Of a stretch of 64,000 nucleotides of DNA, positions 1-64,000 are shown piece after piece. A program made the translations under genes and the position numbers. Origin of the DNA: Ruminococcus flavefaciens MA2007. GTDB taxonomy: Bacteria; Bacillota; Clostridia; Oscillospirales; Ruminococcaceae. The notes below the pieces were generated by a model. That model saw only the letters and a list, made by a program, of their open reading frames with translations, did no database searches and was not told the DNA's origin. Positions within the stretch are counted from its first letter, which is position 1. Every line of letters begins with the position of its first letter. Where the stretch lies: the NCBI RefSeq assembly GCF_000621845.1, contig NZ_KK211354.1, positions 272,733 to 336,732 of the forward strand, read 5' to 3'.

Positions 1-1
1 A

Positions 2-148
<147 letters not shown>

Positions 149-158
149 GATAATATAT

Positions 159-1070
159 ATGAGATACTATGATTCAATGCAGGCTCTCATCGGAGATACA
201 CCTCTGGTAAGGCTTGGAAATCTCGTTCAGAATGAGGGCGTGAACGTCTTTGCGAAGCTGGAGCTCTACAATCCCTCGGGCAGCGTCAAGGACAGAACAG
301 GTCTCTACATGATAAACGACGCCGAGAAAAAAGGGCTTCTTAAAAAGGGCGGCACTATCGTTGAAGCAACCGCAGGAAACACAGGTCTTGGCATAGCATT
401 TGCGGCTCTGAACCGCGGCTACAGGATAATATTTGTAGTTCCCACGAAATTCTCAGCCGAGAAGCAGTCTCTCCTCCGCGCACTGGGGGCAGAGGTCATA
501 AATACTCCCCGTGAAAAGGGAATGCTGGGAGCTGTTGCAAAGGCTGAGGAGATAAAGGCTCAGATACCCGGATCTATCTCACTGGAGCAGTTCAAGAATC
601 AGAGCAATCCGCTTGCACATTACGAAACTACAGGCAGGGAGATATTTGAATCTCTCGACGGCAGGATAGACTACATAGTTGCAGGCGCAGGCAGCGGCGG
701 CACCTATACGGGAATACTCCGCTATATCAAGGAGCGCGTACCAAATGCAAAGGGCATACTTGCAGATCCTGTAGGCTCTACTATGGGCGGCGGAGAGCAT
801 TCTGACTACAACATCGAGGGTATCGGAAACGACTTCATCGCAGAGACAATGGATATGTCCCTTGTGGACAAGGTAATCAAGATAAACGACGAAGAGGCTT
901 TCAATACAGCCCGTCTGCTGGCAAAGACCGAGGGCGTTATCGCAGGCTCCTCATCGGGAGCGGCTATGTCGGCAGTCATTAAGCTCATCGAAAGCGGCGC
1001 AAAGGGCAATATCGTAACTGTGTTCCCCGACCGCGGAGACCGCTATTTCAGCACAGGGCTATTTGATTAG
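159..1070 (+). CDS. Cysteine synthase / O-acetylserine-dependent cystathionine beta-synthase (MccA-like)
   Basis: A 303-aa fold-type II PLP enzyme of the CysK/CBS family. Visible motifs are IGDTPLVRL (residues 11-19), the PLP-lysine segment NPSGSVKDR (Lys about 44), the substrate loop EATAGNTG (about 69) and the phosphate-binding loop GAGSGGTYTG (about 183). The length fits CysK or MccA (about 305) and lacks the C-terminal CBS domains of eukaryotic enzymes. The start at 159 (MRYYDSMQ) was chosen because the reading frame upstream overlaps the preceding gene; a purine-rich site GAGAGAAAG lies just before it. Next to a transsulfuration enzyme it most likely condenses O-acetylserine with homocysteine or sulfide. 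The reaction choice is inferred from neighbours, not from residues. Confidence 0.88.
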   Translation: MRYYDSMQALIGDTPLVRLGNLVQNEGVNVFAKLELYNPSGSVKDRTGLYMINDAEKKGLLKKGGTIVEATAGNTGLGIAFAALNRGYRIIFVVPTKFSAEKQSLLRALGAEVINTPREKGMLGAVAKAEEIKAQIPGSISLEQFKNQSNPLAHYETTGREIFESLDGRIDYIVAGAGSGGTYTGILRYIKERVPNAKGILADPVGSTMGGGEHSDYNIEGIGNDFIAETMDMSLVDKVIKINDEEAFNTARLLAKTEGVIAGSSSGAAMSAVIKLIESGAKGNIVTVFPDRGDRYFSTGLFD

Positions 1071-1095
1071 TGAGCAGAAGAACTAAGAACTATGT

Positions 1096-1123
1096 GTAGG
1101 GGACGGCGTCCTCGACGTCCCGT
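1096..1123 (+). repeat. GTAGGGG palindromic repeat, copy 1
   Basis: Between the cysteine gene and the LysR gene lies a GTAGGGG head followed by an imperfect dyad whose arms are GGGACG and CGTCCC. Exactly the same 26 bases recur in inverted orientation at 41425-41450. It belongs to the small dispersed palindrome family also present near 3559-3653, 29731 and 41461. Confidence 0.8.
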
Positions 1124-1146
1124 CTGAGAATTAATGGAGGTACACA

Positions 1147-2058
1147 ATGACTTTACAGCAGCTTAAATACATACTTGCAATATCTGCAACAGGCTCAATG
1201 AACAAAGCGGCTGAGCAGCTTTACGTGTCTCAGCCCTCACTGACGTCGTCAGTGCAGGAGCTTGAAAAGGAGATAGGTATCAAGATATTCAACCGCAGCG
1301 GCAGGGGAGTTACCCTTACCAATGACGGTGCTGAGTTCATACAGTATGCCCGTCAGGTGGTAGGCCAGTTCGACGTTCTTGCTGAGAAATATATCAGCAA
1401 GGGTAATGTGAAAAAGAAGTTCGGAGTGTCCACTCAGCATTACTCCTTTGCGGTAAAGGCTTTCGTGGAAATGGTCAAGGAGTTCGACACAGCGGAGTAC
1501 GAATTTGCAGTCCGCGAGACCAAGACTGCCGAGGTCATCAGCGATGTTGCCACAATGCGAAGCGAGATAGGCATTATCTACCTCAACGACTTCAACCGCA
1601 AGTCCATAACCAAGCTGCTGCATTCAAACGGTCTGGAGTTCCATACGCTGACAAAGTGCAGTCCCTTCGTTTACCTGTGGAAAGGACACCCACTTGCAAA
1701 GGAAAAGAAGATAACCTTTGAGCAGCTTGCGGATTATCCCTGCCTTTCATTCGAGCAGGGCGACAACAGCACATTCTATCTGGCTGAGGAGCTTCTCAGC
1801 ACTGCCGACTATCAGCGTACTATCAAGGCTAACGACAGAGCTACAATGCTGAACCTGATGATAGGACTGAACGGCTATACACTGTGCTCGGGAATCATCT
1901 GCGAGGAGCTCAACGGCAGCGACTACATCGCCGTTCCCTTTGAGGACGACTCCGACGAGATAATGGAAATAGGCTATATCACGCTGAAAAACGTGATACT
2001 CAGCGAAATGGCAGAGATATACATCGACGAGATAAAGGCTTATCTTAATATCACTTGA
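1147..2058 (+). CDS. LysR-family transcriptional regulator
   Basis: A 303-aa protein of standard LysR length. The N-terminal winged helix-turn-helix is clear: MTLQQLKYILAISATGSM, then AAEQLYVSQPSLTSSVQELE and the wing IKIFNRSGRGVTLT. The rest is a periplasmic-binding-protein-like effector domain. RBS GGAGG lies 7 nt before the ATG. The next gene is a PaaK-type CoA ligase whose promoter carries a dyad with LysR-box character (2069-2095), and the same site recurs in front of the 2-oxoacid oxidoreductase operon at 5671-5692. This gene is therefore the best candidate regulator of that acid/amino-acid pathway. Control of the upstream cysteine genes is an alternative, since many LysR proteins regulate sulfur assimilation. 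The effector cannot be read from sequence. Confidence 0.93.
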   Translation: MTLQQLKYILAISATGSMNKAAEQLYVSQPSLTSSVQELEKEIGIKIFNRSGRGVTLTNDGAEFIQYARQVVGQFDVLAEKYISKGNVKKKFGVSTQHYSFAVKAFVEMVKEFDTAEYEFAVRETKTAEVISDVATMRSEIGIIYLNDFNRKSITKLLHSNGLEFHTLTKCSPFVYLWKGHPLAKEKKITFEQLADYPCLSFEQGDNSTFYLAEELLSTADYQRTIKANDRATMLNLMIGLNGYTLCSGIICEELNGSDYIAVPFEDDSDEIMEIGYITLKNVILSEMAEIYIDEIKAYLNIT

Positions 2059-2068
2059 AAGCCATTTA

Positions 2069-2095
2069 TATAAGCTATAGTCTTAGCTTATAACC
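2069..2095 (+). promoter_or_regulatory. Operator-like dyad upstream of paaK
   Basis: A perfect 9-bp inverted repeat (TATAAGCTA / TAGCTTATA, 6-nt spacer) spans 2069-2092. Within it the pattern GCTATAG-N8-TATAACC (2074-2095) is identical in sequence and spacing to 5671-5692, and both copies end 18 nt before a TTGGAC -35 box. Position and symmetry fit a LysR-type activator site; the binding protein is inferred. Confidence 0.65.
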
Positions 2096-2113
2096 CGGAA
2101 TAACCCTTTGGTA

Positions 2114-2143
2114 TTGGACAAATGTCATCAAGGGGTGTATAAT
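2114..2143 (+). promoter_or_regulatory. Promoter of paaK
   Basis: TTGGAC (2114-2119) and TATAAT (2138-2143) with an 18-bp spacer ending GGGGTG. The promoter of the 2-oxoacid oxidoreductase operon (5711-5740) has the same two hexamers, the same 18-bp spacing and the same GGTG before the -10 box. Confidence 0.75.
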
Positions 2144-2192
2144 TAAAACATACCAAACAGATATATATTATAGAATATGGAGGATAAATACA

Positions 2193-3533
2193 ATGAGCAG
2201 AGATATCAATAATAAATTCTGGAACGAGGAGCTTGAAACTCTTCCCCGTGAGGAACTGGAAAAGAGACAGCTTGAAGACCTGAAGGAGATCGTGAAGTTT
2301 GCATACGACAACGCTCCTTACTACAAGCGTTCGTTTGATGAAGCAGGTGTAAAGCCCGAGGACATCAAGACTCTCAAGGACATCGAGAAGTTCCCGTTCA
2401 TCAACAAGAAAACACAGCGCGACACTCAGGGCGTTGGTTCATTCCTCGGCGAGCTGGCAGCAGTTCCCGAAGAGGACGTAGTTTTCATCTCAACATCATC
2501 GGGTTCCACAGGCGTACCTACAATGAGCCCATTCACAAAGAAGGACTTCGACGAGTTTCAGGACACTGAGAGCCGCTGGTTCTGGCAGATAGGAATGAGA
2601 CCGAATGACCGCTACGTACACGCTCTCAACTTCTCACTCTACGTTGGCGGACCTGACGTAATCGGCGCACAGAACCTTGGTGCATTATGTATCTGGGGCG
2701 GTACTCTCCCCAGCGAGAGACTTCTCTTCATACTTAAAACATATCAGCCTACAGTTATCTGGACTTCGCCTTCCTACGCATGGCAGCTCGGTGAAAAGGC
2801 TCTCAAGGCAGGCTACGATCCAAAGAAGGACTTCAACATCAAGAAGATAATCGTTGCAGGTGAGCTCGGAGGTTCTATCGACGCTACAAGAAAGGCTATC
2901 GAGGAGATATGGGGCGCAGAGGTATTTGACTTCTACGGTCTGTCCGATATTTTCGGTGCCTGCGCTGCACAGTGCGAATACCACGACGGACTTCACATCG
3001 CTGAGAACCATATCCTTGTTGAAACAGTTGATATCCACACAGGCGAGGTTCTTGAACCAGGTCAGACAGGTGAGCTTGTATTCACAACTCTCCGCAAGCA
3101 CGCAAGACCTCTTATCAGATTCAAGACAGGCGATATCGGACGCATTGACACAACAAAATGCCGCTGCGGACGTACACACGGCAGGATCAGCATTCTCGGC
3201 AGAAAGGACGATATGTTCATCGTTTCCGCTGTTAATGTATTCCCAAGCGATATCGAGGCTGTTATCCGTGAGCAGAGCGACCTGACAGGCGAGTACCTTA
3301 TCCGTATCTTCGAGAAGGACTTCACAAGCAAGTATGCTGTTGAGGTAGAGAAAGCAACAGGCGTTGCCAAGGACGACGAAACAGTAGCAGCAGAGGTAAG
3401 TGCAGCACTCAAGGCTCGTATCGGTGTTAAGCCTGCAAGAGTAGTAGTTCACCCTGACGGCGGTCTGAATACACGTTCCGAGCACAAGTCCAGAAGAGTT
3501 ATCGACGAGAGAAATATTGACTACAATATATAA
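2193..3533 (+). CDS. paaK: Phenylacetate-CoA ligase family protein (PaaK-like)
   Basis: A 446-aa AMP-forming acyl-CoA ligase of the PaaK branch. The N-terminus WNEELETLPREELEKRQLE is characteristic, the phosphate loop TSSGSTGVPT is at 101-110, and the adenine-binding and hinge region runs FDFYGLSDIFG, RFKTGDIGRI, CRCGRTHGRISILGRKDD. It activates an aromatic or other short carboxylic acid to the CoA thioester with ATP. RBS GGAGG lies 9 nt before the ATG. It is transcribed alone from a promoter that matches the promoter of the ferredoxin-dependent 2-oxoacid oxidoreductase 2 kb downstream. This suggests that it feeds acyl-CoA to reductive carboxylation (phenylacetate to phenylpyruvate), or works in the opposite, ATP-yielding direction. 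The substrate is inferred from the family only. Confidence 0.9.
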   Translation: MSRDINNKFWNEELETLPREELEKRQLEDLKEIVKFAYDNAPYYKRSFDEAGVKPEDIKTLKDIEKFPFINKKTQRDTQGVGSFLGELAAVPEEDVVFISTSSGSTGVPTMSPFTKKDFDEFQDTESRWFWQIGMRPNDRYVHALNFSLYVGGPDVIGAQNLGALCIWGGTLPSERLLFILKTYQPTVIWTSPSYAWQLGEKALKAGYDPKKDFNIKKIIVAGELGGSIDATRKAIEEIWGAEVFDFYGLSDIFGACAAQCEYHDGLHIAENHILVETVDIHTGEVLEPGQTGELVFTTLRKHARPLIRFKTGDIGRIDTTKCRCGRTHGRISILGRKDDMFIVSAVNVFPSDIEAVIREQSDLTGEYLIRIFEKDFTSKYAVEVEKATGVAKDDETVAAEVSAALKARIGVKPARVVVHPDGGLNTRSEHKSRRVIDERNIDYNI

Positions 3534-3558
3534 TAATGTTATAATATAAGAGATGATT

Positions 3559-3653
3559 GTAGGGGCTGATGCCTACATCAGCCCGTAAAAATCGGTGCGA
3601 TGTGGACATCGCCCCCTACAAATTATTTTTGTAGGGGCGGATATTATCCGCCC
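3559..3653. repeat. Cluster of three GTAGGGG palindromes
   Basis: Three copies occur in about 95 bp between paaK and the aminotransferase. 3559-3585 has arms GGGCTGATG/CATCAGCCC. 3594-3620 is inverted, with CCCCTACA at its right end. 3630-3653 has arms GGGCGGAT/ATCCGCCC. The last copy recurs at 29731 and, inverted, at 41461. The arms differ between copies while the GTAGGGG head is kept. Confidence 0.8.
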
Positions 3654-3685
3654 GATTCATTTAATATTTTTTAAGGAGAAAAAAT

Positions 3686-4852
3686 ATGCCAGAACTTTCA
3701 AACCGAACAGCGACTTTTACCGATTCTGTCATAAGACGTATGACGAGAATTTCCAATAAATACGGCGCAGTAAATCTTTCCCAGGGCTTTCCCGACTTCG
3801 AGCCGCCAAAGGAGATACTTGACCGCCTTGCAGAGGTCACACGGGAGGACTTCCACCAGTATTCCATAACATGGGGAGCTCAGAATTTCCGCGAGGCTCT
3901 TGCCGAGAAGCAGTCCCGTCTTATGGGACGTCAGATAGATCCCAACGGTGAGATAGTAGTCACCTGCGGAAGCACAGAAGCCATGATGGCGGCAATGATG
4001 TCCGTTACAAATCCGGGAGACAAGGTAATCGTGTTCTCGCCCTTTTATGAGAACTACGGCGCAGACACCATTCTTTCGGGAGCTGAGCCAATCTACGTTC
4101 CACTGATACCGCCTGCATTCAGCTTTGACGCAGACGTGCTTGAAGCCGCTTTCAAGCAGCACCCCAAGGCTTTGATTCTCTGCAATCCTTCTAATCCATG
4201 CGGTAAGGTGTTCACCCTTGAAGAGCTTCAGATAATCGCAGATCTTGCCAAGAAGTACGACACATTCGTTATCACAGACGAGGTTTACGAGCACATCGTT
4301 TATGCGCCCCATAAGCACGTTTACTTTGCAAGCCTGCCCGATATGTGGGAGAGAACTATCTCCTGCTCATCGCTTTCAAAGACCTACTCCATAACAGGCT
4401 GGAGACTGGGCTATGTCATAGCTCCGCCGCATATCATAGATACTGTGAAAAAGGTGCATGACTTCCTTACAGTAGGCGCTGCTGCACCATTGCAGGAGGC
4501 TGCCGTTACGGGACTCCGCTTCGGCGACGATTACTACAAGTGGTTACAGGACAAGTATACCGAGAAGCGCGACCTTTTCCTCCGCGGACTTGACGACATC
4601 GGCATACAGCATACCGTGCCTGAGGGAGCTTACTACATACTTCTCGATATTTCGGAGTTCGGCTACAAGAGCGACCTTGTATTCTGTGAAAAGCTTGCAG
4701 AATATGTGGGCGTGGGAGCAGTTCCCGGTTCCAGCTTCTTCAAGGAGCCTGAAAACCGCTACATAAGATTCCACTATGCAAAGAAGAACGAAACTCTCGA
4801 AAATGCACTGAACCGACTTAACGATATAAGAAAGAAAATGCCCAAGGAATGA
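3686..4852 (+). CDS. PLP-dependent class I aminotransferase
   Basis: A 388-aa fold-type I aminotransferase. Visible are NLSQGFPDFEPP near the N-terminus, the Asn-containing CNPSNPCGKVF, the ITDEVYEHIVY segment with the PLP-binding Asp/Tyr, the Schiff-base lysine in SLSKTYSITGWRLGY (Lys about 232) and the substrate-carboxylate arginine in NRYIRFHYA. The overall pattern resembles the methionine/kynurenine/aromatic aminotransferase group more than AspC. RBS AAGGAGAAAA precedes the ATG. Flanked by the CoA ligase and the 2-oxoacid oxidoreductase genes, it could aminate the 2-oxoacid made by reductive carboxylation. The exact amino acid is not decidable from the sequence. Confidence 0.9.
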   Translation: MPELSNRTATFTDSVIRRMTRISNKYGAVNLSQGFPDFEPPKEILDRLAEVTREDFHQYSITWGAQNFREALAEKQSRLMGRQIDPNGEIVVTCGSTEAMMAAMMSVTNPGDKVIVFSPFYENYGADTILSGAEPIYVPLIPPAFSFDADVLEAAFKQHPKALILCNPSNPCGKVFTLEELQIIADLAKKYDTFVITDEVYEHIVYAPHKHVYFASLPDMWERTISCSSLSKTYSITGWRLGYVIAPPHIIDTVKKVHDFLTVGAAAPLQEAAVTGLRFGDDYYKWLQDKYTEKRDLFLRGLDDIGIQHTVPEGAYYILLDISEFGYKSDLVFCEKLAEYVGVGAVPGSSFFKEPENRYIRFHYAKKNETLENALNRLNDIRKKMPKE

Positions 4853-4890
4853 GTTTTTCATTTGCTCATATCGTATCTGAATAAAAAAAT

Positions 4891-4922
4891 CCGCAGTTCA
4901 TAAACCAGAGCTGCGGCTTTTT
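4891..4922 (+). terminator. Rho-independent terminator after the aminotransferase
   Basis: Stem CCGCAG/CTGCGG (4891-4896/4911-4916) followed by CTTTTTG; an A-rich run on the left side would also serve the other strand. Confidence 0.75.
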
Positions 4923-4923
4923 G

Positions 4924-4952
4924 TTGTATTGTCAAAAGAACTGTGATATAAT
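4924..4952 (+). promoter_or_regulatory. Promoter of the cyclase-family gene
   Basis: TTGTAT (4924-4929), 17-bp spacer, TATAAT (4947-4952), about 50 bp before the start codon. Confidence 0.6.
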
Positions 4953-5002
4953 AATTACATAGCTTTGGTACATAACAATGCAGAAAAGGATATGAGGTAA
5001 AA

Positions 5003-5590
5003 ATGAACAAGATAATCGACATTTCTCAGGAGGTATTCTCCTGCAAGGTGTTCCCTGGGGATCCAGCGCCGCAGAACACGCAGCTATTAAGCGTAACAAA
5101 AGGCGACATATGCAATCTGACACAGCTCTCGATGTGCGCTCATAACGGAACTCACGCTGACGCGCCGTTCCATTTTCTCAATGACGGAAAGACCATAGAC
5201 CAGCTGGGACTTGTTCCCTTTGTGGGGGACTGCTTTGTGGCGCGTCATGACGGCAATGTTACGGCAGCTGACGCAGCAGGCATAATGGAAAAAGCCAAAT
5301 CAGCAGGCGCGGCTGAGCGCATACTTATCGCAGGAAAAGCCATAGTAACTGCCGAGGCAGCCCGTATTTTTGCAGAGGCAGGCATAAAGCTACTCGGAAA
5401 CGAAAGCCAGACAGTAGGTCCCGAGGACGCGCCAAAGGAAGTGCATCTTATCCTGCTTGGAGCTGAGGTCGTTCTGCTGGAGGGGATAGTGCTTGACAAT
5501 GTTGACGAGGGAAGATACTTCCTCAGTGCAGCTCCGCTTAATTTAGGCGGCTGTGACGGAGCTCCATGCAGAGCATATCTCATAAAGTAA
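5003..5590 (+). CDS. Cyclase-family metal-dependent hydrolase (kynurenine formamidase-like fold)
   Basis: A 195-aa protein with the signature of the cyclase family (Pfam Cyclase): IDISQEVF at the N-terminus and HNGTHADAPFHF (about residues 47-58), whose His and Asp residues bind metal in characterised members. Relatives include arylformamidases and isatin hydrolases, and many are of unknown substrate. It sits alone between its own promoter and a strong terminator, between the aminotransferase and the oxidoreductase operon. A role with aromatic amides or esters linked to those genes is possible but is only inferred from position. Confidence 0.85.
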   Translation: MNKIIDISQEVFSCKVFPGDPAPQNTQLLSVTKGDICNLTQLSMCAHNGTHADAPFHFLNDGKTIDQLGLVPFVGDCFVARHDGNVTAADAAGIMEKAKSAGAAERILIAGKAIVTAEAARIFAEAGIKLLGNESQTVGPEDAPKEVHLILLGAEVVLLEGIVLDNVDEGRYFLSAAPLNLGGCDGAPCRAYLIK

Positions 5591-5623
5591 GGCAAAAGCT
5601 TTGAAGCACTAATAAATAGCATG

Positions 5624-5650
5624 AAAAGTCCGATGATTCGGACTTTTTTC
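5624..5650 (+). terminator. Rho-independent terminator after the cyclase gene
   Basis: Perfect 10-bp stem AAAAGTCCGA/TCGGACTTTT with loop TGAT, followed by a T run. Confidence 0.85.
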
Positions 5651-5670
5651 TTTTGTGAAACTCTGCTTAG

Positions 5671-5740
5671 GCTATAGCATTTCCCTATAACCTATGATAA
5701 ATCTATCGTATTGGACACCTACGAAAAACAGGTGTATAAT
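5671..5740 (+). promoter_or_regulatory. Operator and promoter of the 2-oxoacid oxidoreductase operon
   Basis: GCTATAG-N8-TATAACC at 5671-5692, then TTGGAC (5711-5716), an 18-bp spacer ending AGGTG, and TATAAT (5735-5740). Every distance equals that in front of paaK (2074-2143), so the two units are probably controlled together. RBS AGGAGAAA lies shortly before the start codon at 5772. Confidence 0.75.
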
Positions 5741-5771
5741 TAATACATATTAAAACGATAGGAGAAATGGT

Positions 5772-6287
5772 ATGAAAGAGATTCTATGGCTCGGAAGAGG
5801 CGGTCAGGGCGCATTTACAGCCGCAAAGCTTCTCGGAGCAGCCTATACGATAGATGATGACGATAAGTATGCTCTTGCATTTCCGTCATTCGGTCCCGAG
5901 CGCCGCGGAGCTCCCGTAAGAGCATTCACCAAGCTTGATACAAAGCCTGTTGTGGACAGAAGCCAGACCAAAAAGGCTGACTATATCGTTATCCTCGATG
6001 ATACACTGTACAGTCCTCAGCTTCTTGAACTGCTGAAAGACAGCGGAAAAATAATAGCCAATTCCAAGAACGATATAAGCGGAGTCTGTACCTTTGACGC
6101 TGAGAAAATAGCCGCAGAATTCAGACTTCCCACAGTAAATACAGTTATGTTCGGGCTTCTTATCGGGCTTTCGGGAGTCGTTTCGTCTGACAATGCAGCA
6201 GAAGCTATAAAAGGCTATATGCCGCAGAAAATACAGGAGCGCAATATCAATGCGCTTCTCAGAGCTGTTCAGGAGGTGGCAAAGTGA
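5772..6287 (+). CDS. 2-oxoacid:ferredoxin oxidoreductase, gamma subunit
   Basis: A 171-aa protein with the POR gamma-domain hallmark GRGGQGAFTAAKLLG (residues 8-22) and FPSFGPERRGAPVRAF, which together form the CoA/active-site side of the complex. It is the first gene of an overlapping gamma-delta-alpha-beta operon, the order of the four-subunit pyruvate/2-oxoisovalerate enzymes. The stop codon overlaps the GTG start of the next gene (GTGA). The substrate is not encoded recognisably in this subunit. Confidence 0.93.
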   Translation: MKEILWLGRGGQGAFTAAKLLGAAYTIDDDDKYALAFPSFGPERRGAPVRAFTKLDTKPVVDRSQTKKADYIVILDDTLYSPQLLELLKDSGKIIANSKNDISGVCTFDAEKIAAEFRLPTVNTVMFGLLIGLSGVVSSDNAAEAIKGYMPQKIQERNINALLRAVQEVAK

Positions 6288-6577
6288 GACCGCATATCAG
6301 AGAGAAAAAGAGCTTCACATTCGATGAAGTTCCCGAGAATACGTCATTTGAAGCAGGCTATCTCACTACCGTCAACAGCGGCTGGCGAAGCATAAGACCT
6401 GTTATAAACAGCGCAAAATGCGTGGGCTGTGAGCAGTGCTATCTCTACTGTCCCGACGGAGTTATATCCATACAGGACGGCAAGGCAGTCATCGACTACG
6501 ATTTCTGCAAGGGCTGCGGAATATGCGCGAAAATATGTAAGATAAAGGCAATAGAAATGGAGGCGGAGCGCAAATGA
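6284..6577 (+). CDS. 2-oxoacid:ferredoxin oxidoreductase, delta (2x[4Fe-4S]) subunit
   Basis: A 97-aa ferredoxin-like subunit with two CxxCxxCxxxC clusters: CVGCEQCYLYCPDG and CKGCGICAKICK. It starts at GTG 6284, with AGGAGGTG a few bases upstream inside the gamma gene. It relays electrons between the TPP site of the alpha/beta subunits and external ferredoxin. Its end overlaps the alpha ATG (ATGA). Confidence 0.93.
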   Translation: MRPHIREKKSFTFDEVPENTSFEAGYLTTVNSGWRSIRPVINSAKCVGCEQCYLYCPDGVISIQDGKAVIDYDFCKGCGICAKICKIKAIEMEAERK

Positions 6578-7746
6578 GCAAAAAATTCTTATCAGGCAAC
6601 GAGGCTTTTGCCGAGGGCATACGCCTTGCACGTCCGCAGGTCATTTCGGCTTACCCTATAACTCCACAGACCATAGTTGTTGAGCGCCTTTCGGAAATGG
6701 TTGAGGACGGCAGTCTCAACGCTGAATACGTACACGTTGAGTCCGAGCATTCGGCTATGTCATGCGCTATAGGAGCAAGCGCCGCAGGCGCGAGAGCCTT
6801 TACGGCGACCTCCTCTCAGGGACTTCTCTACATGGCTGAATGTCTCTACTATGCATCGGGCGGACGTTTCCCCATAGTAATGATGAACGCAGACCGTTCA
6901 ACTGCTCTGCCGTGGAATATCTACGGCGACCAGCGCGACAGCCTTTCACAGCTGGACAGCGGCTGGATTCAGGCATACGCCGAAAATTCTCAGGAGGCTC
7001 TTGACCTTGCGCTCATGAGCTACAGGATAGCTGAGGACAAGCGCGTTTCCACGCCCTATATGGCTAATCTGGACGGCTTTGTGCTTACACATACATACGA
7101 AACAGTGGATATCCCCGAAAGGGAACAGGCAGACAGGTTCCTGCCGCCCTATGAGACCGACAACCGCATAGACCTTGAGTCTCCCAAGAATATGGCGTTC
7201 TCAGCAGGTCCCGATACAAACTATATCTTCAAATACAAGGAGCATGAGGGCGTACTTGCGGCTCGTGAAGTCATTGCCGAGACTGAAAAGGCTTTTGCCG
7301 AGATATTCGGCAGGAAATACACAGGACTGCTTGAAAATTACCGTACCGAGGACGCTGACTACATTATCGTTACTCTGGGCAGTATCGCAGGTCTCTGCCG
7401 CGAAACTGCGGATAAGCTCTGCGAAAATGGCGTAAAGGCAGGCGTTGTCCGCATTCGCTACATGAGACCATTTCCAAATGCTGAGATAGCTGATGTACTG
7501 CGCAATGCCAAGGCATATGCAGTTCTTGAAAAGGACATCAGCTTCGGCAATGAGGGAACGGTTTTCACCAATGTTAATTCCGCCCTGAAAAAGGCAGGAG
7601 CTGACGTAAAGGGCTATAACTTCATCGGCGGTCTGGGCGGACGTAATATTTCCGCTTCTGATATTGAAAAGATATACAATGACATCGCAAATGGCACGGA
7701 AAGTGTCAATTTTATAGGAATAGGAGGCGAGAGCAATGGCAAATAA
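6574..7746 (+). CDS. 2-oxoacid:ferredoxin oxidoreductase, alpha subunit
   Basis: A 390-aa POR alpha subunit. It begins with SGNEAFAEGIRLARP and the hallmark AYPITPQT, followed by VESEHSAMSCAIGASAAGAR and TATSSQGLLYMAE, and ends with the transketolase-C-like domain (VRIRYMRPFP). This is the pyruvate/2-oxoisovalerate (PorA/VorA) branch rather than the IorA branch, in which alpha and ferredoxin domains are fused. It overlaps the upstream gene by 4 nt and the beta gene by 11 nt, indicating tight translational coupling. With beta it catalyses reversible oxidative decarboxylation of a 2-oxoacid to acyl-CoA, CO2 and reduced ferredoxin. Confidence 0.93.
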   Translation: MSKKFLSGNEAFAEGIRLARPQVISAYPITPQTIVVERLSEMVEDGSLNAEYVHVESEHSAMSCAIGASAAGARAFTATSSQGLLYMAECLYYASGGRFPIVMMNADRSTALPWNIYGDQRDSLSQLDSGWIQAYAENSQEALDLALMSYRIAEDKRVSTPYMANLDGFVLTHTYETVDIPEREQADRFLPPYETDNRIDLESPKNMAFSAGPDTNYIFKYKEHEGVLAAREVIAETEKAFAEIFGRKYTGLLENYRTEDADYIIVTLGSIAGLCRETADKLCENGVKAGVVRIRYMRPFPNAEIADVLRNAKAYAVLEKDISFGNEGTVFTNVNSALKKAGADVKGYNFIGGLGGRNISASDIEKIYNDIANGTESVNFIGIGGESNGK

Positions 7747-8629
7747 GGTTGCAGACAGCATTTCCCGTGAGGAATTTTTCTACGGACACAAAGCCTGTGC
7801 AGGCTGCGGCGGAAGTCTTGCTGTAAGAGCGGCTCTGAAGGTCCTCGGACCAAATGCGGTATCGGTTCTGCCTGCGGGCTGTATGTCGGCAGTAGGCTTT
7901 AACTTCCCACAGCTTTGCTTCTCAAACAACTCCATAATCTCGACCTTTGCAGGTACAGCCTCCATGCTCACAGGCGTCGAAGCAGGTCTCCGCGCAAGGG
8001 GAATAAAGGATTTCACGGCAGTTGGCTTTGCAGGTGACGGCGGTACGGCAGATATCGGTATACAGGCTCTTTCGGGAGCTATTGACCGCAATGACAATAT
8101 CATCTATATCTGCTACGACAACGAAGCCTACATGAATACGGGCATACAGAAAAGCGGTCTCACGCCTTTCGGTGCAAAGACCACAACTACTCCGGCAGGA
8201 AAGAATATCCACGGAAATATCCGTCCCAAGAAGAATATGTTCGAGATAGCCGCAGCACATGATATCCCCTATGCTGCAACTGCAAGCGTGGGTTATATCT
8301 ACGATTTCATTCAGAAGGTGCAGAAGGCTTCACAGATTCAGGGTACAAAGTATATCCACGTGATCGCTCCATGTCCTACAGGCTGGGGAGTTGCTCCCGA
8401 CGAGACTGTTGAGATAGCCAAGGAGGTCGTTGACTGCGGACTGTGGTATCTTGCGGAGTACGAAAACGGCGAATTCAAGCTCAATCACAAGCCTAAGGAG
8501 TTCACCAGCGTCGAGGCTTATCTGAAAAAGCAGGGACGCTTCAAGCACCTTACCGACGAGGATATAGAGGTGATAACGGCTTCAAGGGATAAGAAATGGG
8601 AGTTTATCGGCAAAAACTTTGCGGTTTAA
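7736..8629 (+). CDS. 2-oxoacid:ferredoxin oxidoreductase, beta (TPP-binding) subunit
   Basis: A 297-aa TPP-binding subunit. CAGCGGSLAVR near residues 21-31 supplies part of a cluster-binding site. The thiamine pyrophosphate motif runs from GFAGDGGTADIG to CYDNEAYMNTG (GDG...N), and IAPCPTGWGV lies in the C-terminal part. The start codon lies inside the alpha gene. Last gene of the operon; no strong terminator follows at once. Candidates for the substrate are pyruvate, branched-chain 2-oxoacids or phenylpyruvate; the shared operator with paaK favours an acid activated by that ligase, which is an inference. Confidence 0.93.
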   Translation: MANKVADSISREEFFYGHKACAGCGGSLAVRAALKVLGPNAVSVLPAGCMSAVGFNFPQLCFSNNSIISTFAGTASMLTGVEAGLRARGIKDFTAVGFAGDGGTADIGIQALSGAIDRNDNIIYICYDNEAYMNTGIQKSGLTPFGAKTTTTPAGKNIHGNIRPKKNMFEIAAAHDIPYAATASVGYIYDFIQKVQKASQIQGTKYIHVIAPCPTGWGVAPDETVEIAKEVVDCGLWYLAEYENGEFKLNHKPKEFTSVEAYLKKQGRFKHLTDEDIEVITASRDKKWEFIGKNFAV

Positions 8630-8803
8630 ACTCATGTGCACAGAATAAAAAAGCTTTGAATACAAGCAGTAATATCTGCGTCAACATCAACTGACGGTAA
8701 AATTTGTTTATAAATTATTAATTCAATCTGACTAAGAATGTGTTATAATAATATCTATAATATTTTTATAGGCAAATTATCACCGAAAAGAGTTGACAAT
8801 GAT

Positions 8804-8890
8804 ATGATGAACTATACTGATAAAATGACGCACAACACCGAAGCAAATTCTACAGTACAGCATAACTGCGCTCTTTTTAAGATAGGATAG
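8804..8890 (+). CDS. Possible 28-aa peptide gene upstream of a sensor kinase
   Basis: A short frame opening with two ATGs, MMNYTDKMTHNTEANSTVQ and then HNCALFKIG, ending at TAG 8888-8890. It is the only notable open frame in the 350-bp gap before the kinase. An AT-rich -10-like TATAAT lies at 8744-8749, and a 17-bp terminator hairpin follows at 8899-8942. The RBS is weak (AAAAGAG) and no homology is recognised. It could be a signal-peptide precursor, a leader peptide, or not a gene at all. Confidence 0.3.
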   Translation: MMNYTDKMTHNTEANSTVQHNCALFKIG

Positions 8891-8898
8891 ATGTAATA

Positions 8899-8942
8899 AG
8901 TGTTCTCAGAGGGATAAGTGTTTCCTTTGAGGACGCTTTTTA
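8899..8942 (+). terminator. Terminator or attenuator before the LytS-type kinase
   Basis: A long stem starts with AGTGTTCTCA (8899-8908) paired to TGAGGACGCT (8928-8937) and continues inward for 7 more pairs including G-U, followed by TTTTTATTTG. It separates the possible peptide gene from the kinase, so kinase expression would need read-through. Confidence 0.7.
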
Positions 8943-8978
8943 TTTGAACATATAATTCTTCTGAAAGGGGGGCAATCC

Positions 8979-10265
8979 ATGAATATAATAATAGAATTTA
9001 TCGGACAGAGCTACATGACGCTGATGCTGCTTCTGGGACTTGTGATCATAATGCTTGTAAACCGACGCATAAAGATAGACGGAGTTCAGTACGTATGGGC
9101 GATAGCAAGCCTTGTATTCATCATTACCGTATGTGAATACGTGGAATACTGGTGCGACACATATAATAAGCCTATATGGATAAGATACGTAAAATCGGCG
9201 ATAACCTACTCGCTGAATCCGCTGCTCATATTGCTGGAGCTTTATCTTATCGCTCCCATAAAGCATAAATTCCTGCTGATTATACCATACATAATAAACG
9301 TGGCATTGGCGGTATCTGACCTTTTCGGCACTAATTTTATCTATGCCTACACAGAAGACCATAATTTTATTTCTGGAAAGCTGAAAGTGGTACCTGCCAT
9401 AGTCGTATGCTTCTATATCCTGCTGCTGGCCTTTTATTCCAACTATTTTATCAGAAACGACGAGCGTTCAAAGGCGATAATAGTATTCTTTATGTCTTTT
9501 AGCACCATAATCACTGTCTATCTGGAATACGAAAACATTATCGTCAATCACACTACCGATATAGCCGCAATGGAAATGCTGATATACTATTTCTATCTTG
9601 CGGCGATACATCACAGCAAGGTACAGCAGAAGCTCCACGCAAGCGAGCTTGCGCGTGAAAGGCAGAACAACGAGCTTCTTATGGCACAGATACAGCCGCA
9701 TTTTATCAATAATTCACTGCTTGCCATACAGGCGAGGTGCATGGATTATCCCGAGATATACGACAGTATCAGAAATTTTTCACGGTATTTGCGGTCAAAT
9801 TTCGACAACATAGGCAATACTCACCCTATCACCTTTGAGCAGGAGCTGAAAAACATCAAGGCTTATCTTGCCCTTGAAAAAATGAACTTCGGTGACAGGC
9901 TCACAGTGGAATACGATATTGACAACGAGGACTTCATGCTTCCTGCTCTCAGCGTTGAACCCCTTGTGGAGAACGCAGTTCGGCACGGAGTAGCCGCAAG
10001 AGAGAACGGCGGCGTTGTACAGATAATACAGCGCGACGAGGAGAGCGGCATAATTATTGAAGTCCGCGATATCGGACAGGGAAAGCTCAATCTGACAGAA
10101 AAACAGGAAAAACGCCGCGGTATCGGAGTTGCCAACGTCCGAGCAAGACTTGCGGTCAATAATAAGGGCACTCTGGAGCTTATTCCCGAGGATAACGGAT
10201 ACTGTGCCAGAATTTTTCTCAAAGATATAAGATATGCTAATGAAAAAGGGGAGAATGATGTATGA
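8979..10265 (+). CDS. LytS/YehU-type sensor histidine kinase
   Basis: A 428-aa membrane kinase. Residues 1 to about 215 hold roughly six hydrophobic segments without a large extracellular loop. A short coiled region (LARERQNNELLMAQI) leads into the His_kinase domain with the phospho-acceptor box QPHFINNSLLAI (His about 243). The ATPase domain has SVEPLVENAVRHGV as N-box and DIGQGK and GIGVANVRARL as G-boxes. RBS GGGGGG precedes the ATG. The stop codon overlaps the response regulator ATG, so the pair is co-translated. The 6-TM sensor type resembles those sensing peptides or membrane-derived signals; the ligand is unknown. Confidence 0.9.
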   Translation: MNIIIEFIGQSYMTLMLLLGLVIIMLVNRRIKIDGVQYVWAIASLVFIITVCEYVEYWCDTYNKPIWIRYVKSAITYSLNPLLILLELYLIAPIKHKFLLIIPYIINVALAVSDLFGTNFIYAYTEDHNFISGKLKVVPAIVVCFYILLLAFYSNYFIRNDERSKAIIVFFMSFSTIITVYLEYENIIVNHTTDIAAMEMLIYYFYLAAIHHSKVQQKLHASELARERQNNELLMAQIQPHFINNSLLAIQARCMDYPEIYDSIRNFSRYLRSNFDNIGNTHPITFEQELKNIKAYLALEKMNFGDRLTVEYDIDNEDFMLPALSVEPLVENAVRHGVAARENGGVVQIIQRDEESGIIIEVRDIGQGKLNLTEKQEKRRGIGVANVRARLAVNNKGTLELIPEDNGYCARIFLKDIRYANEKGENDV

Positions 10266-10969
10266 TAACCGTATTTGCAGACGATAACGAGTCATCAAGA
10301 CGCATGATGAAAATGGTGATGAACTCCATTGATCCTATGGGCTCGCATTATTTTGCGGAAAATGCCGCCAAAGCCATTGACCTTGTGGCTGAGCATAATC
10401 CCGATGTGCTTTTCCTTGACATTGAAATGCCTGGGCTCAGCGGTATTGAAGCTGCCAATCACCTTAAACAGGTACAGCCTGAGCTCAATGTCATATTCGT
10501 TACGGGACACCCCGAATATGCAAGGGACGCTCTGCGCCTGTATTGCAGCGGCTTTATCGAAAAGCCCTATGACGAATACGATGTGCTGGAGGCTCTGAAG
10601 CACCTGCGCTATCCCTTGAAGCAGACTATTTCACCGCTGGTTGTGCGCTGTGACGGGCATTTCGCAGTATTCTTCAAGGGTGAGCCCTTTACATTCAAGC
10701 GCAGGCTTACTATGGAGCTTTTTGCGTATCTGGTCTATAAAAACGGCGCTATGTGTACAAACGGCGACCTGCTTGGCATACTTTGGGACGGTGATCCAGA
10801 AAAGGGAGACCACCTGCGTCAATTGGTCAAGGATATGAGGGACTGCTTCGATAATGCAGGCATTAGCGATATAATCATAAAGCGCCACGGCAGTCTCGGA
10901 CTGAATACAAGCGCCTATGAGCTCAAAGGCGATACGGCTTCTATTAATGAGGAATTCAACTGGATATAA
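10262..10969 (+). CDS. Response regulator with winged-helix output domain
   Basis: A 235-aa regulator. The receiver domain is intact: acidic pair ADDNES, phospho-acceptor Asp in LFLDIEMPGLSG (about 56), Thr in VIFVTGHPEYARDA and Lys in FIEKPYD. The C-terminal 110 residues (FTFKRRLTMELFAYLVYKNG...) look like the SARP/OmpR-like winged helix found in 'SAPR' response regulators, not the LytTR domain usually paired with LytS-type kinases. Overlaps the kinase by 4 nt. Target genes are unknown; the nearby RNA and sortase (11150-11956) are candidates by position only. Confidence 0.88.
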   Translation: MITVFADDNESSRRMMKMVMNSIDPMGSHYFAENAAKAIDLVAEHNPDVLFLDIEMPGLSGIEAANHLKQVQPELNVIFVTGHPEYARDALRLYCSGFIEKPYDEYDVLEALKHLRYPLKQTISPLVVRCDGHFAVFFKGEPFTFKRRLTMELFAYLVYKNGAMCTNGDLLGILWDGDPEKGDHLRQLVKDMRDCFDNAGISDIIIKRHGSLGLNTSAYELKGDTASINEEFNWI

Positions 10970-11114
10970 GCATATTGTATACTGTTTAACCTACTATTGG
11001 ATATACGGTTTGTAAAATATAATGGAGCGAAACTACAGTTTAGCGGCATTGTTTACAAAATGTTAATTAAAAATTAACTGAATATTCATAAACACTATAC
11101 TTTGTGTAACGCAT

Positions 11115-11143
11115 TTGTCACAGGCGGTATGGTATAATATAAT
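11115..11143 (+). promoter_or_regulatory. Promoter of the intergenic structured RNA
   Basis: TTGTCA (11115-11120), 17-bp spacer, TATAAT (11138-11143). No ORF with an RBS follows before the terminator at 11304-11342. Confidence 0.65.
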
Positions 11144-11149
11144 CAAGTT

Positions 11150-11342
11150 AAAGGAAAGTTTATAGAGGCTATAACATATATTTAAAAGTCATAAACCATT
11201 ACCCCACATTTCGGCATACCCCATTATCCAAAAGGCTGAAAAGCCAAAATCAAGATATGAAAGTGAATCATGGTTCACTTTCTTTCTTGACTCAATTAAC
11301 CATAAGCGGCTGCGCAATAGTGTAGTCGCTTTTTATTTTTTT
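11150..11342 (+). ncRNA. Candidate stand-alone structured RNA, about 190 nt
   Basis: Between the promoter at 11115-11143 and a strong terminator lie compact hairpins and no coding frame. The first is GGCT-GAAA-AGCC at 11234-11245, a GNRA-type loop. The second has a perfect 9-bp stem GAAAGTGAA/TTCACTTTC with loop TCATGG at 11259-11282. The terminator stem AAGCGGCTGCGC/GTGTAGTCGCTT pairs fully over 12 bp in RNA when G-U is allowed (loop AATA, 11304-11331) and is followed by T5AT7. The first 80 nt (11150-11233) are AU-rich with a CCCCA-containing segment. I could not match it to 6S, SRP, tmRNA, RNase P or any riboswitch consensus. Size and architecture fit a trans-acting small RNA. Confidence 0.55.
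11304..11342 (+). terminator. Terminator of the structured RNA
   Basis: Twelve consecutive RNA base pairs with three G-U pairs, tetraloop AATA, followed by TTTTTATTTTTTT. Confidence 0.85.
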
Positions 11343-11382
11343 ATTGGAATTGAAGGTGCAGCTCCATAATGAGTAAAAAATG

Positions 11383-11411
11383 TTGCGCTTCAGCCTTAAA
11401 AGTGGTATAAT
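11383..11411 (+). promoter_or_regulatory. Promoter of the sortase gene
   Basis: TTGCGC (11383-11388), 17-bp spacer, TATAAT (11406-11411), 27 bp before the ATG. Confidence 0.65.
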
Positions 11412-11437
11412 AAGAGCAAAACGAAAGAGGGCGCGAT

Positions 11438-11956
11438 ATGGAAAAGATAAAAAAACGCAGACAGATGCGTATTATGGGAATTATAATGATAGTTATCGGC
11501 GTTGGTGTACTCTCTGTCTATGGGTACAGGAAGATAAGCCGTGAAATATATCTCCGCAGACTGCTTAAAGATAATATCAATTTCGAGATACCTTGCCTTT
11601 ATATAAAAGTACCTGTTCTTGAGGGAACAGGTTCAAAACAGCTTCAGGTCTCGGCAGGACATTTTGAAGGTACAGGAGCTCTCGGCAAGGGCAATTATTG
11701 TATCTGCGGTCATAACAGTACCGTATATGCCGAGATATTCAACGACCTTGACAAGATAAAGATAGGCGATAAGATGTATCTTGCGGATATTGACGAAAAG
11801 CGCACGAAATATGAGTATATCGTAACGGAATACAGTATAGTCGAGCCCGATAATGTCAGTGTTCTGAATGATTTCGGCGATAACAGGCTCACTGTTATAT
11901 CGTGCACCGATGACGGTAAACAGCGTCAGGTAGTTGTCGGAAAGCTTAAAGAATAG
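11438..11956 (+). CDS. Sortase (class D/E-like), membrane-anchored
   Basis: A 172-aa sortase. It has an N-terminal basic segment and one membrane helix (about residues 10-30, IMGIIMIVIGVGVLSVYGY), then the beta-barrel with the catalytic set: His in CICGHNSTVYAEIFNDLDKI (about 92), Cys in LTVISCTDD (about 156) and Arg in KQRQVVVG (about 163). The length and GHN-type His motif fit small class D/E housekeeping sortases of Clostridia. It is monocistronic with its own promoter. No sorted substrate is adjacent; the 55-aa SPQTG-containing protein at 40765 is a possible client or decoy. RBS GAGGG before the ATG. Confidence 0.9.
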   Translation: MEKIKKRRQMRIMGIIMIVIGVGVLSVYGYRKISREIYLRRLLKDNINFEIPCLYIKVPVLEGTGSKQLQVSAGHFEGTGALGKGNYCICGHNSTVYAEIFNDLDKIKIGDKMYLADIDEKRTKYEYIVTEYSIVEPDNVSVLNDFGDNRLTVISCTDDGKQRQVVVGKLKE

Positions 11957-11967
11957 CATATAAAACT

Positions 11968-12265
11968 AAAACCACACGTTTAACCCGCAACATTTATATA
12001 AAAGGTTATAGCTATTAATGGGGGAAACCTTTCTGAGGAAAGCGTTTCCCCCATACCCCTTTCTAAAGACTTTTATCTGTTTTTTTCACAGATAGGGCGC
12101 TTCGTAAATAAAAAAGCTTTGATAATATATGGAGCGCCCTATCTGCGAAAAAACAAAACGAAAGTTTTAGGGAGAGAGTTTGAGAGAAGCCCCTTTTTCA
12201 AAAGGGGTTCTCTCAATAATAAGCATAAAACCCCTATATAAGTGTTGTGGATAACGTGTGGTTTT
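11968..12265. mobile_element. MITE-like composite palindromic element
   Basis: A 298-bp non-coding unit bounded by perfect 13-bp terminal inverted repeats (AAAACCACACGTT at 11968-11980 and its complement at 12253-12265), with looser similarity continuing about 25 bp further inward. Inside are three long hairpins. One has arms GGGGGAAAC/GTTTCCCCC near 12018-12050, one has arms CAGATAGGGCGCT/AGCGCCCTATCTG near 12092-12158, and one has CCCCTTTT/AAAAGGGG flanked by GAGAGAA/TTCTCTC near 12191-12225. No transposase. A target duplication is not clear. Its position between the end of the sortase gene and the end of dapL also lets it act as a bidirectional terminator. Confidence 0.6.
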
Positions 12266-12286
12266 AATTATATAAGGAGGGGAAGG

Positions 12287-13486
12287 TTACTTTAAAATTG
12301 AACGGAATCTCTTCATTGCTTCAACGGTATTTTCCTTGTTGTTGAAGGCTGTCAGTCTGAACCAGTTATTGCCGTTCTGACCGAAGCCTGCACCGGGAGT
12401 TCCTACGACGCCTGCCTTTTCAAGCAGGAAATCGAAGAACTGCCAGCTGTCCATGCCGAATGGGCACTCGAACCAGATGTAAGGGGAGTTGATACCGCCT
12501 GTATAGCGTATTCCAAGCTCTGTCATGGTATCTGAGATTATCTTTGCATTCTCCATATAATGAGCTATCATGGCTTTTGCTTCTGCCATGCCTGCTTCGC
12601 TGAAAACAGCTGCTGCGGCACGCTGTACGATGTAGGGAACGCCGTTGAATTTGGTGCACTGACGGCGGTTCCACATCTTGTTAAGGCTCATTTCTCTGCC
12701 GTCTGCTGACTTTGAGGTTATAGCCTTTGGAACTATGGTATATCCGCAGCGTGTACCCGTAAAGCCTGCGGTCTTGGACAGGGAGCAGAACTCCACAGCG
12801 CACTTCTCTGCGCCCTCTATCTCATAGATGCTGTGTGGGAGTTCACTGTCCGAGATAAAGCACTCGTAAGCCGAATCAAAGAGTATAACAGCGTCGTTTT
12901 TGAGGGCATAATCCACCCATTCGCGGAGCTGAGCCCTGTTGTAGCAGGCTCCCGTAGGATTGTTAGGGGAGCAGATATAGATTATATCAGCGTGAACGCT
13001 CTTATCGGGCATAGGCAGGAAGTTGTTTTCCGCAGTTCCGTTGATAAAGACGATGTTTCTGGCATTCATGGTATTTGTATCCACGTAAACGGGGTACACA
13101 GGATCGGGTATCAGAACTGTGTTATCCTTTGAGAAAAGGTCGGTGATGTTACCTGTGTCGGACTTAGCGCCGTCGGAAACGAATATCTCGTCGGTGTCAA
13201 GCTCCACGCCGAATGTCTTGTAATGTCCCTGAATAGCCTTGCGGAGAAAATCATATCCTTGCTCGGGACCGTATCCGCGGAAGCTCTCGGCTTTGCCCAT
13301 TTCATCAGCGGCGGAGTGCATAGCCTCCACTACAGTTTTTCCGAGGGGCAGGGTAACGTCGCCGATACCAAGACGAATTACTGATCTGTCGGGATTTTTC
13401 TGCTGAAATACAGAAACACGTTTAGCTACCTCGCTAAAGAGGTAGCTTTCTTTTAATTCTAAAAAATTTTCATTGAATTTAGCCAT
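12287..13486 (-). CDS. dapL: LL-diaminopimelate aminotransferase
   Basis: A 399-aa class I/II aminotransferase with DapL features: FNENFLELKESYLFSEVAKR, RLGIGDVTLPLG, YGPEQGYDFLRKAI, SPNNPTGACY, DSAYECFI, and the PLP lysine in FCSLSKTAGFTGTRCGY. It converts tetrahydrodipicolinate directly to LL-diaminopimelate, bypassing the acyl-transferase branches. The start at 13486 (MAKFNENF) was chosen because GGAGAG lies 9 nt upstream; the frame could extend 6 codons further. The ATG lies inside the 3' end of dapF (8-nt overlap), so the two consecutive lysine/peptidoglycan steps are translationally coupled. Confidence 0.95.
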   Translation of the reverse strand: MAKFNENFLELKESYLFSEVAKRVSVFQQKNPDRSVIRLGIGDVTLPLGKTVVEAMHSAADEMGKAESFRGYGPEQGYDFLRKAIQGHYKTFGVELDTDEIFVSDGAKSDTGNITDLFSKDNTVLIPDPVYPVYVDTNTMNARNIVFINGTAENNFLPMPDKSVHADIIYICSPNNPTGACYNRAQLREWVDYALKNDAVILFDSAYECFISDSELPHSIYEIEGAEKCAVEFCSLSKTAGFTGTRCGYTIVPKAITSKSADGREMSLNKMWNRRQCTKFNGVPYIVQRAAAAVFSEAGMAEAKAMIAHYMENAKIISDTMTELGIRYTGGINSPYIWFECPFGMDSWQFFDFLLEKAGVVGTPGAGFGQNGNNWFRLTAFNNKENTVEAMKRFRSILK

Positions 13487-14324
13487 TGTAATACTCTCCG
13501 TCAAATGTAAATTCCGCAGGACCTGTCATGTAGATGTGACCGTCCTCCGCGTTCCATTCTATTGTCAGCTGACCGCCAAGCAGGTCTACCGTTACGGGCT
13601 CCCGTGGACTGATACCGTTAAGACAAGCCGCCGCAACAGTTCCGCAGGTGCCTGTTCCGCAGGCAAGGGTTTCTCCTGTACCGCGCTCCCATACGCGCAT
13701 TTTCAGATGCGTGGGGGAGAGAACGTTTACGAACTCGATATTAGCCTTGTGTGGGAAGTGTGCGTCCTGCTCGAAAACTCTGCCGTATTTCTCAACTTCA
13801 AATGTGCTGACGTCTTCATCTATAAAAGCTACGGCATGGGGATTTCCCATTGATACGCAGGTAAATGTGAACTCTCTGCCGAATGCTGAAAGCTTCAGGT
13901 CTTTAACAGGGGATACATCAGCTGTAACAGGTATCTCAACAGCCTCTGTTATGGGAGCTCCCATATCAACTGTAAGGGTACGTGCGATATCGTTTTCGTC
14001 GGTATTGACGGTTATCAGCTTTATGCCTGCCAGCGTTTCAACGGATATCTCTTTTTTGTGGATAATATCTCTGTCGTAGACGTATTTTGCCACACAGCGA
14101 ATGGCATTGCCACACATCTCGGACTCGCTGCCGTCAGGATTGAACATACGCATTTTGCAGTCGGCTGTCTTACTCGGACATATCAGCACCAGACCGTCAG
14201 AGCCGATACCGAAGTGTCTGTCGCTTATCGCGCAGGCAAGCTGCTGGGGAGAGCTTACGCTCTCCTCAAAACAGTTTACGTACACGTAATCATTGCCGCA
14301 GCCCTGCATTTTTGTAAATCTCAT
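13479..14324 (-). CDS. dapF: Diaminopimelate epimerase
   Basis: A 281-aa protein with the two catalytic cysteine motifs: MCGNAIRCVAKYV (first Cys, with FNPDGSESE before it) and GETLACGTGTCGT (second Cys). The N-terminus FTKMQGCGNDYVYV is typical. It converts LL- to meso-diaminopimelate for lysine and peptidoglycan. RBS GGAGTG. It lies 5 bp after the glutamine synthetase III stop codon and overlaps dapL, so it belongs to a leftward run pyrG-glnN-dapF-dapL. Confidence 0.96.
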   Translation of the reverse strand: MRFTKMQGCGNDYVYVNCFEESVSSPQQLACAISDRHFGIGSDGLVLICPSKTADCKMRMFNPDGSESEMCGNAIRCVAKYVYDRDIIHKKEISVETLAGIKLITVNTDENDIARTLTVDMGAPITEAVEIPVTADVSPVKDLKLSAFGREFTFTCVSMGNPHAVAFIDEDVSTFEVEKYGRVFEQDAHFPHKANIEFVNVLSPTHLKMRVWERGTGETLACGTGTCGTVAAACLNGISPREPVTVDLLGGQLTIEWNAEDGHIYMTGPAEFTFDGEYYNG

Positions 14325-14329
14325 TTATA

Positions 14330-16417
14330 TCACACTCCGAAAAGAAGCTTGTCATATGTCGGGAATGGGTAATAGTCCTCAGCTGTCATAGTTTCAGCCT
14401 TGTCAGCAGCTGCACGGAGCTTATCCATTGCAGGGAGCATAGTGTCGCGGACGAACTCGGAAGCCTTGATGATAACATCTATCTTCTTGAAGTCTGCAAC
14501 AGCCTTTTCAAGCTTGCTTGTTGCAGCGTCCATTTCGTCGATGAGCTCTGAAAGGTCTGTAACAAGCTTTGTTTCATACTTGCAGGCTACCTTGGATACG
14601 CTCTTCTTAACGGATACAGCAGAAGCAGTATCAGCTGCGAATTTAGCAACAGCAGGGATAATTTCCTTGCGAGCCATGTCTATCATTGTAACAGCCTCGA
14701 TGTTGACTGTCTTGATGTAGTTCTCAAGCATAATATCGCAGCGTGAGAATATCTCGGCTTCTGTGAAGATACCGTGAGATGTGAGCATTTCCACGTTCTT
14801 CTTGTCGCAGATGTGAGGCATAGCGTCAGCAGTGGTCTTATAGTTGCAGAGACCGCGCTTCTCAGCTTCCTTTATCCATGCGTCATCGTAGCCGTTGCCG
14901 TTGAAGATGATTCTCTTGTGCTCCTTGATCGTCTTCCTGATAAGGTCGTGGAGCGCCTTGTTGAAGTCCTTAGCCTTTTCAAGCTTGTCTGCGAACTGTT
15001 TGAGTTCCTCAGCAACAGCAGCATTGAGGTGAATGTTAGCGCATGAAATACTGTTGGAAGAACCGAGCATACGGAACTCGAACTTGTTTCCTGTAAATGC
15101 GAATGGGGAAGTTCTGTTACGGTCAGTGGAATCCTTGCTGAACTTAGGCAGAACATCAACGCCAAGCTGCATTTTTTCTTTCTTTGTGCCGCCGTATGGC
15201 TTATCAGCTTCGATAGCGTCCAGAACTGCGGTGAGCTCGTCGCCGAGGAAGATAGAGATAACAGCAGGCGGAGCTTCATTAGCACCAAGTCTGTGGTCGT
15301 TGCCTGCAGTTGCAACGGACAATCTCAGAAGATCCTGATAATCGTCAACAGCCTTGATAACAGCTGCAAGGAAGAGCAGGAACTGTGCGTTCTCAGCAGG
15401 TGTTTCGCCCGGTGAGAGGAGGTTCTCGCCCTGGTCTGTGGAGATAGACCAGTTGTTGTGCTTACCCGAACCGTTTACGCCTGCGAATGGCTTTTCGTGA
15501 AGCAGGCAAACGAGGTTGTGGCGGAGAGCGACCTTCTGCATTACCTCCATAGTGAGCTGGTTGTGGTCGGCAGCAATATTTGTTGTATCGTAAATAGGAG
15601 CAAGCTCGTGCTGTGCAGGAGCAACTTCGTTATGCTTGGTCTTTGCAAGGATACCAAGCTTCCACAGTTCCTTGTCAAGGTCTGCCATGTACTCTGCAAC
15701 TCTTGGCTTAATAGAGCCGAAGTAGTGGTCGTCCATTTCCTGTCCCTTAGGAGGCATAGCACCGAAAAGAGTACGTCCTGTCATAATAAGGTCCTTACGT
15801 TTTTTCCACATATCGCGGTCAACAAGGAAATATTCCTGCTCTGGACCAACGGAAGTCTTAACGCTCTTGACGCTTGTGTTTCCGAAGAGCTTCAATATAC
15901 GCAGAGCCTGCTTGTTGATAGCTTCCATAGAACGGAGAAGCGGAACTTTCTTATCAAGTGCTTCACCTGTGTATGAACAGAATGCTGTAGGAATGTACAG
16001 AGTGCCATCCTTGATGAAAGCGTATGAAGTAGGATCCCACGCCGTATAGCCTCTTGCTTCAAATGTAGCACGAAGTCCGCCAGAAGGGAATGATGAAGCG
16101 TCAGGCTCGCCCTTAACGAGCTCCTTGCCCGAGAACTCCATGATAACACGTCCGTCGGGTGCAGGTGAGATGAAGCTGTCGTGCTTCTCGGCTGTAACGC
16201 CTGTCATTGGCTGGAACCAGTGTGTATAGTGAGTAGCGCCCTTTTCAATAGCCCAGTCCTTCATAGCAGCTGCAACTGCATTTGCTACGGATATATCAAG
16301 AGGAGTACCTCTGTCTATCGTTCTTTTCAGTGATTTGTACACCTTTTCAGAAAGCATTGCTTTCATTATCCTGTCGTCGAATACCATTGAGCCAAAATAA
16401 TCTGTTACCTTTTCCAT
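14330..16417 (-). CDS. glnN: Glutamine synthetase type III
   Basis: A 695-aa enzyme; the length and the N-terminal YFGSMVFDDRIMK mark GSIII rather than the 440-470-aa type I. The catalytic core includes GPEQEYFLVDR, AKTKHNEVAPAQHELAPIYD, MEVMQKVALRHNLVCLLHEK, FAGVNGSGKHNNWSIST, DHRLGANEAPPA and DRNRTSPFAFTGNKFEFRM. It makes glutamine from glutamate, ammonia and ATP. RBS AGGAGG lies 8 nt before the ATG. It sits 14 bp after pyrG, a glutamine consumer, and downstream of the ammonium transporter, so the leftward genes form an ammonium-to-glutamine-to-CTP series. A second, type I enzyme is encoded at 26429. Confidence 0.97.
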   Translation of the reverse strand: MEKVTDYFGSMVFDDRIMKAMLSEKVYKSLKRTIDRGTPLDISVANAVAAAMKDWAIEKGATHYTHWFQPMTGVTAEKHDSFISPAPDGRVIMEFSGKELVKGEPDASSFPSGGLRATFEARGYTAWDPTSYAFIKDGTLYIPTAFCSYTGEALDKKVPLLRSMEAINKQALRILKLFGNTSVKSVKTSVGPEQEYFLVDRDMWKKRKDLIMTGRTLFGAMPPKGQEMDDHYFGSIKPRVAEYMADLDKELWKLGILAKTKHNEVAPAQHELAPIYDTTNIAADHNQLTMEVMQKVALRHNLVCLLHEKPFAGVNGSGKHNNWSISTDQGENLLSPGETPAENAQFLLFLAAVIKAVDDYQDLLRLSVATAGNDHRLGANEAPPAVISIFLGDELTAVLDAIEADKPYGGTKKEKMQLGVDVLPKFSKDSTDRNRTSPFAFTGNKFEFRMLGSSNSISCANIHLNAAVAEELKQFADKLEKAKDFNKALHDLIRKTIKEHKRIIFNGNGYDDAWIKEAEKRGLCNYKTTADAMPHICDKKNVEMLTSHGIFTEAEIFSRCDIMLENYIKTVNIEAVTMIDMARKEIIPAVAKFAADTASAVSVKKSVSKVACKYETKLVTDLSELIDEMDAATSKLEKAVADFKKIDVIIKASEFVRDTMLPAMDKLRAAADKAETMTAEDYYPFPTYDKLLFGV

Positions 16418-16430
16418 AATAAAATCCTCC

Positions 16431-18050
<1,620 letters not shown>

Positions 18051-18063
18051 TTATGATAAAGGC

Positions 18064-18117
18064 TGTCTGCGGATACTGGGAGATTTTTAAGATATACATT
18101 TTGTTTTATCCGCAGAC
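18064..18117. repeat. 11-bp inverted repeat between amt and pyrG
   Basis: GTCTGCGGATA at 18064-18074 and its exact complement at 18107-18117 enclose a 32-nt AT-rich loop. It lies in the 103-bp gap upstream of pyrG. There is no good U-run, so it may be a weak terminator after the transporter or a pyrG leader structure. Confidence 0.5.
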
Positions 18118-18129
18118 GCCCTTGTCAGC

Positions 18130-19938
18130 TTATGCTTTTTCCCACTCTGCCGAATCGTGGAGTGCGTTGTAGCCCTCTTCGCCTGTTCTGATCTTGATTA
18201 CGTTCTCAATGTCATAGATGAACATCTTGCCGTCGCCATAGTTGCCTGTATAGAGAGCTGTTTTTGCTGCTGCAACTACCTTTTCTACAGGTACTGCGCA
18301 TACTGCAATTTCAGCCTTGACTTTCGGGAGCAGATTCATTTCAACACTTGCACCACGGTAGTAATTCTTCTGTCCGTTCTGCATACCGCAGCCGAGGACG
18401 TTTGTTACTGTGATACCCTTTACGTCGATAGCCTCCATAGCTTCGATGAACTGCTGGAGCTTCTGCTGCTTGAATATGACTACGATGTTTGTGAGCTTTG
18501 CTGCGCCGTCAGGTGAAGGAACTGAGTAGTTCTCAACTTCAACTGCCTTGTCAACTGGAACAGCAGGTGTTCCGGGAGTGCCGACTTTCTTTACGCTCTT
18601 TGCGTCGTCCTTTGTATAGCCCTTCATGCCGATGTCTGTAAGTGCAGGAGCGAAGTCTGCATAAGAGGAAATAAGACCGTGTTCTGTAACGTCAAGACCG
18701 AGTATCTCTTCCTGCTCGGAAGCACGGAGACCGATAGTCTTTTTGATTAAGACGAATACAAATGCCATTGAGATTGCTGTGAAAGTTGCGATAGCAACGA
18801 AGCCTGTGAGCTGTCTGCCAAGAAGTCCAAAGCCGCCGCCGTAGAAAAGACCTGCAAGCTGGTCACCGTTCTGGTCAACCAGTGAATAACCGGGAACCTC
18901 AGGATTTGCAAGGAGACCAACTGCGATTGTTCCCCATATACCGTTCATCATGTGAACTGCAACTGCACCAACAGGATCGTCGATGTGGAGCTTGTAGTCG
19001 AGGAACCATACGCCGAAGCATACGAGGAGACCTGAAACGATACCAACTATTGTAGCGCCAAAGCAGTCTGTTACATCACATGGAGCTGTGATACCTACAA
19101 GACCTGCCAGTGAAGCGTTAAGACACATTGAAACATCGGGCTTGCCGTATTTTACCCATGTGAATATCATGCAGGTAACTGTTGCGATTGCAGGAGCAAC
19201 TGTTGTTGTAAGGAATACTGAGCCAAGCTGGTCGATAGAAGTACAAGCTGCACCGTTGAATCCGTACCAGCCGAACCAGAGGATGAAACATCCGAGAGCA
19301 CCGATTGTAAGGTTGTGACCGGGGATAGCGTTTACCTTGACTTCGCCGTCCTTGGTCTTGTGGAATTTACCGATTCTTGGTCCGAGGATAGCCGCACCTG
19401 CGAGAGCTGCGATACCGCCGACCATGTGGATATGTGCTGAACCTGCGAAATCGTGGAAGCCCCACTGGCTGAGCCAGCCGCCGCCCCAGCCCCAGTGAGC
19501 CTCGATAGGATAAACGACTGCACTGATGATAGCTGAGTAAACACAGTAGGATAAGAACTTTGTACGTTCAGCCATTGCACCAGAAACGATAGTAGCTGTC
19601 GTTGCACAGAATACAAGGTTGAATACGAAATTTGACCAGTCGAATGAGCCATAGGAAGTGAAAATATCAAATCCGGGCTGTCCGATTATACCGACGAGGT
19701 CCTCACCGAAGAGAAGACCGAAGCCTATAAGAATGAAAACAACTGTACCGATACAGAAGTCCATTAAGTTCTTCATAATGATATTGCCTGCATTCTTTGC
19801 ACGGGTGAAGCCTGTCTCCACCATTGCGAAGCCTGCCTGCATAAAGAATACGAGAGCAGCGCCGATAAGGAACCATACGCCAAAGACTATACCATTTGTC
19901 TCGTCCATGGCTTGTTGTAAAATTGTCTGAGAGTCCAT
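18130..19938 (-). CDS. amt: Ammonium transporter fused to a C-terminal P-II domain
   Basis: A 602-aa protein. Residues 1 to about 430 are an Amt/MEP transporter with about 11 membrane helices: FFMQAGFAMVETGFTRAKN, HWGWGGGWLSQWG, the pore His region DFAGSAHIHMVGG, and HMMNGIWGTIAVGLLANP. After a linker (LGLDVTEHG...VDKAVEVENY) the last 110 residues are a GlnB/GlnK domain: LTNIVVIFKQQKLQQFIEAM, a T-loop-like segment NYYRGASVEMNLLPKVK with Tyr at the uridylylation-site position, and DGKMFIYDIENVIKIRTGEEG. P-II normally gates Amt as a separate protein, so a covalent fusion means built-in regulation. The start at 19938 follows AAGGAGG. Two hairpins lie in its leader. Confidence 0.94.
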   Translation of the reverse strand: MDSQTILQQAMDETNGIVFGVWFLIGAALVFFMQAGFAMVETGFTRAKNAGNIIMKNLMDFCIGTVVFILIGFGLLFGEDLVGIIGQPGFDIFTSYGSFDWSNFVFNLVFCATTATIVSGAMAERTKFLSYCVYSAIISAVVYPIEAHWGWGGGWLSQWGFHDFAGSAHIHMVGGIAALAGAAILGPRIGKFHKTKDGEVKVNAIPGHNLTIGALGCFILWFGWYGFNGAACTSIDQLGSVFLTTTVAPAIATVTCMIFTWVKYGKPDVSMCLNASLAGLVGITAPCDVTDCFGATIVGIVSGLLVCFGVWFLDYKLHIDDPVGAVAVHMMNGIWGTIAVGLLANPEVPGYSLVDQNGDQLAGLFYGGGFGLLGRQLTGFVAIATFTAISMAFVFVLIKKTIGLRASEQEEILGLDVTEHGLISSYADFAPALTDIGMKGYTKDDAKSVKKVGTPGTPAVPVDKAVEVENYSVPSPDGAAKLTNIVVIFKQQKLQQFIEAMEAIDVKGITVTNVLGCGMQNGQKNYYRGASVEMNLLPKVKAEIAVCAVPVEKVVAAAKTALYTGNYGDGKMFIYDIENVIKIRTGEEGYNALHDSAEWEKA

Positions 19939-19978
19939 AGAAATACCTCCTTGATAAATTACAGCATAAATTTCAAAA

Positions 19979-20084
19979 GGGTGTACGACGCACTGATACC
20001 TCAGTACATCATACACCCCTTTGTGTATGGAATTAGCGCTATAAACCAAAAAAGAGAGCTACGGACTCCATATCCGCAGCTCCC
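19979..20084 (-). promoter_or_regulatory. Tandem hairpin leader (attenuator) of the amt gene
   Basis: On the minus strand, about 15 nt after the predicted start of transcription, a 12-bp stem (GGGAGCTGCGGA paired with TCCGTAGCTCTC, 20084-20054) is followed by TTTTTT, a complete terminator. It is followed by a second hairpin, 18 consecutive pairs including G-U at 20018-19979, with loop GGTA and a CCCTTTTGAAATTT tail just upstream of the RBS. A competing small hairpin CAGC-AAGGGA-GCTG overlaps the first terminator and has a 6-nt loop with A1 and G4, as in ANTAR targets, but the second hairpin of a canonical ANTAR site is missing. Confidence 0.6.
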
Positions 20085-20101
20085 TTGCTGTTTACAATGC
20101 C

Positions 20102-20130
20102 ATTATAGCCCTTTCATCAGCGTTTGTCAA
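20102..20130 (-). promoter_or_regulatory. Promoter of the amt gene
   Basis: On the minus strand TTGACA (20130-20125), 17-bp spacer, TATAAT (20107-20102): a near-consensus promoter about 165 bp from the start codon. Confidence 0.8.
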
Positions 20131-20252
20131 TAGCTTTTTTCAACTTTGTCAGAAATCAATATATTTTTGCTGCTTTAAACGCGAAAAGCACTTGCATTTT
20201 GACAAAAGTGATGATTTCAGCCTGATTTTACGTATTTTTTTGAAAAAGGCTC

Positions 20253-20281
20253 TTGACAATGCTGGTTTAAAGTGCTAAGAT
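20253..20281 (+). promoter_or_regulatory. Promoter of the glutamate synthase operon
   Basis: TTGACA (20253-20258), 17-bp spacer, TAAGAT (20276-20281), divergent from the amt promoter 123 bp away. Confidence 0.8.
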
Positions 20282-20295
20282 AGTATACAAGAACA

Positions 20296-20340
20296 AAGAC
20301 GTTTCGTCAGGCTATCTGTCTGTTGAAACGTCTTTTTTAT
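20296..20340 (+). terminator. Leader terminator (attenuator) of the glutamate synthase operon
   Basis: A 10-bp stem AAGACGTTTC/GAAACGTCTT (20296-20305/20325-20334) is capped by a 5-bp hairpin CAGGC/GTCTG and followed by TTTTTTATT. It starts only about 8 nt after the expected transcription start and ends about 50 nt before the gltB start codon, so full-length operon mRNA requires antitermination or read-through. Confidence 0.75.
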
Positions 20341-20390
20341 TATGCGATACGGATCAATGGCGCTCCGAATCGGAAAGGCAAGTGAAAGAC

Positions 20391-23300
20391 ATGGATAACT
20401 TTAGAGATGAAGCTCCATACGAGCAGCAGGGACTTTACGATCCCAGATTTGAACATGATAACTGCGGCATTGGTGCTGTAGTAAATATCAAGGGAGAGCA
20501 GTCAAGATACGTAGTGGACAGCGCTCTTACTATTGTTGAAAAGCTTGAGCACCGTGCAGGCAAGGACGCTGAGGGCAAAACAGGCGACGGCGTTGGCATT
20601 ATGGTGCAGATGCCCTACAGCTTCTTTATAAGTGAGGCAGAAAAGCTCGGTCATGATATCGGCGGCGAGGGTGATTTCGGTGTGGGAATGTTCTTCTTCC
20701 CCCAGAATGAAATGAAGCGCGGTCAGGCAATGAAGCTCTTTGAGCTTATTATAAAGAAGAACGGCATGGAATTCATCTGCTGGAGAGACGTTCCTGTATC
20801 TTCTGATATCCTCGGACAGAAGGCGCTTGACAGTATGCCCTATATCATGCAGGCTTTTGTAAAGCGTCCCGAAAAATGTTCTAAGGGACTTGACTTTGAC
20901 AGAAAGCTCTTTATTGCAAGACGTGAATTCGAGCATTCAAATGAAAACACCTATGTCTGCTCACTTTCCAGCCGTACTATTGTATATAAGGGTATGTTCC
21001 TCGTTGATGAGCTGAGAAAGTTTTACACAGACTTACAGAGCGAGGAATTCAAGTCTGCTATCGCTACAGTTCATTCCCGTTTTTCAACAAATACCAATCC
21101 GAGCTGGCAGAAGGCTCACCCAAACCGCTTTATCGTCCACAACGGCGAGATAAATACTATCACAGGCAATGCCGATAAAATGCTTGCACGTGAAGAGAGC
21201 ATGACCTGTGAAGCTCTGAAAAGCGATATGTACAAGATACTTCCTGCTATAAATGTAAACGGTTCGGACTCAGCAAGACTGGACAACGCACTTGAATTTA
21301 TGGTAATGTCGGGAATGCCGCTTCCTCTTGCAGTCATGATAACCATTCCCGAGCCATGGAAGAACGACAAGACCATTTCCAAGTCAAAATACGACCTTTA
21401 TCAGTACTACGCTACCATGATGGAGCCATGGGACGGACCTGCTTCTATCATTTTCTCAGACGGTGAGGTAATGGGAGCTGTTCTTGACAGAAACGGTCTC
21501 CGTCCGTCAAGATACTGCGTAACAAGCGACGGTTTCCTTATTCTTTCCTCGGAAACAGGCTGTATTGATATATCTCCCGAAAAGATAATCAAAAAGGACA
21601 GACTCCGCCCCGGCAAGATGCTCCTTGCTGATACAAAGCAGGGACGTATCATCGAGGACGATGAGATAAAGAGCACTTATGCTTCACGCCAGCCCTACGG
21701 TGAGTGGCTGGACGCTAACCTTGTACGTCTTCACGATCTTCATATCCCGAACAAGGGCGTTGAGACCTACTCGGCAGACCAGCTTGCGAAGCTTCAGAAG
21801 GCATTCGGCTATTCATACGAAGATATACGTACAAGTATTCTTCCAATGGCTGAAAAAGGCGGAGAGCCTATCGCATCTATGGGCAGCGATATTCCGCTTC
21901 CCCCTCTTGACAAGCAGTCGCCTCCGCTGTTCAACTACTTCCGTCAGCTCTTTGCGCAGGTAACGAATCCTCCTTTTGACGCTATCCGTGAGGAAGTAGT
22001 AACAGATACCAGCGTTTACATCGGCAAGGACGGCAATATCCTTGAAGAGCGTCCCGAGAACTGCCACGTTCTCAAGATAGAGAATCCTATCCTTACAGAG
22101 ACTGATATGCTCAAGATAAAGGCTCTGAACAGGGACGGCCTGAAAAGTGCAGTTATTCCTATCACATATTATATAGGAACATCACTGGAAAAGGCTGTAG
22201 AGCGCCTGTTTATCGAAGCTGACAAGGCTTACCGCGACGGAGCTTCTATACTGATACTCTCTGACCGCGGCGTTGACGAGTTCCACTGCCCGATACCGTC
22301 TCTCCTTGCAGTTGCAGCTCTCCAACAGCACCTTGTTTCCACGAAAAAGCGCACAGCAGTTGCAATGATACTTGAATCCGCAGAGCCCCGTGAGGTACAT
22401 CATTTTGCAGCACTTCTCGGCTATGGTGCCTGCGCAGTCAATCCTTATCTTGCACACGAGACTATCCGCTCTCTCATTGAGGACGGCACACTTGACAAGG
22501 ACTTCTACGCAGCAGAGGACGACTACAACAGCGCTATTCTCCACGGTATCGTCAAGATAGCTTCAAAAATGGGTATCTCCACTATCCAGTCCTATCAGGG
22601 AAGCAAGCTCTTTGAAGCAGTCGGTATCTCAAAGGAACTTATCGACAGCTATTTTGCAGGAACAGTCAGCCGTATCGGCGGCATTGGTCTCAGCGATATA
22701 AGCAAGCGCACAGAGAAGCTCCACACAGCAGCATTCGATCCTCTCGGACTTACTGTGAATGCAAATATCGGCAGCGCAGGCAGCCACAAGCTCCGCAGCG
22801 GCAAGTCAGATCACCTTTACACTCCCGAGACAATACATCTGCTCCAGCAGGCAGCATGGACGGGAAATTACAATACATTCAAGGCATACACCGCAGCTAT
22901 CACACGTGAGGACAACGAGCTCACCCTCAGAAGTCTCCTTGACTTCAACTATCCCGAGGACGGCGGTATCGCCATTGACGAGGTAGAGTCCGTTGGGAGT
23001 ATCTGCAAGCGCTTCAAGACAGGCGCTATGTCCTACGGTTCGATCTCTCAGGAAGCTCACGAGTGCATGGCTATGGCTATGAACAGCATCGGCGGCAAGT
23101 CCAACAGCGGTGAGGGCGGCGAAAGCCCCGAGAGACTGAAATCCGACCGCTGCTCAGCTATCAAGCAGGTAGCTTCGGGACGTTTCGGCGTAACAAGCGA
23201 ATACCTCGTTTCCGCACAGGAGATTCAGATAAAAATGGCACAGGGCGCAAAGCCCGGCGAGGGCGGTCATCTGCCCTCAGGCAAGGTATATCCTTGGATA

Positions 23301-24926
23301 GCAAAGACTCGTCATTCAACTGCAGGCGTGGGACTTATCTCGCCTCCGCCTCACCATGATATCTACTCTATCGAAGACCTTGCACAGCTCATCTATGACC
23401 TGAAAAATGCCAACGACAAGGCTCGTATCTCAGTAAAGCTTGTTTCGGAAGCAGGCGTGGGAACAGTTGCAGCAGGCGTTGCAAAGGCAGGCGCACAGGT
23501 GATCCTCATTTCAGGCTATGACGGCGGTACAGGTGCAGCTCCAAAGAGCTCTATCTACAACGCAGGACTTCCATGGGAGCTCGGACTTGCAGAGGCGCAT
23601 CAGACTCTCATGCTCAACGGCCTCCGTTCAAGAGTCCGCATAGAGACTGACGGTAAGCTCATGACAGGACGCGACGTTCTTGTAGCGGCACTTCTCGGCG
23701 CTGAGGAATTCGGCTTTGCAACAGCTCCGCTGGTAACAATGGGCTGCGTAATGATGAGAGTCTGCAACCTTGATACCTGCCCGATGGGCATAGCAACTCA
23801 GAATCCCGAGCTCCGCAAGCGTTTCCGCGGCAAGCCCGAGTACATCGTGAACTTCATGCACTTTATCGCACAGGAGCTCCGCGAGTACATGGCAAAGCTT
23901 GGAATACGCACAGTTGACGAGCTTGTAGGACGTACAGACCTTCTGAAAACAAAGGCAAGCGCAGCTGAAAACAACATAGATTTTTCAAATATCCTTGCAA
24001 ATAATCAGACAACAGAAAAAACTCACTTCGATTCAGCTGATATTTTTGATTTTGAGCTTGACAGCACCATAGACAGACGTGTTATAATAAAGAAGCTGGG
24101 AGCTGCGCTGAAAAACGGCACTTCCAAGAGCATTTCCATTGACGTTGTGAACACAGACCGCTCTGTGGGAACACTTACAGGCGCAGAGATAACCCGTATC
24201 CACGGCGAAAACGTTCTTGCTGACGATACATTCACAGTAAAATGTACAGGCAGCGGCGGACAGTCCTTCGGCGCATTCATTCCTAAGGGACTAACGCTGG
24301 AGCTCAGCGGCGACAGCAACGACTACTTCGGCAAGGGACTTTCGGGCGGAAAGCTTGTGCTTTCACCTCCGAAAAACTCAGCATTCAAGGCTGACGAGAA
24401 CATCATCGTCGGAAACGTTGCACTCTACGGTGCGACCTCGGGCAAGGCGTTCATCAGCGGTATCGCAGGCGAGCGCTTCTGCGTAAGAAATTCGGGAGCT
24501 ATCGCTGTCTGTGAGGGCGTGGGCGACCACGGCTGCGAGTACATGACAGGCGGACGCGCTGTTATCCTCGGCGGCACAGGCAAGAACTTCGCCGCAGGTA
24601 TGTCGGGCGGAATCGCATATGTTCTTGATGAGAACCACGACCTCTACACCCGTCTCAACAAGGCTCTGGTATCCCTTGAGTCGGTTGAAAACGAAGTTGA
24701 TATCGCAGAGCTTAAATCAATGATAACCGAGCACGCAGAAGCTACAGGCTCCGAAAAGGCAAAGGCTATACTTGCTGAATTTGAGCGCTATCTGCCATGC
24801 TTCAAGAAGATAATCCCACACGATTACGCAAAGATACAGAAAACAGTAAGGTCTCTTGAGCTGTCAGGAGTATCTCATGAAAAGGCTGAGATAGAAGCCT
24901 TTGAGCTTATCAGAAAGGAGGCGTGA
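20391..24926 (+). CDS. gltB: Glutamate synthase, large subunit
   Basis: A 1511-aa GltB with all domains. The N-terminal glutaminase nucleophile Cys is in FEHDNCGIGAV (about residue 25; in this family the residues before it are removed). The central domain is followed by the FMN-binding synthase domain (SGEGGESPERL, SGYDGGTGAAPKSS) and the 3Fe-4S cysteines CVMMRVCNLDTCPMG. The C-terminal beta-helix (GXGXG) domain is complete. It transfers the glutamine amide to 2-oxoglutarate. ATG 20391 (MDNFRDEAP) is preferred; an in-frame GTG at 20382 lies closer to AAAGG and cannot be excluded. First gene of gltB-gltD-glnA-ANTAR-purF. Confidence 0.96.
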   Translation: MDNFRDEAPYEQQGLYDPRFEHDNCGIGAVVNIKGEQSRYVVDSALTIVEKLEHRAGKDAEGKTGDGVGIMVQMPYSFFISEAEKLGHDIGGEGDFGVGMFFFPQNEMKRGQAMKLFELIIKKNGMEFICWRDVPVSSDILGQKALDSMPYIMQAFVKRPEKCSKGLDFDRKLFIARREFEHSNENTYVCSLSSRTIVYKGMFLVDELRKFYTDLQSEEFKSAIATVHSRFSTNTNPSWQKAHPNRFIVHNGEINTITGNADKMLAREESMTCEALKSDMYKILPAINVNGSDSARLDNALEFMVMSGMPLPLAVMITIPEPWKNDKTISKSKYDLYQYYATMMEPWDGPASIIFSDGEVMGAVLDRNGLRPSRYCVTSDGFLILSSETGCIDISPEKIIKKDRLRPGKMLLADTKQGRIIEDDEIKSTYASRQPYGEWLDANLVRLHDLHIPNKGVETYSADQLAKLQKAFGYSYEDIRTSILPMAEKGGEPIASMGSDIPLPPLDKQSPPLFNYFRQLFAQVTNPPFDAIREEVVTDTSVYIGKDGNILEERPENCHVLKIENPILTETDMLKIKALNRDGLKSAVIPITYYIGTSLEKAVERLFIEADKAYRDGASILILSDRGVDEFHCPIPSLLAVAALQQHLVSTKKRTAVAMILESAEPREVHHFAALLGYGACAVNPYLAHETIRSLIEDGTLDKDFYAAEDDYNSAILHGIVKIASKMGISTIQSYQGSKLFEAVGISKELIDSYFAGTVSRIGGIGLSDISKRTEKLHTAAFDPLGLTVNANIGSAGSHKLRSGKSDHLYTPETIHLLQQAAWTGNYNTFKAYTAAITREDNELTLRSLLDFNYPEDGGIAIDEVESVGSICKRFKTGAMSYGSISQEAHECMAMAMNSIGGKSNSGEGGESPERLKSDRCSAIKQVASGRFGVTSEYLVSAQEIQIKMAQGAKPGEGGHLPSGKVYPWIAKTRHSTAGVGLISPPPHHDIYSIEDLAQLIYDLKNANDKARISVKLVSEAGVGTVAAGVAKAGAQVILISGYDGGTGAAPKSSIYNAGLPWELGLAEAHQTLMLNGLRSRVRIETDGKLMTGRDVLVAALLGAEEFGFATAPLVTMGCVMMRVCNLDTCPMGIATQNPELRKRFRGKPEYIVNFMHFIAQELREYMAKLGIRTVDELVGRTDLLKTKASAAENNIDFSNILANNQTTEKTHFDSADIFDFELDSTIDRRVIIKKLGAALKNGTSKSISIDVVNTDRSVGTLTGAEITRIHGENVLADDTFTVKCTGSGGQSFGAFIPKGLTLELSGDSNDYFGKGLSGGKLVLSPPKNSAFKADENIIVGNVALYGATSGKAFISGIAGERFCVRNSGAIAVCEGVGDHGCEYMTGGRAVILGGTGKNFAAGMSGGIAYVLDENHDLYTRLNKALVSLESVENEVDIAELKSMITEHAEATGSEKAKAILAEFERYLPCFKKIIPHDYAKIQKTVRSLELSGVSHEKAEIEAFELIRKEA

Positions 24927-24929
24927 GCC

Positions 24930-26417
24930 ATGGGAAAAGCAACAGGATTTCTTGAATATACAAGAACAGAAGCAGCTGGAAAGGAGCCGCTGGAACGAAT
25001 CAAGGACTTTAACGAGTTCCATGTGCCGCTCAGCGACGAGCAGCGCAAGGTACAGGCTTCACGCTGTATGGACTGCGGAGTGCCATTCTGTCAGAACGGA
25101 AAAATGCTCTGCGGAATGGTTTCGGGCTGTCCGCTGAACAACCTCATTCCCGAGTGGAACGACCTCATTTATCACGGACAGAAGGAGCAGGCGCTGAGCC
25201 GTCTGCTGATGACAAACAACTTCCCCGAGTTCACATCGAGGGTATGTCCCGCACTCTGCGAAAAGGCTTGTATCTGCGGAGTTTACGACAGCCCTGTTAC
25301 CGTAAAGGAAAACGAGAACTCTATCATCGAGTACGGCTTTGAAAGCGGACTTATCAAGCCGCAGCCGCCGACAGTTCGCAGCGGCAAGCGCGTTGCAGTT
25401 ATCGGCTCAGGTCCTTCGGGACTTGCCGCCGCTGATACGCTGAACAGACGCGGTCACAGCGTAACCGTTTTCGAGCGCTCCGACAGAGTAGGCGGACTTC
25501 TCATGTACGGTATCCCAAATATGAAGCTGGAAAAGCACATCATCGAGCGCCGTGCCGAGCTTATGAGAGCAGAGGGCGTGGAGTTCGCAGTAAATTCAAA
25601 TGTTGGCGATAACATCTCCGCAGAGGATATAAAGAGCGGCTTTGACGCTGTTGTACTTGCCTGCGGTTCGTCAAATCCCCGTGATATCAAGGCAGAGGGA
25701 CGCGACGCAGAGGGCATTTACTTTGCTGTGGACTTCCTGAAAGCTACCACAAAGAGCCTGCTTGACTCAAAGCTGACTGACGGAAAATATATTTCCGCAA
25801 AGGATAAGAACGTAGTTATCATCGGCGGCGGTGACACAGGAAACGACTGCGTCGGAACTTCTGTACGCCACGGCTGCAAGTCCGTAACACAGCTTGAAAT
25901 GATGCCTAAGCTCCCCGACGAGAGAGCCGAGAACAATCCGTTCCCGCAGTACCCGAGAGTCTGCAAGACTGACTACGGTCAGGAGGAGGCTATCGCGGTA
26001 TTCGGTCACGATCCGAGAATCTACTGCACCACCGTCAAGGAGTTCATCAAGGACGAAAAGGGTGCATTATCGGCAGTAAAGACTGTAAAGCTGGAATTCG
26101 TACAGGACGAGGCAAGCGGCAGAAGAGTTCCAAAGGAGATAGCAGGCAGCGAGGAGATACTTCCTTGTGAGCTGTGCCTTATCGCCGCAGGATTCCTCGG
26201 CTGTCAGAGCTATGTTGCCGAGGCTTTCGGCGTAGAGCTGGATCAGCGCACCAATGTGAAAACTGCTCCAAACAATCACAAGACCAACGTTGAAAAGGTA
26301 TTCACCGCAGGCGATATGCACATCGGACAGTCACTGGTAGTCCGCGCTATACGCGAGGGACGTGACGCCGCAGCTGAGGTGGATCAGTACCTTATGGGCT
26401 ACACCAATCTAAAATAA
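24930..26417 (+). CDS. gltD: Glutamate synthase, small (beta) subunit
   Basis: A 495-aa FAD/NAD(P)H protein. The N-terminal cysteine-rich domain (CMDCGVPFCQNG, CPLNN, CPALCEKACICGVYD) binds two [4Fe-4S] clusters. The FAD GxGxxG is in VIGSGPSGLAAAD and the NAD(P)H-binding motif is VVIIGGGDTGNDCVGTSVRH. It passes electrons from NAD(P)H to GltB. AGGAGG in the last codons of gltB serves as RBS, and only 3 bp separate the genes. Confidence 0.97.
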   Translation: MGKATGFLEYTRTEAAGKEPLERIKDFNEFHVPLSDEQRKVQASRCMDCGVPFCQNGKMLCGMVSGCPLNNLIPEWNDLIYHGQKEQALSRLLMTNNFPEFTSRVCPALCEKACICGVYDSPVTVKENENSIIEYGFESGLIKPQPPTVRSGKRVAVIGSGPSGLAAADTLNRRGHSVTVFERSDRVGGLLMYGIPNMKLEKHIIERRAELMRAEGVEFAVNSNVGDNISAEDIKSGFDAVVLACGSSNPRDIKAEGRDAEGIYFAVDFLKATTKSLLDSKLTDGKYISAKDKNVVIIGGGDTGNDCVGTSVRHGCKSVTQLEMMPKLPDERAENNPFPQYPRVCKTDYGQEEAIAVFGHDPRIYCTTVKEFIKDEKGALSAVKTVKLEFVQDEASGRRVPKEIAGSEEILPCELCLIAAGFLGCQSYVAEAFGVELDQRTNVKTAPNNHKTNVEKVFTAGDMHIGQSLVVRAIREGRDAAAEVDQYLMGYTNLK

Positions 26418-26428
26418 AGGAGAACGAT

Positions 26429-27706
26429 ATGATCTATTCAGAAAATGAGATTTTGCAGTATATCGAGGAAAACGATGTGAAGTTCGTGAAGCTGACCTTC
26501 TGCGACCTTCGCGGCAGACTTAAAAACATATCCATTCTTTCATCTGAGCTGGCGGTAACATTCGAGCGCGGACTGCGCATTGCCGCAAAGAAGATAGCAG
26601 GCTTTGAAGCCGCAAAGGGCAGGGACCTTTTCCTGTTCCCTGACGCTCAGACCATGACTGTACTGCCGTGGAGACCACAGCAGGGCAGGGTTATCCGTAT
26701 GTTCTGCTATATCAGATACAAGGACGGCTCTCCATTTGAGGGCGACAGCCGCTATTTCCTGAAAAAGGCTATGAAAGCTGCTATATCGGCAGGCTACTGC
26801 TTCCGTTTCGGAACCTCCTGCGAGTTTACTCTCTTTCTGAAAGATGAAAACGGTCTTCCTACAAAGACTCCCCATGATTACGCAGGCTACTGCGATACCG
26901 CTCCCGATGATAAGGGCGAGAATATCCGCCGTGACGTGTGTCTTACCTTGGAGCAGATGGGCATTCAGCCTGTTTCCTCACGCCACGAGAGCGGCTGCGG
27001 ACAGCATGAGATAGACTTCAATTCCTCCTCTGCGCTGAAAGCTGCTGACACATTCCTCAGCTTCAAATCCGCTGTAAAATCCGTAGCCGAAACTCACGGA
27101 GTTCATGCAAGCTTCATGCCGAAGCCCGTAAAGGACGACTGCGGAAACGGTATGCACATAAGCTTTACCGTGTTCCCTGACAGCGATTTCTTAGAGGAAC
27201 ATACTTCTGAGTGCGGAGACATTGTAAAGAGTGCCGCCGCAGGTGTTATGCAGCATATCCGCGAGTTTACGATGTTTACCAACAGCACAGTTAATTCCTA
27301 CAGCAGACTGGGCGAGTTTACAGCTCCCCGTGATATAATCTGGTCTGACGAGGAGGGCTCGCAGCTTATTCGTATGTCACCTGACAGCGACGATGTTTCC
27401 GTTGAGCTGAGGGCTGCCGACTGCGTCTGCGATCCGTATTTTGTGCTGGGACTTATGATCTATTCCGCAATGGAGGGCATAGCCTCAGGAGCAAAGCTGC
27501 CCAAGAAAAACAGCGGTAAGGAGCGGCTTCCCGAGACTCTTGAAGAAGCGACCGATATCGCTGAGAAGTCTGAGTTCCTGAAAAAATATATACCTGAGAA
27601 TACACTTGAAGTCCTTATCAACAACAGCCGCGAGGATTGGAAGGAATACACCTCCGCCTTTGATAAGGACGCATTCGAGGATAAAAAGTATTTCTGTTCG
27701 CTTTAA
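26429..27706 (+). CDS. glnA: Glutamine synthetase, type I family (divergent)
   Basis: A 425-aa protein, shorter than classic GlnA (about 443). Recognisable blocks: VKFVKLTFCDLRGRLKNI, SPFEGDSRYFLKKA, the metal-site FGTSCEFTLFLKDE, HESGCGQHEIDF, GNGMHISFTVF, NSTVNSYSRLGEFTAPRDI and SVELRAADCVCDPYF. The ATP/Glu-site residues NGMH and NSYxRL are conserved, but the following segments (SDEEGSQLIRMS in place of the usual Arg-rich loop) diverge. It may therefore be a true second glutamine synthetase or a gamma-glutamyl-amine/GS-like enzyme. RBS AAAGGAG; 11 bp after gltD; followed by the ANTAR regulator, as in clostridial glnA-nitR arrangements. Confidence 0.85.
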   Translation: MIYSENEILQYIEENDVKFVKLTFCDLRGRLKNISILSSELAVTFERGLRIAAKKIAGFEAAKGRDLFLFPDAQTMTVLPWRPQQGRVIRMFCYIRYKDGSPFEGDSRYFLKKAMKAAISAGYCFRFGTSCEFTLFLKDENGLPTKTPHDYAGYCDTAPDDKGENIRRDVCLTLEQMGIQPVSSRHESGCGQHEIDFNSSSALKAADTFLSFKSAVKSVAETHGVHASFMPKPVKDDCGNGMHISFTVFPDSDFLEEHTSECGDIVKSAAAGVMQHIREFTMFTNSTVNSYSRLGEFTAPRDIIWSDEEGSQLIRMSPDSDDVSVELRAADCVCDPYFVLGLMIYSAMEGIASGAKLPKKNSGKERLPETLEEATDIAEKSEFLKKYIPENTLEVLINNSREDWKEYTSAFDKDAFEDKKYFCSL

Positions 27707-27718
27707 TGGAGGTTCATT

Positions 27719-28300
27719 TTGGAAAAGATCCTTGTAGTTTCAAGTAATAAGAATGCTACTGAAACACTTCTTGATTTTCTCCGTGGATCGTTCAAATGCA
27801 CTCCAAAGATAGTCGAATCGGCTTATCAGGCGAAAACTCATCTTGAATCCGATCTGCTGACAGAGCTTGTTATGATAAATTCGCCCCTTATGGACGAATC
27901 GGGAGTTGAGTTTGCCGAGTATGTCACAGAAAATACAACGGCGAACTGCATTCTGCTCATTAAGGCTGAAACTGCCGAAAAGATAAGTGAACGCGCTGAA
28001 AATGCAGGAGTTATCATCGTAGGCAAGCCCTTCAGCAAAACTGTGCTGTATCAGATAGTCAGAACGGTAGATATCGCGGTGAACCGCTCTGCCGAGCTTT
28101 ATCTCAGAAATGCACGTCTTGAAGAAAAGCTGAATGAGATACAGAACATAGACAAGGCGAAGTTCATGCTCATGGAGTACAAGGGCATGACTGAGAGCGA
28201 GGCGCACGCCTATATCGAGCAGTACGCTATGAATAAGCGCAAAAAGAAGAGTATAGCCGCTCTTGCCATAATCGACAAGCTCAGCGAGCAGTATCTGTAG
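27719..28300 (+). CDS. ANTAR-domain response regulator (NitR-like antiterminator)
   Basis: A 193-aa protein with a receiver-like N-terminal domain. ILVVSSNKN replaces the usual acidic pair, so phosphorylation is doubtful; FSKTVLYQIV carries the Lys. A short coiled coil (AELYLRNARLEEKLNEIQ) follows, and then the ANTAR RNA-binding domain IDKAKFMLMEYKGMTESEAH with YIEQYAMNKRKKKSIAALAI. ANTAR proteins prevent formation of terminators in leader RNA. It starts with TTG after GGAGG, 12 bp downstream of glnA. In Clostridium a gene of this kind (nitR) is linked to glutamine and glutamate synthase genes. Terminator-like leaders in front of gltB and amt here are plausible targets; binding is inferred. 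Confidence 0.9.
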   Translation: MEKILVVSSNKNATETLLDFLRGSFKCTPKIVESAYQAKTHLESDLLTELVMINSPLMDESGVEFAEYVTENTTANCILLIKAETAEKISERAENAGVIIVGKPFSKTVLYQIVRTVDIAVNRSAELYLRNARLEEKLNEIQNIDKAKFMLMEYKGMTESEAHAYIEQYAMNKRKKKSIAALAIIDKLSEQYL

Positions 28301-28309
28301 AGGTGCGAA

Positions 28310-29731
28310 ATGTTTGACACGATACACGAAGAATGCGGAGTTTTCGGCATTTTCGAGAATAAAACAGCCAATGTTGCTGCTTCTGTATATTTTGGTCTGT
28401 ACGCTCTTCAGCACAGAGGGCAGGAGAGCTGCGGTATAACCGTCTGCGACGACGGTGTGTTCCGCCATAAACGGGCTGACGGACTGGTATCCGAGGTCTT
28501 TACCCGTGAGGAGCTTGACAAGCTGGGCAGCGGTAATATGGCAGTTGGACACGTCCGCTATTCCACAACGGGCGGTCACAACCACAACAATATCCAGCCC
28601 CTTGTTATCCGCCACATCAAGGGCAATATGGCTCTTGTCCACAATGGCAACCTTGTCAATGCGGCGGAGCTCCGCCGTTCCTTCGAGATGTCGGGAGCTA
28701 TATTCCACGGTACATCGGACACCGAGGCGATAGCCTATTCGATTGTCCGCGAGAGACTGACAAGCAGCTCCACCGAGCAGGCTGTAGAGCGTGCAATGCC
28801 TTTTATAAAGGGAGCTTACTCCTGTATACTTATGACGGCGACCAAGCTTGTAGCATTCCGCGATCCTGACGGTTTCCGTCCGCTGTGCATAGGCAAGACA
28901 CATGACGGCGCCTATGTTGTGGCTTCTGAGTCCTGCGCCCTTGAAACAGTAGGCGCGGAGTTCATACGCGACGTTGAAGCAGGGGAGATAGTGGTCATAG
29001 ATAAGGACGGTCTGCGCTCTATAACCACTAACTGCGGAAACAAAAAGCATATCTGCATTTTCGAGTACATCTACTTTGCGCGTCCCGATTCGGTCATTGA
29101 GGGCATTTCAGTTCATCACGCAAGGCTGAAAGCAGGGGAGCTCCTTGCAAAGCACAGTCACGTAGATGCTGATATCGTCATCGGAGTTCCCGATTCGGGA
29201 CTTGACGCGGCTCTTGGCTATGCGAATGCCAGCGGCATACCCTACGGCATCGGCTTCATCAAGAATAAATACATCGGACGAAGCTTCATTCAGCCCGACC
29301 AGAATCAGCGCGAGAACGCTGTAAAGATAAAGCTGAACGCAGTCCGTGAGAGCGTTGAGGGCAAGCGTGTCATAATGATAGACGATTCGATAGTCCGCGG
29401 CACTACCAGTGCCCGTATCGTGCGGCTTCTCCGCGAAGCAGGCGCTAAAGAGGTGCACGTCCGTATCTCGTCGCCGCCGTTCCTGCACTCCTGCTACTTC
29501 GGAACGGATATCGACTCCGAAGAGAATCTCATCGCAGGCAAGTGCAACTCAACGGAAGAGATAGCGGAATATATCGGTGCAGACAGTCTCGGCTATCTGC
29601 CTGTAGAATGTCTCGGAGACCTTGTGGACAACAGGTTCGGCTGCTGCAAGGGCTGCTTTACGGGAGAATATCCCGTTGATACTTCGGGAGCAGGCTATAA
29701 GAATAAATTTGACGAAAAAATTCATAAATAG
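28310..29731 (+). CDS. purF: Amidophosphoribosyltransferase
   Basis: A 473-aa class II glutamine amidotransferase. After a short propeptide (MFDTIHEE) the nucleophile Cys9 begins CGVFGIF. HNGNLVNAAELRR and GTSDTEAIAY follow, and then the phosphoribosyltransferase PRPP loop VIMIDDSIVRGTTS. The cysteines CKGCFTGEYP near the end fit the 4Fe-4S-type enzymes. It uses glutamine to start purine synthesis. It lies outside any purine operon and directly behind the nitrogen regulator (9 bp), so its transcription is probably tied to nitrogen supply. Confidence 0.97.
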   Translation: MFDTIHEECGVFGIFENKTANVAASVYFGLYALQHRGQESCGITVCDDGVFRHKRADGLVSEVFTREELDKLGSGNMAVGHVRYSTTGGHNHNNIQPLVIRHIKGNMALVHNGNLVNAAELRRSFEMSGAIFHGTSDTEAIAYSIVRERLTSSSTEQAVERAMPFIKGAYSCILMTATKLVAFRDPDGFRPLCIGKTHDGAYVVASESCALETVGAEFIRDVEAGEIVVIDKDGLRSITTNCGNKKHICIFEYIYFARPDSVIEGISVHHARLKAGELLAKHSHVDADIVIGVPDSGLDAALGYANASGIPYGIGFIKNKYIGRSFIQPDQNQRENAVKIKLNAVRESVEGKRVIMIDDSIVRGTTSARIVRLLREAGAKEVHVRISSPPFLHSCYFGTDIDSEENLIAGKCNSTEEIAEYIGADSLGYLPVECLGDLVDNRFGCCKGCFTGEYPVDTSGAGYKNKFDEKIHK

Positions 29732-29750
29732 GGGCGGATATTATCCGCCC
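29731..29750. repeat. GTAGGGG-family palindrome after purF
   Basis: GGGGCGGATA/TTATCCGCCC palindrome, the same core as 3631-3652 and 41461-41482. The purF stop codon TAG supplies the TAG of the repeat head. A second loose dyad GCGCA...TGCGC follows to about 29787. Confidence 0.75.
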
Positions 29751-29818
29751 GTGTGTGGGAGCGCAAATCAATGGCGATCTGCGCTTTATAGATCACCTAT
29801 TATTCGGAGGGAAATACT

Positions 29819-31399
29819 ATGTGTACGATAATGGCATACTGCGGCGTCAGCGGCGGTACAGGAAAGGTCATGGAAGGACTGAAAGCGACGGTGTCACGCG
29901 GTCCTGACGACCAGAGAATAGTTAAGGTGCCTGACGGTATCCTCGGCTTTCAGAGGCTTTCCATAATGGGACTTACTCCCGAGGGAATGCAGCCCTTTGA
30001 GCTTGACGGAGACTTTGTAGTCTGCAACGGCGAGCTTTACGGATTTCGCCCTCTCAGGGAAAAGCTCATTGATATGGGCTATGTTTTCAGAAGCGACAGC
30101 GACTGCGAGATAATCCTGCCCCTGTACAGGGAGTACGGAACAGATATGTTCGCAATGCTTGACGCAGAGTTCGCCTGTGTGATATATGACAGCACCGAGC
30201 GACAGTTCATCGCAGCCCGTGATCCGATAGGCATTCGTCCGCTGTACTACGGCAAGTCCGAGGACGGCACAATGGCTTTTGCCAGCGAACCGAAGAACCT
30301 TGTCAAGTGCTGTGAAAAGATAATGCCTTTTCCGCCCGGACATTACTACAAGGACGGAAAATTCCACTGCTACTGCGATATTACAGCAGTTGATAAGGTT
30401 ATACACGACGACTTGGATACAGTCTGCAAAAATATCCATGATAAGCTTGCTGCTGGCGTTAAGAAGCGCCTTGACGCCGATGCAAAGGTAGGATTCCTGC
30501 TGTCGGGCGGTCTTGATTCTTCTCTTGTCTGCGCAATTTCACAGCGTGAGAGCGACAAGCCGATAAGAACATTTGCAATTGGAATGAATACCGACGCAAT
30601 AGACCTCAAATACGCAAAGCAGGTGGCAGACTACATCGGCAGCGAACATACCGAGGTCATTATCACCAAGGACGACGTAATCAACGCCCTTGATGAGGTA
30701 ATACATCTTCTTGGTACATACGATATCACAACTATCCGTGCCAGCATGGGAATGTATCTGCTTTGCAAGGCTATCCATGAGCAGACCGATATCCGCGTGC
30801 TTCTGACAGGCGAGATATCCGACGAGCTCTTCGGCTATAAGTATACGGACTTTGCTCCTTCAGCAGAGGCATTTCAGGCAGAGTCAGTAAAGCGCGTTCA
30901 TGAGCTCCATATGTACGATGTTCTCCGTGCGGACCGCTGTATATCAGTAAATTCTCTTGAAGCGAGAGTGCCCTTCGGAGACATTGATTTCGTGAAATAC
31001 GTCATGGCTATCGATCCCGAGATGAAGCTGAACAAGTACAACAAGGGCAAGTATCTGCTTCGTCATGCATTCGAGGGAGACTATCTGCCTCACGATATCC
31101 TTTACCGTGAAAAGGCAGCTTTCTCCGACGCTGTAGGACACTCAATGGTGGACTACCTTAAGGAATATGCCGAAAACTATTACTCAGACGAGGAGTTCGA
31201 GCTTGACTGTACAAAATATGCTCATTCCAAGCCGTTCACCAAGGAGTCTCTGCTCTATCGTGAGATTTTCGAGAAGTATTATCCGAAAAACAGCGAAATG
31301 ATAGTAGATTTCTGGATGCCCAACAAGGAGTGGAAGGGCTGCAACGTAGATGATCCCTCAGCCCGTGTACTCTCAAACTATGGCGAGAGCGGAAAATAA
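29819..31399 (+). CDS. asnB: Asparagine synthetase B (glutamine-hydrolysing)
   Basis: A 526-aa enzyme. Cys2 (after Met removal) is the glutaminase nucleophile: MCTIMAYCG, then RGPDDQRI, FQRLSIMG and CNGELYGF. The synthetase domain has the PP-loop LLSGGLDSSLVCAI, TFAIGMNT, LTGEISDELFGYKY and SLEARVPFGD. It converts aspartate and glutamine to asparagine. RBS GGAGG precedes the ATG. It follows purF after an 87-bp gap containing a palindrome and is followed by a terminator, so it closes the rightward nitrogen cluster. Confidence 0.97.
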   Translation: MCTIMAYCGVSGGTGKVMEGLKATVSRGPDDQRIVKVPDGILGFQRLSIMGLTPEGMQPFELDGDFVVCNGELYGFRPLREKLIDMGYVFRSDSDCEIILPLYREYGTDMFAMLDAEFACVIYDSTERQFIAARDPIGIRPLYYGKSEDGTMAFASEPKNLVKCCEKIMPFPPGHYYKDGKFHCYCDITAVDKVIHDDLDTVCKNIHDKLAAGVKKRLDADAKVGFLLSGGLDSSLVCAISQRESDKPIRTFAIGMNTDAIDLKYAKQVADYIGSEHTEVIITKDDVINALDEVIHLLGTYDITTIRASMGMYLLCKAIHEQTDIRVLLTGEISDELFGYKYTDFAPSAEAFQAESVKRVHELHMYDVLRADRCISVNSLEARVPFGDIDFVKYVMAIDPEMKLNKYNKGKYLLRHAFEGDYLPHDILYREKAAFSDAVGHSMVDYLKEYAENYYSDEEFELDCTKYAHSKPFTKESLLYREIFEKYYPKNSEMIVDFWMPNKEWKGCNVDDPSARVLSNYGESGK

Positions 31400-31411
31400 T
31401 CGCAATAACAA

Positions 31412-31441
31412 AGCCGCAGGGGAGACCTGCGGCTGTTTTAT
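31412..31441 (+). terminator. Terminator after asnB
   Basis: AGCCGCAGG/CCTGCGGCT stem with loop GGAGA, then GTTTT. The same 23-nt hairpin recurs exactly at 36129-36151. Confidence 0.85.
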
Positions 31442-31476
31442 GTGTATCTGAATGTATCAGTAATTCTGAAAGATGT

Positions 31477-32925
31477 TCATTTGTTAATGCTGAGTTCGAT
31501 ACTGAAAACGCTGCCTGCGCCCACCTCGGATTCAGCCTTGCAAACGCCGTTATGCTGGCTGACTATCTGCTTTACGATAGCAAGTCCCAGTCCCGAAACG
31601 CCTTTGCCGCTGCGCTGACGCTTTGTGTAGTATCTGTCCCATATGTGTTCAAGCTCCTCGGGAGCGATACCGCTGCCGTGGTCTGATATCTTGATTATAG
31701 CCTTGTCATTATCAGTTCTCAGCGATATGCCTAACCATTTGTCCTCGCCTGCATGGCGGACAGCGTTATCCAGCAGGTTGTAAATCGCTCTTTGCAGCCG
31801 TGAGACATTGCCTTTGATGTGGATATCATCGGCGATATTCCGCTCAAAGACGTAGCCGTCCTTGGAATACAGTTTATCGAAGCTGTCAGCAACAGAAGCT
31901 ACAGTTTCGCTGAGATCAACGTCATTCATCACAGCTTCGCTGTCGGACATCTGAAGCTCTGAATATTCAAGTATCTCGTTTACAAGAGCGGTGAGCCTGT
32001 CCGTTTCCTCAACGATAACAGCAACGTCCTCGGCGCACTGCTTCTCGTCCTCACGGGAAATATCCCTTATCATTTCGGCGTATCCCTTTATCATAGTCAG
32101 GGGAGTACGCAGGTCATGGGATACGTTTGCAAGGAGCTCGTTCTGAAATTCCCTGTTCTTTTTCAGCTTTTCGGAAGTGGTATCAAGGGTTTTGTTCAGC
32201 TCGTCAAGCTCCGTACAGAAGCCCTCACTGAACTCCGCATCATTATCCTTTTCGCCAAGCTTATGAGCCTTCTCGCCCAGCTGTGAAACAGGCTTTGAAA
32301 AGCTCTTTGACATGAACAGCGCCAGCACAAAAGCTATGATAATCGACAGCAGCGTTACCCATATGAGCTGTATGCGAATGATACGGGCAGTGGAGCCTAC
32401 TGCATTAAGAGTAGTCCCCACATAAAGAACGGCTTTTTCGTCGCTGCCGTAGAAATCTATGAGTCTGCCGTAAACGTAAATATCATCGTTTTTCAGCTCG
32501 GCTTCACCGTTGTCGGAAGCGTTTACAGCACTGAGGAATTCGGTGTAGTTCTCGGGAAGCTCCCTGTAATGGAAACGCATTTCCTTGCCATTGCCGTTAT
32601 ATGGCATTTCAAGTCTTTCATCCTTGAACTTATGTCCTTTTTTGTATTCGTCGGAGCTGTACAGGATATTCCCGTCAGTATCGGTCACGAATACAAGTAT
32701 GGAATTACTCCGCGAAATATCGTCAATATATGACGTGATATCGCTGCTCTGACTTTCCGAGGAGATCTTATCAGCTACTTTTACAGTGTTTCTGATTATC
32801 ATGCCGTTGTAGAATTTTTGCAGGAAAACTGTCTGCAAAAGCCACAGAACAGTGAATATGACAACTGTAAAAAACATGAACCAGCTGAGCAGCTTTTTTC
32901 GGAATGAATTTGTTTTACGTTTCAA
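31477..32925 (-). CDS. Sensor histidine kinase (HisKA/HATPase)
   Basis: A 482-aa membrane kinase: membrane helix about 15-35, an extracytoplasmic sensing domain of about 145 residues, second helix about 185-205 (WVTLLSIIIAFVLALFM), HAMP-like linker, phospho-acceptor LLANVSHDLRTPLTMIKGYAE, N-box LQRAIYNLLDNAVRHA, and G-boxes DHGSGI and GLGLAIVKQIV. Its start overlaps the response regulator end by 11 nt. Likely signals are cell-envelope related because the adjacent regulon candidate is an exported polysaccharide-binding-like protein. Confidence 0.94.
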   Translation of the reverse strand: MKRKTNSFRKKLLSWFMFFTVVIFTVLWLLQTVFLQKFYNGMIIRNTVKVADKISSESQSSDITSYIDDISRSNSILVFVTDTDGNILYSSDEYKKGHKFKDERLEMPYNGNGKEMRFHYRELPENYTEFLSAVNASDNGEAELKNDDIYVYGRLIDFYGSDEKAVLYVGTTLNAVGSTARIIRIQLIWVTLLSIIIAFVLALFMSKSFSKPVSQLGEKAHKLGEKDNDAEFSEGFCTELDELNKTLDTTSEKLKKNREFQNELLANVSHDLRTPLTMIKGYAEMIRDISREDEKQCAEDVAVIVEETDRLTALVNEILEYSELQMSDSEAVMNDVDLSETVASVADSFDKLYSKDGYVFERNIADDIHIKGNVSRLQRAIYNLLDNAVRHAGEDKWLGISLRTDNDKAIIKISDHGSGIAPEELEHIWDRYYTKRQRSGKGVSGLGLAIVKQIVSQHNGVCKAESEVGAGSVFSIELSINK

Positions 32926-33592
32926 ATTTATATCCCACCCCTCGCACTGTTTTTATGCTGTCGCGGTATGCTCCAAGCTTGCTGCGGAGAAGCTTTATCT
33001 GCCAGTCAACAGTTCTGTCAACGCCGAAGCTGTCATAGCCCCACACTTCGTTGAGTATCCTGTCACGGGAAAGAACAATGCCCTTATTCTTTACGAGAAT
33101 GAGAAAAAGAGCGTATTCTTTTGCGGTAAGGTCAGCCTTTTCGCCGTCTATCAGCACAGTCCTGCCGAGAGTGTCTATATCTATGCCGTCAACGACTATA
33201 TGTCTGCTGTCTGTACCGTCAGTCTTTGGTACAGGCTTTCGGCTTATGACGACCTTGATACGTGCTATAAGCTCCATGGGAGAAAAGGGCTTCGTTACAT
33301 AGTCGTCAATACCTACCTCGAAGCCGAAGAGCTTGTCGAACTCCGTACCTCTTGCGGAGAGCATTATCACGGGGATATCCTTGAACTCCTTTATCTTCTT
33401 GCAGGCTGTGAAGCCGTCAGTATCGGGCATCATAACGTCCATGATTATGACGTCGAAATCCTCTTTTTTGCACTTGTCTATGGCTTCTCGTCCGTCAGAA
33501 GCTGTAACGATATCATATCCCTCACGCTGAACGTAGCGGCTTATGAGGGTTACTATGTTGTGTTCATCGTCAACTATGAGTATCTTCGGCAT
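32915..33592 (-). CDS. OmpR-family response regulator
   Basis: A 225-aa regulator. The receiver has VDDEHN, phospho-acceptor Asp in VIIMDVMMPDTDG, Ser/Thr in VIMLSARG and Lys in YVTKPFSPMEL. The C-terminal OmpR winged helix (LTAKEYALFLILVKNKGIVL, SRDRILNEVWGYD, RSKLG, VRGVGYKFE) is complete. RBS GGAGGTG. Transcribed from its own promoter downstream of the lipoprotein gene; the cognate kinase follows with an overlap. Confidence 0.95.
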   Translation of the reverse strand: MPKILIVDDEHNIVTLISRYVQREGYDIVTASDGREAIDKCKKEDFDVIIMDVMMPDTDGFTACKKIKEFKDIPVIMLSARGTEFDKLFGFEVGIDDYVTKPFSPMELIARIKVVISRKPVPKTDGTDSRHIVVDGIDIDTLGRTVLIDGEKADLTAKEYALFLILVKNKGIVLSRDRILNEVWGYDSFGVDRTVDWQIKLLRSKLGAYRDSIKTVRGVGYKFET

Positions 33593-33621
33593 GGTACACC
33601 TCCGCAGTATTTATTGTTAAT

Positions 33622-33650
33622 ATTATACACGAAAAGCGCCCTTTTGTAAA
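33622..33650 (-). promoter_or_regulatory. Promoter of the OmpR-type regulator
   Basis: On the minus strand TTTACA (33650-33645), 17-bp spacer, TATAAT (33627-33622). The -35 box lies inside the terminator hairpin of the upstream lipoprotein gene. Confidence 0.6.
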
Positions 33651-33657
33651 GAGCGCC
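33631..33657 (-). terminator. Terminator of the lipoprotein gene
   Basis: On the minus strand GCGCTCTTT/AAAGGGCGC pairs over 9 bp with a 3-nt loop, followed by TTTTC. Confidence 0.7.
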
Positions 33658-33663
33658 TTTGTT

Positions 33664-34953
33664 TCAGCATGCAGGTCTGCCGCCGAAGCCTCCGCCCATG
33701 CCGCCGTTCATTCCGCCTCGCATACCGCCGCCCATCATGCTCTGAGGTATCTCTGAGACTTCCTGTCCGTTGACTATGATTGTACCGCCGTTGAATTCGG
33801 CAGTTCTGTCGTAGTCAAATGAGGACATCTGAGCTGTAACATTTATCGTTCCGCCGTTAACATATATCGAGCCGTTGGAGTCTATTGCGTCCGTATCGCC
33901 CTGACCTACTGAAACATTTACGTTTCCGCCGTTGAAAACTATTGCTGTTTCGTAAGCATTTGTATTTGTTACAGCGTTTATTCCGTCATCGCTGGCATCT
34001 ATAGTGATATTGCCGTCGTTGATAACTATGTATGTAGCTTCAAGACCTTCTGCGGCTGTGATATCGAAGTCGCCGCCGTCTATCTGAAGAACTGCACAAG
34101 CCTGTATGCCGTCGCTTACGCTGTTGATAGTGAACGAACCGTCCGAGATAGTGATACTTCCCTCAGTTTCGTCATTCTCGCAGTGGAAACCGTCCTTGTT
34201 TGTGGTGATATTGAAGGTTCCGTCGTAAACCGAGATTGTGTCATTTGCTTCAAAAGCGTCCAGAGCGGATTTTACATTGTATGTGCCGCCTGTTATCTTC
34301 ATATCGTCCTTGCAGGTGATACCGTTGCCGTAATAAGAGGTAACATTCAGAGTGCCTGTGCCGTTGAGTACAAGGTCGTCCTTGGAGTAGATAACTGCGT
34401 CGGTATTGTTCTCGCTGTCAGTTGTGAACTGTCCGCTGACTGTGAGGGTATTCTCGCTGTCTGTAGTGGTTATGAATACTTTATCTGCCGAAAGTACATA
34501 TATAGCAGGGAAGTCCTCATTCTCAATGTCAACGCCGTCCAGTACAAGCTGTACCTTTGCGGAATCTTCAGCGTTGATCCTGATAGTGCAGTTTTCAGCA
34601 CTGCCGCTTATAGTATACACGCCCTCTTCGGTGATGTCAATGGTCTTGTTGTCTGCAACAGTTATGTTCTGAGCTTCACTTGTATCTGCGGTCTGCTCAA
34701 GGTCACGCTTTGTAAATGTGGTTTCCTCAGTATTGTTTGAAAGCTGCTTTATCTCAGCGGAATCGTTATTCTCAGAAGAGGTTTTATCTGCCTTTGCAGT
34801 CTTTTCTGCGGTTTCAGCGCTGTCTGAAACAGCAGTCTTTGCATTTGTGCCTGTCGATGTGTTTTCGGATATTGAACTATTATTTCCGCAGCCTGTCATG
34901 TAAACTGCCATTGCTGCCATTAAAAAGGCTGAAGCTATATAATTTTTTTTCAT
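33664..34953 (-). CDS. Exported carbohydrate-binding-domain lipoprotein (Cthe_2159-like)
   Basis: A 429-aa protein. The N-terminus MKKNYIASAFLMAAMAVYMT ending GCGNN is a lipoprotein signal with the lipobox Cys at about residue 22. A Ser/Thr/Glu-rich spacer runs to about 110. The body is a run of short beta-strand repeats (ITGGTYNVKSALDAFEAND, ISDGSFTINSVSDGIQA, VNGGTINVTA), the parallel-beta-helix pattern of the Cthe_2159 family, whose founding member binds polygalacturonic acid-like glycans. The C-terminus is Gly/Met-rich (MMGGGMRGGMNGGMGGG). The start at 34953 follows AAGGAAG. Three TGGAA repeats upstream suggest control by the adjacent OmpR regulator. Confidence 0.8.
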   Translation of the reverse strand: MKKNYIASAFLMAAMAVYMTGCGNNSSISENTSTGTNAKTAVSDSAETAEKTAKADKTSSENNDSAEIKQLSNNTEETTFTKRDLEQTADTSEAQNITVADNKTIDITEEGVYTISGSAENCTIRINAEDSAKVQLVLDGVDIENEDFPAIYVLSADKVFITTTDSENTLTVSGQFTTDSENNTDAVIYSKDDLVLNGTGTLNVTSYYGNGITCKDDMKITGGTYNVKSALDAFEANDTISVYDGTFNITTNKDGFHCENDETEGSITISDGSFTINSVSDGIQACAVLQIDGGDFDITAAEGLEATYIVINDGNITIDASDDGINAVTNTNAYETAIVFNGGNVNVSVGQGDTDAIDSNGSIYVNGGTINVTAQMSSFDYDRTAEFNGGTIIVNGQEVSEIPQSMMGGGMRGGMNGGMGGGFGGRPAC

Positions 34954-35001
34954 AATGATACTTCCTTTCATCGGGAGAGTTGTGTTTGTTTCTATGATTG
35001 T

Positions 35002-35066
35002 ATTATATCGCAGATATTTGAAGATAAAATGGAACGAAAGTGGAATGTCAGCCTTTTACTGTGGAA
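35002..35066 (-). promoter_or_regulatory. Lipoprotein-gene promoter with phased TTCCA repeats
   Basis: On the minus strand a -10 TATAAT (35007-35002) has no good -35 box at 17 bp (ATTTTA). TTCCA occurs three times just upstream, at 35034-35030, 35045-35041 and 35066-35062, spaced 11 and 21 bp, one and two helical turns. Same-face direct repeats with a poor -35 fit activation by an OmpR-type regulator. Confidence 0.5.
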
Positions 35067-35121
35067 TTTGCAGAAGCATTATGTGACAGGAATGTGAAAA
35101 CGCAGATACAAGCATTTCATT

Positions 35122-35231
35122 TTTGTGCAAAACTGCCTTTGCTTTTTTCTTGAAAAGGTGCTATAATAAAGCAAGAGAACGTGTAGCAGTTACTGCGTAA
35201 GTCCAGTTGCTTGCTGCACGTTCTATTTTTT
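35122..35231 (+). promoter_or_regulatory. Promoter-leader module 1 (before the CarD gene)
   Basis: The 20-mer TTTGTGCAAAACTGCCTTTG (35122-35141) is followed after 20 nt by TATAAT (35162-35167); the -35 box is TTGCTT at 17 bp. The leader forms a stem of about 14 bp (from AGAACGTG at 35175 to ACGTTCT at 35218-35224), an internal loop and a 4-bp top stem ACTG/CAGT holding the loop CGTAAGTC, followed by ATTTTTTTTT, a terminator shape. The same upstream 20-mer, distance and loop recur in module 2 (35747-35850). Confidence 0.7.
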
Positions 35232-35246
35232 TTCGAGGTGATATTG

Positions 35247-35744
35247 ATGTATAATGTGGGAGACATTGTTATGTACGGGACATTCGGCATATGTAAGGTC
35301 ACAGCTATAGAAAAGCGTGATTTTACGGGAGAGGAGCAGGAGTACTATATACTCAGGCATACAAATTCAGAAAAAAACACTTTCTATGTTCCTGTAAATA
35401 ATGAAGCTGCTCTTGGCAATATGCATTATGTATGCTCAAAGGCTGAAGTTGACGAGCTTATCTCACATATGAATTCACATGACATGATATGGATTGACAA
35501 CGATATGCAGCGCAAAGCAGAATACAGCCGTATCATAAAGGACGCTGACAAGCACGATATGATAAGCCTGATAAAAACTTTGTATCTTCGCCGCAAGGAG
35601 CTTGCCGAAAGCGGAAAGAAGCTCCGTACCGCTGACGAGAATTATCTTAATCTTGCAGAGAATATGCTCTTTGAGGAGTTTGCCTACGCTCTTGACATTG
35701 ACAGAAGCGAAGTTGTTGAATATATCGAAAAGCATATCGCATAA
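35247..35744 (+). CDS. CarD/CdnL-family transcriptional regulator
   Basis: A 165-aa protein. The N-terminal CarD_CdnL_TRCF RNA-polymerase-interacting domain begins MYNVGDIVMYGTFGICKVTA and continues YYILRHTNSEKNTFYVPVNN. The C-terminal helical domain has LYLRRKELAESGKKLRTADE and the Leu/Glu-rich end. Members bind RNA polymerase beta and affect open-complex stability. GAGGTG lies 6 nt before the ATG. The start at 35247 is preferred, since upstream codons run into the leader hairpin. Not part of an operon; preceded by the promoter-leader module and followed by a second copy of that module. Confidence 0.9.
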   Translation: MYNVGDIVMYGTFGICKVTAIEKRDFTGEEQEYYILRHTNSEKNTFYVPVNNEAALGNMHYVCSKAEVDELISHMNSHDMIWIDNDMQRKAEYSRIIKDADKHDMISLIKTLYLRRKELAESGKKLRTADENYLNLAENMLFEEFAYALDIDRSEVVEYIEKHIA

Positions 35745-35746
35745 AC

Positions 35747-35850
35747 TTTGTGCAAAACTGCCTTTGAAAAATTCTGAAATAATTGATATAATTAGTACAT
35801 AACGAGTAGCAATTCTGCGTAAGTCCGGTTATTGCTGCTCGTTTTATTAT
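35747..35850 (+). promoter_or_regulatory. Promoter-leader module 2 (before the 79-aa gene)
   Basis: The same 20-mer as module 1 (35747-35766) starts directly after the CarD gene stop codon. TATAAT (35787-35792) again begins 21 nt after its end, with -35 TTGAAA at 17 bp. The leader hairpin is a continuous 13-bp stem (AACGAGTAGCAAT with ATTGCTGCTCGTT, one U-G pair) topped by CTG-CGTAAGTC-CGG, followed by TTATTATTTTT. Stem bases differ from module 1 while pairing is kept, and the loop CGTAAGTC is identical. Confidence 0.7.
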
Positions 35851-35870
35851 TTTTATGGAGGTCGATCATA

Positions 35871-36110
35871 ATGAAAAGGATCAAAGAAGCGTGTATCTGC
35901 CAGACACTGCATTTTATGCTGAAGGAGGACGCTCCGCGGGATTACGCTGCAAGACTTGTAAAGGAAGAAATAGAAAAGTACAAGGAGTCACTTGAAAAAA
36001 CAGGTACAAAGTACAGAATTATCGAAGAAACACCGCAGTCTGACGGCTCGGTCATCATCAAGATAAAGAAGCAGTACAACGCCTCGCCCGTTGGCTCATA
36101 TCTCGACTGA
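35871..36110 (+). CDS. Uncharacterised 79-aa protein
   Basis: A small soluble protein. The N-terminal half is helical and charged (MKRIKEACICQTLHFMLKED, APRDYAARLVKEEIEKYKES), and the C-terminal half looks like beta strands (TKYRIIEETPQSDGSVIIKI). No family is recognised. GGAGG lies 9 nt before the ATG, and composition matches neighbouring genes, so it is very probably translated. It is driven by promoter-leader module 2 and terminated by the hairpin at 36129. Sharing the module with the CarD gene suggests the two respond to the same signal. Confidence 0.8.
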   Translation: MKRIKEACICQTLHFMLKEDAPRDYAARLVKEEIEKYKESLEKTGTKYRIIEETPQSDGSVIIKIKKQYNASPVGSYLD

Positions 36111-36128
36111 TACAACTATAATAAATAG

Positions 36129-36155
36129 AGCCGCAGGGGAGACCTGCGGCTTTAA
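36129..36155 (+). terminator. Terminator after the 79-aa gene
   Basis: AGCCGCAGG/CCTGCGGCT with loop GGAGA, identical to the hairpin after asnB at 31412; U-run short (TTTAATTCT). The following 36156-36376 (221 bp, AT-rich) holds no gene or motif that I can support. Confidence 0.7.
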
Positions 36156-36376
36156 TTCTATTCTACATATTTCTCGGAAAATAAATAAGTCTCTCAGCGG
36201 AAATTAACCATTCTTTCGGTATGCTATATAGCTTGCTGTGAGGTTTATGTATTTCAGTGAGGTATGTGCCGATTATAATATGTGCCATAATGCTGATTTT
36301 GGCTTATGCGGAACGGAAATCAGGTGTGCCATTAGACCATAGATTATAAGAACGAGTTTTTGAAATGAGTCGGAAG

Positions 36377-37126
36377 TTAGTTTTTATAAGCGGCATTAAA
36401 ATCTTCACCATTATTCAGGTTATCGAATAGTTCCAGCAATCCTTTCTGACCATGAATCTCCATCCATTCGCTGACTTCATGTTTTGCATTCAGATAACGG
36501 AAACGCCTGTCCTCTACAGGACCTGCATAAAATTCAGAACCTGTATCCATATCTTCAAGAGGAACCGTGTTTTTTCCGTTATCGGTCTGTTCAATCCACG
36601 CATCAAGCCCGTATTGCTTACGATAATCATTTTGCGTGGCAAGTCCCTCATCAAACCATGTGGGAATACTTTTCAGGGCTTTCATATTCAGGCGAGTGTG
36701 CAGCTCTGCATGAGTGAATTCATGTGCTATGATGTCGATATTCAGATATTCATCTGAAACAGAAATGTAGTTTTTTTTCGCATATGAGGTTCGCGTATCA
36801 TGATCTCCGCCGAGCTTTGAAAGCAGCTTATCATCATCACAGATAATTATGAACGTCGTATTTGTTTCGGTGCATTGTAATTCCCCGAAAAATGCTCTGT
36901 CCCGTTCCAGTGCTTCTTCCGTGAGCTGAATCGCCTCTTTGATATCACCGGAATAGTTTTTGTTCACATAAATATGATCTGCTGCTTTTTCAAAGGAACT
37001 ACGGTACGGAACTGACATTCGATATCCTAACCCCGTAAATTGAAAAATATAGACAGCCGCCAATAACAACAGCAGTATCAAAGAAATGCAACAGCATAAT
37101 ATGATTTTCTTTTTCTTAGTTTTCAT
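36377..37126 (-). CDS. Membrane-anchored zinc metallopeptidase (gluzincin type)
   Basis: A 249-aa protein with a basic N-terminus and a membrane helix (residues about 8-30, rich in Cys, Leu and Ile), then an extracytoplasmic domain. The zinc motif is IIAHEFTHAELHTRL (HEFTH about 135-139), with the third ligand Glu in WFDEGLATQ (about 160), the HExxH-E layout of peptidase MA-like gluzincins. DYRKQYGLDAWIEQT and LLELFDNLNNGEDFNAAY resemble the C-terminal part of that family. The start at 37126 was chosen although GGAGG is 13 nt away; an upstream in-frame start would read through that RBS. Substrate unknown. Confidence 0.8.
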   Translation of the reverse strand: MKTKKKKIILCCCISLILLLLLAAVYIFQFTGLGYRMSVPYRSSFEKAADHIYVNKNYSGDIKEAIQLTEEALERDRAFFGELQCTETNTTFIIICDDDKLLSKLGGDHDTRTSYAKKNYISVSDEYLNIDIIAHEFTHAELHTRLNMKALKSIPTWFDEGLATQNDYRKQYGLDAWIEQTDNGKNTVPLEDMDTGSEFYAGPVEDRRFRYLNAKHEVSEWMEIHGQKGLLELFDNLNNGEDFNAAYKN

Positions 37127-37211
37127 GATAATATTGATTCCTCCAGTCGATTCAGATTGATATATTTTTTTTACCGAGATCATTTTATCAGAATCAGAAC
37201 ATACTCAACAT

Positions 37212-37238
37212 AAAACAAAAGCCCGAATAATCGGACTT
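37212..37238 (-). terminator. Terminator of the tRNA-Leu transcript
   Basis: On the minus strand AAGTCCGA/TCGGGCTT with loop TTAT, then TTGTTTTA. Confidence 0.75.
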
Positions 37239-37247
37239 CATAAGTAG

Positions 37248-37329
37248 TGCGGGTGACAGGACTTGAACCTGCACACCTTACGGCATTAGAACCTAAATCT
37301 AACGTGTCTGCCAATTTCACCACACCCGC
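37248..37329 (-). tRNA. tRNA-Leu (anticodon UAG)
   Basis: The minus strand folds as a complete class II tRNA: acceptor GCGGGTG/CACCCGC, D-arm GGTGAAATTGGCAGAC, anticodon stem TTAGA/TCTAA with loop TTTAGGT (anticodon TAG), a variable arm TGCCGTAAGGTG and T-arm CAGGTTCAAGTCCTG. The discriminator base is A; CCA is not encoded (ACTA follows). It lies about 30 bp downstream of a degenerate tRNA-Leu half on the same transcript. Confidence 0.93.
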
Positions 37330-37359
37330 ATATTCAATTTTGACCGCCTAATCAGACTG

Positions 37360-37437
37360 CCGACAGGGACAGTTTTACAACTCCAATGTCGTAGCGCAAC
37401 CTAAATCTGACGTGTCTGACAGTTTCACCACATCCGC
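37360..37437 (-). pseudogene. Degenerate tRNA-Leu 5' half joined to unrelated 3' sequence
   Basis: On the minus strand the first 42 nt (from GCGGATG at 37437 to about 37396) match the 5' half of the intact tRNA-Leu with about five changes, including D-arm and anticodon loop (TTTAGGT). The 3' anticodon strand, variable arm and matching acceptor are lost. Instead the sequence forms a different hairpin (CGACA/TGTCG, with an inner GTT-GTAA-AAC) and ends CTGTCGGCAG, like the T-arm/acceptor end of another tRNA. It cannot form a leucine cloverleaf. Confidence 0.65.
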
Positions 37438-37454
37438 ATAGACCAACAAAAGTA

Positions 37455-37483
37455 ATTATACTCTAAAAATAGATTTTTGTCAA
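37455..37483 (-). promoter_or_regulatory. Promoter of the tRNA-Leu transcript
   Basis: On the minus strand TTGACA (37483-37478), 17-bp spacer, TATAAT (37460-37455), consensus in both boxes. Transcription would start about 10 nt before the degenerate tRNA half, so that half is still transcribed ahead of the intact tRNA. Confidence 0.8.
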
Positions 37484-37486
37484 GAG

Positions 37487-37514
37487 AAAAAAAGAGGAGC
37501 TCAAACAGCTCCTC
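37487..37514 (-). terminator. Terminator of the Ala/Pro-rich protein gene
   Basis: On the minus strand GAGGAGCT/AGCTCCTC with a 5-nt loop, followed by TTTTTTTC. Confidence 0.85.
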
Positions 37515-37527
37515 AGTTTTATTTTAT

Positions 37528-38070
37528 TCAGGCCTTTTCGATTTCCTCGGCTTTTACAGCAGCCTCTTCAGCAGGTGCATTTACAGTTGTGTCCTTAACT
37601 TCATTTTCGGCAGCGTTCTGTTCTGCGGGCTGTTCAGGCTTAGCAGCTTCTTCTGCATGCGGAGCAGGAGCGTTCTGAACAGGCTGAGCAACAGGAGCAG
37701 GCTGTGGAACCGGAGCAACAGGAGCGGCAGGAGCCGCCGGAGCTGACGGTGCAGGAGCTGCAGGCTTCTTGTTTTTCTCGGAATTCTTGTTTTCTGCCTC
37801 TTCCTTTTCGGTGCGGTCGCCCTTTGACTCGATATAGAGCTCATCGTCGGCAATACTGCCCACAAATCTGAGCTGTTTTACAGGAATTCTCTTTAAAGGA
37901 GAATATATAAAAGCTTTACATGAATAATTCTGTTCAACGAGGCCTCTTTTTTCGCAAAGAACGCGATTTCCGTCCTTTGTTCTCTTACCGTACATACAGT
38001 AATCGCACTTAGGCTCTATTTTTTTATCAAAATATTTAGCCCCGCCCTGGAAAAATGAGAATAAACCCAT
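37528..38070 (-). CDS. Cys-motif N-terminal domain protein with Ala/Pro-rich tail
   Basis: A 180-aa protein. The first about 75 residues are ordered and contain CDYCMYGKRTKDGNRVLCEK and SCKAFIYSPLKRIP, with cysteines spaced as in a small metal-binding domain conserved in clostridial hypothetical proteins. The remaining about 100 residues are low complexity, rich in Ala, Pro, Glu and Gln (PAAPAPSAPAAPAAPVAPVP). GAGGTG lies 7 nt before the ATG. It is flanked by its own terminator and faces away from the hydrogenase maturation operon. No function can be assigned. Confidence 0.8.
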   Translation of the reverse strand: MGLFSFFQGGAKYFDKKIEPKCDYCMYGKRTKDGNRVLCEKRGLVEQNYSCKAFIYSPLKRIPVKQLRFVGSIADDELYIESKGDRTEKEEAENKNSEKNKKPAAPAPSAPAAPAAPVAPVPQPAPVAQPVQNAPAPHAEEAAKPEQPAEQNAAENEVKDTTVNAPAEEAAVKAEEIEKA

Positions 38071-38236
38071 TAATAATCACCTCAAAAATAAATCTAAAAA
38101 TAGTATATCACAAATAAAAGATTTTGTCCAGTGATTTTTGAAAAATTATATAAATTCTTTAAAAAACGGCTTGACCATTGTATAAGCTGTACAAAATGAG
38201 CAGGAATATTTGTTTTATAATACTAACCAAATAAGA

Positions 38237-38413
38237 TTGACATTTTTGTATCAAAGTGGTATGATAAATACAGCGGAAGTCAGGATTTATTCTGGTTTTG
38301 GCTGGTTTAATAATATTGTTTTCGGGCAGCAGGGTGAAAACTCTGTTATCGGATGGCAGTTGCACAGTATAACTATACAGGTAAGCTCCGTCCGTTTTTG
38401 GGCGGATTTTTTT
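38237..38413 (+). promoter_or_regulatory. Promoter and attenuator-like leader of the hydG operon
   Basis: TTGACA (38237-38242), 17-bp spacer, TATGAT (38260-38265). The leader is about 175 nt. A terminator hairpin TCCGTCCG-TTTT-TGGGCGGA (38387-38406) with T7 ends 35 nt before the first ORF. CAGTATA just upstream (38365-38371) can pair with TATACTG just downstream (38415-38421), and GGCAG with CTGCC, enclosing the terminator. The arrangement resembles a riboswitch or attenuator, but no known aptamer was recognised. Confidence 0.6.
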
Positions 38414-38447
38414 GTATACTGCCGTTTTTCTGCCGAAGGGAGGAGAA

Positions 38448-38696
38448 ATGGAAAAAAAAAGAATTGCCGTTGCGGCTATAGTCATTGACGAACAGTCCGC
38501 GGCAGTAGAGGTGAACAACGTACTTCACGACTACAGTGATATTATAATTGGTCGCATGGGGCTTCCTTACAAAGAGCGAGGGATATCCCTCATCTCAGTG
38601 GCGCTTGACGCAGAACCCGATGTTATCAGCAGTCTCACGGGAAGACTTGGGCAGATACAGGGCGTATCTGTAAAAGCAGCTATATCGAAGAAGTGA
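38448..38696 (+). CDS. TM1266-family iron-only hydrogenase system regulator
   Basis: An 82-aa ACT-like small protein: MEKKRIAVAAIVIDEQSAAV, DYSDIIIGRMGLPYKERGIS, LISVALDAEPDVISSLTGRL. This family (TM_1266) is found next to [FeFe]-hydrogenase maturation genes and is assumed to be regulatory; no DNA-binding domain is visible. The RBS GGGAGGAG lies just before the ATG at 38448. First of three genes ending with hydG, 12 bp before the next gene. Confidence 0.9.
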   Translation: MEKKRIAVAAIVIDEQSAAVEVNNVLHDYSDIIIGRMGLPYKERGISLISVALDAEPDVISSLTGRLGQIQGVSVKAAISKK

Positions 38697-38708
38697 CAGG
38701 AGAGTTTT

Positions 38709-39176
38709 ATGAGAAGAAACGACCGCGAGATAACCGACAGCGAGCAGATAAAGAGCTTCATTTCGGCTGAAAAGATAATTCGTATCGGTTTCTGTGATAA
38801 CGGAGAGGTTTATATTGTACCTGTGAATTATGGCTTTTCGTCAGATGATACAGGATATACTTTCTATTTTCACGGCGCAAAGGCGGGAAGAAAATATGAG
38901 CTTGCACAAGCGTGTCCGTCTGTGGGCTTTGAGATAGACGGCAGATATGAGCTTATATCTGCTGATACCGCCTGCGGCCATTCAGCGAAGTTTTGCAGCG
39001 TTATCGGTACGGGAGTCCTTTCGCTTATTGAGGGCTCAGAAGAAAAGAAAGCCGCTCTTGAATATGTTATGAAGCAGTCGGCAGGCAGAACGGGACTTGA
39101 ATATTCCGAGGAAGTTCTTTCGCGGACTGCGGTATTTAAACTTGAAGTAAATACAATGTCTTGCAAGGCTAAATAA
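38709..39176 (+). CDS. FMN-binding split-barrel protein (NimA/pyridoxamine-oxidase-like)
   Basis: A 155-aa protein with the pattern of the pyridoxamine 5'-phosphate oxidase-related / NimA family: RNDREITDSEQIKSFISAEK, VYIVPVNYGFSSDDTGYTFY, FHGAKAGRKYELAQACPSVG, CGHSAKFCSVIGTGVLSL and the final EVNTMSCKAK. The members bind flavin and several reduce nitro compounds. RBS AGGAGAG. It sits between the hydrogenase regulator and hydG within 12 bp on each side, so it is co-transcribed with hydrogenase maturation. Its role there is unknown. Confidence 0.88.
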   Translation: MRRNDREITDSEQIKSFISAEKIIRIGFCDNGEVYIVPVNYGFSSDDTGYTFYFHGAKAGRKYELAQACPSVGFEIDGRYELISADTACGHSAKFCSVIGTGVLSLIEGSEEKKAALEYVMKQSAGRTGLEYSEEVLSRTAVFKLEVNTMSCKAK

Positions 39177-39188
39177 TAAAGGAGAAAG

Positions 39189-40646
39189 ATGAATATGTAT
39201 GATGTAAAATCTTTAAAGGCAGAAGAATTTATAAACGATGAGGAGATAATGGCTACACTGGAATATGCTGAGCAGAACAAGCATAACCGTGAACTCATCG
39301 AGCAGATACTTGAAAAGGCAAAGCCGAGAAAAACAGGCAGGGGAGTAGAATGCGCAGGACTTACTCACCGTGAGGCAAGTGTGCTTCTTGCCTGTGATAT
39401 CCCGGAGATGACAGAGAAGATGTACAAGCTTGCAAAGGAGATAAAGCAGGCATTTTACGGCAACAGAATAGTTATGTTTGCTCCGCTTTATCTTTCAAAT
39501 TATTGCGTAAACAAGTGCGTATACTGTCCATATCATATGCAGAATAAGGAAATACCGCGCAAGAAGCTGACTCAGGAGGAAGTTCGTCAGGAGGTCATCG
39601 CACTTCAGGATATGGGACACAAGCGTCTTGCAATCGAGTCAGGCGAGGATCCTGTGAACAATCCTATCGAGTATATCCTCGAATGTATCAAGACTATCTA
39701 TTCCATCAAGCACAAGAACGGAGCTATCCGCCGTGTAAATGTAAATATCGCAGCAACTACAGTTGAAAACTACCGCAAGCTCAAGGAAGCAGGCATAGGT
39801 ACATATATCCTCTTCCAGGAGACCTACCATAAGGAGAGCTACGAGAAGCTCCACCCCGCAGGACCAAAGCACAACTATGCATACCACACAGAAGCTATGG
39901 ACAGAGCTATGGAGGGCGGTATCGACGATGTAGGTCTTGGCGTTCTCTTCGGACTTGACAAGTACAAGTACGAATTCGCAGGACTTCTCATGCACGCCGA
40001 GCACCTTGAAGCTGTTCACGGCGTAGGTCCGCACACTATCAGCGTTCCTCGTATCAGAAGAGCTTCGGATATCGATCCGAGCGTATTTGACAACGGTATC
40101 GACGATGATACCTTTGCAAAGCTTGTAGCTTGTATCAGAATCGCAGTTCCTTATACAGGCATGATAATCTCCACCCGTGAGAGCGAAGCCTGTCGTGAAA
40201 AGGTTCTCGGACTTGGTGTGTCCCAGATATCAGGCGGTTCAAGAACATCTGTCGGCGGTTATGCAGGCTATACTCCCGAGGACAGACCACACGATACAGA
40301 GCAGTTCGACGTATCCGACCAGCGCTCTCTCGATGAAGTAGTAAAGTGGCTCATGGACGGCGGCTATATCCCGTCATTCTGCACAGCCTGCTACCGCGAG
40401 GGACGTACAGGAGACCGCTTCATGGCACTGTGTAAGGTAGGACAGATACAGAACTGCTGTCACCCTAACGCTCTTATGACATTGCAGGAGTACCTCTCGG
40501 ACTATGCTTCACCCGAAACAAAGGCAGTAGGAGAGGCGCTTATTGCCAAGGAGATACAGAATGTTCCCGATGAAAAGCGCCGTCAGCGTGCTATTGAGTA
40601 CCTTGACAGCATAAAGAACGGCGGTCAGCGCGATTTCAGATTCTGA
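39189..40646 (+). CDS. hydG: [FeFe]-hydrogenase H-cluster maturation radical SAM enzyme HydG
   Basis: A 485-aa enzyme. The radical SAM motif is CVNKCVYCPYHM (CxxxCxxC), within MFAPLYLSNYCVNKCVYC. The C-terminal auxiliary cluster site is CTACYREGRTGDRF...ALCK followed by a CC pair. GIGTYILFQETYHKESYEKL and GGSRTSVGGY are typical of HydG and separate it from ThiH. It cleaves tyrosine to give the CO and CN ligands of the H-cluster. RBS AAAGGAG; ATG 39195 is an alternative start. Its client hydrogenase is probably the HydA beginning at 63542. No hydE or hydF is visible nearby. Confidence 0.97.
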   Translation: MNMYDVKSLKAEEFINDEEIMATLEYAEQNKHNRELIEQILEKAKPRKTGRGVECAGLTHREASVLLACDIPEMTEKMYKLAKEIKQAFYGNRIVMFAPLYLSNYCVNKCVYCPYHMQNKEIPRKKLTQEEVRQEVIALQDMGHKRLAIESGEDPVNNPIEYILECIKTIYSIKHKNGAIRRVNVNIAATTVENYRKLKEAGIGTYILFQETYHKESYEKLHPAGPKHNYAYHTEAMDRAMEGGIDDVGLGVLFGLDKYKYEFAGLLMHAEHLEAVHGVGPHTISVPRIRRASDIDPSVFDNGIDDDTFAKLVACIRIAVPYTGMIISTRESEACREKVLGLGVSQISGGSRTSVGGYAGYTPEDRPHDTEQFDVSDQRSLDEVVKWLMDGGYIPSFCTACYREGRTGDRFMALCKVGQIQNCCHPNALMTLQEYLSDYASPETKAVGEALIAKEIQNVPDEKRRQRAIEYLDSIKNGGQRDFRF

Positions 40647-40653
40647 TGTTTAA

Positions 40654-40685
40654 GCCTGAGAGTGAAAAAAGCTCTCAGGCTTTTT
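40654..40685 (+). terminator. Terminator after hydG
   Basis: GCCTGAGAG/CTCTCAGGC stem (40654-40662/40672-40680), followed by TTTTT. Confidence 0.9.
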
Positions 40686-40764
40686 CGCAAAAATACATTT
40701 GACAAATTAGAGCCAATGTGCTAAAATAAACCATAACACCATTATAAATAAAGGAGACCTTGTA

Positions 40765-40932
40765 ATGTTTGCAGCATTAATGCTTTTAGCGGCTAATTCA
40801 CCGCAGACGGGAGACAGATTCCCGAGGGGCGTACTGTTCATAATTATCGCAGCTGCGATTCTTCTTGCAGTGGGAACTGCGATATTTGCCAAGAAAAACG
40901 GCGGCGACAGCGACGACGATGATGAAGAATGA
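40765..40932 (+). CDS. 55-aa membrane protein with an LPXTG-like SPQTG motif
   Basis: A short frame with a good RBS (AAGGAG, 10 nt before the ATG). The peptide starts with a hydrophobic stretch MFAALMLLAANSPQTGDRF, has a membrane helix VLFIIIAAAILLAVGTAIFA, then KK and an acidic tail GGDSDDDDEE. SPQTGD followed by a hydrophobic helix and Lys-Lys is the layout of a sortase sorting signal as used in Clostridia, but there is no passenger domain and the tail is acidic. It ends at a strong terminator (40939-40968), so the gene is a complete transcription unit. A sortase is encoded at 11438. Confidence 0.7.
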   Translation: MFAALMLLAANSPQTGDRFPRGVLFIIIAAAILLAVGTAIFAKKNGGDSDDDDEE

Positions 40933-40938
40933 TTTCGC

Positions 40939-40968
40939 GGCAGCTGCTTTTGCAGCTGCCCGATTTTT
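40939..40968 (+). terminator. Terminator after the 55-aa gene
   Basis: GGCAGCTGC/GCAGCTGCC with loop TTTT, then CGATTTTT. Confidence 0.9.
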
Positions 40969-41029
40969 ATCTGTACGACTAAATCATAATTTAATGCAAT
41001 AACTTACCGAGCCCATGAACGGGATTCCA

Positions 41030-41484
41030 AAGGGACTGTGTTCCTTTGGCGGAGTGACTCCCCATAAAATGGGGAGATGTCCGTAGGACAGAGGGGACGT
41101 ACCGGTAAGGTCAGAGGCGGCGCCTCTGGTGGGGTGTGGGGCAAGCTTAACAAGCCCGTCCCCTTTGTCGCCGTGCGACATCTCCCCACACTGTGGGGAG
41201 TAACCCCACAGTTACGAAGCGCTCCTAACAGGAGCGAGTACCCTCTGTCAGCTACGCTGACATCTCCCTGTACCACAGGGAGTAACCGCAAAGGGTGAAT
41301 CAAAAAACAGTCCAGTGGACTGCTTTTTGAGAGGGTGACTCCCTACAGTGTAGGGAGATGTCCAAAGGACAGAGGGTGCCGGACACGATTAGTGTCGCCC
41401 TGCAAGAGAGGGCGTTCCCTAAATGGGACGTCGAGGACGCCGTCCCCTACATTTTTCAGCGGGCGGATAATATCCGCCCCTACA
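41030..41484. repeat. Dense cluster of about ten palindromic repeats
   Basis: This 455-bp non-coding stretch is made almost entirely of short dyads. They are CTCCCCAT/ATGGGGAG (41058), TGTCC/GGACA twice, CAGAGGC/GCCTCTG (41114), CTCCCCACA/TGTGGGGAG (41183), CGCTCCT/AGGAGCG (41219), TGTCAGC/GCTGACA (41247), CTCCCTGT/ACAGGGAG (41265), CAGTCC/GGACTG (41310), CTCCCTACA/TGTAGGGAG (41340) and two GTAGGGG-family copies in inverted orientation (41425-41451, 41461-41484). The recurring order is CTCCC-dyad, ATGTCC-GGACAGAGGG or the reverse. The frames through it are not genes. Confidence 0.85.
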
Positions 41485-41564
41485 AACATAAAACTGATTT
41501 ATTGCATATGATTCTTTTCAGTGCCAAAGATAACATATAATGATAGTGAAAGGAGGCGGAGCCT

Positions 41565-43097
41565 GTGGAGCTTTTATGCAGGATATGCGGCGAAATATTG
41601 CAGCCCGATGACGATACGGGCGTATGCGACTGCGAAAGCTGCGGTTCGAGACAGACCTATCCTATGGGATATGACAGCGAAAGACTTGAAATATTCAACA
41701 AAGCACGCAGTCTTCGCCAGAAAACGGACTTTGAGGGCGCGGAAAAGCTGCTTGTTCAGCTCTGTGCCGAGGTTCCCGACGAGCCCGAGGGCTTCTGGGA
41801 GCTTGTTCTGTGCCGCTGCGGAATAGTTTACGAGAACGGCGATTCTGCGGTAAAAGTTCCCGTATGCCGCCGAGCTTCGCTGACGCCTGTGACAGAGGAG
41901 GTGAACTACCTTACCGCCATAGCCTATGCCACTGACGAACAAAAGGCGGTATACTGCCGTGAAGCTGCTGCTATTGACGTTCTGCGCCGCGAGTTTGTGG
42001 AGCGAGTTGGCAACGGCGAGCGCTACGACGTGTTCATTTGCGGCAGTTCGTCCGAAAAGGGAGAAAGTGTCGCTTCCGAGATATACGACCAGCTCTGCGA
42101 GGAGGGCTTCAGCGTGTTCTACGCTCCAAAGTCCATTAAGGAAGTCAGCGGCAGAGCAGGGGAGCTTTATATAAATGCGGCTATAAATTCAGCAGAAGCC
42201 CTGCTTGTAGTCTGCGCTGATCCCGAGGGCTTTGCGCAGCCGCACATGAAAAGCCAGTGGAGCAGATGTGCTTCGGCAGTCCGAAAGGACGGCGAAAAGC
42301 TGCTTATCACCTGTATAAGCGGCGTTTCCGAGGGAGATATCCCCGAGGAGCTATCTGACTATCCTGTCATGGATATGGAAAAGCTGGGCTTCATGGCGGA
42401 GGTCATAAGGCTTATCCGCCGCAGGGACAGCGGACACAGCGCTTCAGCGCGTAAAGCTCCCGAAAAGCTTATCCGCAGAATGAATATTTTCCTTGCAGAC
42501 GAGGATTTTGAAGCTGCCGAGGAGTACTGCGATATTATCCTTGACGCTTCTCCCGAATGCTGGCAGGCTCACTGGGCACGGTTCCTTGCGTATAACGGCT
42601 GCCGAAACAACGGTGACCTGCTGCTGGAAGAAGTTGTGGAGAGCTTTGCATCTGATTATATAGAGCATTTCGGCTATGATTTTGCCGAGGACGATGTATT
42701 CGGAGCACAGCTTGCTCAGCTTTTAGGCGATTCGCCGCGAAAAGCCCTTGAATACGCTGAGGACGACGAAAAACTGAACCTTGAGACAGTATACGAGCGT
42801 TTTGTGAACGCTGTCAGGGACGCAGTTTTCAACAGGGAACAGGAAAACATCGAGACCGAGGAAAAGCAGGAGCTTGAAGAGATGCGCCGCCGCCATGACG
42901 AGGAGGAGGAGCGTAAAACTGCTGCCGAGAACAAAAAACAGGCGATACGAAACCGTTATATCACCTATGCGGCTGTTATATTCACGGTGCTCATTATAAT
43001 ATGTGTAAAGTTCAGCAGCATACTGGCTGGCGCACTTATTGTAATAATGATAATTGTTTCGGTGCTTGTTCTCGGAGGGCTGAACAGAAAAGACTGA
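41565..43097 (+). CDS. Zinc-ribbon, TIR-domain and membrane-tail protein
   Basis: A 510-aa protein starting at GTG with AGGAGG 8 nt upstream. Residues 5-30 form a zinc ribbon (CRICGEILQ, CDCESCGSRQT). A TPR-like helical region follows (FNKARSLRQKTDFEGAEKLL). Residues about 150-280 form a TIR-like domain: YDVFICGSSSEKGESVASEI, GFSVFYAPKSI, YINAAINSAEALLVVCADPE, KSQWSRCASAVRKDGEKLLI. A charged coiled coil (EEKQELEEMRRRHDEEEERK) leads to two C-terminal membrane helices. The architecture is known from clostridial TIR proteins of unknown function. TIR domains can be NADases in phage defence, but a catalytic Glu was not identified with certainty and no partner effector gene is adjacent. Confidence 0.85.
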   Translation: MELLCRICGEILQPDDDTGVCDCESCGSRQTYPMGYDSERLEIFNKARSLRQKTDFEGAEKLLVQLCAEVPDEPEGFWELVLCRCGIVYENGDSAVKVPVCRRASLTPVTEEVNYLTAIAYATDEQKAVYCREAAAIDVLRREFVERVGNGERYDVFICGSSSEKGESVASEIYDQLCEEGFSVFYAPKSIKEVSGRAGELYINAAINSAEALLVVCADPEGFAQPHMKSQWSRCASAVRKDGEKLLITCISGVSEGDIPEELSDYPVMDMEKLGFMAEVIRLIRRRDSGHSASARKAPEKLIRRMNIFLADEDFEAAEEYCDIILDASPECWQAHWARFLAYNGCRNNGDLLLEEVVESFASDYIEHFGYDFAEDDVFGAQLAQLLGDSPRKALEYAEDDEKLNLETVYERFVNAVRDAVFNREQENIETEEKQELEEMRRRHDEEEERKTAAENKKQAIRNRYITYAAVIFTVLIIICVKFSSILAGALIVIMIIVSVLVLGGLNRKD

Positions 43098-43119
43098 CTT
43101 CCGCTTGTGAGGTGATGAT

Positions 43120-43419
43120 ATGCTTCTTGGATTTGAGGAATTATGCAGGAAGGAAGTTATAGACATCTCCACGGGAGAGCGGCTGGGCTTTATCGACGAT
43201 ATAGAGCTTGATATCGAAAGCGGCACCGTGAAGTCGCTTATCATATACGGCGGAGCACGGTTTCTTGGATTTTTCGGCAGGGAAGAGGACTCCGTGATAG
43301 CCTGCTCGGAAATAAAGGTCATAGGTGACGACGTGGTGCTTGTGGAGCGTCCTAAGGATAGCCTGCATATGAAATCAACAAAAAAAGGGAGAAATAGTTT
43401 TTTAAGTTTGTTGAAATAA
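43120..43419 (+). CDS. YlmC/YmxH-family PRC-barrel protein
   Basis: A 99-aa protein with the PRC-barrel signature: ELCRKEVIDISTGERLGFID, DIELDIESGTVKSLIIYG, and IKVIGDDVVLVE. The family (YlmC, YmxH) is conserved in spore-forming Firmicutes and often annotated as sporulation protein; the molecular role is unknown. GAGGTGATGAT precedes the ATG. The 3' end is Lys/Ser-rich. It lies 22 bp after the TIR gene, so it may be read from the same transcript, and just before the rpsB promoter. Confidence 0.85.
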   Translation: MLLGFEELCRKEVIDISTGERLGFIDDIELDIESGTVKSLIIYGGARFLGFFGREEDSVIACSEIKVIGDDVVLVERPKDSLHMKSTKKGRNSFLSLLK

Positions 43420-43434
43420 ACACTGCAAAAAAGC

Positions 43435-43578
43435 TTGAAATACTTGCCTGTATATGATATAATATTAAGGCAATTCGCACGGCTGTACTTTCGGCGGTTG
43501 GTGCGCAGATATCTGCGTTGCTGCTGAGTTAAGTCGGTCGGAGGATTAATATTAACCAATTTTAAGGAGGACTACACC
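43435..43578 (+). promoter_or_regulatory. Promoter and structured leader of rpsB
   Basis: TTGAAA (43435-43440), 17-bp spacer, TATAAT (43458-43463), then a leader of about 110 nt before RBS AAGGAGG. The leader has dyads (CAGATATCTG at about 43507; GTACTTTCGGC and GTTGGTGCGC segments) and may bind S2 for autoregulation; no specific Firmicutes S2-leader consensus was matched. Confidence 0.55.
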
Positions 43579-44328
43579 ATGGGAGTAGTATCAATGAAGC
43601 AGCTTCTTGAGGCTGGCGTACACTTCGGACACCAGACAAGAAGATGGAACCCGAAAATGGCACCATACATTTTCACAGAGAGAAACGGAATCTACATCAT
43701 CGACCTTCAGAAGACAGTTAAGAAGCTCGAGGACGCTTATATGTTCGTTCGCGACATCGCTTCACAGGGCGGCGAGGTACTTTTCGTAGGTACAAAGAAG
43801 CAGGCTGGCGATTCCGTTAAGGAAGAAGCTACAAGAGCAGGCGCACACTATGTAAACGCAAGATGGCTGGGCGGTATGCTCACCAACTTCAAGACAATCC
43901 AGACAAGAATCAAGAGACTTGAGCAGCTCCACACAATGGAAGAGGACGGCACATTCGCTCTTCTCCCTAAGAAGGAAGTTGTTAAGCTCAACCTTGAAAT
44001 AGAGAAGCTCGAGAAGTTCCTCGGCGGTATCAAGACAATGAAGAAGCTCCCGGCAGCACTCTTCATCGTTGATCCACGCAAGGAAAAGATCGCTGTTGCT
44101 GAGGCTAAGAAGCTCAACATCCCGATCGTTGCTATCGTAGATACAAACTGCGATCCTGACGAAGTTGATTACGTTATCCCAGGTAACGACGACGCTATCA
44201 GAGCTGTAAAGCTTATCGCAGGCACAATCGCTAACGCTGTTATCGAAGGCAGACAGGGCGATGACGCTACAGCTGCACAGGAGGCTCCTGCTGAGGAAGC
44301 TGAGAGCGCTGAGGCTGACGCTGAATAA
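43579..44328 (+). CDS. rpsB: 30S ribosomal protein S2
   Basis: A 249-aa S2: [93 protein letters not shown]. The C-terminus is extended and Ala/Glu-rich ([20 protein letters not shown]). Codon use is strongly biased, as for high expression. RBS AAGGAGG. Followed by an intercistronic hairpin and tsf, the usual order. Confidence 0.99.
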
Positions 44329-44350
44329 TCATAAAACAATGAAAACAATC

Positions 44351-44380
44351 AAAAACCCGAACTAACCCTTCGGGTTTTTG
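44351..44380 (+). terminator. Intercistronic hairpin between rpsB and tsf
   Basis: AAAACCCGAA/TTCGGGTTTT with a 7-nt loop and a T-run ending TTTTTG; probably a partial terminator that sets the rpsB:tsf ratio. Confidence 0.75.
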
Positions 44381-44411
44381 CGGATTTAATAATAATTAGG
44401 AGGTATTTACA

Positions 44412-45329
44412 ATGGGTAAGGTATCCGTTGCTGAAATTAAAGATCTTATGAAGTCCACAGGCGTTGGTATGATGGACTGTAAGAAGGCTCTCGAAGAGAA
44501 CGATGGCGATATGGACAAGGCTATCGAGTTCCTCAGAGAAAAAGGACTTGCTACACAGGCTAAGAAGAGCGGCAGAGCTGCTGCTGAGGGCGTAGTTACA
44601 GCTGTTGTAAACGGCGAGGTAGGCGTTCTCCTCGAAGTAAACACAGAGACTGACTTCGCTGCTAACACAGACGATATCAGAAACTTCGTTGCTAACGTAG
44701 CAAACACTATCATTGAGAAGAATCCTGCTGACGTTGAGGCTCTCAAGAATATGCCTATCAGCGGCGGCAATGGCACAGTAGGCGAGGCTCTCACAGAGCT
44801 CGCTGGCATGAAGATCAGAGAGAACATCGTTATCCGTCGTTTCGTAAGACTCGAGGGCAAGCTTGCTTCTTATATCCACAACAACGGCAGCATCGGTGTT
44901 ATGGTAAAGATGGACACAGACCTTTCTGCTGATCAGGTAGCTGCTATCGGTAAGGACGTTGCTATGCAGTCTGCTGCTCTCAACGCTCCATACGTAAGAA
45001 GAGAGGACGTTCCTGCTGAGGTTATCGAGAACGAGAAGAAGATCATGCTCGCTCAGATGGCTGAGGATCCTAAGATGGCTTCCAAGCCCGAGCAGGTTCG
45101 CGTAAAGATCGTTGAAGGCAAGGTTGGCAAGTACTACAGCGAGAACTGCCTCCTCGAGCAGGCTTTCGTTAAGGACGACAAGCTCACAGTTCAGGGCTAT
45201 GTTGACGCAGAGGCTAAGAAGCTCGGCGGTTCTATCAAGGTCGTTGACGTTGTTCGTTACGAGCGCGGCGAGGGCGTTGAGAAGAAGGAAGAGAATTTTG
45301 CTGACGAGATCGCTAACATGATCAAGTAA
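44412..45329 (+). CDS. tsf: Elongation factor Ts
   Basis: A 305-aa EF-Ts. The N-terminal UBA domain is KDLMKSTGVGMMDCKKALEE. The EF-Tu contact motif GLATQAKKSGRAAAEG and the core EVNTETDFAANTDDIRNFVA, LEQAFVKDDKLTVQGYV follow. It recycles EF-Tu-GDP. RBS AGGAGG, 8 nt before the ATG. Closed by a terminator at 45345. Confidence 0.99.
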   Translation: MGKVSVAEIKDLMKSTGVGMMDCKKALEENDGDMDKAIEFLREKGLATQAKKSGRAAAEGVVTAVVNGEVGVLLEVNTETDFAANTDDIRNFVANVANTIIEKNPADVEALKNMPISGGNGTVGEALTELAGMKIRENIVIRRFVRLEGKLASYIHNNGSIGVMVKMDTDLSADQVAAIGKDVAMQSAALNAPYVRREDVPAEVIENEKKIMLAQMAEDPKMASKPEQVRVKIVEGKVGKYYSENCLLEQAFVKDDKLTVQGYVDAEAKKLGGSIKVVDVVRYERGEGVEKKEENFADEIANMIK

Positions 45330-45344
45330 TCAAAGCTTTTACAG

Positions 45345-45376
45345 ACAGCGGCGGAATAATCCTGCCGCTGTTTTTA
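45345..45376 (+). terminator. Terminator after tsf
   Basis: ACAGCGGC/GCCGCTGT stem (45345-45352/45364-45371), then TTTTT. Confidence 0.9.
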
Positions 45377-45447
45377 CTTATCAACAGAAAAAACAGCTTT
45401 TTTATATAGATATAGCGATTAATTGGACAAATTTTCCACATTATAAC

Positions 45448-45490
45448 ACCTGTATTATTGTAAGATGTTACAATAATACAGGTTTTTTTT
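45448..45490 (+). terminator. Isolated perfect 16-bp terminator hairpin before the MoxR operon
   Basis: ACCTGTATTATTGTAA (45448-45463) pairs perfectly with 45468-45483, loop GATG, followed by a T8 run. It lies 70 bp after the tsf terminator and 22 bp before the next promoter. TATAAC directly upstream (45442-45447) with TTAATT at 17 bp may be a weak promoter, in which case a very short RNA would be made. Confidence 0.7.
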
Positions 45491-45504
45491 CGTATGGTTT
45501 TCCC

Positions 45505-45533
45505 TTGAAGTAATTTGGAAAATATGTTATAAT
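45505..45533 (+). promoter_or_regulatory. Promoter of the MoxR operon
   Basis: TTGAAG (45505-45510), 17-bp spacer, TATAAT (45528-45533). Confidence 0.7.
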
Positions 45534-45577
45534 AGTTTTAATTGGATAATATGCTCAAAAGTATGAGGTACTGTAAT

Positions 45578-46513
45578 ATGAATGAAAGAATTAGTAAACT
45601 CGCAGGTTCTGTCGGCAGAGTCATTGTAGGTAAAAAGGACACGGTAATCAAGCTGATAGCCGCACTGTTATGTGAAGGTCATGTTCTTCTTGAGGACGTT
45701 CCCGGCGTTGGCAAAACTCAGCTGATAACCGCTCTATCACGTTCAATAGGCGGAAAATTCAACCGTATCCAGCTTACTCCCGACGTTATGCCCTCGGATA
45801 TTGCTGGCTTTACTATGCTCGATTCAAATAAGGGCGACTTTGTTTACCGCGACGGTGCGGTAATGTGTAATTTCCTCCTTGCGGACGAGATAAACCGTGC
45901 CTCGCCGAAGGTACAGTCGGCTCTGCTTGAGGCTATGGAGGAGCGCCAGATAAGTCTTGACGGCGTTACCCACAAGCTCCCGAAGCCGTTCCTCGTTATG
46001 GCAACTCAGAACCCTGTAGAGACCTACGGTACTTTCCACCTTCCCGAGGCTCAGATGGACAGATTCTTCATGAAGCTGTCTATGGGCTATCCCTCAATGG
46101 AGGAGGAAGTACAGATACTTGAAAGAACAGAGCTCAACAATCCTATTGTTAATATAGAAGAACCTGTAATGCACGTTGAAGATATCATCGCAATGCAGCA
46201 GGAGGTAAAGCAGGTCCGCGTCAGCGACGCTGTCAAGGAGTACATCGTTGATATCGTTGCGGCAACAAGAGCGGACAGAAATACCGTTCTCGGCATAAGC
46301 CCCCGCGGAAGCATAGCGCTTTTCAAGGCGGCAAAGGCTTATGCGTACATCTACGAGAGAGACTATGTAACTCCAGATGATGTAAAGAATACGGCTGTTT
46401 CGGTTCTCTCTCACAGAATAATACTTTCACCGCAGGGCAAAACTGCCTTTGGCTCAGGCGAGGCATATGTGGAAAATGTCCTCAAAAACTGTCCTGTTCC
46501 TGCTATGAGCTGA
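45578..46513 (+). CDS. MoxR-family AAA+ ATPase
   Basis: A 311-aa ATPase: Walker A LLEDVPGVGKTQLITALSRS, Walker B FLLADEINRASPKVQSALLE, MEERQISLDGVTHKLPKPFL, sensor MATQNPVETYGTFHLPEAQM and arginine-finger region DRFFMKLSMGYPS. The start at 45578 (MNERISKL) follows GAGG by 9 nt; upstream in-frame codons lie almost at the predicted transcription start. First gene of a MoxR-DUF58-transglutaminase operon, a module thought to act as a chaperone system with membrane partners. Confidence 0.93.
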   Translation: MNERISKLAGSVGRVIVGKKDTVIKLIAALLCEGHVLLEDVPGVGKTQLITALSRSIGGKFNRIQLTPDVMPSDIAGFTMLDSNKGDFVYRDGAVMCNFLLADEINRASPKVQSALLEAMEERQISLDGVTHKLPKPFLVMATQNPVETYGTFHLPEAQMDRFFMKLSMGYPSMEEEVQILERTELNNPIVNIEEPVMHVEDIIAMQQEVKQVRVSDAVKEYIVDIVAATRADRNTVLGISPRGSIALFKAAKAYAYIYERDYVTPDDVKNTAVSVLSHRIILSPQGKTAFGSGEAYVENVLKNCPVPAMS

Positions 46514-46515
46514 AT

Positions 46516-47685
46516 ATGAAGCATTTCAAGAGTATTATAAGCGTACTTGCAGTTGCTTTTCTGGTCTATATCTTCACTTTCTATATCGACGGCGAAATGG
46601 GTATCATTCTGCTGGCATTCGTGGCGTTTGCGCCCCTTGTGTCGCTTTTTATCACCCTTTACGCAAGAAATCGCATCAAGGTAAGCTTCAGCTGTGACGC
46701 CTATGTGCCAAAGGGCAGCAAGCTCTTTGTCGATGTAAAAGTTGAGAAAACAGGTGTATTTCCGGTTTCAATAGTGGAAATATGCCCCTATGCTACTGAA
46801 ATTTTTGCTCAGGACATAAAAAAGCGCAAGCTAAGTATGCTCAATGAGAACAAACGCCGCTTCAGATTAGAGGTTGACGCTCTTGTGGGCGGAAACGGTG
46901 AGATAGGTATAAAAGCGGTTTATTCCTGCGGATTTCTCGGATTTATGAAGTTTGCGGTGAAAACTCCGCTCCCTCAGCCTGTTTCCGTAGGCGTTATACC
47001 GCCAATTCCCGAGGTCAAGTCCTCAACTCAGCTTTTCCGTTCCATTGCGGACGTTGTGCTCACAAGCGATGACGATGAGGAAAACGATACAGCCATGCTG
47101 TTCTCGGCAAATACCTCTCCAGGCTATGAGCACCGCGAATACGAGCAGGGCGATCCGCTGAAACGCATAAACTGGAAGCTTTCATCGAAAAAGCAGAAGC
47201 TTATGGTACGTCTGGACGAGGCTGCCGCTTCGGTACAGCCTGTTCTGATACTCGACCTTTACAGAAATGGCGCGATCCCGCCCGTAAACGCTGTAAGAGG
47301 CGAGGAACAGCTTATCCGCTCGGTATTCGGCTTGCTTGACCTGCTGGTAAAGCAGGGTATCGCCTGCAATTTCGTATACCGCACCAGCACTGGCGAGACT
47401 GCCTGCGAAAGCGTGGATAATCCCGATTATCCGAATCAGCTCCTGCTGAAAATACTTGCTATAAAGGTTGTACCCGATAAGCGTATCGACCTTTCTCATA
47501 ATACAGGTTCATTCTGTGCCTGTGTAGTTGCTACTACCGACGCAGGTCCGGGCTTTTCAGAGGTTACCCGTTATATCGAGGAGCCTGATAACACAAGCAT
47601 TATCGGACTCTCCATTGCGTCTGTAAATTCCACATCCTTTAAAATGTGGTATCTTGATGAAGATAATAATTTCAAACTGGTATAA
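46516..47685 (+). CDS. DUF58 domain-containing membrane protein
   Basis: A 389-aa protein with two N-terminal membrane helices (residues about 5-22 and 28-50), a beta-rich region, and the DUF58 hallmark SPGYEHREYEQGDPLKRINW (about 195-214), followed by KLSSKKQKLMVRLDE and a VWA-like remainder. It starts 2 bp after moxR and stops 2 bp before the transglutaminase gene. DUF58 proteins are encoded with MoxR ATPases and probably link them to the membrane. Confidence 0.9.
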   Translation: MKHFKSIISVLAVAFLVYIFTFYIDGEMGIILLAFVAFAPLVSLFITLYARNRIKVSFSCDAYVPKGSKLFVDVKVEKTGVFPVSIVEICPYATEIFAQDIKKRKLSMLNENKRRFRLEVDALVGGNGEIGIKAVYSCGFLGFMKFAVKTPLPQPVSVGVIPPIPEVKSSTQLFRSIADVVLTSDDDEENDTAMLFSANTSPGYEHREYEQGDPLKRINWKLSSKKQKLMVRLDEAAASVQPVLILDLYRNGAIPPVNAVRGEEQLIRSVFGLLDLLVKQGIACNFVYRTSTGETACESVDNPDYPNQLLLKILAIKVVPDKRIDLSHNTGSFCACVVATTDAGPGFSEVTRYIEEPDNTSIIGLSIASVNSTSFKMWYLDEDNNFKLV

Positions 47686-47687
47686 AT

Positions 47688-50000
47688 ATGAATGAGACCA
47701 AAAACAAAAATTTCGATCTGAAAGCGTTCCTGCTGAGAACGCTCACAGACCCCGTGCTGTGGTACACGATTCTGATAATGACATCGCTCATGTATCATTA
47801 CCGCAACCGCGATACCACAAAGACCGATAATCAGGGATATATCTTTGCGCTGGGCTGGGGACTGTGCAGTTTTTTCCTCGGCTGGATAATGTTCAGAATA
47901 TTTGATTTCATGAAAAAGCATAATTTCCTCGGCTTTTTCATGTATGCGGCTCTTGTTGTCGTATTCGGCGCGGGAGTCCGTGAGGCGATCAACATAGGTA
48001 AAAAGGACTATTCTATCCTATGGGGACTTTGGTTCCTTACACCGCAGGATACCATGAGCTTCAACTTCTGGTATGCGGCTGCCTTTTATCTGTTGTTCAT
48101 GCTTTTCATGGGCTCGGTAATTTACTATTTTACGCGCATAAGATACAGGATATTCATGAATTTCCTGATATTCATCATTCCTTTCTCCATTTACGGTAAG
48201 GAATATGAAAAAATGCCCACAGTATTCATTATTCTTCTGGCTGTGGGATATATACTTCTCATGGTCTACTACAGACAGCTTACGGATACCGAAAGCACGG
48301 TATTCGTGGAAAGAAGAAAATCATGGAAGCCAATTGCGGTCTATGCCGTGATCTTTGCGGCGGCGGCGGCTATTTTTCCGAAGCCTGCTGTCGTGGCGGA
48401 CAGAACTGTCCTCGAAACTCTCATCGACGCCGATCAGTTCACTGATAAGCTCAATGCGATGATAGACATTTTCCGTGATACCACTACGGGAGAACAGTTC
48501 CGCTCAAATAACGATGATACCCTCATCTATGAGGTAAGAGCAGACGGTCCTCTGAGGATCAAGACTGCTACTCATTCCACCTACAGCTATCAGGACGATA
48601 AGTGGAGCATTGAGGATATGGACAGCAGATTTAGCACCAAGAAAGGCGATGTTCCTGTTGATATCGGCTGTCATATGGGGATCGCAGGCGCTGTTCTCGA
48701 AGCGGCTTCTATCGACAGTGAGTTTGCCGAGAAATACGGGCTTACAGAGTTTGTGGAGAACGGCCTTGACGAGCCTGATATCAGAGAGGCTGAATTCTAC
48801 AGCTTATTCGGACGCGCAGGCATAACCAAGGGCACGGATATGGCTCCTGTACCGCAGTTTGCCATAGCTATGACTGATTCTACAAGAAAGCATGACGTAG
48901 TCCGTCTTCGCGGCGGCACGGTCTATGCTGTAGATAAGTATTTTGCCACAGATGAATTTTTTTCATTTGTTTATGATGATGATACCTTCTTCATGAGCGC
49001 TGAAAACAACAAATTCATCAATAAGCTGGCAGAATGCGATTATGAGGAGCTTCTCCTTGACGCAAGCTTTATCCTCGACGAAAACCTTACTGACGAAAGC
49101 TCAGAGGATTATGTGCAGAAATGCAGATATATCGACATAGACTATATGCTCTATGACGATTATCAGGAGTATCTTCTTGATTACGGCGGAAAAAGCAACA
49201 TAAAGGCTCTTTCCGACGAGATAACAAAGGGCTGTCAGACAGAATACGAAAAGGCTAAGGCGATAGAGCGGTATTTTTATAATAACGACTACGTCTATAA
49301 CCTTAAATACAAAAAAGAAAAGGGCGAAAACGCAGAAGACTTCCTGTTCAGTACAAAAACAGGCGTCTGCTACGAATACGCCACTGCAATGGTGCTTCTT
49401 GCACGTGCCGCAGGTATCCCCGCAAGATACTGCGAGGGCTACAATATGACTCATAATGAGGGCGGCAGATTTGTGGGCAGTACCAATTATTCGATCCGCG
49501 CAAAGGACTTGCACGGCTTCCCCGAGCTTTATATAAGGGGCTATGGCTGGGCAAGCTTTGAGCCTACCGTTGCCGATATTGTGGAAACGGGCAATAAAAA
49601 AGCCTCGACTGCTACGGATATGCTTTCATATGCAGGCCTGATGATACTGGCAGGCGCAATGCTGGTACTGCTGTTTGCATTCGTATATCCCATGCTGTCA
49701 CATAAATGGTTCATTTTCAGAGGAAAAAAACGCAATCCGAATGACGCTGTCAGAGCTGTAATGCACAGGATTTGCAAGGTCTATGGTATCGAAAACGTCA
49801 ATACCTCAAATGAGGCGGCGGCTCTCGTACATGAGATGTCGGGCGCAGATATCACGGATACTGCTGAGTTATTCGACAGGTCGGTCTACGGCAGTGTTAC
49901 TCTGAGTGAGCAAGAAAAAGAAAAGGCGATGAACGAATATATCAGAGCATATGATGAGTTCAGAGAAGCCAGAAAAAGGAGACGCATAAAAAGCCGATAA
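47688..50000 (+). CDS. Transglutaminase-like membrane protein (TgpA-type)
   Basis: A 770-aa protein. The N-terminal 250 residues carry about six membrane helices. An extracytoplasmic region of about 400 residues ends in the transglutaminase core: Cys in TKTGVCYEYATAMVLLARAA, His in AKDLHGFPELYIRGYGWASF, Asp/Glu near FEPTVAD. Another membrane helix (MLSYAGLMILAGAMLVLLFA) and a cytoplasmic DUF4129-like tail follow. Third gene of the MoxR operon, 2 bp after the DUF58 gene. The catalytic Cys-His pair is present, so protease or transamidase activity at the cell surface is possible. Confidence 0.9.
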   Translation: MNETKNKNFDLKAFLLRTLTDPVLWYTILIMTSLMYHYRNRDTTKTDNQGYIFALGWGLCSFFLGWIMFRIFDFMKKHNFLGFFMYAALVVVFGAGVREAINIGKKDYSILWGLWFLTPQDTMSFNFWYAAAFYLLFMLFMGSVIYYFTRIRYRIFMNFLIFIIPFSIYGKEYEKMPTVFIILLAVGYILLMVYYRQLTDTESTVFVERRKSWKPIAVYAVIFAAAAAIFPKPAVVADRTVLETLIDADQFTDKLNAMIDIFRDTTTGEQFRSNNDDTLIYEVRADGPLRIKTATHSTYSYQDDKWSIEDMDSRFSTKKGDVPVDIGCHMGIAGAVLEAASIDSEFAEKYGLTEFVENGLDEPDIREAEFYSLFGRAGITKGTDMAPVPQFAIAMTDSTRKHDVVRLRGGTVYAVDKYFATDEFFSFVYDDDTFFMSAENNKFINKLAECDYEELLLDASFILDENLTDESSEDYVQKCRYIDIDYMLYDDYQEYLLDYGGKSNIKALSDEITKGCQTEYEKAKAIERYFYNNDYVYNLKYKKEKGENAEDFLFSTKTGVCYEYATAMVLLARAAGIPARYCEGYNMTHNEGGRFVGSTNYSIRAKDLHGFPELYIRGYGWASFEPTVADIVETGNKKASTATDMLSYAGLMILAGAMLVLLFAFVYPMLSHKWFIFRGKKRNPNDAVRAVMHRICKVYGIENVNTSNEAAALVHEMSGADITDTAELFDRSVYGSVTLSEQEKEKAMNEYIRAYDEFREARKRRRIKSR

Positions 50001-50021
50001 CGTAAATACGGAGGTTGGATT

Positions 50022-51224
50022 ATGCGAACTGTAAAAGAAAAAGGAATATTTTCTGTCCTGCTTGCATTTTTTATCCTTATCGGAATGCTTGCGGGAGCGT
50101 GTCAGACGAATAACAAGGCTCATGCAGCCGACGACTTCAGACTCTGGAGACAGAATGACGAGCGCTGGGGCAGCTATGCTATCGGCGGTTCTACAGTGCG
50201 CAGCTCAGGCTGCTACATAACCTCTATCGCAATGGCTGCGGTTGCTTCGGGAGCTAAGGATACCGAAAGCTTTGATCCGGGTGTGTTTGCAAAGACTCTC
50301 AATGATATGAAGGCTTTCAATCAGTGGGGCGGACTCAGTGCGTGGGGCTCCGTCAACAAGGCTATCCCCGAGGTAAGCATCGCTACGGCAAATCTGAACT
50401 TCAAGTCGGATACTCAGAGCGGAAAGGCTTCTGAGATAAAGGAATATCTCGACAAGGGACTTTACGTTATATGCAATGTGGGCGGACACTGGGTGTATAT
50501 CGACGGTATCATCGGTGACGACGTGTATATGGCTGATCCTGCCAAGGACGAGATACTCATGTTTGAGGCATATGATAACAAGAATATAACAGTTTTTCAG
50601 GCGATCAAGGGCAAGAATCCGTATAAAGGCTTCACACCTCTTGAAATACCGGAAAAAGATACCGAAACTTCTACAGTAACTTCCTCTATAACAACTACAG
50701 CGGCTGCTGCGCTGACAACTACAACAGCAGTGCAGACTAAAGCCAAAACAACAACTGTCACAACAACAAAAGCGCAGACCACTCCGCGCCCTGCCGTTAC
50801 TACGGTGACTTATAAGGCAGGAGAGTATTACTGCTCCGACAGCGTGCCTGTAAAGGTATGGTCGGACATTAAGGCTCAAAAGGACGCTATAGCTTCACTT
50901 TCATACGGAAACGTTGTCAGGGTGCTCAGCGTCAGCGGAACAGTGGGCGAGGTGAAAATAGGCGGCAGAAACGGCTATGTTGAGCTGACAAAGCTTGAAT
51001 ATGCAGGCGAGCCCGAAGAATATGAAGCAGGCGACGTTAATAACGACGGCAGCTTCGATACCTATGACTTAGCGCTTATAAACGAGTACCTCAACAGTCT
51101 CGGCAAGCTGCCCGAGGGTATCTCAGTGCTTACAACCTCGGAGATAGCTGCTGCTGATATCAGCGGCGACGGCATTGTTGATAACAATGATGTGCTCTTA
51201 TATCTTATGCTTATTTGCAATTAA
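50022..51224 (+). CDS. Secreted C39-like peptidase with SH3-like and dockerin modules
   Basis: A 400-aa protein. The signal peptide (IFSVLLAFFILIGMLAGACQ) has a possible lipobox LAGAC; cleavage near NKAHA is the alternative. The C39_2-like domain has WRQNDERWG and SSGCYITSIAMAAVA with the nucleophile Cys (about 67) and NVGGHWVYIDGI with the His (about 154). A Thr-rich linker (TTTTAVQTKAKTTTVTTTKA) leads to an SH3-like segment. The C-terminus is a type I dockerin with two Ca-binding repeats, GDVNNDGSFDTYDLALINEY and ADISGDGIVDNNDVLLYLML. RBS GGAGG. It lies 21 bp after the transglutaminase gene. Role in a cellulosome-like complex is inferred. Confidence 0.88.
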   Translation: MRTVKEKGIFSVLLAFFILIGMLAGACQTNNKAHAADDFRLWRQNDERWGSYAIGGSTVRSSGCYITSIAMAAVASGAKDTESFDPGVFAKTLNDMKAFNQWGGLSAWGSVNKAIPEVSIATANLNFKSDTQSGKASEIKEYLDKGLYVICNVGGHWVYIDGIIGDDVYMADPAKDEILMFEAYDNKNITVFQAIKGKNPYKGFTPLEIPEKDTETSTVTSSITTTAAAALTTTTAVQTKAKTTTVTTTKAQTTPRPAVTTVTYKAGEYYCSDSVPVKVWSDIKAQKDAIASLSYGNVVRVLSVSGTVGEVKIGGRNGYVELTKLEYAGEPEEYEAGDVNNDGSFDTYDLALINEYLNSLGKLPEGISVLTTSEIAAADISGDGIVDNNDVLLYLMLICN

Positions 51225-51239
51225 GGAGTAATTTAACTA

Positions 51240-52205
51240 ATGGAATGGACAGAAGTCAACATTTATACCACTACCGAGGGCATTGAGCTTCTCTGCTCAA
51301 AGCTGGGAGACATCGGCATCAAGGGCTTTTCCATAAAGGATCCCGAGGATTTCAAGGAGTTCCTTGAAAATAAGAACGGTCAGTGGGACTATATCGACGA
51401 CGACCTTATGGGACTTTCCGAGTGTGAGACCTGCGTCACGGTCTATATACCGACAAACGGTCAGGGAGCAGAAATGCTCATCGCTATCAAGTCCATGCTT
51501 GCCGAGATGAAGGCAGCCGATACCGAGGGCGCTTACGGCAGACTTGAAGCCGAAATGTCAAGTATCCGCGAGGAGGACTGGGCTAACAACTGGAAGCAGT
51601 ACTTCAAGCCCTTCAAGGTAGGCGAAAAGCTGGTCATCAAGCCCTCATGGGAGGAGTATGACAACTCCGACGGCAGGATAATCCTTGAAATTGATCCTGC
51701 TTCAAGCTTCGGCACAGGCAAGCACCATACCACAAGGCTTTGTCTTGAGGTACTGGAAAAGTACCTGAATAAGGGCGACAAGCTTCTGGATATGGGCTGC
51801 GGCAGCGGTATACTCTCTATCGGAGCTATGCTTTTAGGCGCAAAGAGCGCTGTTGCAGTGGATATCGAGGAAAATGCGGCGGTAACTGCTCTTGAAAATG
51901 CAGTCAAGAACCACATTTCACCCGATGTTTACAAGACCTACTTCGGCAATATCCTTACCGACGAGAAGCTTGCCGATGAGATAGACGACAAGTATGACAT
52001 AATCGCAGCAAATATCGTTGCGGACGTACTCATCGCCATGAAGGAAAGCTTCCTGCGCTACCTTAAAAAAGGCGGTATCCTCATTGTTTCGGGTATCATC
52101 GAGGAGCGTATGGACGAGGTCATAGACGCGCTGAAGTCTGTTGGCTTCAAGGAGCCTGAGCCCGAAGTCCGCGAGGGCTGGGCAGCAGTTAAATTCACAG
52201 TTTAA
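51240..52205 (+). CDS. prmA: Ribosomal protein L11 methyltransferase
   Basis: A 321-aa enzyme. The N-terminal substrate domain begins MEWTEVNIYTTTEGIELLC and contains REEDWANNWKQYFKPFKVG. The SAM-binding domain has LEIDPASSFGTGKHHTTRLC, LLDMGCGSGILSIGAMLLGA, and IIAANIVADVLIAM, the PrmA-typical NIVADVL stretch. It methylates ribosomal protein L11. RBS AAGGAG lies 10 nt before the ATG; 15 bp after the dockerin protein gene. Confidence 0.96.
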   Translation: MEWTEVNIYTTTEGIELLCSKLGDIGIKGFSIKDPEDFKEFLENKNGQWDYIDDDLMGLSECETCVTVYIPTNGQGAEMLIAIKSMLAEMKAADTEGAYGRLEAEMSSIREEDWANNWKQYFKPFKVGEKLVIKPSWEEYDNSDGRIILEIDPASSFGTGKHHTTRLCLEVLEKYLNKGDKLLDMGCGSGILSIGAMLLGAKSAVAVDIEENAAVTALENAVKNHISPDVYKTYFGNILTDEKLADEIDDKYDIIAANIVADVLIAMKESFLRYLKKGGILIVSGIIEERMDEVIDALKSVGFKEPEPEVREGWAAVKFTV

Positions 52206-52253
52206 TATTATGCAGAGCATATATTGATATCATCAAATTAAGGAGAATAGAAA

Positions 52254-53456
52254 ATGGGAATTTTCAAGAAGAAAAACAACAATAATCAGAAGACAGAGGA
52301 AGTTCAGAATACTGATATAAGAGCTGACATAAAGAGCATGGTGCTCGAAAACCTCAACGAGAAGCTGAAGGGTACTCTCTATGATGACTGTGTCATTATG
52401 CCAAAGGGCTTTACCATTGATGTTCAGGTAGGCAAGGCAGATGAAACTGATGGTGTACTTATACTTCAGACTATCTTTATCGTAAAGCACGACGACTTCG
52501 ACGAGCCCCTTATCGAGCCTGTTGACTCACAGGGCAAGGACGAGACAGAGGCTGCTAAAATGGCTGTAGAAATATTCTACGGCGGCGTATGGCACCCGCT
52601 CGACCAGTCTATCGCAAAGAAAAATCCACAGTATGTACCTGTTGATTTTCTCAGACAGCACTACGATTTCGATATGTACTGCCAGTCTGTAGTAAGAATA
52701 GGCGTTAAGGACAAGCCGCCAACGATGCTGGTTAACTTCATCAGCACAGAGATACCTAAGTATCTGGGCTCAAAGAAGTACTACTGGCTGAGAATATATC
52801 TTGCAAAGTACAAGGAGAAGAAGATAATCGAGGTCCGTATGAACGGCTCTGTGCTTGTAGAGCTTCCTAAGTACTTTGAGAAGTATGTTGAAGAAGAAAT
52901 GTTTGCTGATGAGACCTTTGTTTCAGAGAAGCAGTACGCTATCTTCGTTCAGCGTGAGGACGACCAGTGCCCGTTCGACAAGGAGCTGGTAATGAACGCT
53001 GCAAGAGAGACTATCAGCATGATGGAGAAGATAAACAACCACGACGAGTATGTTGCAATGGCTGACAAGCTCGAGGAGCTGGTCGGCGGCAACAAGGGAC
53101 TTGCAGGCGAGATAAGAGTATTTATCCCCGAGATATTTGCAAAGTTCACACTGGGCTACCGTGAGGGCGACAGCCTCTTCCTCCTTGAGGGCGAGGGCGA
53201 CGCACAGCAGAGCATCGAGTTCAAGAAAACTCAGCTCCGTACCTATTTCTATCTCCAGCAGGCTATACTTGAATATCTCAGCACAAACCCGAGTCAGGAG
53301 AACGTAACACGTATCGTTACAAACAGCGTTGCTTTCAGAGAACTCAAGAGAGCTATCGACACTGCTAAGGAGCAGGGCAAGGAGATCAAGCCAAACGACC
53401 TCTATGTTCCGGGTACAAGCTATAAGATAGGCGAGGAGAACTACAGAGTCTGGTAA
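52254..53456 (+). CDS. Uncharacterised 400-aa protein
   Basis: A soluble acidic protein with no signal peptide or membrane segment. A short basic Asn/Lys start (MGIFKKKNNNNQKTEE) is followed by an alpha/beta body: VLENLNEKLKGTLYDDCVIM, DETDGVLILQTIFIVKHDDF, VDFLRQHYDFDMYCQSVVRI, KKYYWLRIYLAKYKEKKIIE. Lys, Glu and Tyr are abundant. It resembles a clostridial family of unknown function, possibly DUF6348, though this cannot be confirmed here. RBS AAGGAG. It stands between prmA and rplU with its own spacing; highly biased codon use suggests good expression. Confidence 0.8.
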   Translation: MGIFKKKNNNNQKTEEVQNTDIRADIKSMVLENLNEKLKGTLYDDCVIMPKGFTIDVQVGKADETDGVLILQTIFIVKHDDFDEPLIEPVDSQGKDETEAAKMAVEIFYGGVWHPLDQSIAKKNPQYVPVDFLRQHYDFDMYCQSVVRIGVKDKPPTMLVNFISTEIPKYLGSKKYYWLRIYLAKYKEKKIIEVRMNGSVLVELPKYFEKYVEEEMFADETFVSEKQYAIFVQREDDQCPFDKELVMNAARETISMMEKINNHDEYVAMADKLEELVGGNKGLAGEIRVFIPEIFAKFTLGYREGDSLFLLEGEGDAQQSIEFKKTQLRTYFYLQQAILEYLSTNPSQENVTRIVTNSVAFRELKRAIDTAKEQGKEIKPNDLYVPGTSYKIGEENYRVW

Positions 53457-53486
53457 GCTGAATATTTCACTGCATAAAAACGCATT

Positions 53487-53509
53487 TTCCCCCGCCGCAG
53501 GCGGGGGAA
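53487..53509. repeat. 10-bp perfect palindrome upstream of rplU
   Basis: TTCCCCCGCC/GGCGGGGGAA with loop GCA. No T-run on the plus strand; REP-like rather than a clear terminator. Confidence 0.6.
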
Positions 53510-53584
53510 TGACATATAAGCCCCAAAATCTTTTGGCTATATTGAAAGTAAATGATTTTGCATAGGGAATATTGCAAAAAAAGC

Positions 53585-53698
53585 TTGACAAAGCCGTATC
53601 TTTGTGATAAAATATTATTGCCGCTTGTAAACAGGCTTTAAAGTTGTGCGCTCACACGCCTGTAACAGCGAGTTTATTGAAAAGGCAGGTGCCACAAT
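53585..53698 (+). promoter_or_regulatory. Promoter and L21-type leader of rplU
   Basis: TTGACA (53585-53590), 17-bp spacer, TAAAAT (53608-53613). The 80-nt leader carries the segments expected of the ribosomal L21 leader: an ACAGGC...GCCTGT stem (53651/53662 region) and AAGGCAGGTG placing the RBS at its end. It is an autoregulatory element by analogy. Confidence 0.65.
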
Positions 53699-54010
53699 AT
53701 GTACGCAGTTATTGAAACCGGCGGAAAGCAGTATCAGGTAAACGAGGGAGATATCATCTTCATCGAGAAGCTCGCAGCTGAGGCTGATGAGACAGTTACT
53801 TTCGACAAGGTAGTAGCTCTCGGAGCAGACGATGGACTCAAGATCGGTACACCTTATGTTGACGGTGCAGCTGTAAGCGCAAAGGTTCTGAAGAACGGCA
53901 AGGCTAAGAAGATCACTGTTTTCACTTACAAGCCTAAGAAGGGTGAAAAGAGAAAGCAGGGACACAGACAGCCTTACACTCAGGTCAAGATCGAAGCTAT
54001 CAAGGCTTGA
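53699..54010 (+). CDS. rplU: 50S ribosomal protein L21
   Basis: A 103-aa L21: [48 protein letters not shown], and the RNA-binding end [25 protein letters not shown] before the ATG. First gene of rplU-prp-rpmA, the conserved Firmicutes order. Confidence 0.99.
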
Positions 54011-54012
54011 TC

Positions 54013-54324
54013 ATGATCCGCGCAGAATTTTATGAAAAGCAGGGACTTCTGACAGGCTTTAAGTTCAGCGGCCACTCAGGCTATGCCGAGAGCGGAAAGG
54101 ACGTTGTCTGTGCGGCTGTTTCATCAGCGGTACAGCTTACTGCAAATATCCTCGATGAATTCGGTTTGAAGCCGCAGGTGACTGTGGGGGATAACGTTAT
54201 CGAATGTATCTGCGGTGACGGGGGAGAGATACCTTCGCGTCTGCTGAGTGTTTTAAAACAGCACTTTGAGGCTATACTGGAAGAGTACCCTAACACGATC
54301 AAAATCACTATTTCGGAGGTGTAA
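54013..54324 (+). CDS. prp: Ribosomal-processing cysteine protease Prp
   Basis: A 103-aa protease: [20 protein letters not shown], then the catalytic His and Cys in [19 protein letters not shown]. Prp removes the N-terminal extension of L27, whose gene follows and has that extension. ATG 54013 is chosen; a TTG two codons earlier overlaps the rplU stop. The end of the gene carries GGAGGTG, the RBS of rpmA. Confidence 0.95.
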
Positions 54325-54326
54325 GT

Positions 54327-54611
54327 ATGTTTAAAATTAGTATGCAGTTCTTTGCTCATAAGAAGGGCGGCGGATCCACAAAGAACGGACGTGACTCTGA
54401 GGCTAAGAGACTTGGCGTTAAGAGAGCAGACGGTCAGTTTGTTAAGGCTGGCAACATTCTCGTTCGTCAGAGAGGAACACATATCCACCCTGGTAACGGT
54501 GTCGGCATCGGTTCAGATGATACATTATTCGCTACAGTAAGCGGTAAGGTAAAGTTTGAGCGTTACGGACGTGACCGTAAGAAGGTTTCTGTTTACGAGA
54601 TTGAGCAGTAA
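54327..54611 (+). CDS. rpmA: 50S ribosomal protein L27 (with Prp-cleaved N-terminus)
   Basis: A 94-aa L27. The first nine residues MFKISMQFF precede [20 protein letters not shown]; removal after FF by Prp yields the N-terminus that reaches the peptidyl-transferase centre. [20 protein letters not shown] is typical. It follows prp by 2 bp and ends at a terminator. Confidence 0.99.
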
Positions 54612-54629
54612 CAGCCATAACGTGACAAT

Positions 54630-54658
54630 AAATCCCGAGCTTTCGCTTGGGATTTTTC
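54630..54658 (+). terminator. Terminator after rpmA
   Basis: AATCCCGAGC/GCTTGGGATT with loop TTTC and a TTTTTC tail. Confidence 0.85.
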
Positions 54659-54663
54659 TTTAG

Positions 54664-55956
<1,293 letters not shown>

Positions 55957-55957
55957 T

Positions 55958-56380
55958 ATGAGCACAGAAAAACTTACCGAGCGTGAAGCTAATTCATACA
56001 GTCCGCTGACTCTTGCATTTCTGGGAGACAGCGTTTACGATACCCTTGTGAGGGAGTATCTGCTTCGTCGGGCAAATATGCCTGTTGCGAAGCTCCATTC
56101 CGCAAAGATAAAGCTTGTTTGTGCGGAGTTCCAGTCAAAGGCGTATGACCTTGTAGCTGAGAAGCTCAGCAACCATGAGCTTGCGGTGCTGAAAAGAGGC
56201 AGGAATGCCACGGGAAATACAGTTCCCAAGCACGCCGACGCTGCGGAATACCGCAGAGCTACGGCGCTGGAGTGCCTTTTCGGCTATCTCTATCTCACAG
56301 GCGGAAATGAACGTATTAGGGAACTGTTTGAACTTATTATAAATTCAAATATAAACGAAAATGAACAGATAGGAGTGTAA
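55958..56380 (+). CDS. mrnC: Mini-ribonuclease III
   Basis: A 140-aa RNase III-like catalytic domain without a dsRNA-binding domain: SPLTLAFLGDSVYDTLVREY (signature with Asp), KLHSAKIKLVCAEFQSKAYD, ATALECLFGYLYLTGGNERI. Mini-III processes 23S rRNA ends. One base separates it from the obgE stop codon. The gene is followed by yebC with AGGAG in its last codons. Confidence 0.95.
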   Translation: MSTEKLTEREANSYSPLTLAFLGDSVYDTLVREYLLRRANMPVAKLHSAKIKLVCAEFQSKAYDLVAEKLSNHELAVLKRGRNATGNTVPKHADAAEYRRATALECLFGYLYLTGGNERIRELFELIINSNINENEQIGV

Positions 56381-56383
56381 ACT

Positions 56384-57118
56384 ATGTCAGGTCATTCAAA
56401 ATGGAACAATATCAAACGTAAAAAGGAAGCTACCGACGCTGCAAAGGGCAAGATTTTCACCAAGATCGGACGTGAGATCACCGTTGTAGTTAAGGAGGGC
56501 GGTCCCGATCCTAACAACAACAGCAAGCTTCGTGACCTTATCGCCAAGGCAAAGTCCAACAACGTGCCTAACGACAATATCGAGCGTATCATCAAGAAGG
56601 CAGCAGGCGACGGCGACAAGAACAACTATGAGAACATCACCTACGAGGGATACGGTCCTAACGGCGTAGCTGTTATCGTAGAGTGTCTTACAGACAACAG
56701 AAACAGAACAGCAGGCGAGGTTCGTCACTATTTCGATAAGTTCGGCGGCAACCTCGGTACTATCGGCTGTGTATCATTCATGTTCACAAACAAGGGTATC
56801 GTTATCCTTGAGAACACAGGTTTCGACGAGGACAAGGTAATGGAAGACGTATTCGAGTTCGGCGGCGAGGACTTCGACATCAACGAGGAAACAGTTGAGA
56901 TCGAGTGCGCTCCCGAGAGCGTTCACGCTCTCCGCGAGGGACTTACAGAAAAGGGCTATAATGTAATTTCTGCCGAGTCTGAGATGATACCTTCTACTTA
57001 TACAACTCTCACAGACGAGGATCATATCAAGAAGATGAATCTTCTCCTTGAGCACCTCGAAGAGAACGACGACGTTCAGAACGTTTACCATAACTGGGAA
57101 ATGCCTGACGAAGAATAA
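56384..57118 (+). CDS. YebC/PmpR-family protein
   Basis: A 244-aa protein: MSGHSKWNNIKRKKEATDAA, KGKIFTKIGREITVVVKEGG, NVPNDNIERIIKKAAG, YEGYGPNGVAVIVECLTDNR, GEVRHYFDKFGGNLG. Family members act as DNA-binding regulators or relieve ribosome stalling at proline stretches; which applies here is unknown. RBS AGGAG. Last gene before a terminator. Confidence 0.96.
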   Translation: MSGHSKWNNIKRKKEATDAAKGKIFTKIGREITVVVKEGGPDPNNNSKLRDLIAKAKSNNVPNDNIERIIKKAAGDGDKNNYENITYEGYGPNGVAVIVECLTDNRNRTAGEVRHYFDKFGGNLGTIGCVSFMFTNKGIVILENTGFDEDKVMEDVFEFGGEDFDINEETVEIECAPESVHALREGLTEKGYNVISAESEMIPSTYTTLTDEDHIKKMNLLLEHLEENDDVQNVYHNWEMPDEE

Positions 57119-57124
57119 TGACAT

Positions 57125-57157
57125 AAGGGACGGTTTGCGCCGTCCCTTAATTGTTTT
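57125..57157 (+). terminator. Terminator after yebC
   Basis: AAGGGACGG/CCGTCCCTT stem with a 6-nt loop, then AATTGTTTTT. Confidence 0.85.
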
Positions 57158-57177
57158 TATATGCTAACTGTAATATA

Positions 57178-57206
57178 TTGACAGGCGCTGAAATACAATG
57201 TATAAT
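57178..57206 (+). promoter_or_regulatory. Promoter of mntP
   Basis: TTGACA (57178-57183), 17-bp spacer, TATAAT (57201-57206). Confidence 0.85.
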
Positions 57207-57218
57207 AAGCATTGTTAT

Positions 57219-57367
57219 GTGAGGGAGTAGTTAACATACGAAAGTGTGCGGCAAGCCGACATACTAACGCGAAAGCGTTCGGTTTTGCCTTAAATAATGA
57301 GACTCATGTACGGCTTTATCGTCGTACCTGAGTGAGGTTCGGGTACAATGGTATCCGAATTTTTTTT
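57219..57367 (+). promoter_or_regulatory. yybP-ykoY manganese riboswitch
   Basis: The leader begins with the conserved GAGGGAGTAGTT (57221) and contains AACGCGAAAGCGTT. The cross-helix GTACGGC-TTTATC-GTCGTAC leads into CTGAGTGAG (57307-57336), segments typical of the manganese-sensing yybP-ykoY aptamer. It ends in an expression platform: stem TTCGGGTAC/GTATCCGAA with loop AATG (57338-57359) and T8. Directly in front of mntP, the expected logic is termination when Mn is low and read-through when Mn is high. Confidence 0.85.
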
Positions 57368-57384
57368 ATGAGAGGACGTTTTTT

Positions 57385-57954
57385 ATGAGTTTAGCCGAAC
57401 TTCTGCTTATCTCCGTTGGTCTTGCAATGGACGCATTTTCAGTATCAGTCTGTAAGGGGCTGAGTATGAAAAAGCTCAATTTAAAGGGCGGAGTCATAAC
57501 AGCTTTGTTCTTCGGTGTATTTCAGGGAATAATGCCTGTTATAGGATATTTTCTCGGGAGCCGCTTCGCAGACATAATAAGCTCGTTCAGCCATTGGGTG
57601 TCATTCGGACTTCTTGCCTTTATCGGCGGAAAGATGATAATTGAAGCTATAAAGGACGATGAGCAGGACGAAGCATACAAGGAGTACAGGCTCGACTTTA
57701 AGGAACTCACACTGCTTGCCATAGCAACAAGCATTGACGCACTTGCGGTAGGAATAGTTTTTGCCGCAGAAAAAACAGACCTGTTGTTCTCAGTCACTAT
57801 GATAGGCGCGATAACCTTTGCCCTTTCACTTGTGGGAGTTTTCGTCGGTCACAAGTTCGGCAGCAAATATGAGAAAAAAGCCGAGATAGCAGGCGGAACT
57901 ATACTTATACTCATAGGCTTGAAGCTTCTTCTCGAAGGTCTTGGCGTTATATAA
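57385..57954 (+). CDS. mntP: Manganese efflux pump MntP
   Basis: A 189-aa protein with six membrane helices. The metal-site motifs are GLAMDAFSVSVCKG (residues 12-25) and IATSIDALAVGIVFA, the twin acidic motifs of MntP. Exports Mn(II). Placed behind a manganese riboswitch. It ends with LKLLLEGLGVI shortly before a long hairpin that separates it from a convergent gene. Confidence 0.96.
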   Translation: MSLAELLLISVGLAMDAFSVSVCKGLSMKKLNLKGGVITALFFGVFQGIMPVIGYFLGSRFADIISSFSHWVSFGLLAFIGGKMIIEAIKDDEQDEAYKEYRLDFKELTLLAIATSIDALAVGIVFAAEKTDLLFSVTMIGAITFALSLVGVFVGHKFGSKYEKKAEIAGGTILILIGLKLLLEGLGVI

Positions 57955-57956
57955 AA

Positions 57957-58083
57957 GAAAAAGGACTGCAAGGGGAGCCCCCTTTGGCGGAATCGCAGGT
58001 TACCAAATATGAGCCGTTACTTTACGGCTCGGTAGCCCGCTTTTTCCGTTAAGGGGAGCAGCCTAAAAGCAGTCCTTTTTTGT
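57957..58083. terminator. Long nested-hairpin element between convergent genes
   Basis: The outer stem AAAAGGACTGC (57959-57969) pairs with GCAGTCCTTTT (58069-58079), flanked by an A-run on the left and a T-run on the right, so it can terminate both strands. Inside, GGTTACC/GGTAGCC (57998/58031 region) and GAGCCGT/ACGGCTC (58011/58024) form a nested double hairpin, with CGGAA/TTCCG outside them. About 125 nt is far larger than a usual terminator. Confidence 0.7.
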
Positions 58084-58088
58084 TATGT

Positions 58089-60176
58089 TTATTCGGGTGA
58101 AGAAGTCATTTCCGCCTTGCCTGTTATGTCGCAGAGACCGAGGAGATACTTCTGGATATGGAGTGCGTCCTCAGTAGTGAGACCGTCGCCTGTGTTCCAT
58201 ACATCGGCATTTGTTCTGCCCTTTTCAGTGATATGGTTGTCATCTGTACCGTTTATATCGAACTTGTTAGGATTTGCAAGAGCCTGCATGATAAGAACTA
58301 CATCTGACATATCAACATTTCCGTCGCTGTTGGCGTCGCCGTAAGTTATCTCAGACTTTGTGAGATAAACATTATGGTAGATTTTGTGCTGAACGCCGTC
58401 GTCCTCGGTAGTGTAGTCGTCCTTGCTGAATGTGTAAGGCGAACCTTCCTTAACGCCGTTTATACTGAAGCTGCAAACCTTAGCGTCCTTGTACTTCTCA
58501 TAGCTTATGATAGCAGGATTAGCTGCGGAGGTATCTATCTGTGAGATTGGACCTGTTACTCCGCCGTCCTCATATACGATATTCCATGCTCCCATAACGA
58601 CAGCGTCGTTTACGAGCTCCTTTGTTGCCTTGTCATAGACTCTTACAACGTGTGAATAAGGTCTTACATCATCGGGATATACCTTTTTAGCGACCTTAAC
58701 TGTGTAATAAGCGGTACCGTCCTTTACCTCGCTTGTGATATCGTCCTCACTGAGCTTATACGCAAAGCCGTTGTAGATATTCTGAACTATCTGGAAATCG
58801 CTTATATTTGTAATGCCCTCAAAGTTTTTGATACCCTTGAAATCAACTTTCTTTGGGTTTGCTGATTTTGTATCCACAGGGAATCCGGATACTCTTGAAG
58901 AACCGTTTTCAATAATGGTATCCTTAGCGCTGAGGTAAACGTCGTTGATAAGCTTGCCTGACGCCTTGTCAACAACGCTTATCTCATAAGCCATTACAGC
59001 TGTTGTAGATGTTGTTGAAAGGATAGGAGCTGTAGTTGCAGACGTTGTTGTTACAGAAGAAGTTGTTGTGGCAGTTTCAGATGTGGTAGTTGTTGTAGTC
59101 TCACTGCCCTCAGCATTCCATACAGCCTTGAACGAGATACCAATGCCAGGCTGTGCTCCCTCAATAAGGAAATCCTCGCCTGCCTGATATATCTTATCAT
59201 CTCTCTGCCAGCCGCCGAATGTATAGCCGTCTCTCTTGACTGTACACTCCGGAACCTGTATTGTTGTATCTGTCTTGCCCTTTACTCTGATATCGTCTTT
59301 GCTTGAGCCTGTATTAGCAAAGAATACAATAGTGTAATTGATAGGGTTCCAGATAGGAGTCATAACAACATCGTTTGCAGGCATAACGAACTTCTGGTCG
59401 CATTTGTAATCCTGACCGTCAGTTTCGCAGTGCCAGCCGATGATATTGAATCCGCTTCTGGAGAAACGGTCGTTGCTCTGAAGATTTACCGCACCTGTTT
59501 CCATTACCTCATATTCCTGCTTTACAGCACCGTTTATTCTGTCGGCGTCTCCGACGGTGTAGGTAAGCTTGTACTTCTTGCACCAGTTTGGCTCAAGAGT
59601 GATGTCCTCATCGCCCACAACGATGTACTGCTGACCTGCAAAGACGTGGGTGCCGTCTGTCCAGCCGCTCTGAGTATATCCGCTGCGTGGGAAAACGTTC
59701 ATAGGTATCTCTACAAGAGCGCCTGCACGGACTTTCTCGCCGGGAACCATTTTTTCATAGTCCTCGCGTACTTCGCCGTCGATAACAACGCTGAATTTTA
59801 CGGTGTGGTAGACCTTGTCATCTTTTTTTTGCCACACAGGGGTGATAGTAACATCGTGATTGGGGATATGGTAAACTCGTCCGCCGATATAGCCGTAAAC
59901 ATTATCGTCGGTCCAGCCCTTGAAGTAGTAGCCCTCTCTTTGGAGCTCGGCTGTAGGTATTATAAGGGTAGAATCAAAAGTGCCTTCTCTATCCTTGATA
60001 TCGGGTACGTTTCCGTCGTCGTCGGGAACGATAGTTACATCGTCGCCCAGCTCAAAATGTACTTTATATGTCTTTTCTTCGGTGTCAGCTCCGAAGCTGT
60101 AATTGAAGCTAACGGAGCACACGGCGATAACTGCGGAAGAAGCAGCCGCCGTCAGTTTTTTGATGATCGTGTTCAT
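58089..60176 (-). CDS. Large secreted dockerin protein with InlB-B-type repeats
   Basis: A 695-aa protein. The signal peptide (MNTIIKKLTAAASSAVIAVC...) is followed by four to five beta-grasp InlB B-repeat/Flg_new-like units, each ending in a GYxxxGW motif: GYYFKGWTD, GYTQSGWTD, GFNIIGWHC, GYTFGGWQR. A Thr/Ser linker (TTTTTTSETATTTSSVTTTS) precedes two related modules beginning YEISVVDKASGKLINDVYL and HVVRVYDKATKELVNDAVV. A type I dockerin (GDANSDGNVDMSDVVLIMQA...GLTTEDALHIQKYLLGL) lies near the C-terminus. The start at 60176 follows GGGAGGG. Probably a surface adhesin or scaffold-borne protein. Confidence 0.88.
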   Translation of the reverse strand: MNTIIKKLTAAASSAVIAVCSVSFNYSFGADTEEKTYKVHFELGDDVTIVPDDDGNVPDIKDREGTFDSTLIIPTAELQREGYYFKGWTDDNVYGYIGGRVYHIPNHDVTITPVWQKKDDKVYHTVKFSVVIDGEVREDYEKMVPGEKVRAGALVEIPMNVFPRSGYTQSGWTDGTHVFAGQQYIVVGDEDITLEPNWCKKYKLTYTVGDADRINGAVKQEYEVMETGAVNLQSNDRFSRSGFNIIGWHCETDGQDYKCDQKFVMPANDVVMTPIWNPINYTIVFFANTGSSKDDIRVKGKTDTTIQVPECTVKRDGYTFGGWQRDDKIYQAGEDFLIEGAQPGIGISFKAVWNAEGSETTTTTTSETATTTSSVTTTSATTAPILSTTSTTAVMAYEISVVDKASGKLINDVYLSAKDTIIENGSSRVSGFPVDTKSANPKKVDFKGIKNFEGITNISDFQIVQNIYNGFAYKLSEDDITSEVKDGTAYYTVKVAKKVYPDDVRPYSHVVRVYDKATKELVNDAVVMGAWNIVYEDGGVTGPISQIDTSAANPAIISYEKYKDAKVCSFSINGVKEGSPYTFSKDDYTTEDDGVQHKIYHNVYLTKSEITYGDANSDGNVDMSDVVLIMQALANPNKFDINGTDDNHITEKGRTNADVWNTGDGLTTEDALHIQKYLLGLCDITGKAEMTSSPE

Positions 60177-60247
60177 AAGCCCTCCCATTCGGCAAGAAGC
60201 CGACTGAGTATCCGCGTCAGGTCAAACGAATCAGTTAAGACGGGATA

Positions 60248-60424
60248 CTATCTGAATGAATTAGTGTTTGGATCGTATACATAACCTATCTTTTCAAGCT
60301 TTGAGCTGATATCGTCCGCAGAGGTGCAAAGACTCTTGCACAGCTCCTCAAAGGACGGGTATTCGTCACGAAGAAGCGTATTGATATAGCTTAATAAAAT
60401 AACGGGATCATTCGGTAAACTCAT
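60248..60424 (-). CDS. DUF4250 domain protein, 58 aa
   Basis: A small ORF on the minus strand: MSLPNDPVILLSYINTLLRD, EYPSFEELCKSLCTSADDIS, SKLEKIGYVYDPNTNSFR. The LPxDPxxLLSxxNxxLRD start and Y-YD-x-x-NxF end are the pattern of DUF4250 in Clostridia; function unknown. RBS AAGGAGG lies 6 nt before the ATG. It is upstream of the dockerin protein gene (72 bp gap) and shares its transcript. Confidence 0.85.
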   Translation of the reverse strand: MSLPNDPVILLSYINTLLRDEYPSFEELCKSLCTSADDISSKLEKIGYVYDPNTNSFR

Positions 60425-60635
60425 AAGTTCCTCCTTGTCTGAAACGGCGATGTCAATGTTTAACAGAACGCAGTGCAGGACATTCTGTCATGAAGCTGCC
60501 GGGCTTCACCTGACATTTTCTGAAGTGATTTTTTTCTGTCTTTTATCAGGCGATAATGGCTAAGCATCAGCCGAAAAAACGTGCGTTATGTATATATTAT
60601 AAGTTTACTATACAATACTAAAATTGATTTGTCAA
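60425..60635 (-). promoter_or_regulatory. Promoter and long structured leader of the DUF4250-dockerin unit
   Basis: On the minus strand TTGACA (60635-60630), 17-bp spacer, TATAGT (60612-60607). The leader is about 175 nt. It holds GGCT/AGCC, a hairpin TGTCA..TGAAG/CTTCA.TGACA (60522-60492), a second dyad AGAAtGTCC...GCgTTCT up to about 60465, and then the RBS. No known riboswitch consensus was recognised and no U-run is present, so any control would be at translation. Confidence 0.5.
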
Positions 60636-61102
60636 TAAAATGAAGAGCTTATGTTTTGTGAATTTTATGTAAATAAGTATTATCTTGTAAGTTTTGATTT
60701 TGCAAGCTTTTTTTCAAGCCGAAGGGGTATCGTTTGGGGTATAAATACTTGGCAAAACGTTAAAATCAAAAGAGCTCATAATTTGTTCATAAAAGAATCA
60801 AATTAATATTTCAGAAAACTCTGACATTTGTACAAGTGGGGATACTTTTTAACTAAACCTATCGGCACACTAAGAGACTTGACAGTTGTAAAACTTATTT
60901 TGCGCCGAGTGGTCACTATTAGCTATAATTGTGCAAAATATACAGTAATTTTGGGGCTAATTAGGCTAAAATGGCGATAGCAATTTTTCGCGTTTTATGT
61001 TATAATACATAAGATATGTGAGATATGATATTTTGTCTCATAAATTTTTTATGGTCGACATTGTTACATTTTTCACAGCTAATACACAAGGAGGTCCATT
61101 AA
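60636..61102. other. AT-rich intergenic region upstream of the hydrogenase operon
   Basis: 467 bp without a gene. A TATAAT at 61001-61006 is the best -10 box for the operon (no good -35: TAGCAA at 17 bp). A TTGACA at 60877-60882 has no partner. TTGTTACATTTTTCACAG (61061-61078) resembles a redox-repressor (Rex) site with imperfect symmetry. Several oligo-T and oligo-A tracts are present; otherwise nothing is recognised. Confidence 0.5.
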
Positions 61103-61597
61103 ATGAATTCAGCTAAATCAACTGTTCCCTTCAAGGGTACTCCAGAGCAGGAGGCTGAGCTCCTCAAGGTCATCGAAGAAAAGAAGAACGACAAGGGTGC
61201 TCTTATGCCTATCCTTCAGAAGGCTCAGGAAATTTACGGCTACCTTCCAATTGAGGTCCAGGCAATTATTTCCGACAACACAGGTATCCCGCTCGAGAAG
61301 ATCTACGGCGTTGTAACTTTCTACGCTCAGTTCTCACTGTATCCAAAGGGAGAGTACACAATCTCTGTCTGTCTCGGTACAGCTTGCTATGTTAAAGGTT
61401 CAGGAGATATCTACAATAAGCTTCAGGAAAAGCTTGGAATAGGCGGAGGCGAGTGCACTCCAGACGGTAAGTTCTCACTTGACGCCTGCCGCTGCATCGG
61501 TGCCTGCGGTCTTGCACCTGTCCTCACAGTAAACGAGGACGTTTACGGACGTCTTACTGTTGACGACGTAGATAAGATCATTGAAAAATACGCTTGA
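61103..61597 (+). CDS. NuoE-like [2Fe-2S] subunit of NADH-dependent hydrogenase (HydC type)
   Basis: A 164-aa thioredoxin-fold protein. IYGVVTFYAQFSLYPKGEY is followed by the [2Fe-2S] ligands in SVCLGTACYVKGSG (two Cys) and LDACRCIGACGLAPVLTV (two Cys). RBS AAGGAGG. First of three genes that match the HydC-HydB-HydA order of electron-bifurcating [FeFe]-hydrogenases. Codon use is highly biased, as for an abundant protein. Confidence 0.95.
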   Translation: MNSAKSTVPFKGTPEQEAELLKVIEEKKNDKGALMPILQKAQEIYGYLPIEVQAIISDNTGIPLEKIYGVVTFYAQFSLYPKGEYTISVCLGTACYVKGSGDIYNKLQEKLGIGGGECTPDGKFSLDACRCIGACGLAPVLTVNEDVYGRLTVDDVDKIIEKYA

Positions 61598-61628
61598 TTC
61601 CAAACATTACCATTTAGGAGGTTAATTT

Positions 61629-63527
61629 ATGAAAACTCTTGAAGAACTCAAGGTTGTCAGAGACAGCATGAAGGGCGAAGTTGCTCTCAGAACACATGGC
61701 AATGCTTCTTCAAAATATGAAAGACACGTCCTTGTCTGCGGCGGTACAGGATGTACATCTTCAGGCTCACCAAAGATCATTGAGGAGCTCGAAAAGCAGT
61801 TTGCAGATAAGGGACTTACAGATAAGGTACAGATCGTTAAGACAGGATGCTTCGGTCTCTGTGAGCGCGGTCCTATCATGATCGTATACCCGGAGGGTTC
61901 TTTCTACTCACGTGTTAAGGTAGACGAGATCCCACGTATCGTTGATGAGCACCTCATCGGCGGCAACCCTGTTAAGGAGTTCCTCTATGAGGAGACAGTT
62001 GCAGGCGACGAGATCAAGTCTCTCGACGATACTTCGTTCTACAAAAAGCAGCACCGTGTAGCTCTCAGAAACTGCGGTGTTATCAATCCTGAAAATATCA
62101 ACGAGTACATAGGACGTGACGGTTATGAGGCTCTCGGTAAGGTCCTCACAACTATGACTCCTGAGGACGTTATCCAGACAATCCTCGATTCAGGTCTCCG
62201 CGGAAGAGGCGGCGGCGGATTCCCCACAGGTATGAAGTGGAAGCTTGCCCGCAACATCGTTCCGAACGCTGACCAGAAGTACGTTTGCTGTAACGCTGAC
62301 GAGGGCGATCCGGGTGCATTCATGGACCGTTCAGTACTCGAGGGCGACCCCCATGTTGTACTTGAGGCTATGGCTATCGCAGGTTATGCTATCGGCGCAA
62401 CACAGGGTTATATTTATGTCCGCGCTGAGTATCCTATCGCTGTTGAGCGTCTTAACATCGCTATCAAGCAGGCTCGTGAGAACGGTATGCTCGGCAAGAA
62501 CATCTTCGGAACAGATTTCTGCTTCGATATCGACCTCCGTCTCGGTGCAGGCGCTTTCGTTTGCGGTGAGGAGACAGCTCTTATGACATCTATCGAGGGC
62601 AACCGCGGCGAGCCCCGTCCAAGACCTCCTTTCCCAGCTGAAAAAGGTCTTTTCCAGAAGCCAACTATCCTCAACAATGTTGAGACATATGCTAATATCC
62701 CACAGATAATCCTCAACGGTGCAGAGTGGTTCGCATCAATGGGTACCGAGAAGTCAAAGGGTACTAAGGTATTCGCTCTCGGCGGCAAGATCAAGAACAC
62801 AGGTCTCGTTGAAGTTCCTATGGGTACAACACTCCGCGAAGTTATCGAAGAGATCGGCGGCGGTATCCCTAACGGCAAGAAGTTCAAGGCTGCTCAGACA
62901 GGCGGTCCTTCAGGCGGATGTATCGATCCTTCAAACTTCGATATCCCGATCGACTACGATAACCTCATCGGTATCGGTTCAATGATGGGTTCAGGCGGAC
63001 TTATCGTTATGGACGAAGATAACTGTATGGTTGATATCGCTAAGTTCTTCCTCGAATTCACTGTTGACGAGTCATGCGGTAAGTGTACACCATGCCGTAT
63101 CGGTACTAAGAGAATGTGGGAGATACTTGACAAGATCACAAAGGGCAAGGGAACTCTTGAGGACCTCGACAAGCTTGAAGAGCTGGCTTACCACATCAAG
63201 GCTAACTCTCTCTGCGGTCTCGGTCAGACAGCTCCAAACCCTGTTCTCTCCACACTCAGATGCTTCCGTGACGAGTACATCGCTCACGTTGTTGACAAGA
63301 AGTGTCCTGCTGGCGTATGTAAGGACCTCCTCAGCTTCGAGATCGAAAAGGACAAGTGTATCGGCTGCGGTATGTGTGCTAAGCAGTGTCCTGCTTCCGC
63401 TATCACAAGAACTGACTATATCGCTCCAGGCAAGAAGCTTGCTGCAATGGAGATCGACAAGACTAAGTGCGTGAAGTGCGGTGCTTGTATCGCTACATGT
63501 AAGTTCAAGGCAATCATCAAGAAGTAA
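61629..63527 (+). CDS. NuoF-like flavin/NADH subunit of bifurcating hydrogenase (HydB type)
   Basis: A 632-aa subunit. The N-terminal [2Fe-2S] thioredoxin-like domain has VCGGTGCTSSGSPK and KTGCFGLCERGP. The NuoF core follows: GLRGRGGGGFPTGMKWKLAR (NAD site), CCNADEGDPGAFMDRSVLEG (FMN site), and the 4Fe-4S ligands ESCGKCTPCRIGT. Two C-terminal ferredoxin clusters, CIGCGMCAKQCPA and CVKCGACIATCK, complete the architecture expected for HydB. It carries the flavin site assumed to bifurcate electrons between NADH and ferredoxin. Follows the first gene by 31 bp, RBS AGGAGG. Confidence 0.96.
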   Translation: MKTLEELKVVRDSMKGEVALRTHGNASSKYERHVLVCGGTGCTSSGSPKIIEELEKQFADKGLTDKVQIVKTGCFGLCERGPIMIVYPEGSFYSRVKVDEIPRIVDEHLIGGNPVKEFLYEETVAGDEIKSLDDTSFYKKQHRVALRNCGVINPENINEYIGRDGYEALGKVLTTMTPEDVIQTILDSGLRGRGGGGFPTGMKWKLARNIVPNADQKYVCCNADEGDPGAFMDRSVLEGDPHVVLEAMAIAGYAIGATQGYIYVRAEYPIAVERLNIAIKQARENGMLGKNIFGTDFCFDIDLRLGAGAFVCGEETALMTSIEGNRGEPRPRPPFPAEKGLFQKPTILNNVETYANIPQIILNGAEWFASMGTEKSKGTKVFALGGKIKNTGLVEVPMGTTLREVIEEIGGGIPNGKKFKAAQTGGPSGGCIDPSNFDIPIDYDNLIGIGSMMGSGGLIVMDEDNCMVDIAKFFLEFTVDESCGKCTPCRIGTKRMWEILDKITKGKGTLEDLDKLEELAYHIKANSLCGLGQTAPNPVLSTLRCFRDEYIAHVVDKKCPAGVCKDLLSFEIEKDKCIGCGMCAKQCPASAITRTDYIAPGKKLAAMEIDKTKCVKCGACIATCKFKAIIKK

Positions 63528-63541
63528 GCGGAGGAATAGTA

Positions 63542-64000
63542 ATGGAAAATATTACAGTAAAAATCAACGGTGTTGAATTAGAAGTCCCCAAGGGCACTAC
63601 TGTTCTTGAAGCTGCTCACATGGCTGGATTTGAGATTCCTACACTTTGCTATATGAAAGAGATCAACGAGATCGGTGCCTGCCGTATCTGCGTTACTGAG
63701 GTAAACGAGGGCAGAGGCTTCCGTCTGGTTGCAGGCTGCGTATACCCATGTTCCAACAATATGGAGATCCTCACAAACTCTCCAAAGGTAATCGAGTCAA
63801 GAAAGAGAACTCTCGAGCTCATTCTTTCAACTCATGACAGAAAGTGCCTCTCCTGCGTAAGAAGCGGCAACTGCGAGCTCCAGAAGCTTGCTAAGGACTA
63901 CGGCGTTGAGGACGCTACAGTTTACGACGGCGTTAAGAACGAGTACGAGGTAGACAATTCTGCTCCTCATATGTACCGTGACAATAACAAGTGTATCCTT
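63542..64000 (+). CDS. [FeFe]-hydrogenase large subunit HydA, N-terminal part (partial)
   Basis: An open frame of 153 codons continues past the window end. It starts MENITVKINGVELEVPKGTT, an N-terminal [2Fe-2S] ferredoxin domain with CYMKEINEIGACRICVTEV and VAGCVYPC. An NADH-dehydrogenase G-type His/Cys [4Fe-4S] motif follows: THDRKCLSCVRSGNCELQKL. This is the N-terminus of group A hydrogenases with several clusters. The H-cluster domain lies outside the window, so the assignment rests on the N-terminal domains and operon order. RBS GGAGG 8 nt before the ATG. Confidence 0.9.
   Translation, partial: MENITVKINGVELEVPKGTTVLEAAHMAGFEIPTLCYMKEINEIGACRICVTEVNEGRGFRLVAGCVYPCSNNMEILTNSPKVIESRKRTLELILSTHDRKCLSCVRSGNCELQKLAKDYGVEDATVYDGVKNEYEVDNSAPHMYRDNNKCIL

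Follow-up and report, generated by a model that had tools for sequence, protein, structure and literature searches.

Two adjacent genes in the window (the whole stretch of 64,000 nucleotides of Ruminococcus flavefaciens MA2007 DNA analyzed here), carD and a small gene designated P2, lie behind similar promoters and leaders, and this locus raises the question of what the leader hairpins do and how widely such hairpins occur. A first-pass annotation had described a 20-mer present twice, a TATAAT box 20 nt behind each copy and, in each leader, a hairpin with an identical loop and a T-rich tail; all of these were seen in the sequence and in the folds.

Two promoter-leader modules in the window

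The 20-mer TTTGTGCAAAACTGCCTTTG was found only at 35122-35141 and 35747-35766 in the whole window when up to 3 mismatches were allowed (highest count in 100 shuffled windows: 0), and its distance to the TATAAT box was exactly 20 nt in both copies (Table 1). It had been said to cover the -35 box and the region upstream; this is correct for the upstream region, where the 20-mer consists of a palindrome, but only the TTG of each -35 hexamer is included. Both leaders share the hairpin loop CGTAAGTC with a T-rich tail behind it, and the ten loop bases GCGTAAGTCC are the same in the two copies. The copy 1 leader folds with -26.7 kcal/mol (z = -4.87; 0 of 200 shuffles equally stable) and the copy 2 leader with -19.8 kcal/mol (z = -2.93; 1 of 200 shuffles equally stable). 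As described earlier, the two stems differ and remain paired, with G-U pairs present and one stem pair swapped from U-A to A-U (CGTG/CACG in copy 1 vs CGAG/CTCG in copy 2). A pattern scan for promoters and terminators reported the copy 2 promoter only and called neither hairpin a terminator; its silence on both hairpins is probably due to its loop limit of 3-8 nt, and the scan thus gives no support for termination.

Table 1. Coordinates, in the window, of the features of the two modules and of the genes behind them
Feature	Coordinates	Strand	Basis
Upstream palindrome TTTTGTGCAAAA, copy 1 (DNA-level site)	35121..35132	+	starts 41 nt before -10 box; consensus and preferred position in 129 upstream regions
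-35 hexamer TTGCTT, copy 1, weak	35139..35144	+	17 nt before TATAAT; not in the scan's list
-10 box TATAAT, copy 1	35162..35167	+	sequence
Putative terminator-embedded sensor hairpin, copy 1, before carD	35177..35222	+	R1 62.9 bits, R2 57.5 bits (copy 1 is part of both models); fold z -4.87
5'-terminal strand a GAAC, copy 1	35177..35180	+	covariation; pairing inferred
Conserved loop core GCGTAAGTCC, copy 1	35195..35204	+	sequence and alignment conservation
Strand b GTTG, copy 1	35206..35209	+	sequence and covariation
8-T run behind stem, copy 1	35226..35233	+	sequence
carD, 165 aa, CarD_TRCF_RID and CarD_C domains	35247..35744	+	domain search; CarD_TRCF_RID E 5e-13, CarD_C E 1.2e-5
Upstream palindrome CTTTGTGCAAAA, copy 2, one mismatch	35746..35757	+	sequence; 129-region consensus
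-35 hexamer TTGAAA, copy 2	35764..35769	+	sequence; pattern scan
-10 box TATAAT, copy 2	35787..35792	+	sequence; pattern scan
Putative terminator-embedded sensor hairpin, copy 2, before P2	35800..35843	+	R1 51.0 bits, R2 49.4 bits; fold z -2.93
5'-terminal strand a TAAC, copy 2	35800..35803	+	4/4 complementary to strand b; covariation
Conserved loop core GCGTAAGTCC, copy 2	35817..35826	+	sequence and alignment conservation
Strand b GTTA, copy 2	35828..35831	+	sequence and covariation
T-rich tail, copy 2	35842..35854	+	sequence
Small gene P2, 79 aa	35871..36110	+	relatives: often adjoins MATE or carD

The CarD protein of the window shares 157 of its 165 residues with the CarD encoded at locus L171 of R. 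flavefaciens YL228. No CarD domain was seen in P2. Neither Pfam (above cut-off) nor NCBIfam yielded a family for the P2 protein, and its structure model, which is of low confidence (mean pLDDT 67.7), had no PDB match at E ≤ 0.001. This low-confidence model has a beta-alpha-beta-beta order with a weak likeness to archaeal RNA ligase and release-factor/PrfH chains, and a ligase C-terminal region was among the Pfam matches below cut-off.

In the bacterium's own genome GCGTAAGTCC occurs three times, i.e., in the two leaders and once antisense inside a coding region, by eye a sigma-factor gene; this third occurrence was dropped as an element, as was a one-mismatch 16-mer at contig 2:26287, where there is no hairpin. 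Copy 1 had no match among phage records.

Occurrence of the hairpin among genomes

Two covariance models were used, R1 (14 sequences, both window copies included) and R2 (47 sequences). At E ≤ 0.05, R1 found the element in 49 of 247 genomes of the family, representing 36 of 126 genera. R2 found it at E ≤ 0.001 in 16 of 147 order genomes, two of which belong to the own family, and in 3 of 45 and 3 of 20 genomes of two other families; at E ≤ 0.01 the phylum-wide rate was low, with 7 of 398 genomes, own genome counted. Model searches across more than 40 genomes ran with stricter filters, by which weak matches are lost. A strict sequence pattern was present in at least 118 stretches of named genomes, with hosts among the matches listed including Ruminococcus, Blautia, Lachnospiraceae, Oscillospiraceae, Clostridium, Terrisporobacter and others. 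A covariance search of related genomes, proposed earlier as a check, thus yielded many copies.

The R1 matches in the family loci are 43-57 nt long, as compared to about 45 nt in the window. The 94 R1 matches of the family set were reduced to 58 distinct sense-strand places by omitting same-place duplicates, antisense matches and second weak places (for example L070:1173, L124:2092, L084:1443, L117:1423, L055). An independent set of elements that are part of neither model comprised 27 rows, 23 of them distinct; L247 and L249 (no regulon family seen downstream) as well as the second places of G745 and G831 and the third of G112 were omitted. P2 and CarD homologues were found in 20 and 72, respectively, of 148 family genomes, and hairpins with the same core stand before several of them, even where the promoter differs. 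Some loci carry two elements, either one per gene or two in tandem. By eye, five loci (L106, L115, L121, L084, L080) also show a second hairpin and T-run behind the element and before a MATE gene; these second hairpins are possibly tandem sensors or a separate terminator.

Conservation of stem and loop

Standard pairs filled 95.7% of the stem and core pair cells in the alignment of 47 sequences, as compared to 85.8% after shuffling, and changes on both sides of a pair numbered 57 as compared to 14.5 (0 of 500 shuffles reached 57). Pairings slid along the alignment left only 23-60% of cells paired. By a weaker measure, 7 stem pairs showed a both-side change, a number equalled in 14 of 500 shuffles; all pairing shuffles, here and for the second pairing below, ignore the relatedness of the sequences. 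These compensatory changes bear out both the covariation of the stems, which had been put forward as a further check, and the earlier suggestion of selection on RNA structure.

The loop, with the consensus GCGUAADUCC, is nearly invariant at C-G-U-A-A-D-U-C-C. In the 5' stem strand G5, G7 and G10 are conserved in 47, 47 and 46 of the 47 sequences, their partners varying mainly from C to U, and a U8-G60 wobble is retained in 30 of 47. Overall, conservation is somewhat higher in the 5' strand than in the 3' strand (summed entropy 7.49 vs 9.34 bits), as would be expected if the 5' strand had a second task. Behind the stem, at least 6 T were found among 12 nt in 115 of 118 named places among the matches listed.

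The strong stem and T-rich tail would also suit a plain terminator or a 5' stabilizing hairpin serving constant expression or release of a small RNA, but such a hairpin would leave the nearly invariant loop unexplained, as well as the covariation of the element's 5' end with bases behind the loop (see below), and we regard this explanation as improbable. Small RNAs released by termination, which the first-pass annotation had considered, are possible by-products that likewise do not explain the covariation between 5' end and loop flank.

A competing pairing of the 5' end

The first four nucleotides of the element (strand a, NAAC) are complementary to the four nucleotides just behind the loop (strand b, GUUN), so that GCGUAADUCC sits between the two strands. 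In the 47 sequences a-b complementarity held in 92.0% of cells (83.8% after shuffling) with 20 both-side changes (4.4 after shuffling; 0 of 500 shuffles reached 20), whereas slid a-b pairings were paired in 7-82% of cells with at most 7 both-side changes. Weaker measures were equalled more often: 24 of 500 shuffles had as many pairs showing both-side changes, and 12 of 500 as many further pair types. All four a-b pairs can form in 34 sequences, three in 11 and two in 2; examples of strands a/b are TGAT/ATCA (L106), TAAC/GTTA (window copy 2) and CAGC/GCTG (L078). In window copy 1, strand a is complementary to strand b at only three of four positions and can alternatively pair with the foot of the terminator stem. 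The alignment was not fitted to this pairing because the models contain no a-b pairs.

Among the 23 independent elements a and b were complementary at 88 of 92 positions (shuffled mean 84.3; 46 of 10,000 shuffles reached 88). For the named places, where the strict pattern fixes most other letters, the test was confined to position 1 and the last base of strand b (b4), which were paired in 86 of 119 places among the matches listed (shuffled mean 68.2; 0 of 10,000 shuffles); the same two positions were unpaired in the remaining 33 of these places and in 9 of the 47 aligned sequences. Pairing of strand a with the stem foot (c) could explain part of the a-b signal, because b and c both contain GUU; the test of position 1 with b4 is free of this confounding. 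A helix formed locally by the loop flank and strand b lacked support as a whole (69.9% paired vs 71.2% after shuffling); its two innermost pairs usually form.

As strand a also pairs with the stem foot, the a-b helix and the full terminator are mutually exclusive, and judging from geometry the linker between b and the 3' stem strand does not seem long enough to allow both structures. The full terminator exceeds the a-b state in stability by 19.2 kcal/mol on average in a model without tertiary contacts or ligand; given this gap and an a-b helix of four pairs, switching would have to depend on folding kinetics and on help from a ligand. For RNA that stops at b, the probability of the a-b helix was > 0.1 in 31 of 47 sequences and > 0.5 in 13 of 47 (values without a shuffled control), and the decision would therefore fall during transcription.

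The position of the element relative to the promoter was assessed in 129 upstream regions over 1-40 nt. TATAAT-like boxes (at most 1 mismatch) peaked 7 nt before the element, with 58 matches as compared to 18 for the next highest position, which puts strand a at the 5' terminus of the RNA or in its immediate vicinity. This peak would also fit a mechanism in which nucleoside triphosphates are sensed by choice of the start site, a shift of the start adding or removing strand a and so tipping the folding, but the nearly invariant loop core and G5, G7 and G10 would then have no explanation, and we find this mechanism very improbable.

We instead propose an attenuator, with a probability of roughly 60%: the hairpin would act in cis as a conditional transcription terminator, placed where the mRNA begins, with a riboswitch-like sensor within the terminator itself. 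The sequences themselves establish the hairpin element and its covarying positions, the complementarity that competes with it, the set of genes and the promoter motif; from these we infer that transcription terminates, that it is switched and in which direction, and what kind of ligand is involved. According to this model, without a signal the long stem of NAAC-GUGUAGC with GCUGCAC-GUU would form, followed by U residues, and RNA polymerase would halt about 55 nt into the transcript. During synthesis of the RNA, NAAC at its 5' end could instead pair with GUUN behind the loop, and the domain closed in this way would include the conserved strand GUGUAG as well as the loop GCGUAADUCC. This domain would be bound by a ligand, in all likelihood a small molecule, and held until the polymerase has passed, so that the gene is expressed. 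The direction of this response is suggested by the pump genes found downstream.

Genes behind the element

The first recognized gene within 500 nt downstream was recorded for the 119 places in the 118 named stretches listed. One of five families came first in 114 of these 119 places among the matches listed: MATE transporters, the commonest first gene, in 50, CarD in 27, P2 in 19, VEG-like proteins in 12 and a small membrane protein in 6. The remaining 5 comprised an 83-aa protein (1), none of the families (3) and a contig end (1). The 58 family places gave a similar set, with 55 in regulon families (MATE 22, CarD 21, P2 7, membrane protein 5) and 3 in none; locus L070, where P2 comes first behind the element, was counted as P2. 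Of the 23 independent elements, 20 stood before one of the families (CarD 13, MATE 5, P2 2), and one of the other 3 precedes a relative of the 83-aa protein. Two or more of the five families lay within 2.6 kb of each other in 15 of 80 named places examined, in pairs such as carD-P2 (the arrangement in the window), P2-MATE and VEG-MATE. The earlier suggestion that the modules couple CarD to a paralogous circuit is not supported; they appear here as two members of a wide regulon, with MATE transporters as the commonest first gene among the named places listed. In many Clostridia the element precedes MATE, CarD, VEG-like, P2 and DUF2798-like genes.

Two VEG-like representatives matched Pfam VEG (E = 7.7e-8 and 5.7e-6). 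One membrane-protein representative was weakly DUF2798-like (E = 6.3e-4, below cut-off), and a second had no match in the domain search. VEG-like proteins stand under the element at, e.g., L133:4054-4293 and L132:1319-1615, and membership of this regulon may hint at VEG function. A sixth small family of 83 aa (...NLNWLDLPNC...) was seen behind the element in two genomes (L135:2537, L245:1501); the L135 protein had no Pfam and no NCBIfam match. Strict-pattern elements at L223:6589 and L220:2484 (minus strand) precede other genes, one of which by eye has a rubredoxin-like start, and these genes are possible further targets. At L249 a weak model match, possibly due to chance, lies upstream of what by eye is an ABC transporter gene.

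The main rival to a riboswitch-like attenuator is the same conditional terminator with an RNA-binding protein as its signal, recognizing the GCGUAADUCC loop and blocking or favoring termination. A protein site would be an equally good fit for a short hairpin whose apical loop is conserved and which stands before several genes, but covariation of the 5' end is not expected of a simple protein-binding hairpin, and no regulator gene is known, outside any systematic search, to track the element. CarD and P2 themselves do not qualify as a general binder: among the 27 element-bearing genomes of 148 (single-sequence searches compared by hand, some genomes incomplete), 8 had no carD match and 21 no P2 match. 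Overall, we consider a protein signal unlikely.

Comparison with known RNA families

At the gathering threshold, a search of the whole window against Rfam 15 returned one tRNA only. Around both elements at E ≤ 5 it gave two matches, both below threshold. In seven relatives, searched at E ≤ 0.5, two matches were again below threshold, and one of these fell on the L080 element itself (mir-5856, 31.7 bits vs a threshold of 90). The earlier remark that no described element has such a layout thus agrees with the finding that no Rfam 15 family was reached at its threshold. The whole words MATE and CarD are absent from the main text of four discovery papers (PMC8632094, PMC11109978, PMC2965389, PMC2864571), as are "MATE family" and "carD" from that of PMC6429828; passages of these five papers on multidrug genes or on the host names likewise held no match to the element. 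A literature search, with supplements, preprints and most subscription journals outside its scope, returned nothing describing the element in the texts available to it, and the CarD papers concerned other bacteria.

In keeping with riboswitches in general, a conserved structured leader with a terminator-like platform stands here before several unrelated gene families. Like an intrinsic terminator, the element has a stem followed by U residues, to which it adds the conserved loop, the conserved 5' strand and the competing pairing. The portions of the literature consulted describe two systems of similar architecture. The HMP-PP riboswitch (thiS motif) has an unusually conserved terminator loop and a second, possibly pseudoknotted fold that disrupts the stem near the U run (PMC6478431); at the level of sequence architecture the element likewise would combine a sensor in the terminator, a conserved loop and a competing fold. 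Whereas that motif, as described there, is named after its association with thiS, the genes behind the element are MATE, CarD, VEG-like, P2 and DUF2798-like genes rather than genes of the thiS type.

In guanidine-IV riboswitches (GGAM-1, mepA motif) and their Gd4v variant some of the sensor resides in the terminator hairpin, termination is averted by base pairing to a segment upstream, and MATE genes are among the targets of both, as they are for the element (50 of 119 places among the matches listed); gut samples are enriched for Gd4v (PMC7736828, PMC9788692, PMC12186494). Guanidine-IV identity was considered for the MATE genes and the Clostridia, and was rejected on architecture and gene set as given in these published descriptions. 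Guanidine-IV and Gd4v RNAs are described as two hairpins and a pseudoknot, with constructs of about 92-105 nt (also PMC11611296), in contrast to one hairpin of 43-57 nt, and as the element lies directly behind the -10 box there is no room for a 5' hairpin of that type. Their commonest targets according to the same sources, sugE (guanidine-IV) and a transaminase (Gd4v), are not among the element's families. The element thus matches no described RNA family searchable here; its proposed mechanism is like those of HMP-PP and guanidine-IV riboswitches, and by their membership criteria it falls outside both.

At close to even odds, we tentatively go further and suggest a very short, undescribed riboswitch class whose aptamer would lie inside the terminator and be closed by the four nucleotides that begin the transcript. 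Such a riboswitch would sense a gut or rumen compound expelled by MATE pumps and also turn on the RNA-polymerase regulator CarD and several small proteins, from promoters with a palindromic site of their own. If this is true, a compact and widespread regulatory RNA with its own consensus would be added, tying together MATE pumps, clostridial CarD, a VEG-like protein and small proteins. Identification of the signal could name the substrate of MATE pumps in common gut bacteria, and the 5'-terminal strand would provide a clean test case for folding during transcription.

A palindromic site upstream of the promoter

The palindrome upstream of the window modules was examined in the 129 upstream regions, the named loci among which were drawn from the first 80 or part of them. 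TTTTGTNCAAAA with at most 1 mismatch was present in 53 of 129 regions, as compared to 0.6 in single-letter shuffles. With at most 2 mismatches, it starts 41-42 nt before the -10 box (sought 3-10 nt before the element) in 58 of the 80 regions that have both, and is followed by CC and then by a TTGAMA-like -35 box. In the 0.64 Mb of the window and named loci, both strands included, a hairpin core lies behind 31 of 33 promoter-like occurrences of TTTTGTNCAAAA (at most 1 mismatch), while occurrences without promoter-like boxes are followed by the core in 8 cases and not in 47, a background that consists only of the surroundings of loci fetched for the hairpin. TTTTGTNCAAAA may add control of initiation, either as a factor's site or as an unusual UP-like element; a factor site is favored because the center of the palindrome is kept. 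The earlier view that control signals are present at both the DNA and the RNA level is thus upheld by the palindromic promoter motif together with the covarying hairpin.

The palindromic motif, and the fact that inverted repeats can be operators, would also accord with conserved letters that are DNA operator sites only, the RNA structure being incidental. We consider this highly improbable, as the element's length varies between 43 and 57 nt, G-U pairs are retained (U8-G60 in 30 of 47 sequences) and the element lies on the coding strand directly before regulon families in 55 of 58 and, among the matches listed, 114 of 119 places; the riboswitch-like attenuator remains our preferred reading.

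By eye, the carD promoters of several relatives lack the palindrome and carry GCCTATNACA-like letters instead. At L155 (minus strand, approx. 5244-4446) the palindrome promoter stands before another carD-like gene, whose leader is different and longer and has several hairpins in place of the element; this gene represents one of the two promoter-like exceptions for TTTTGTNCAAAA.
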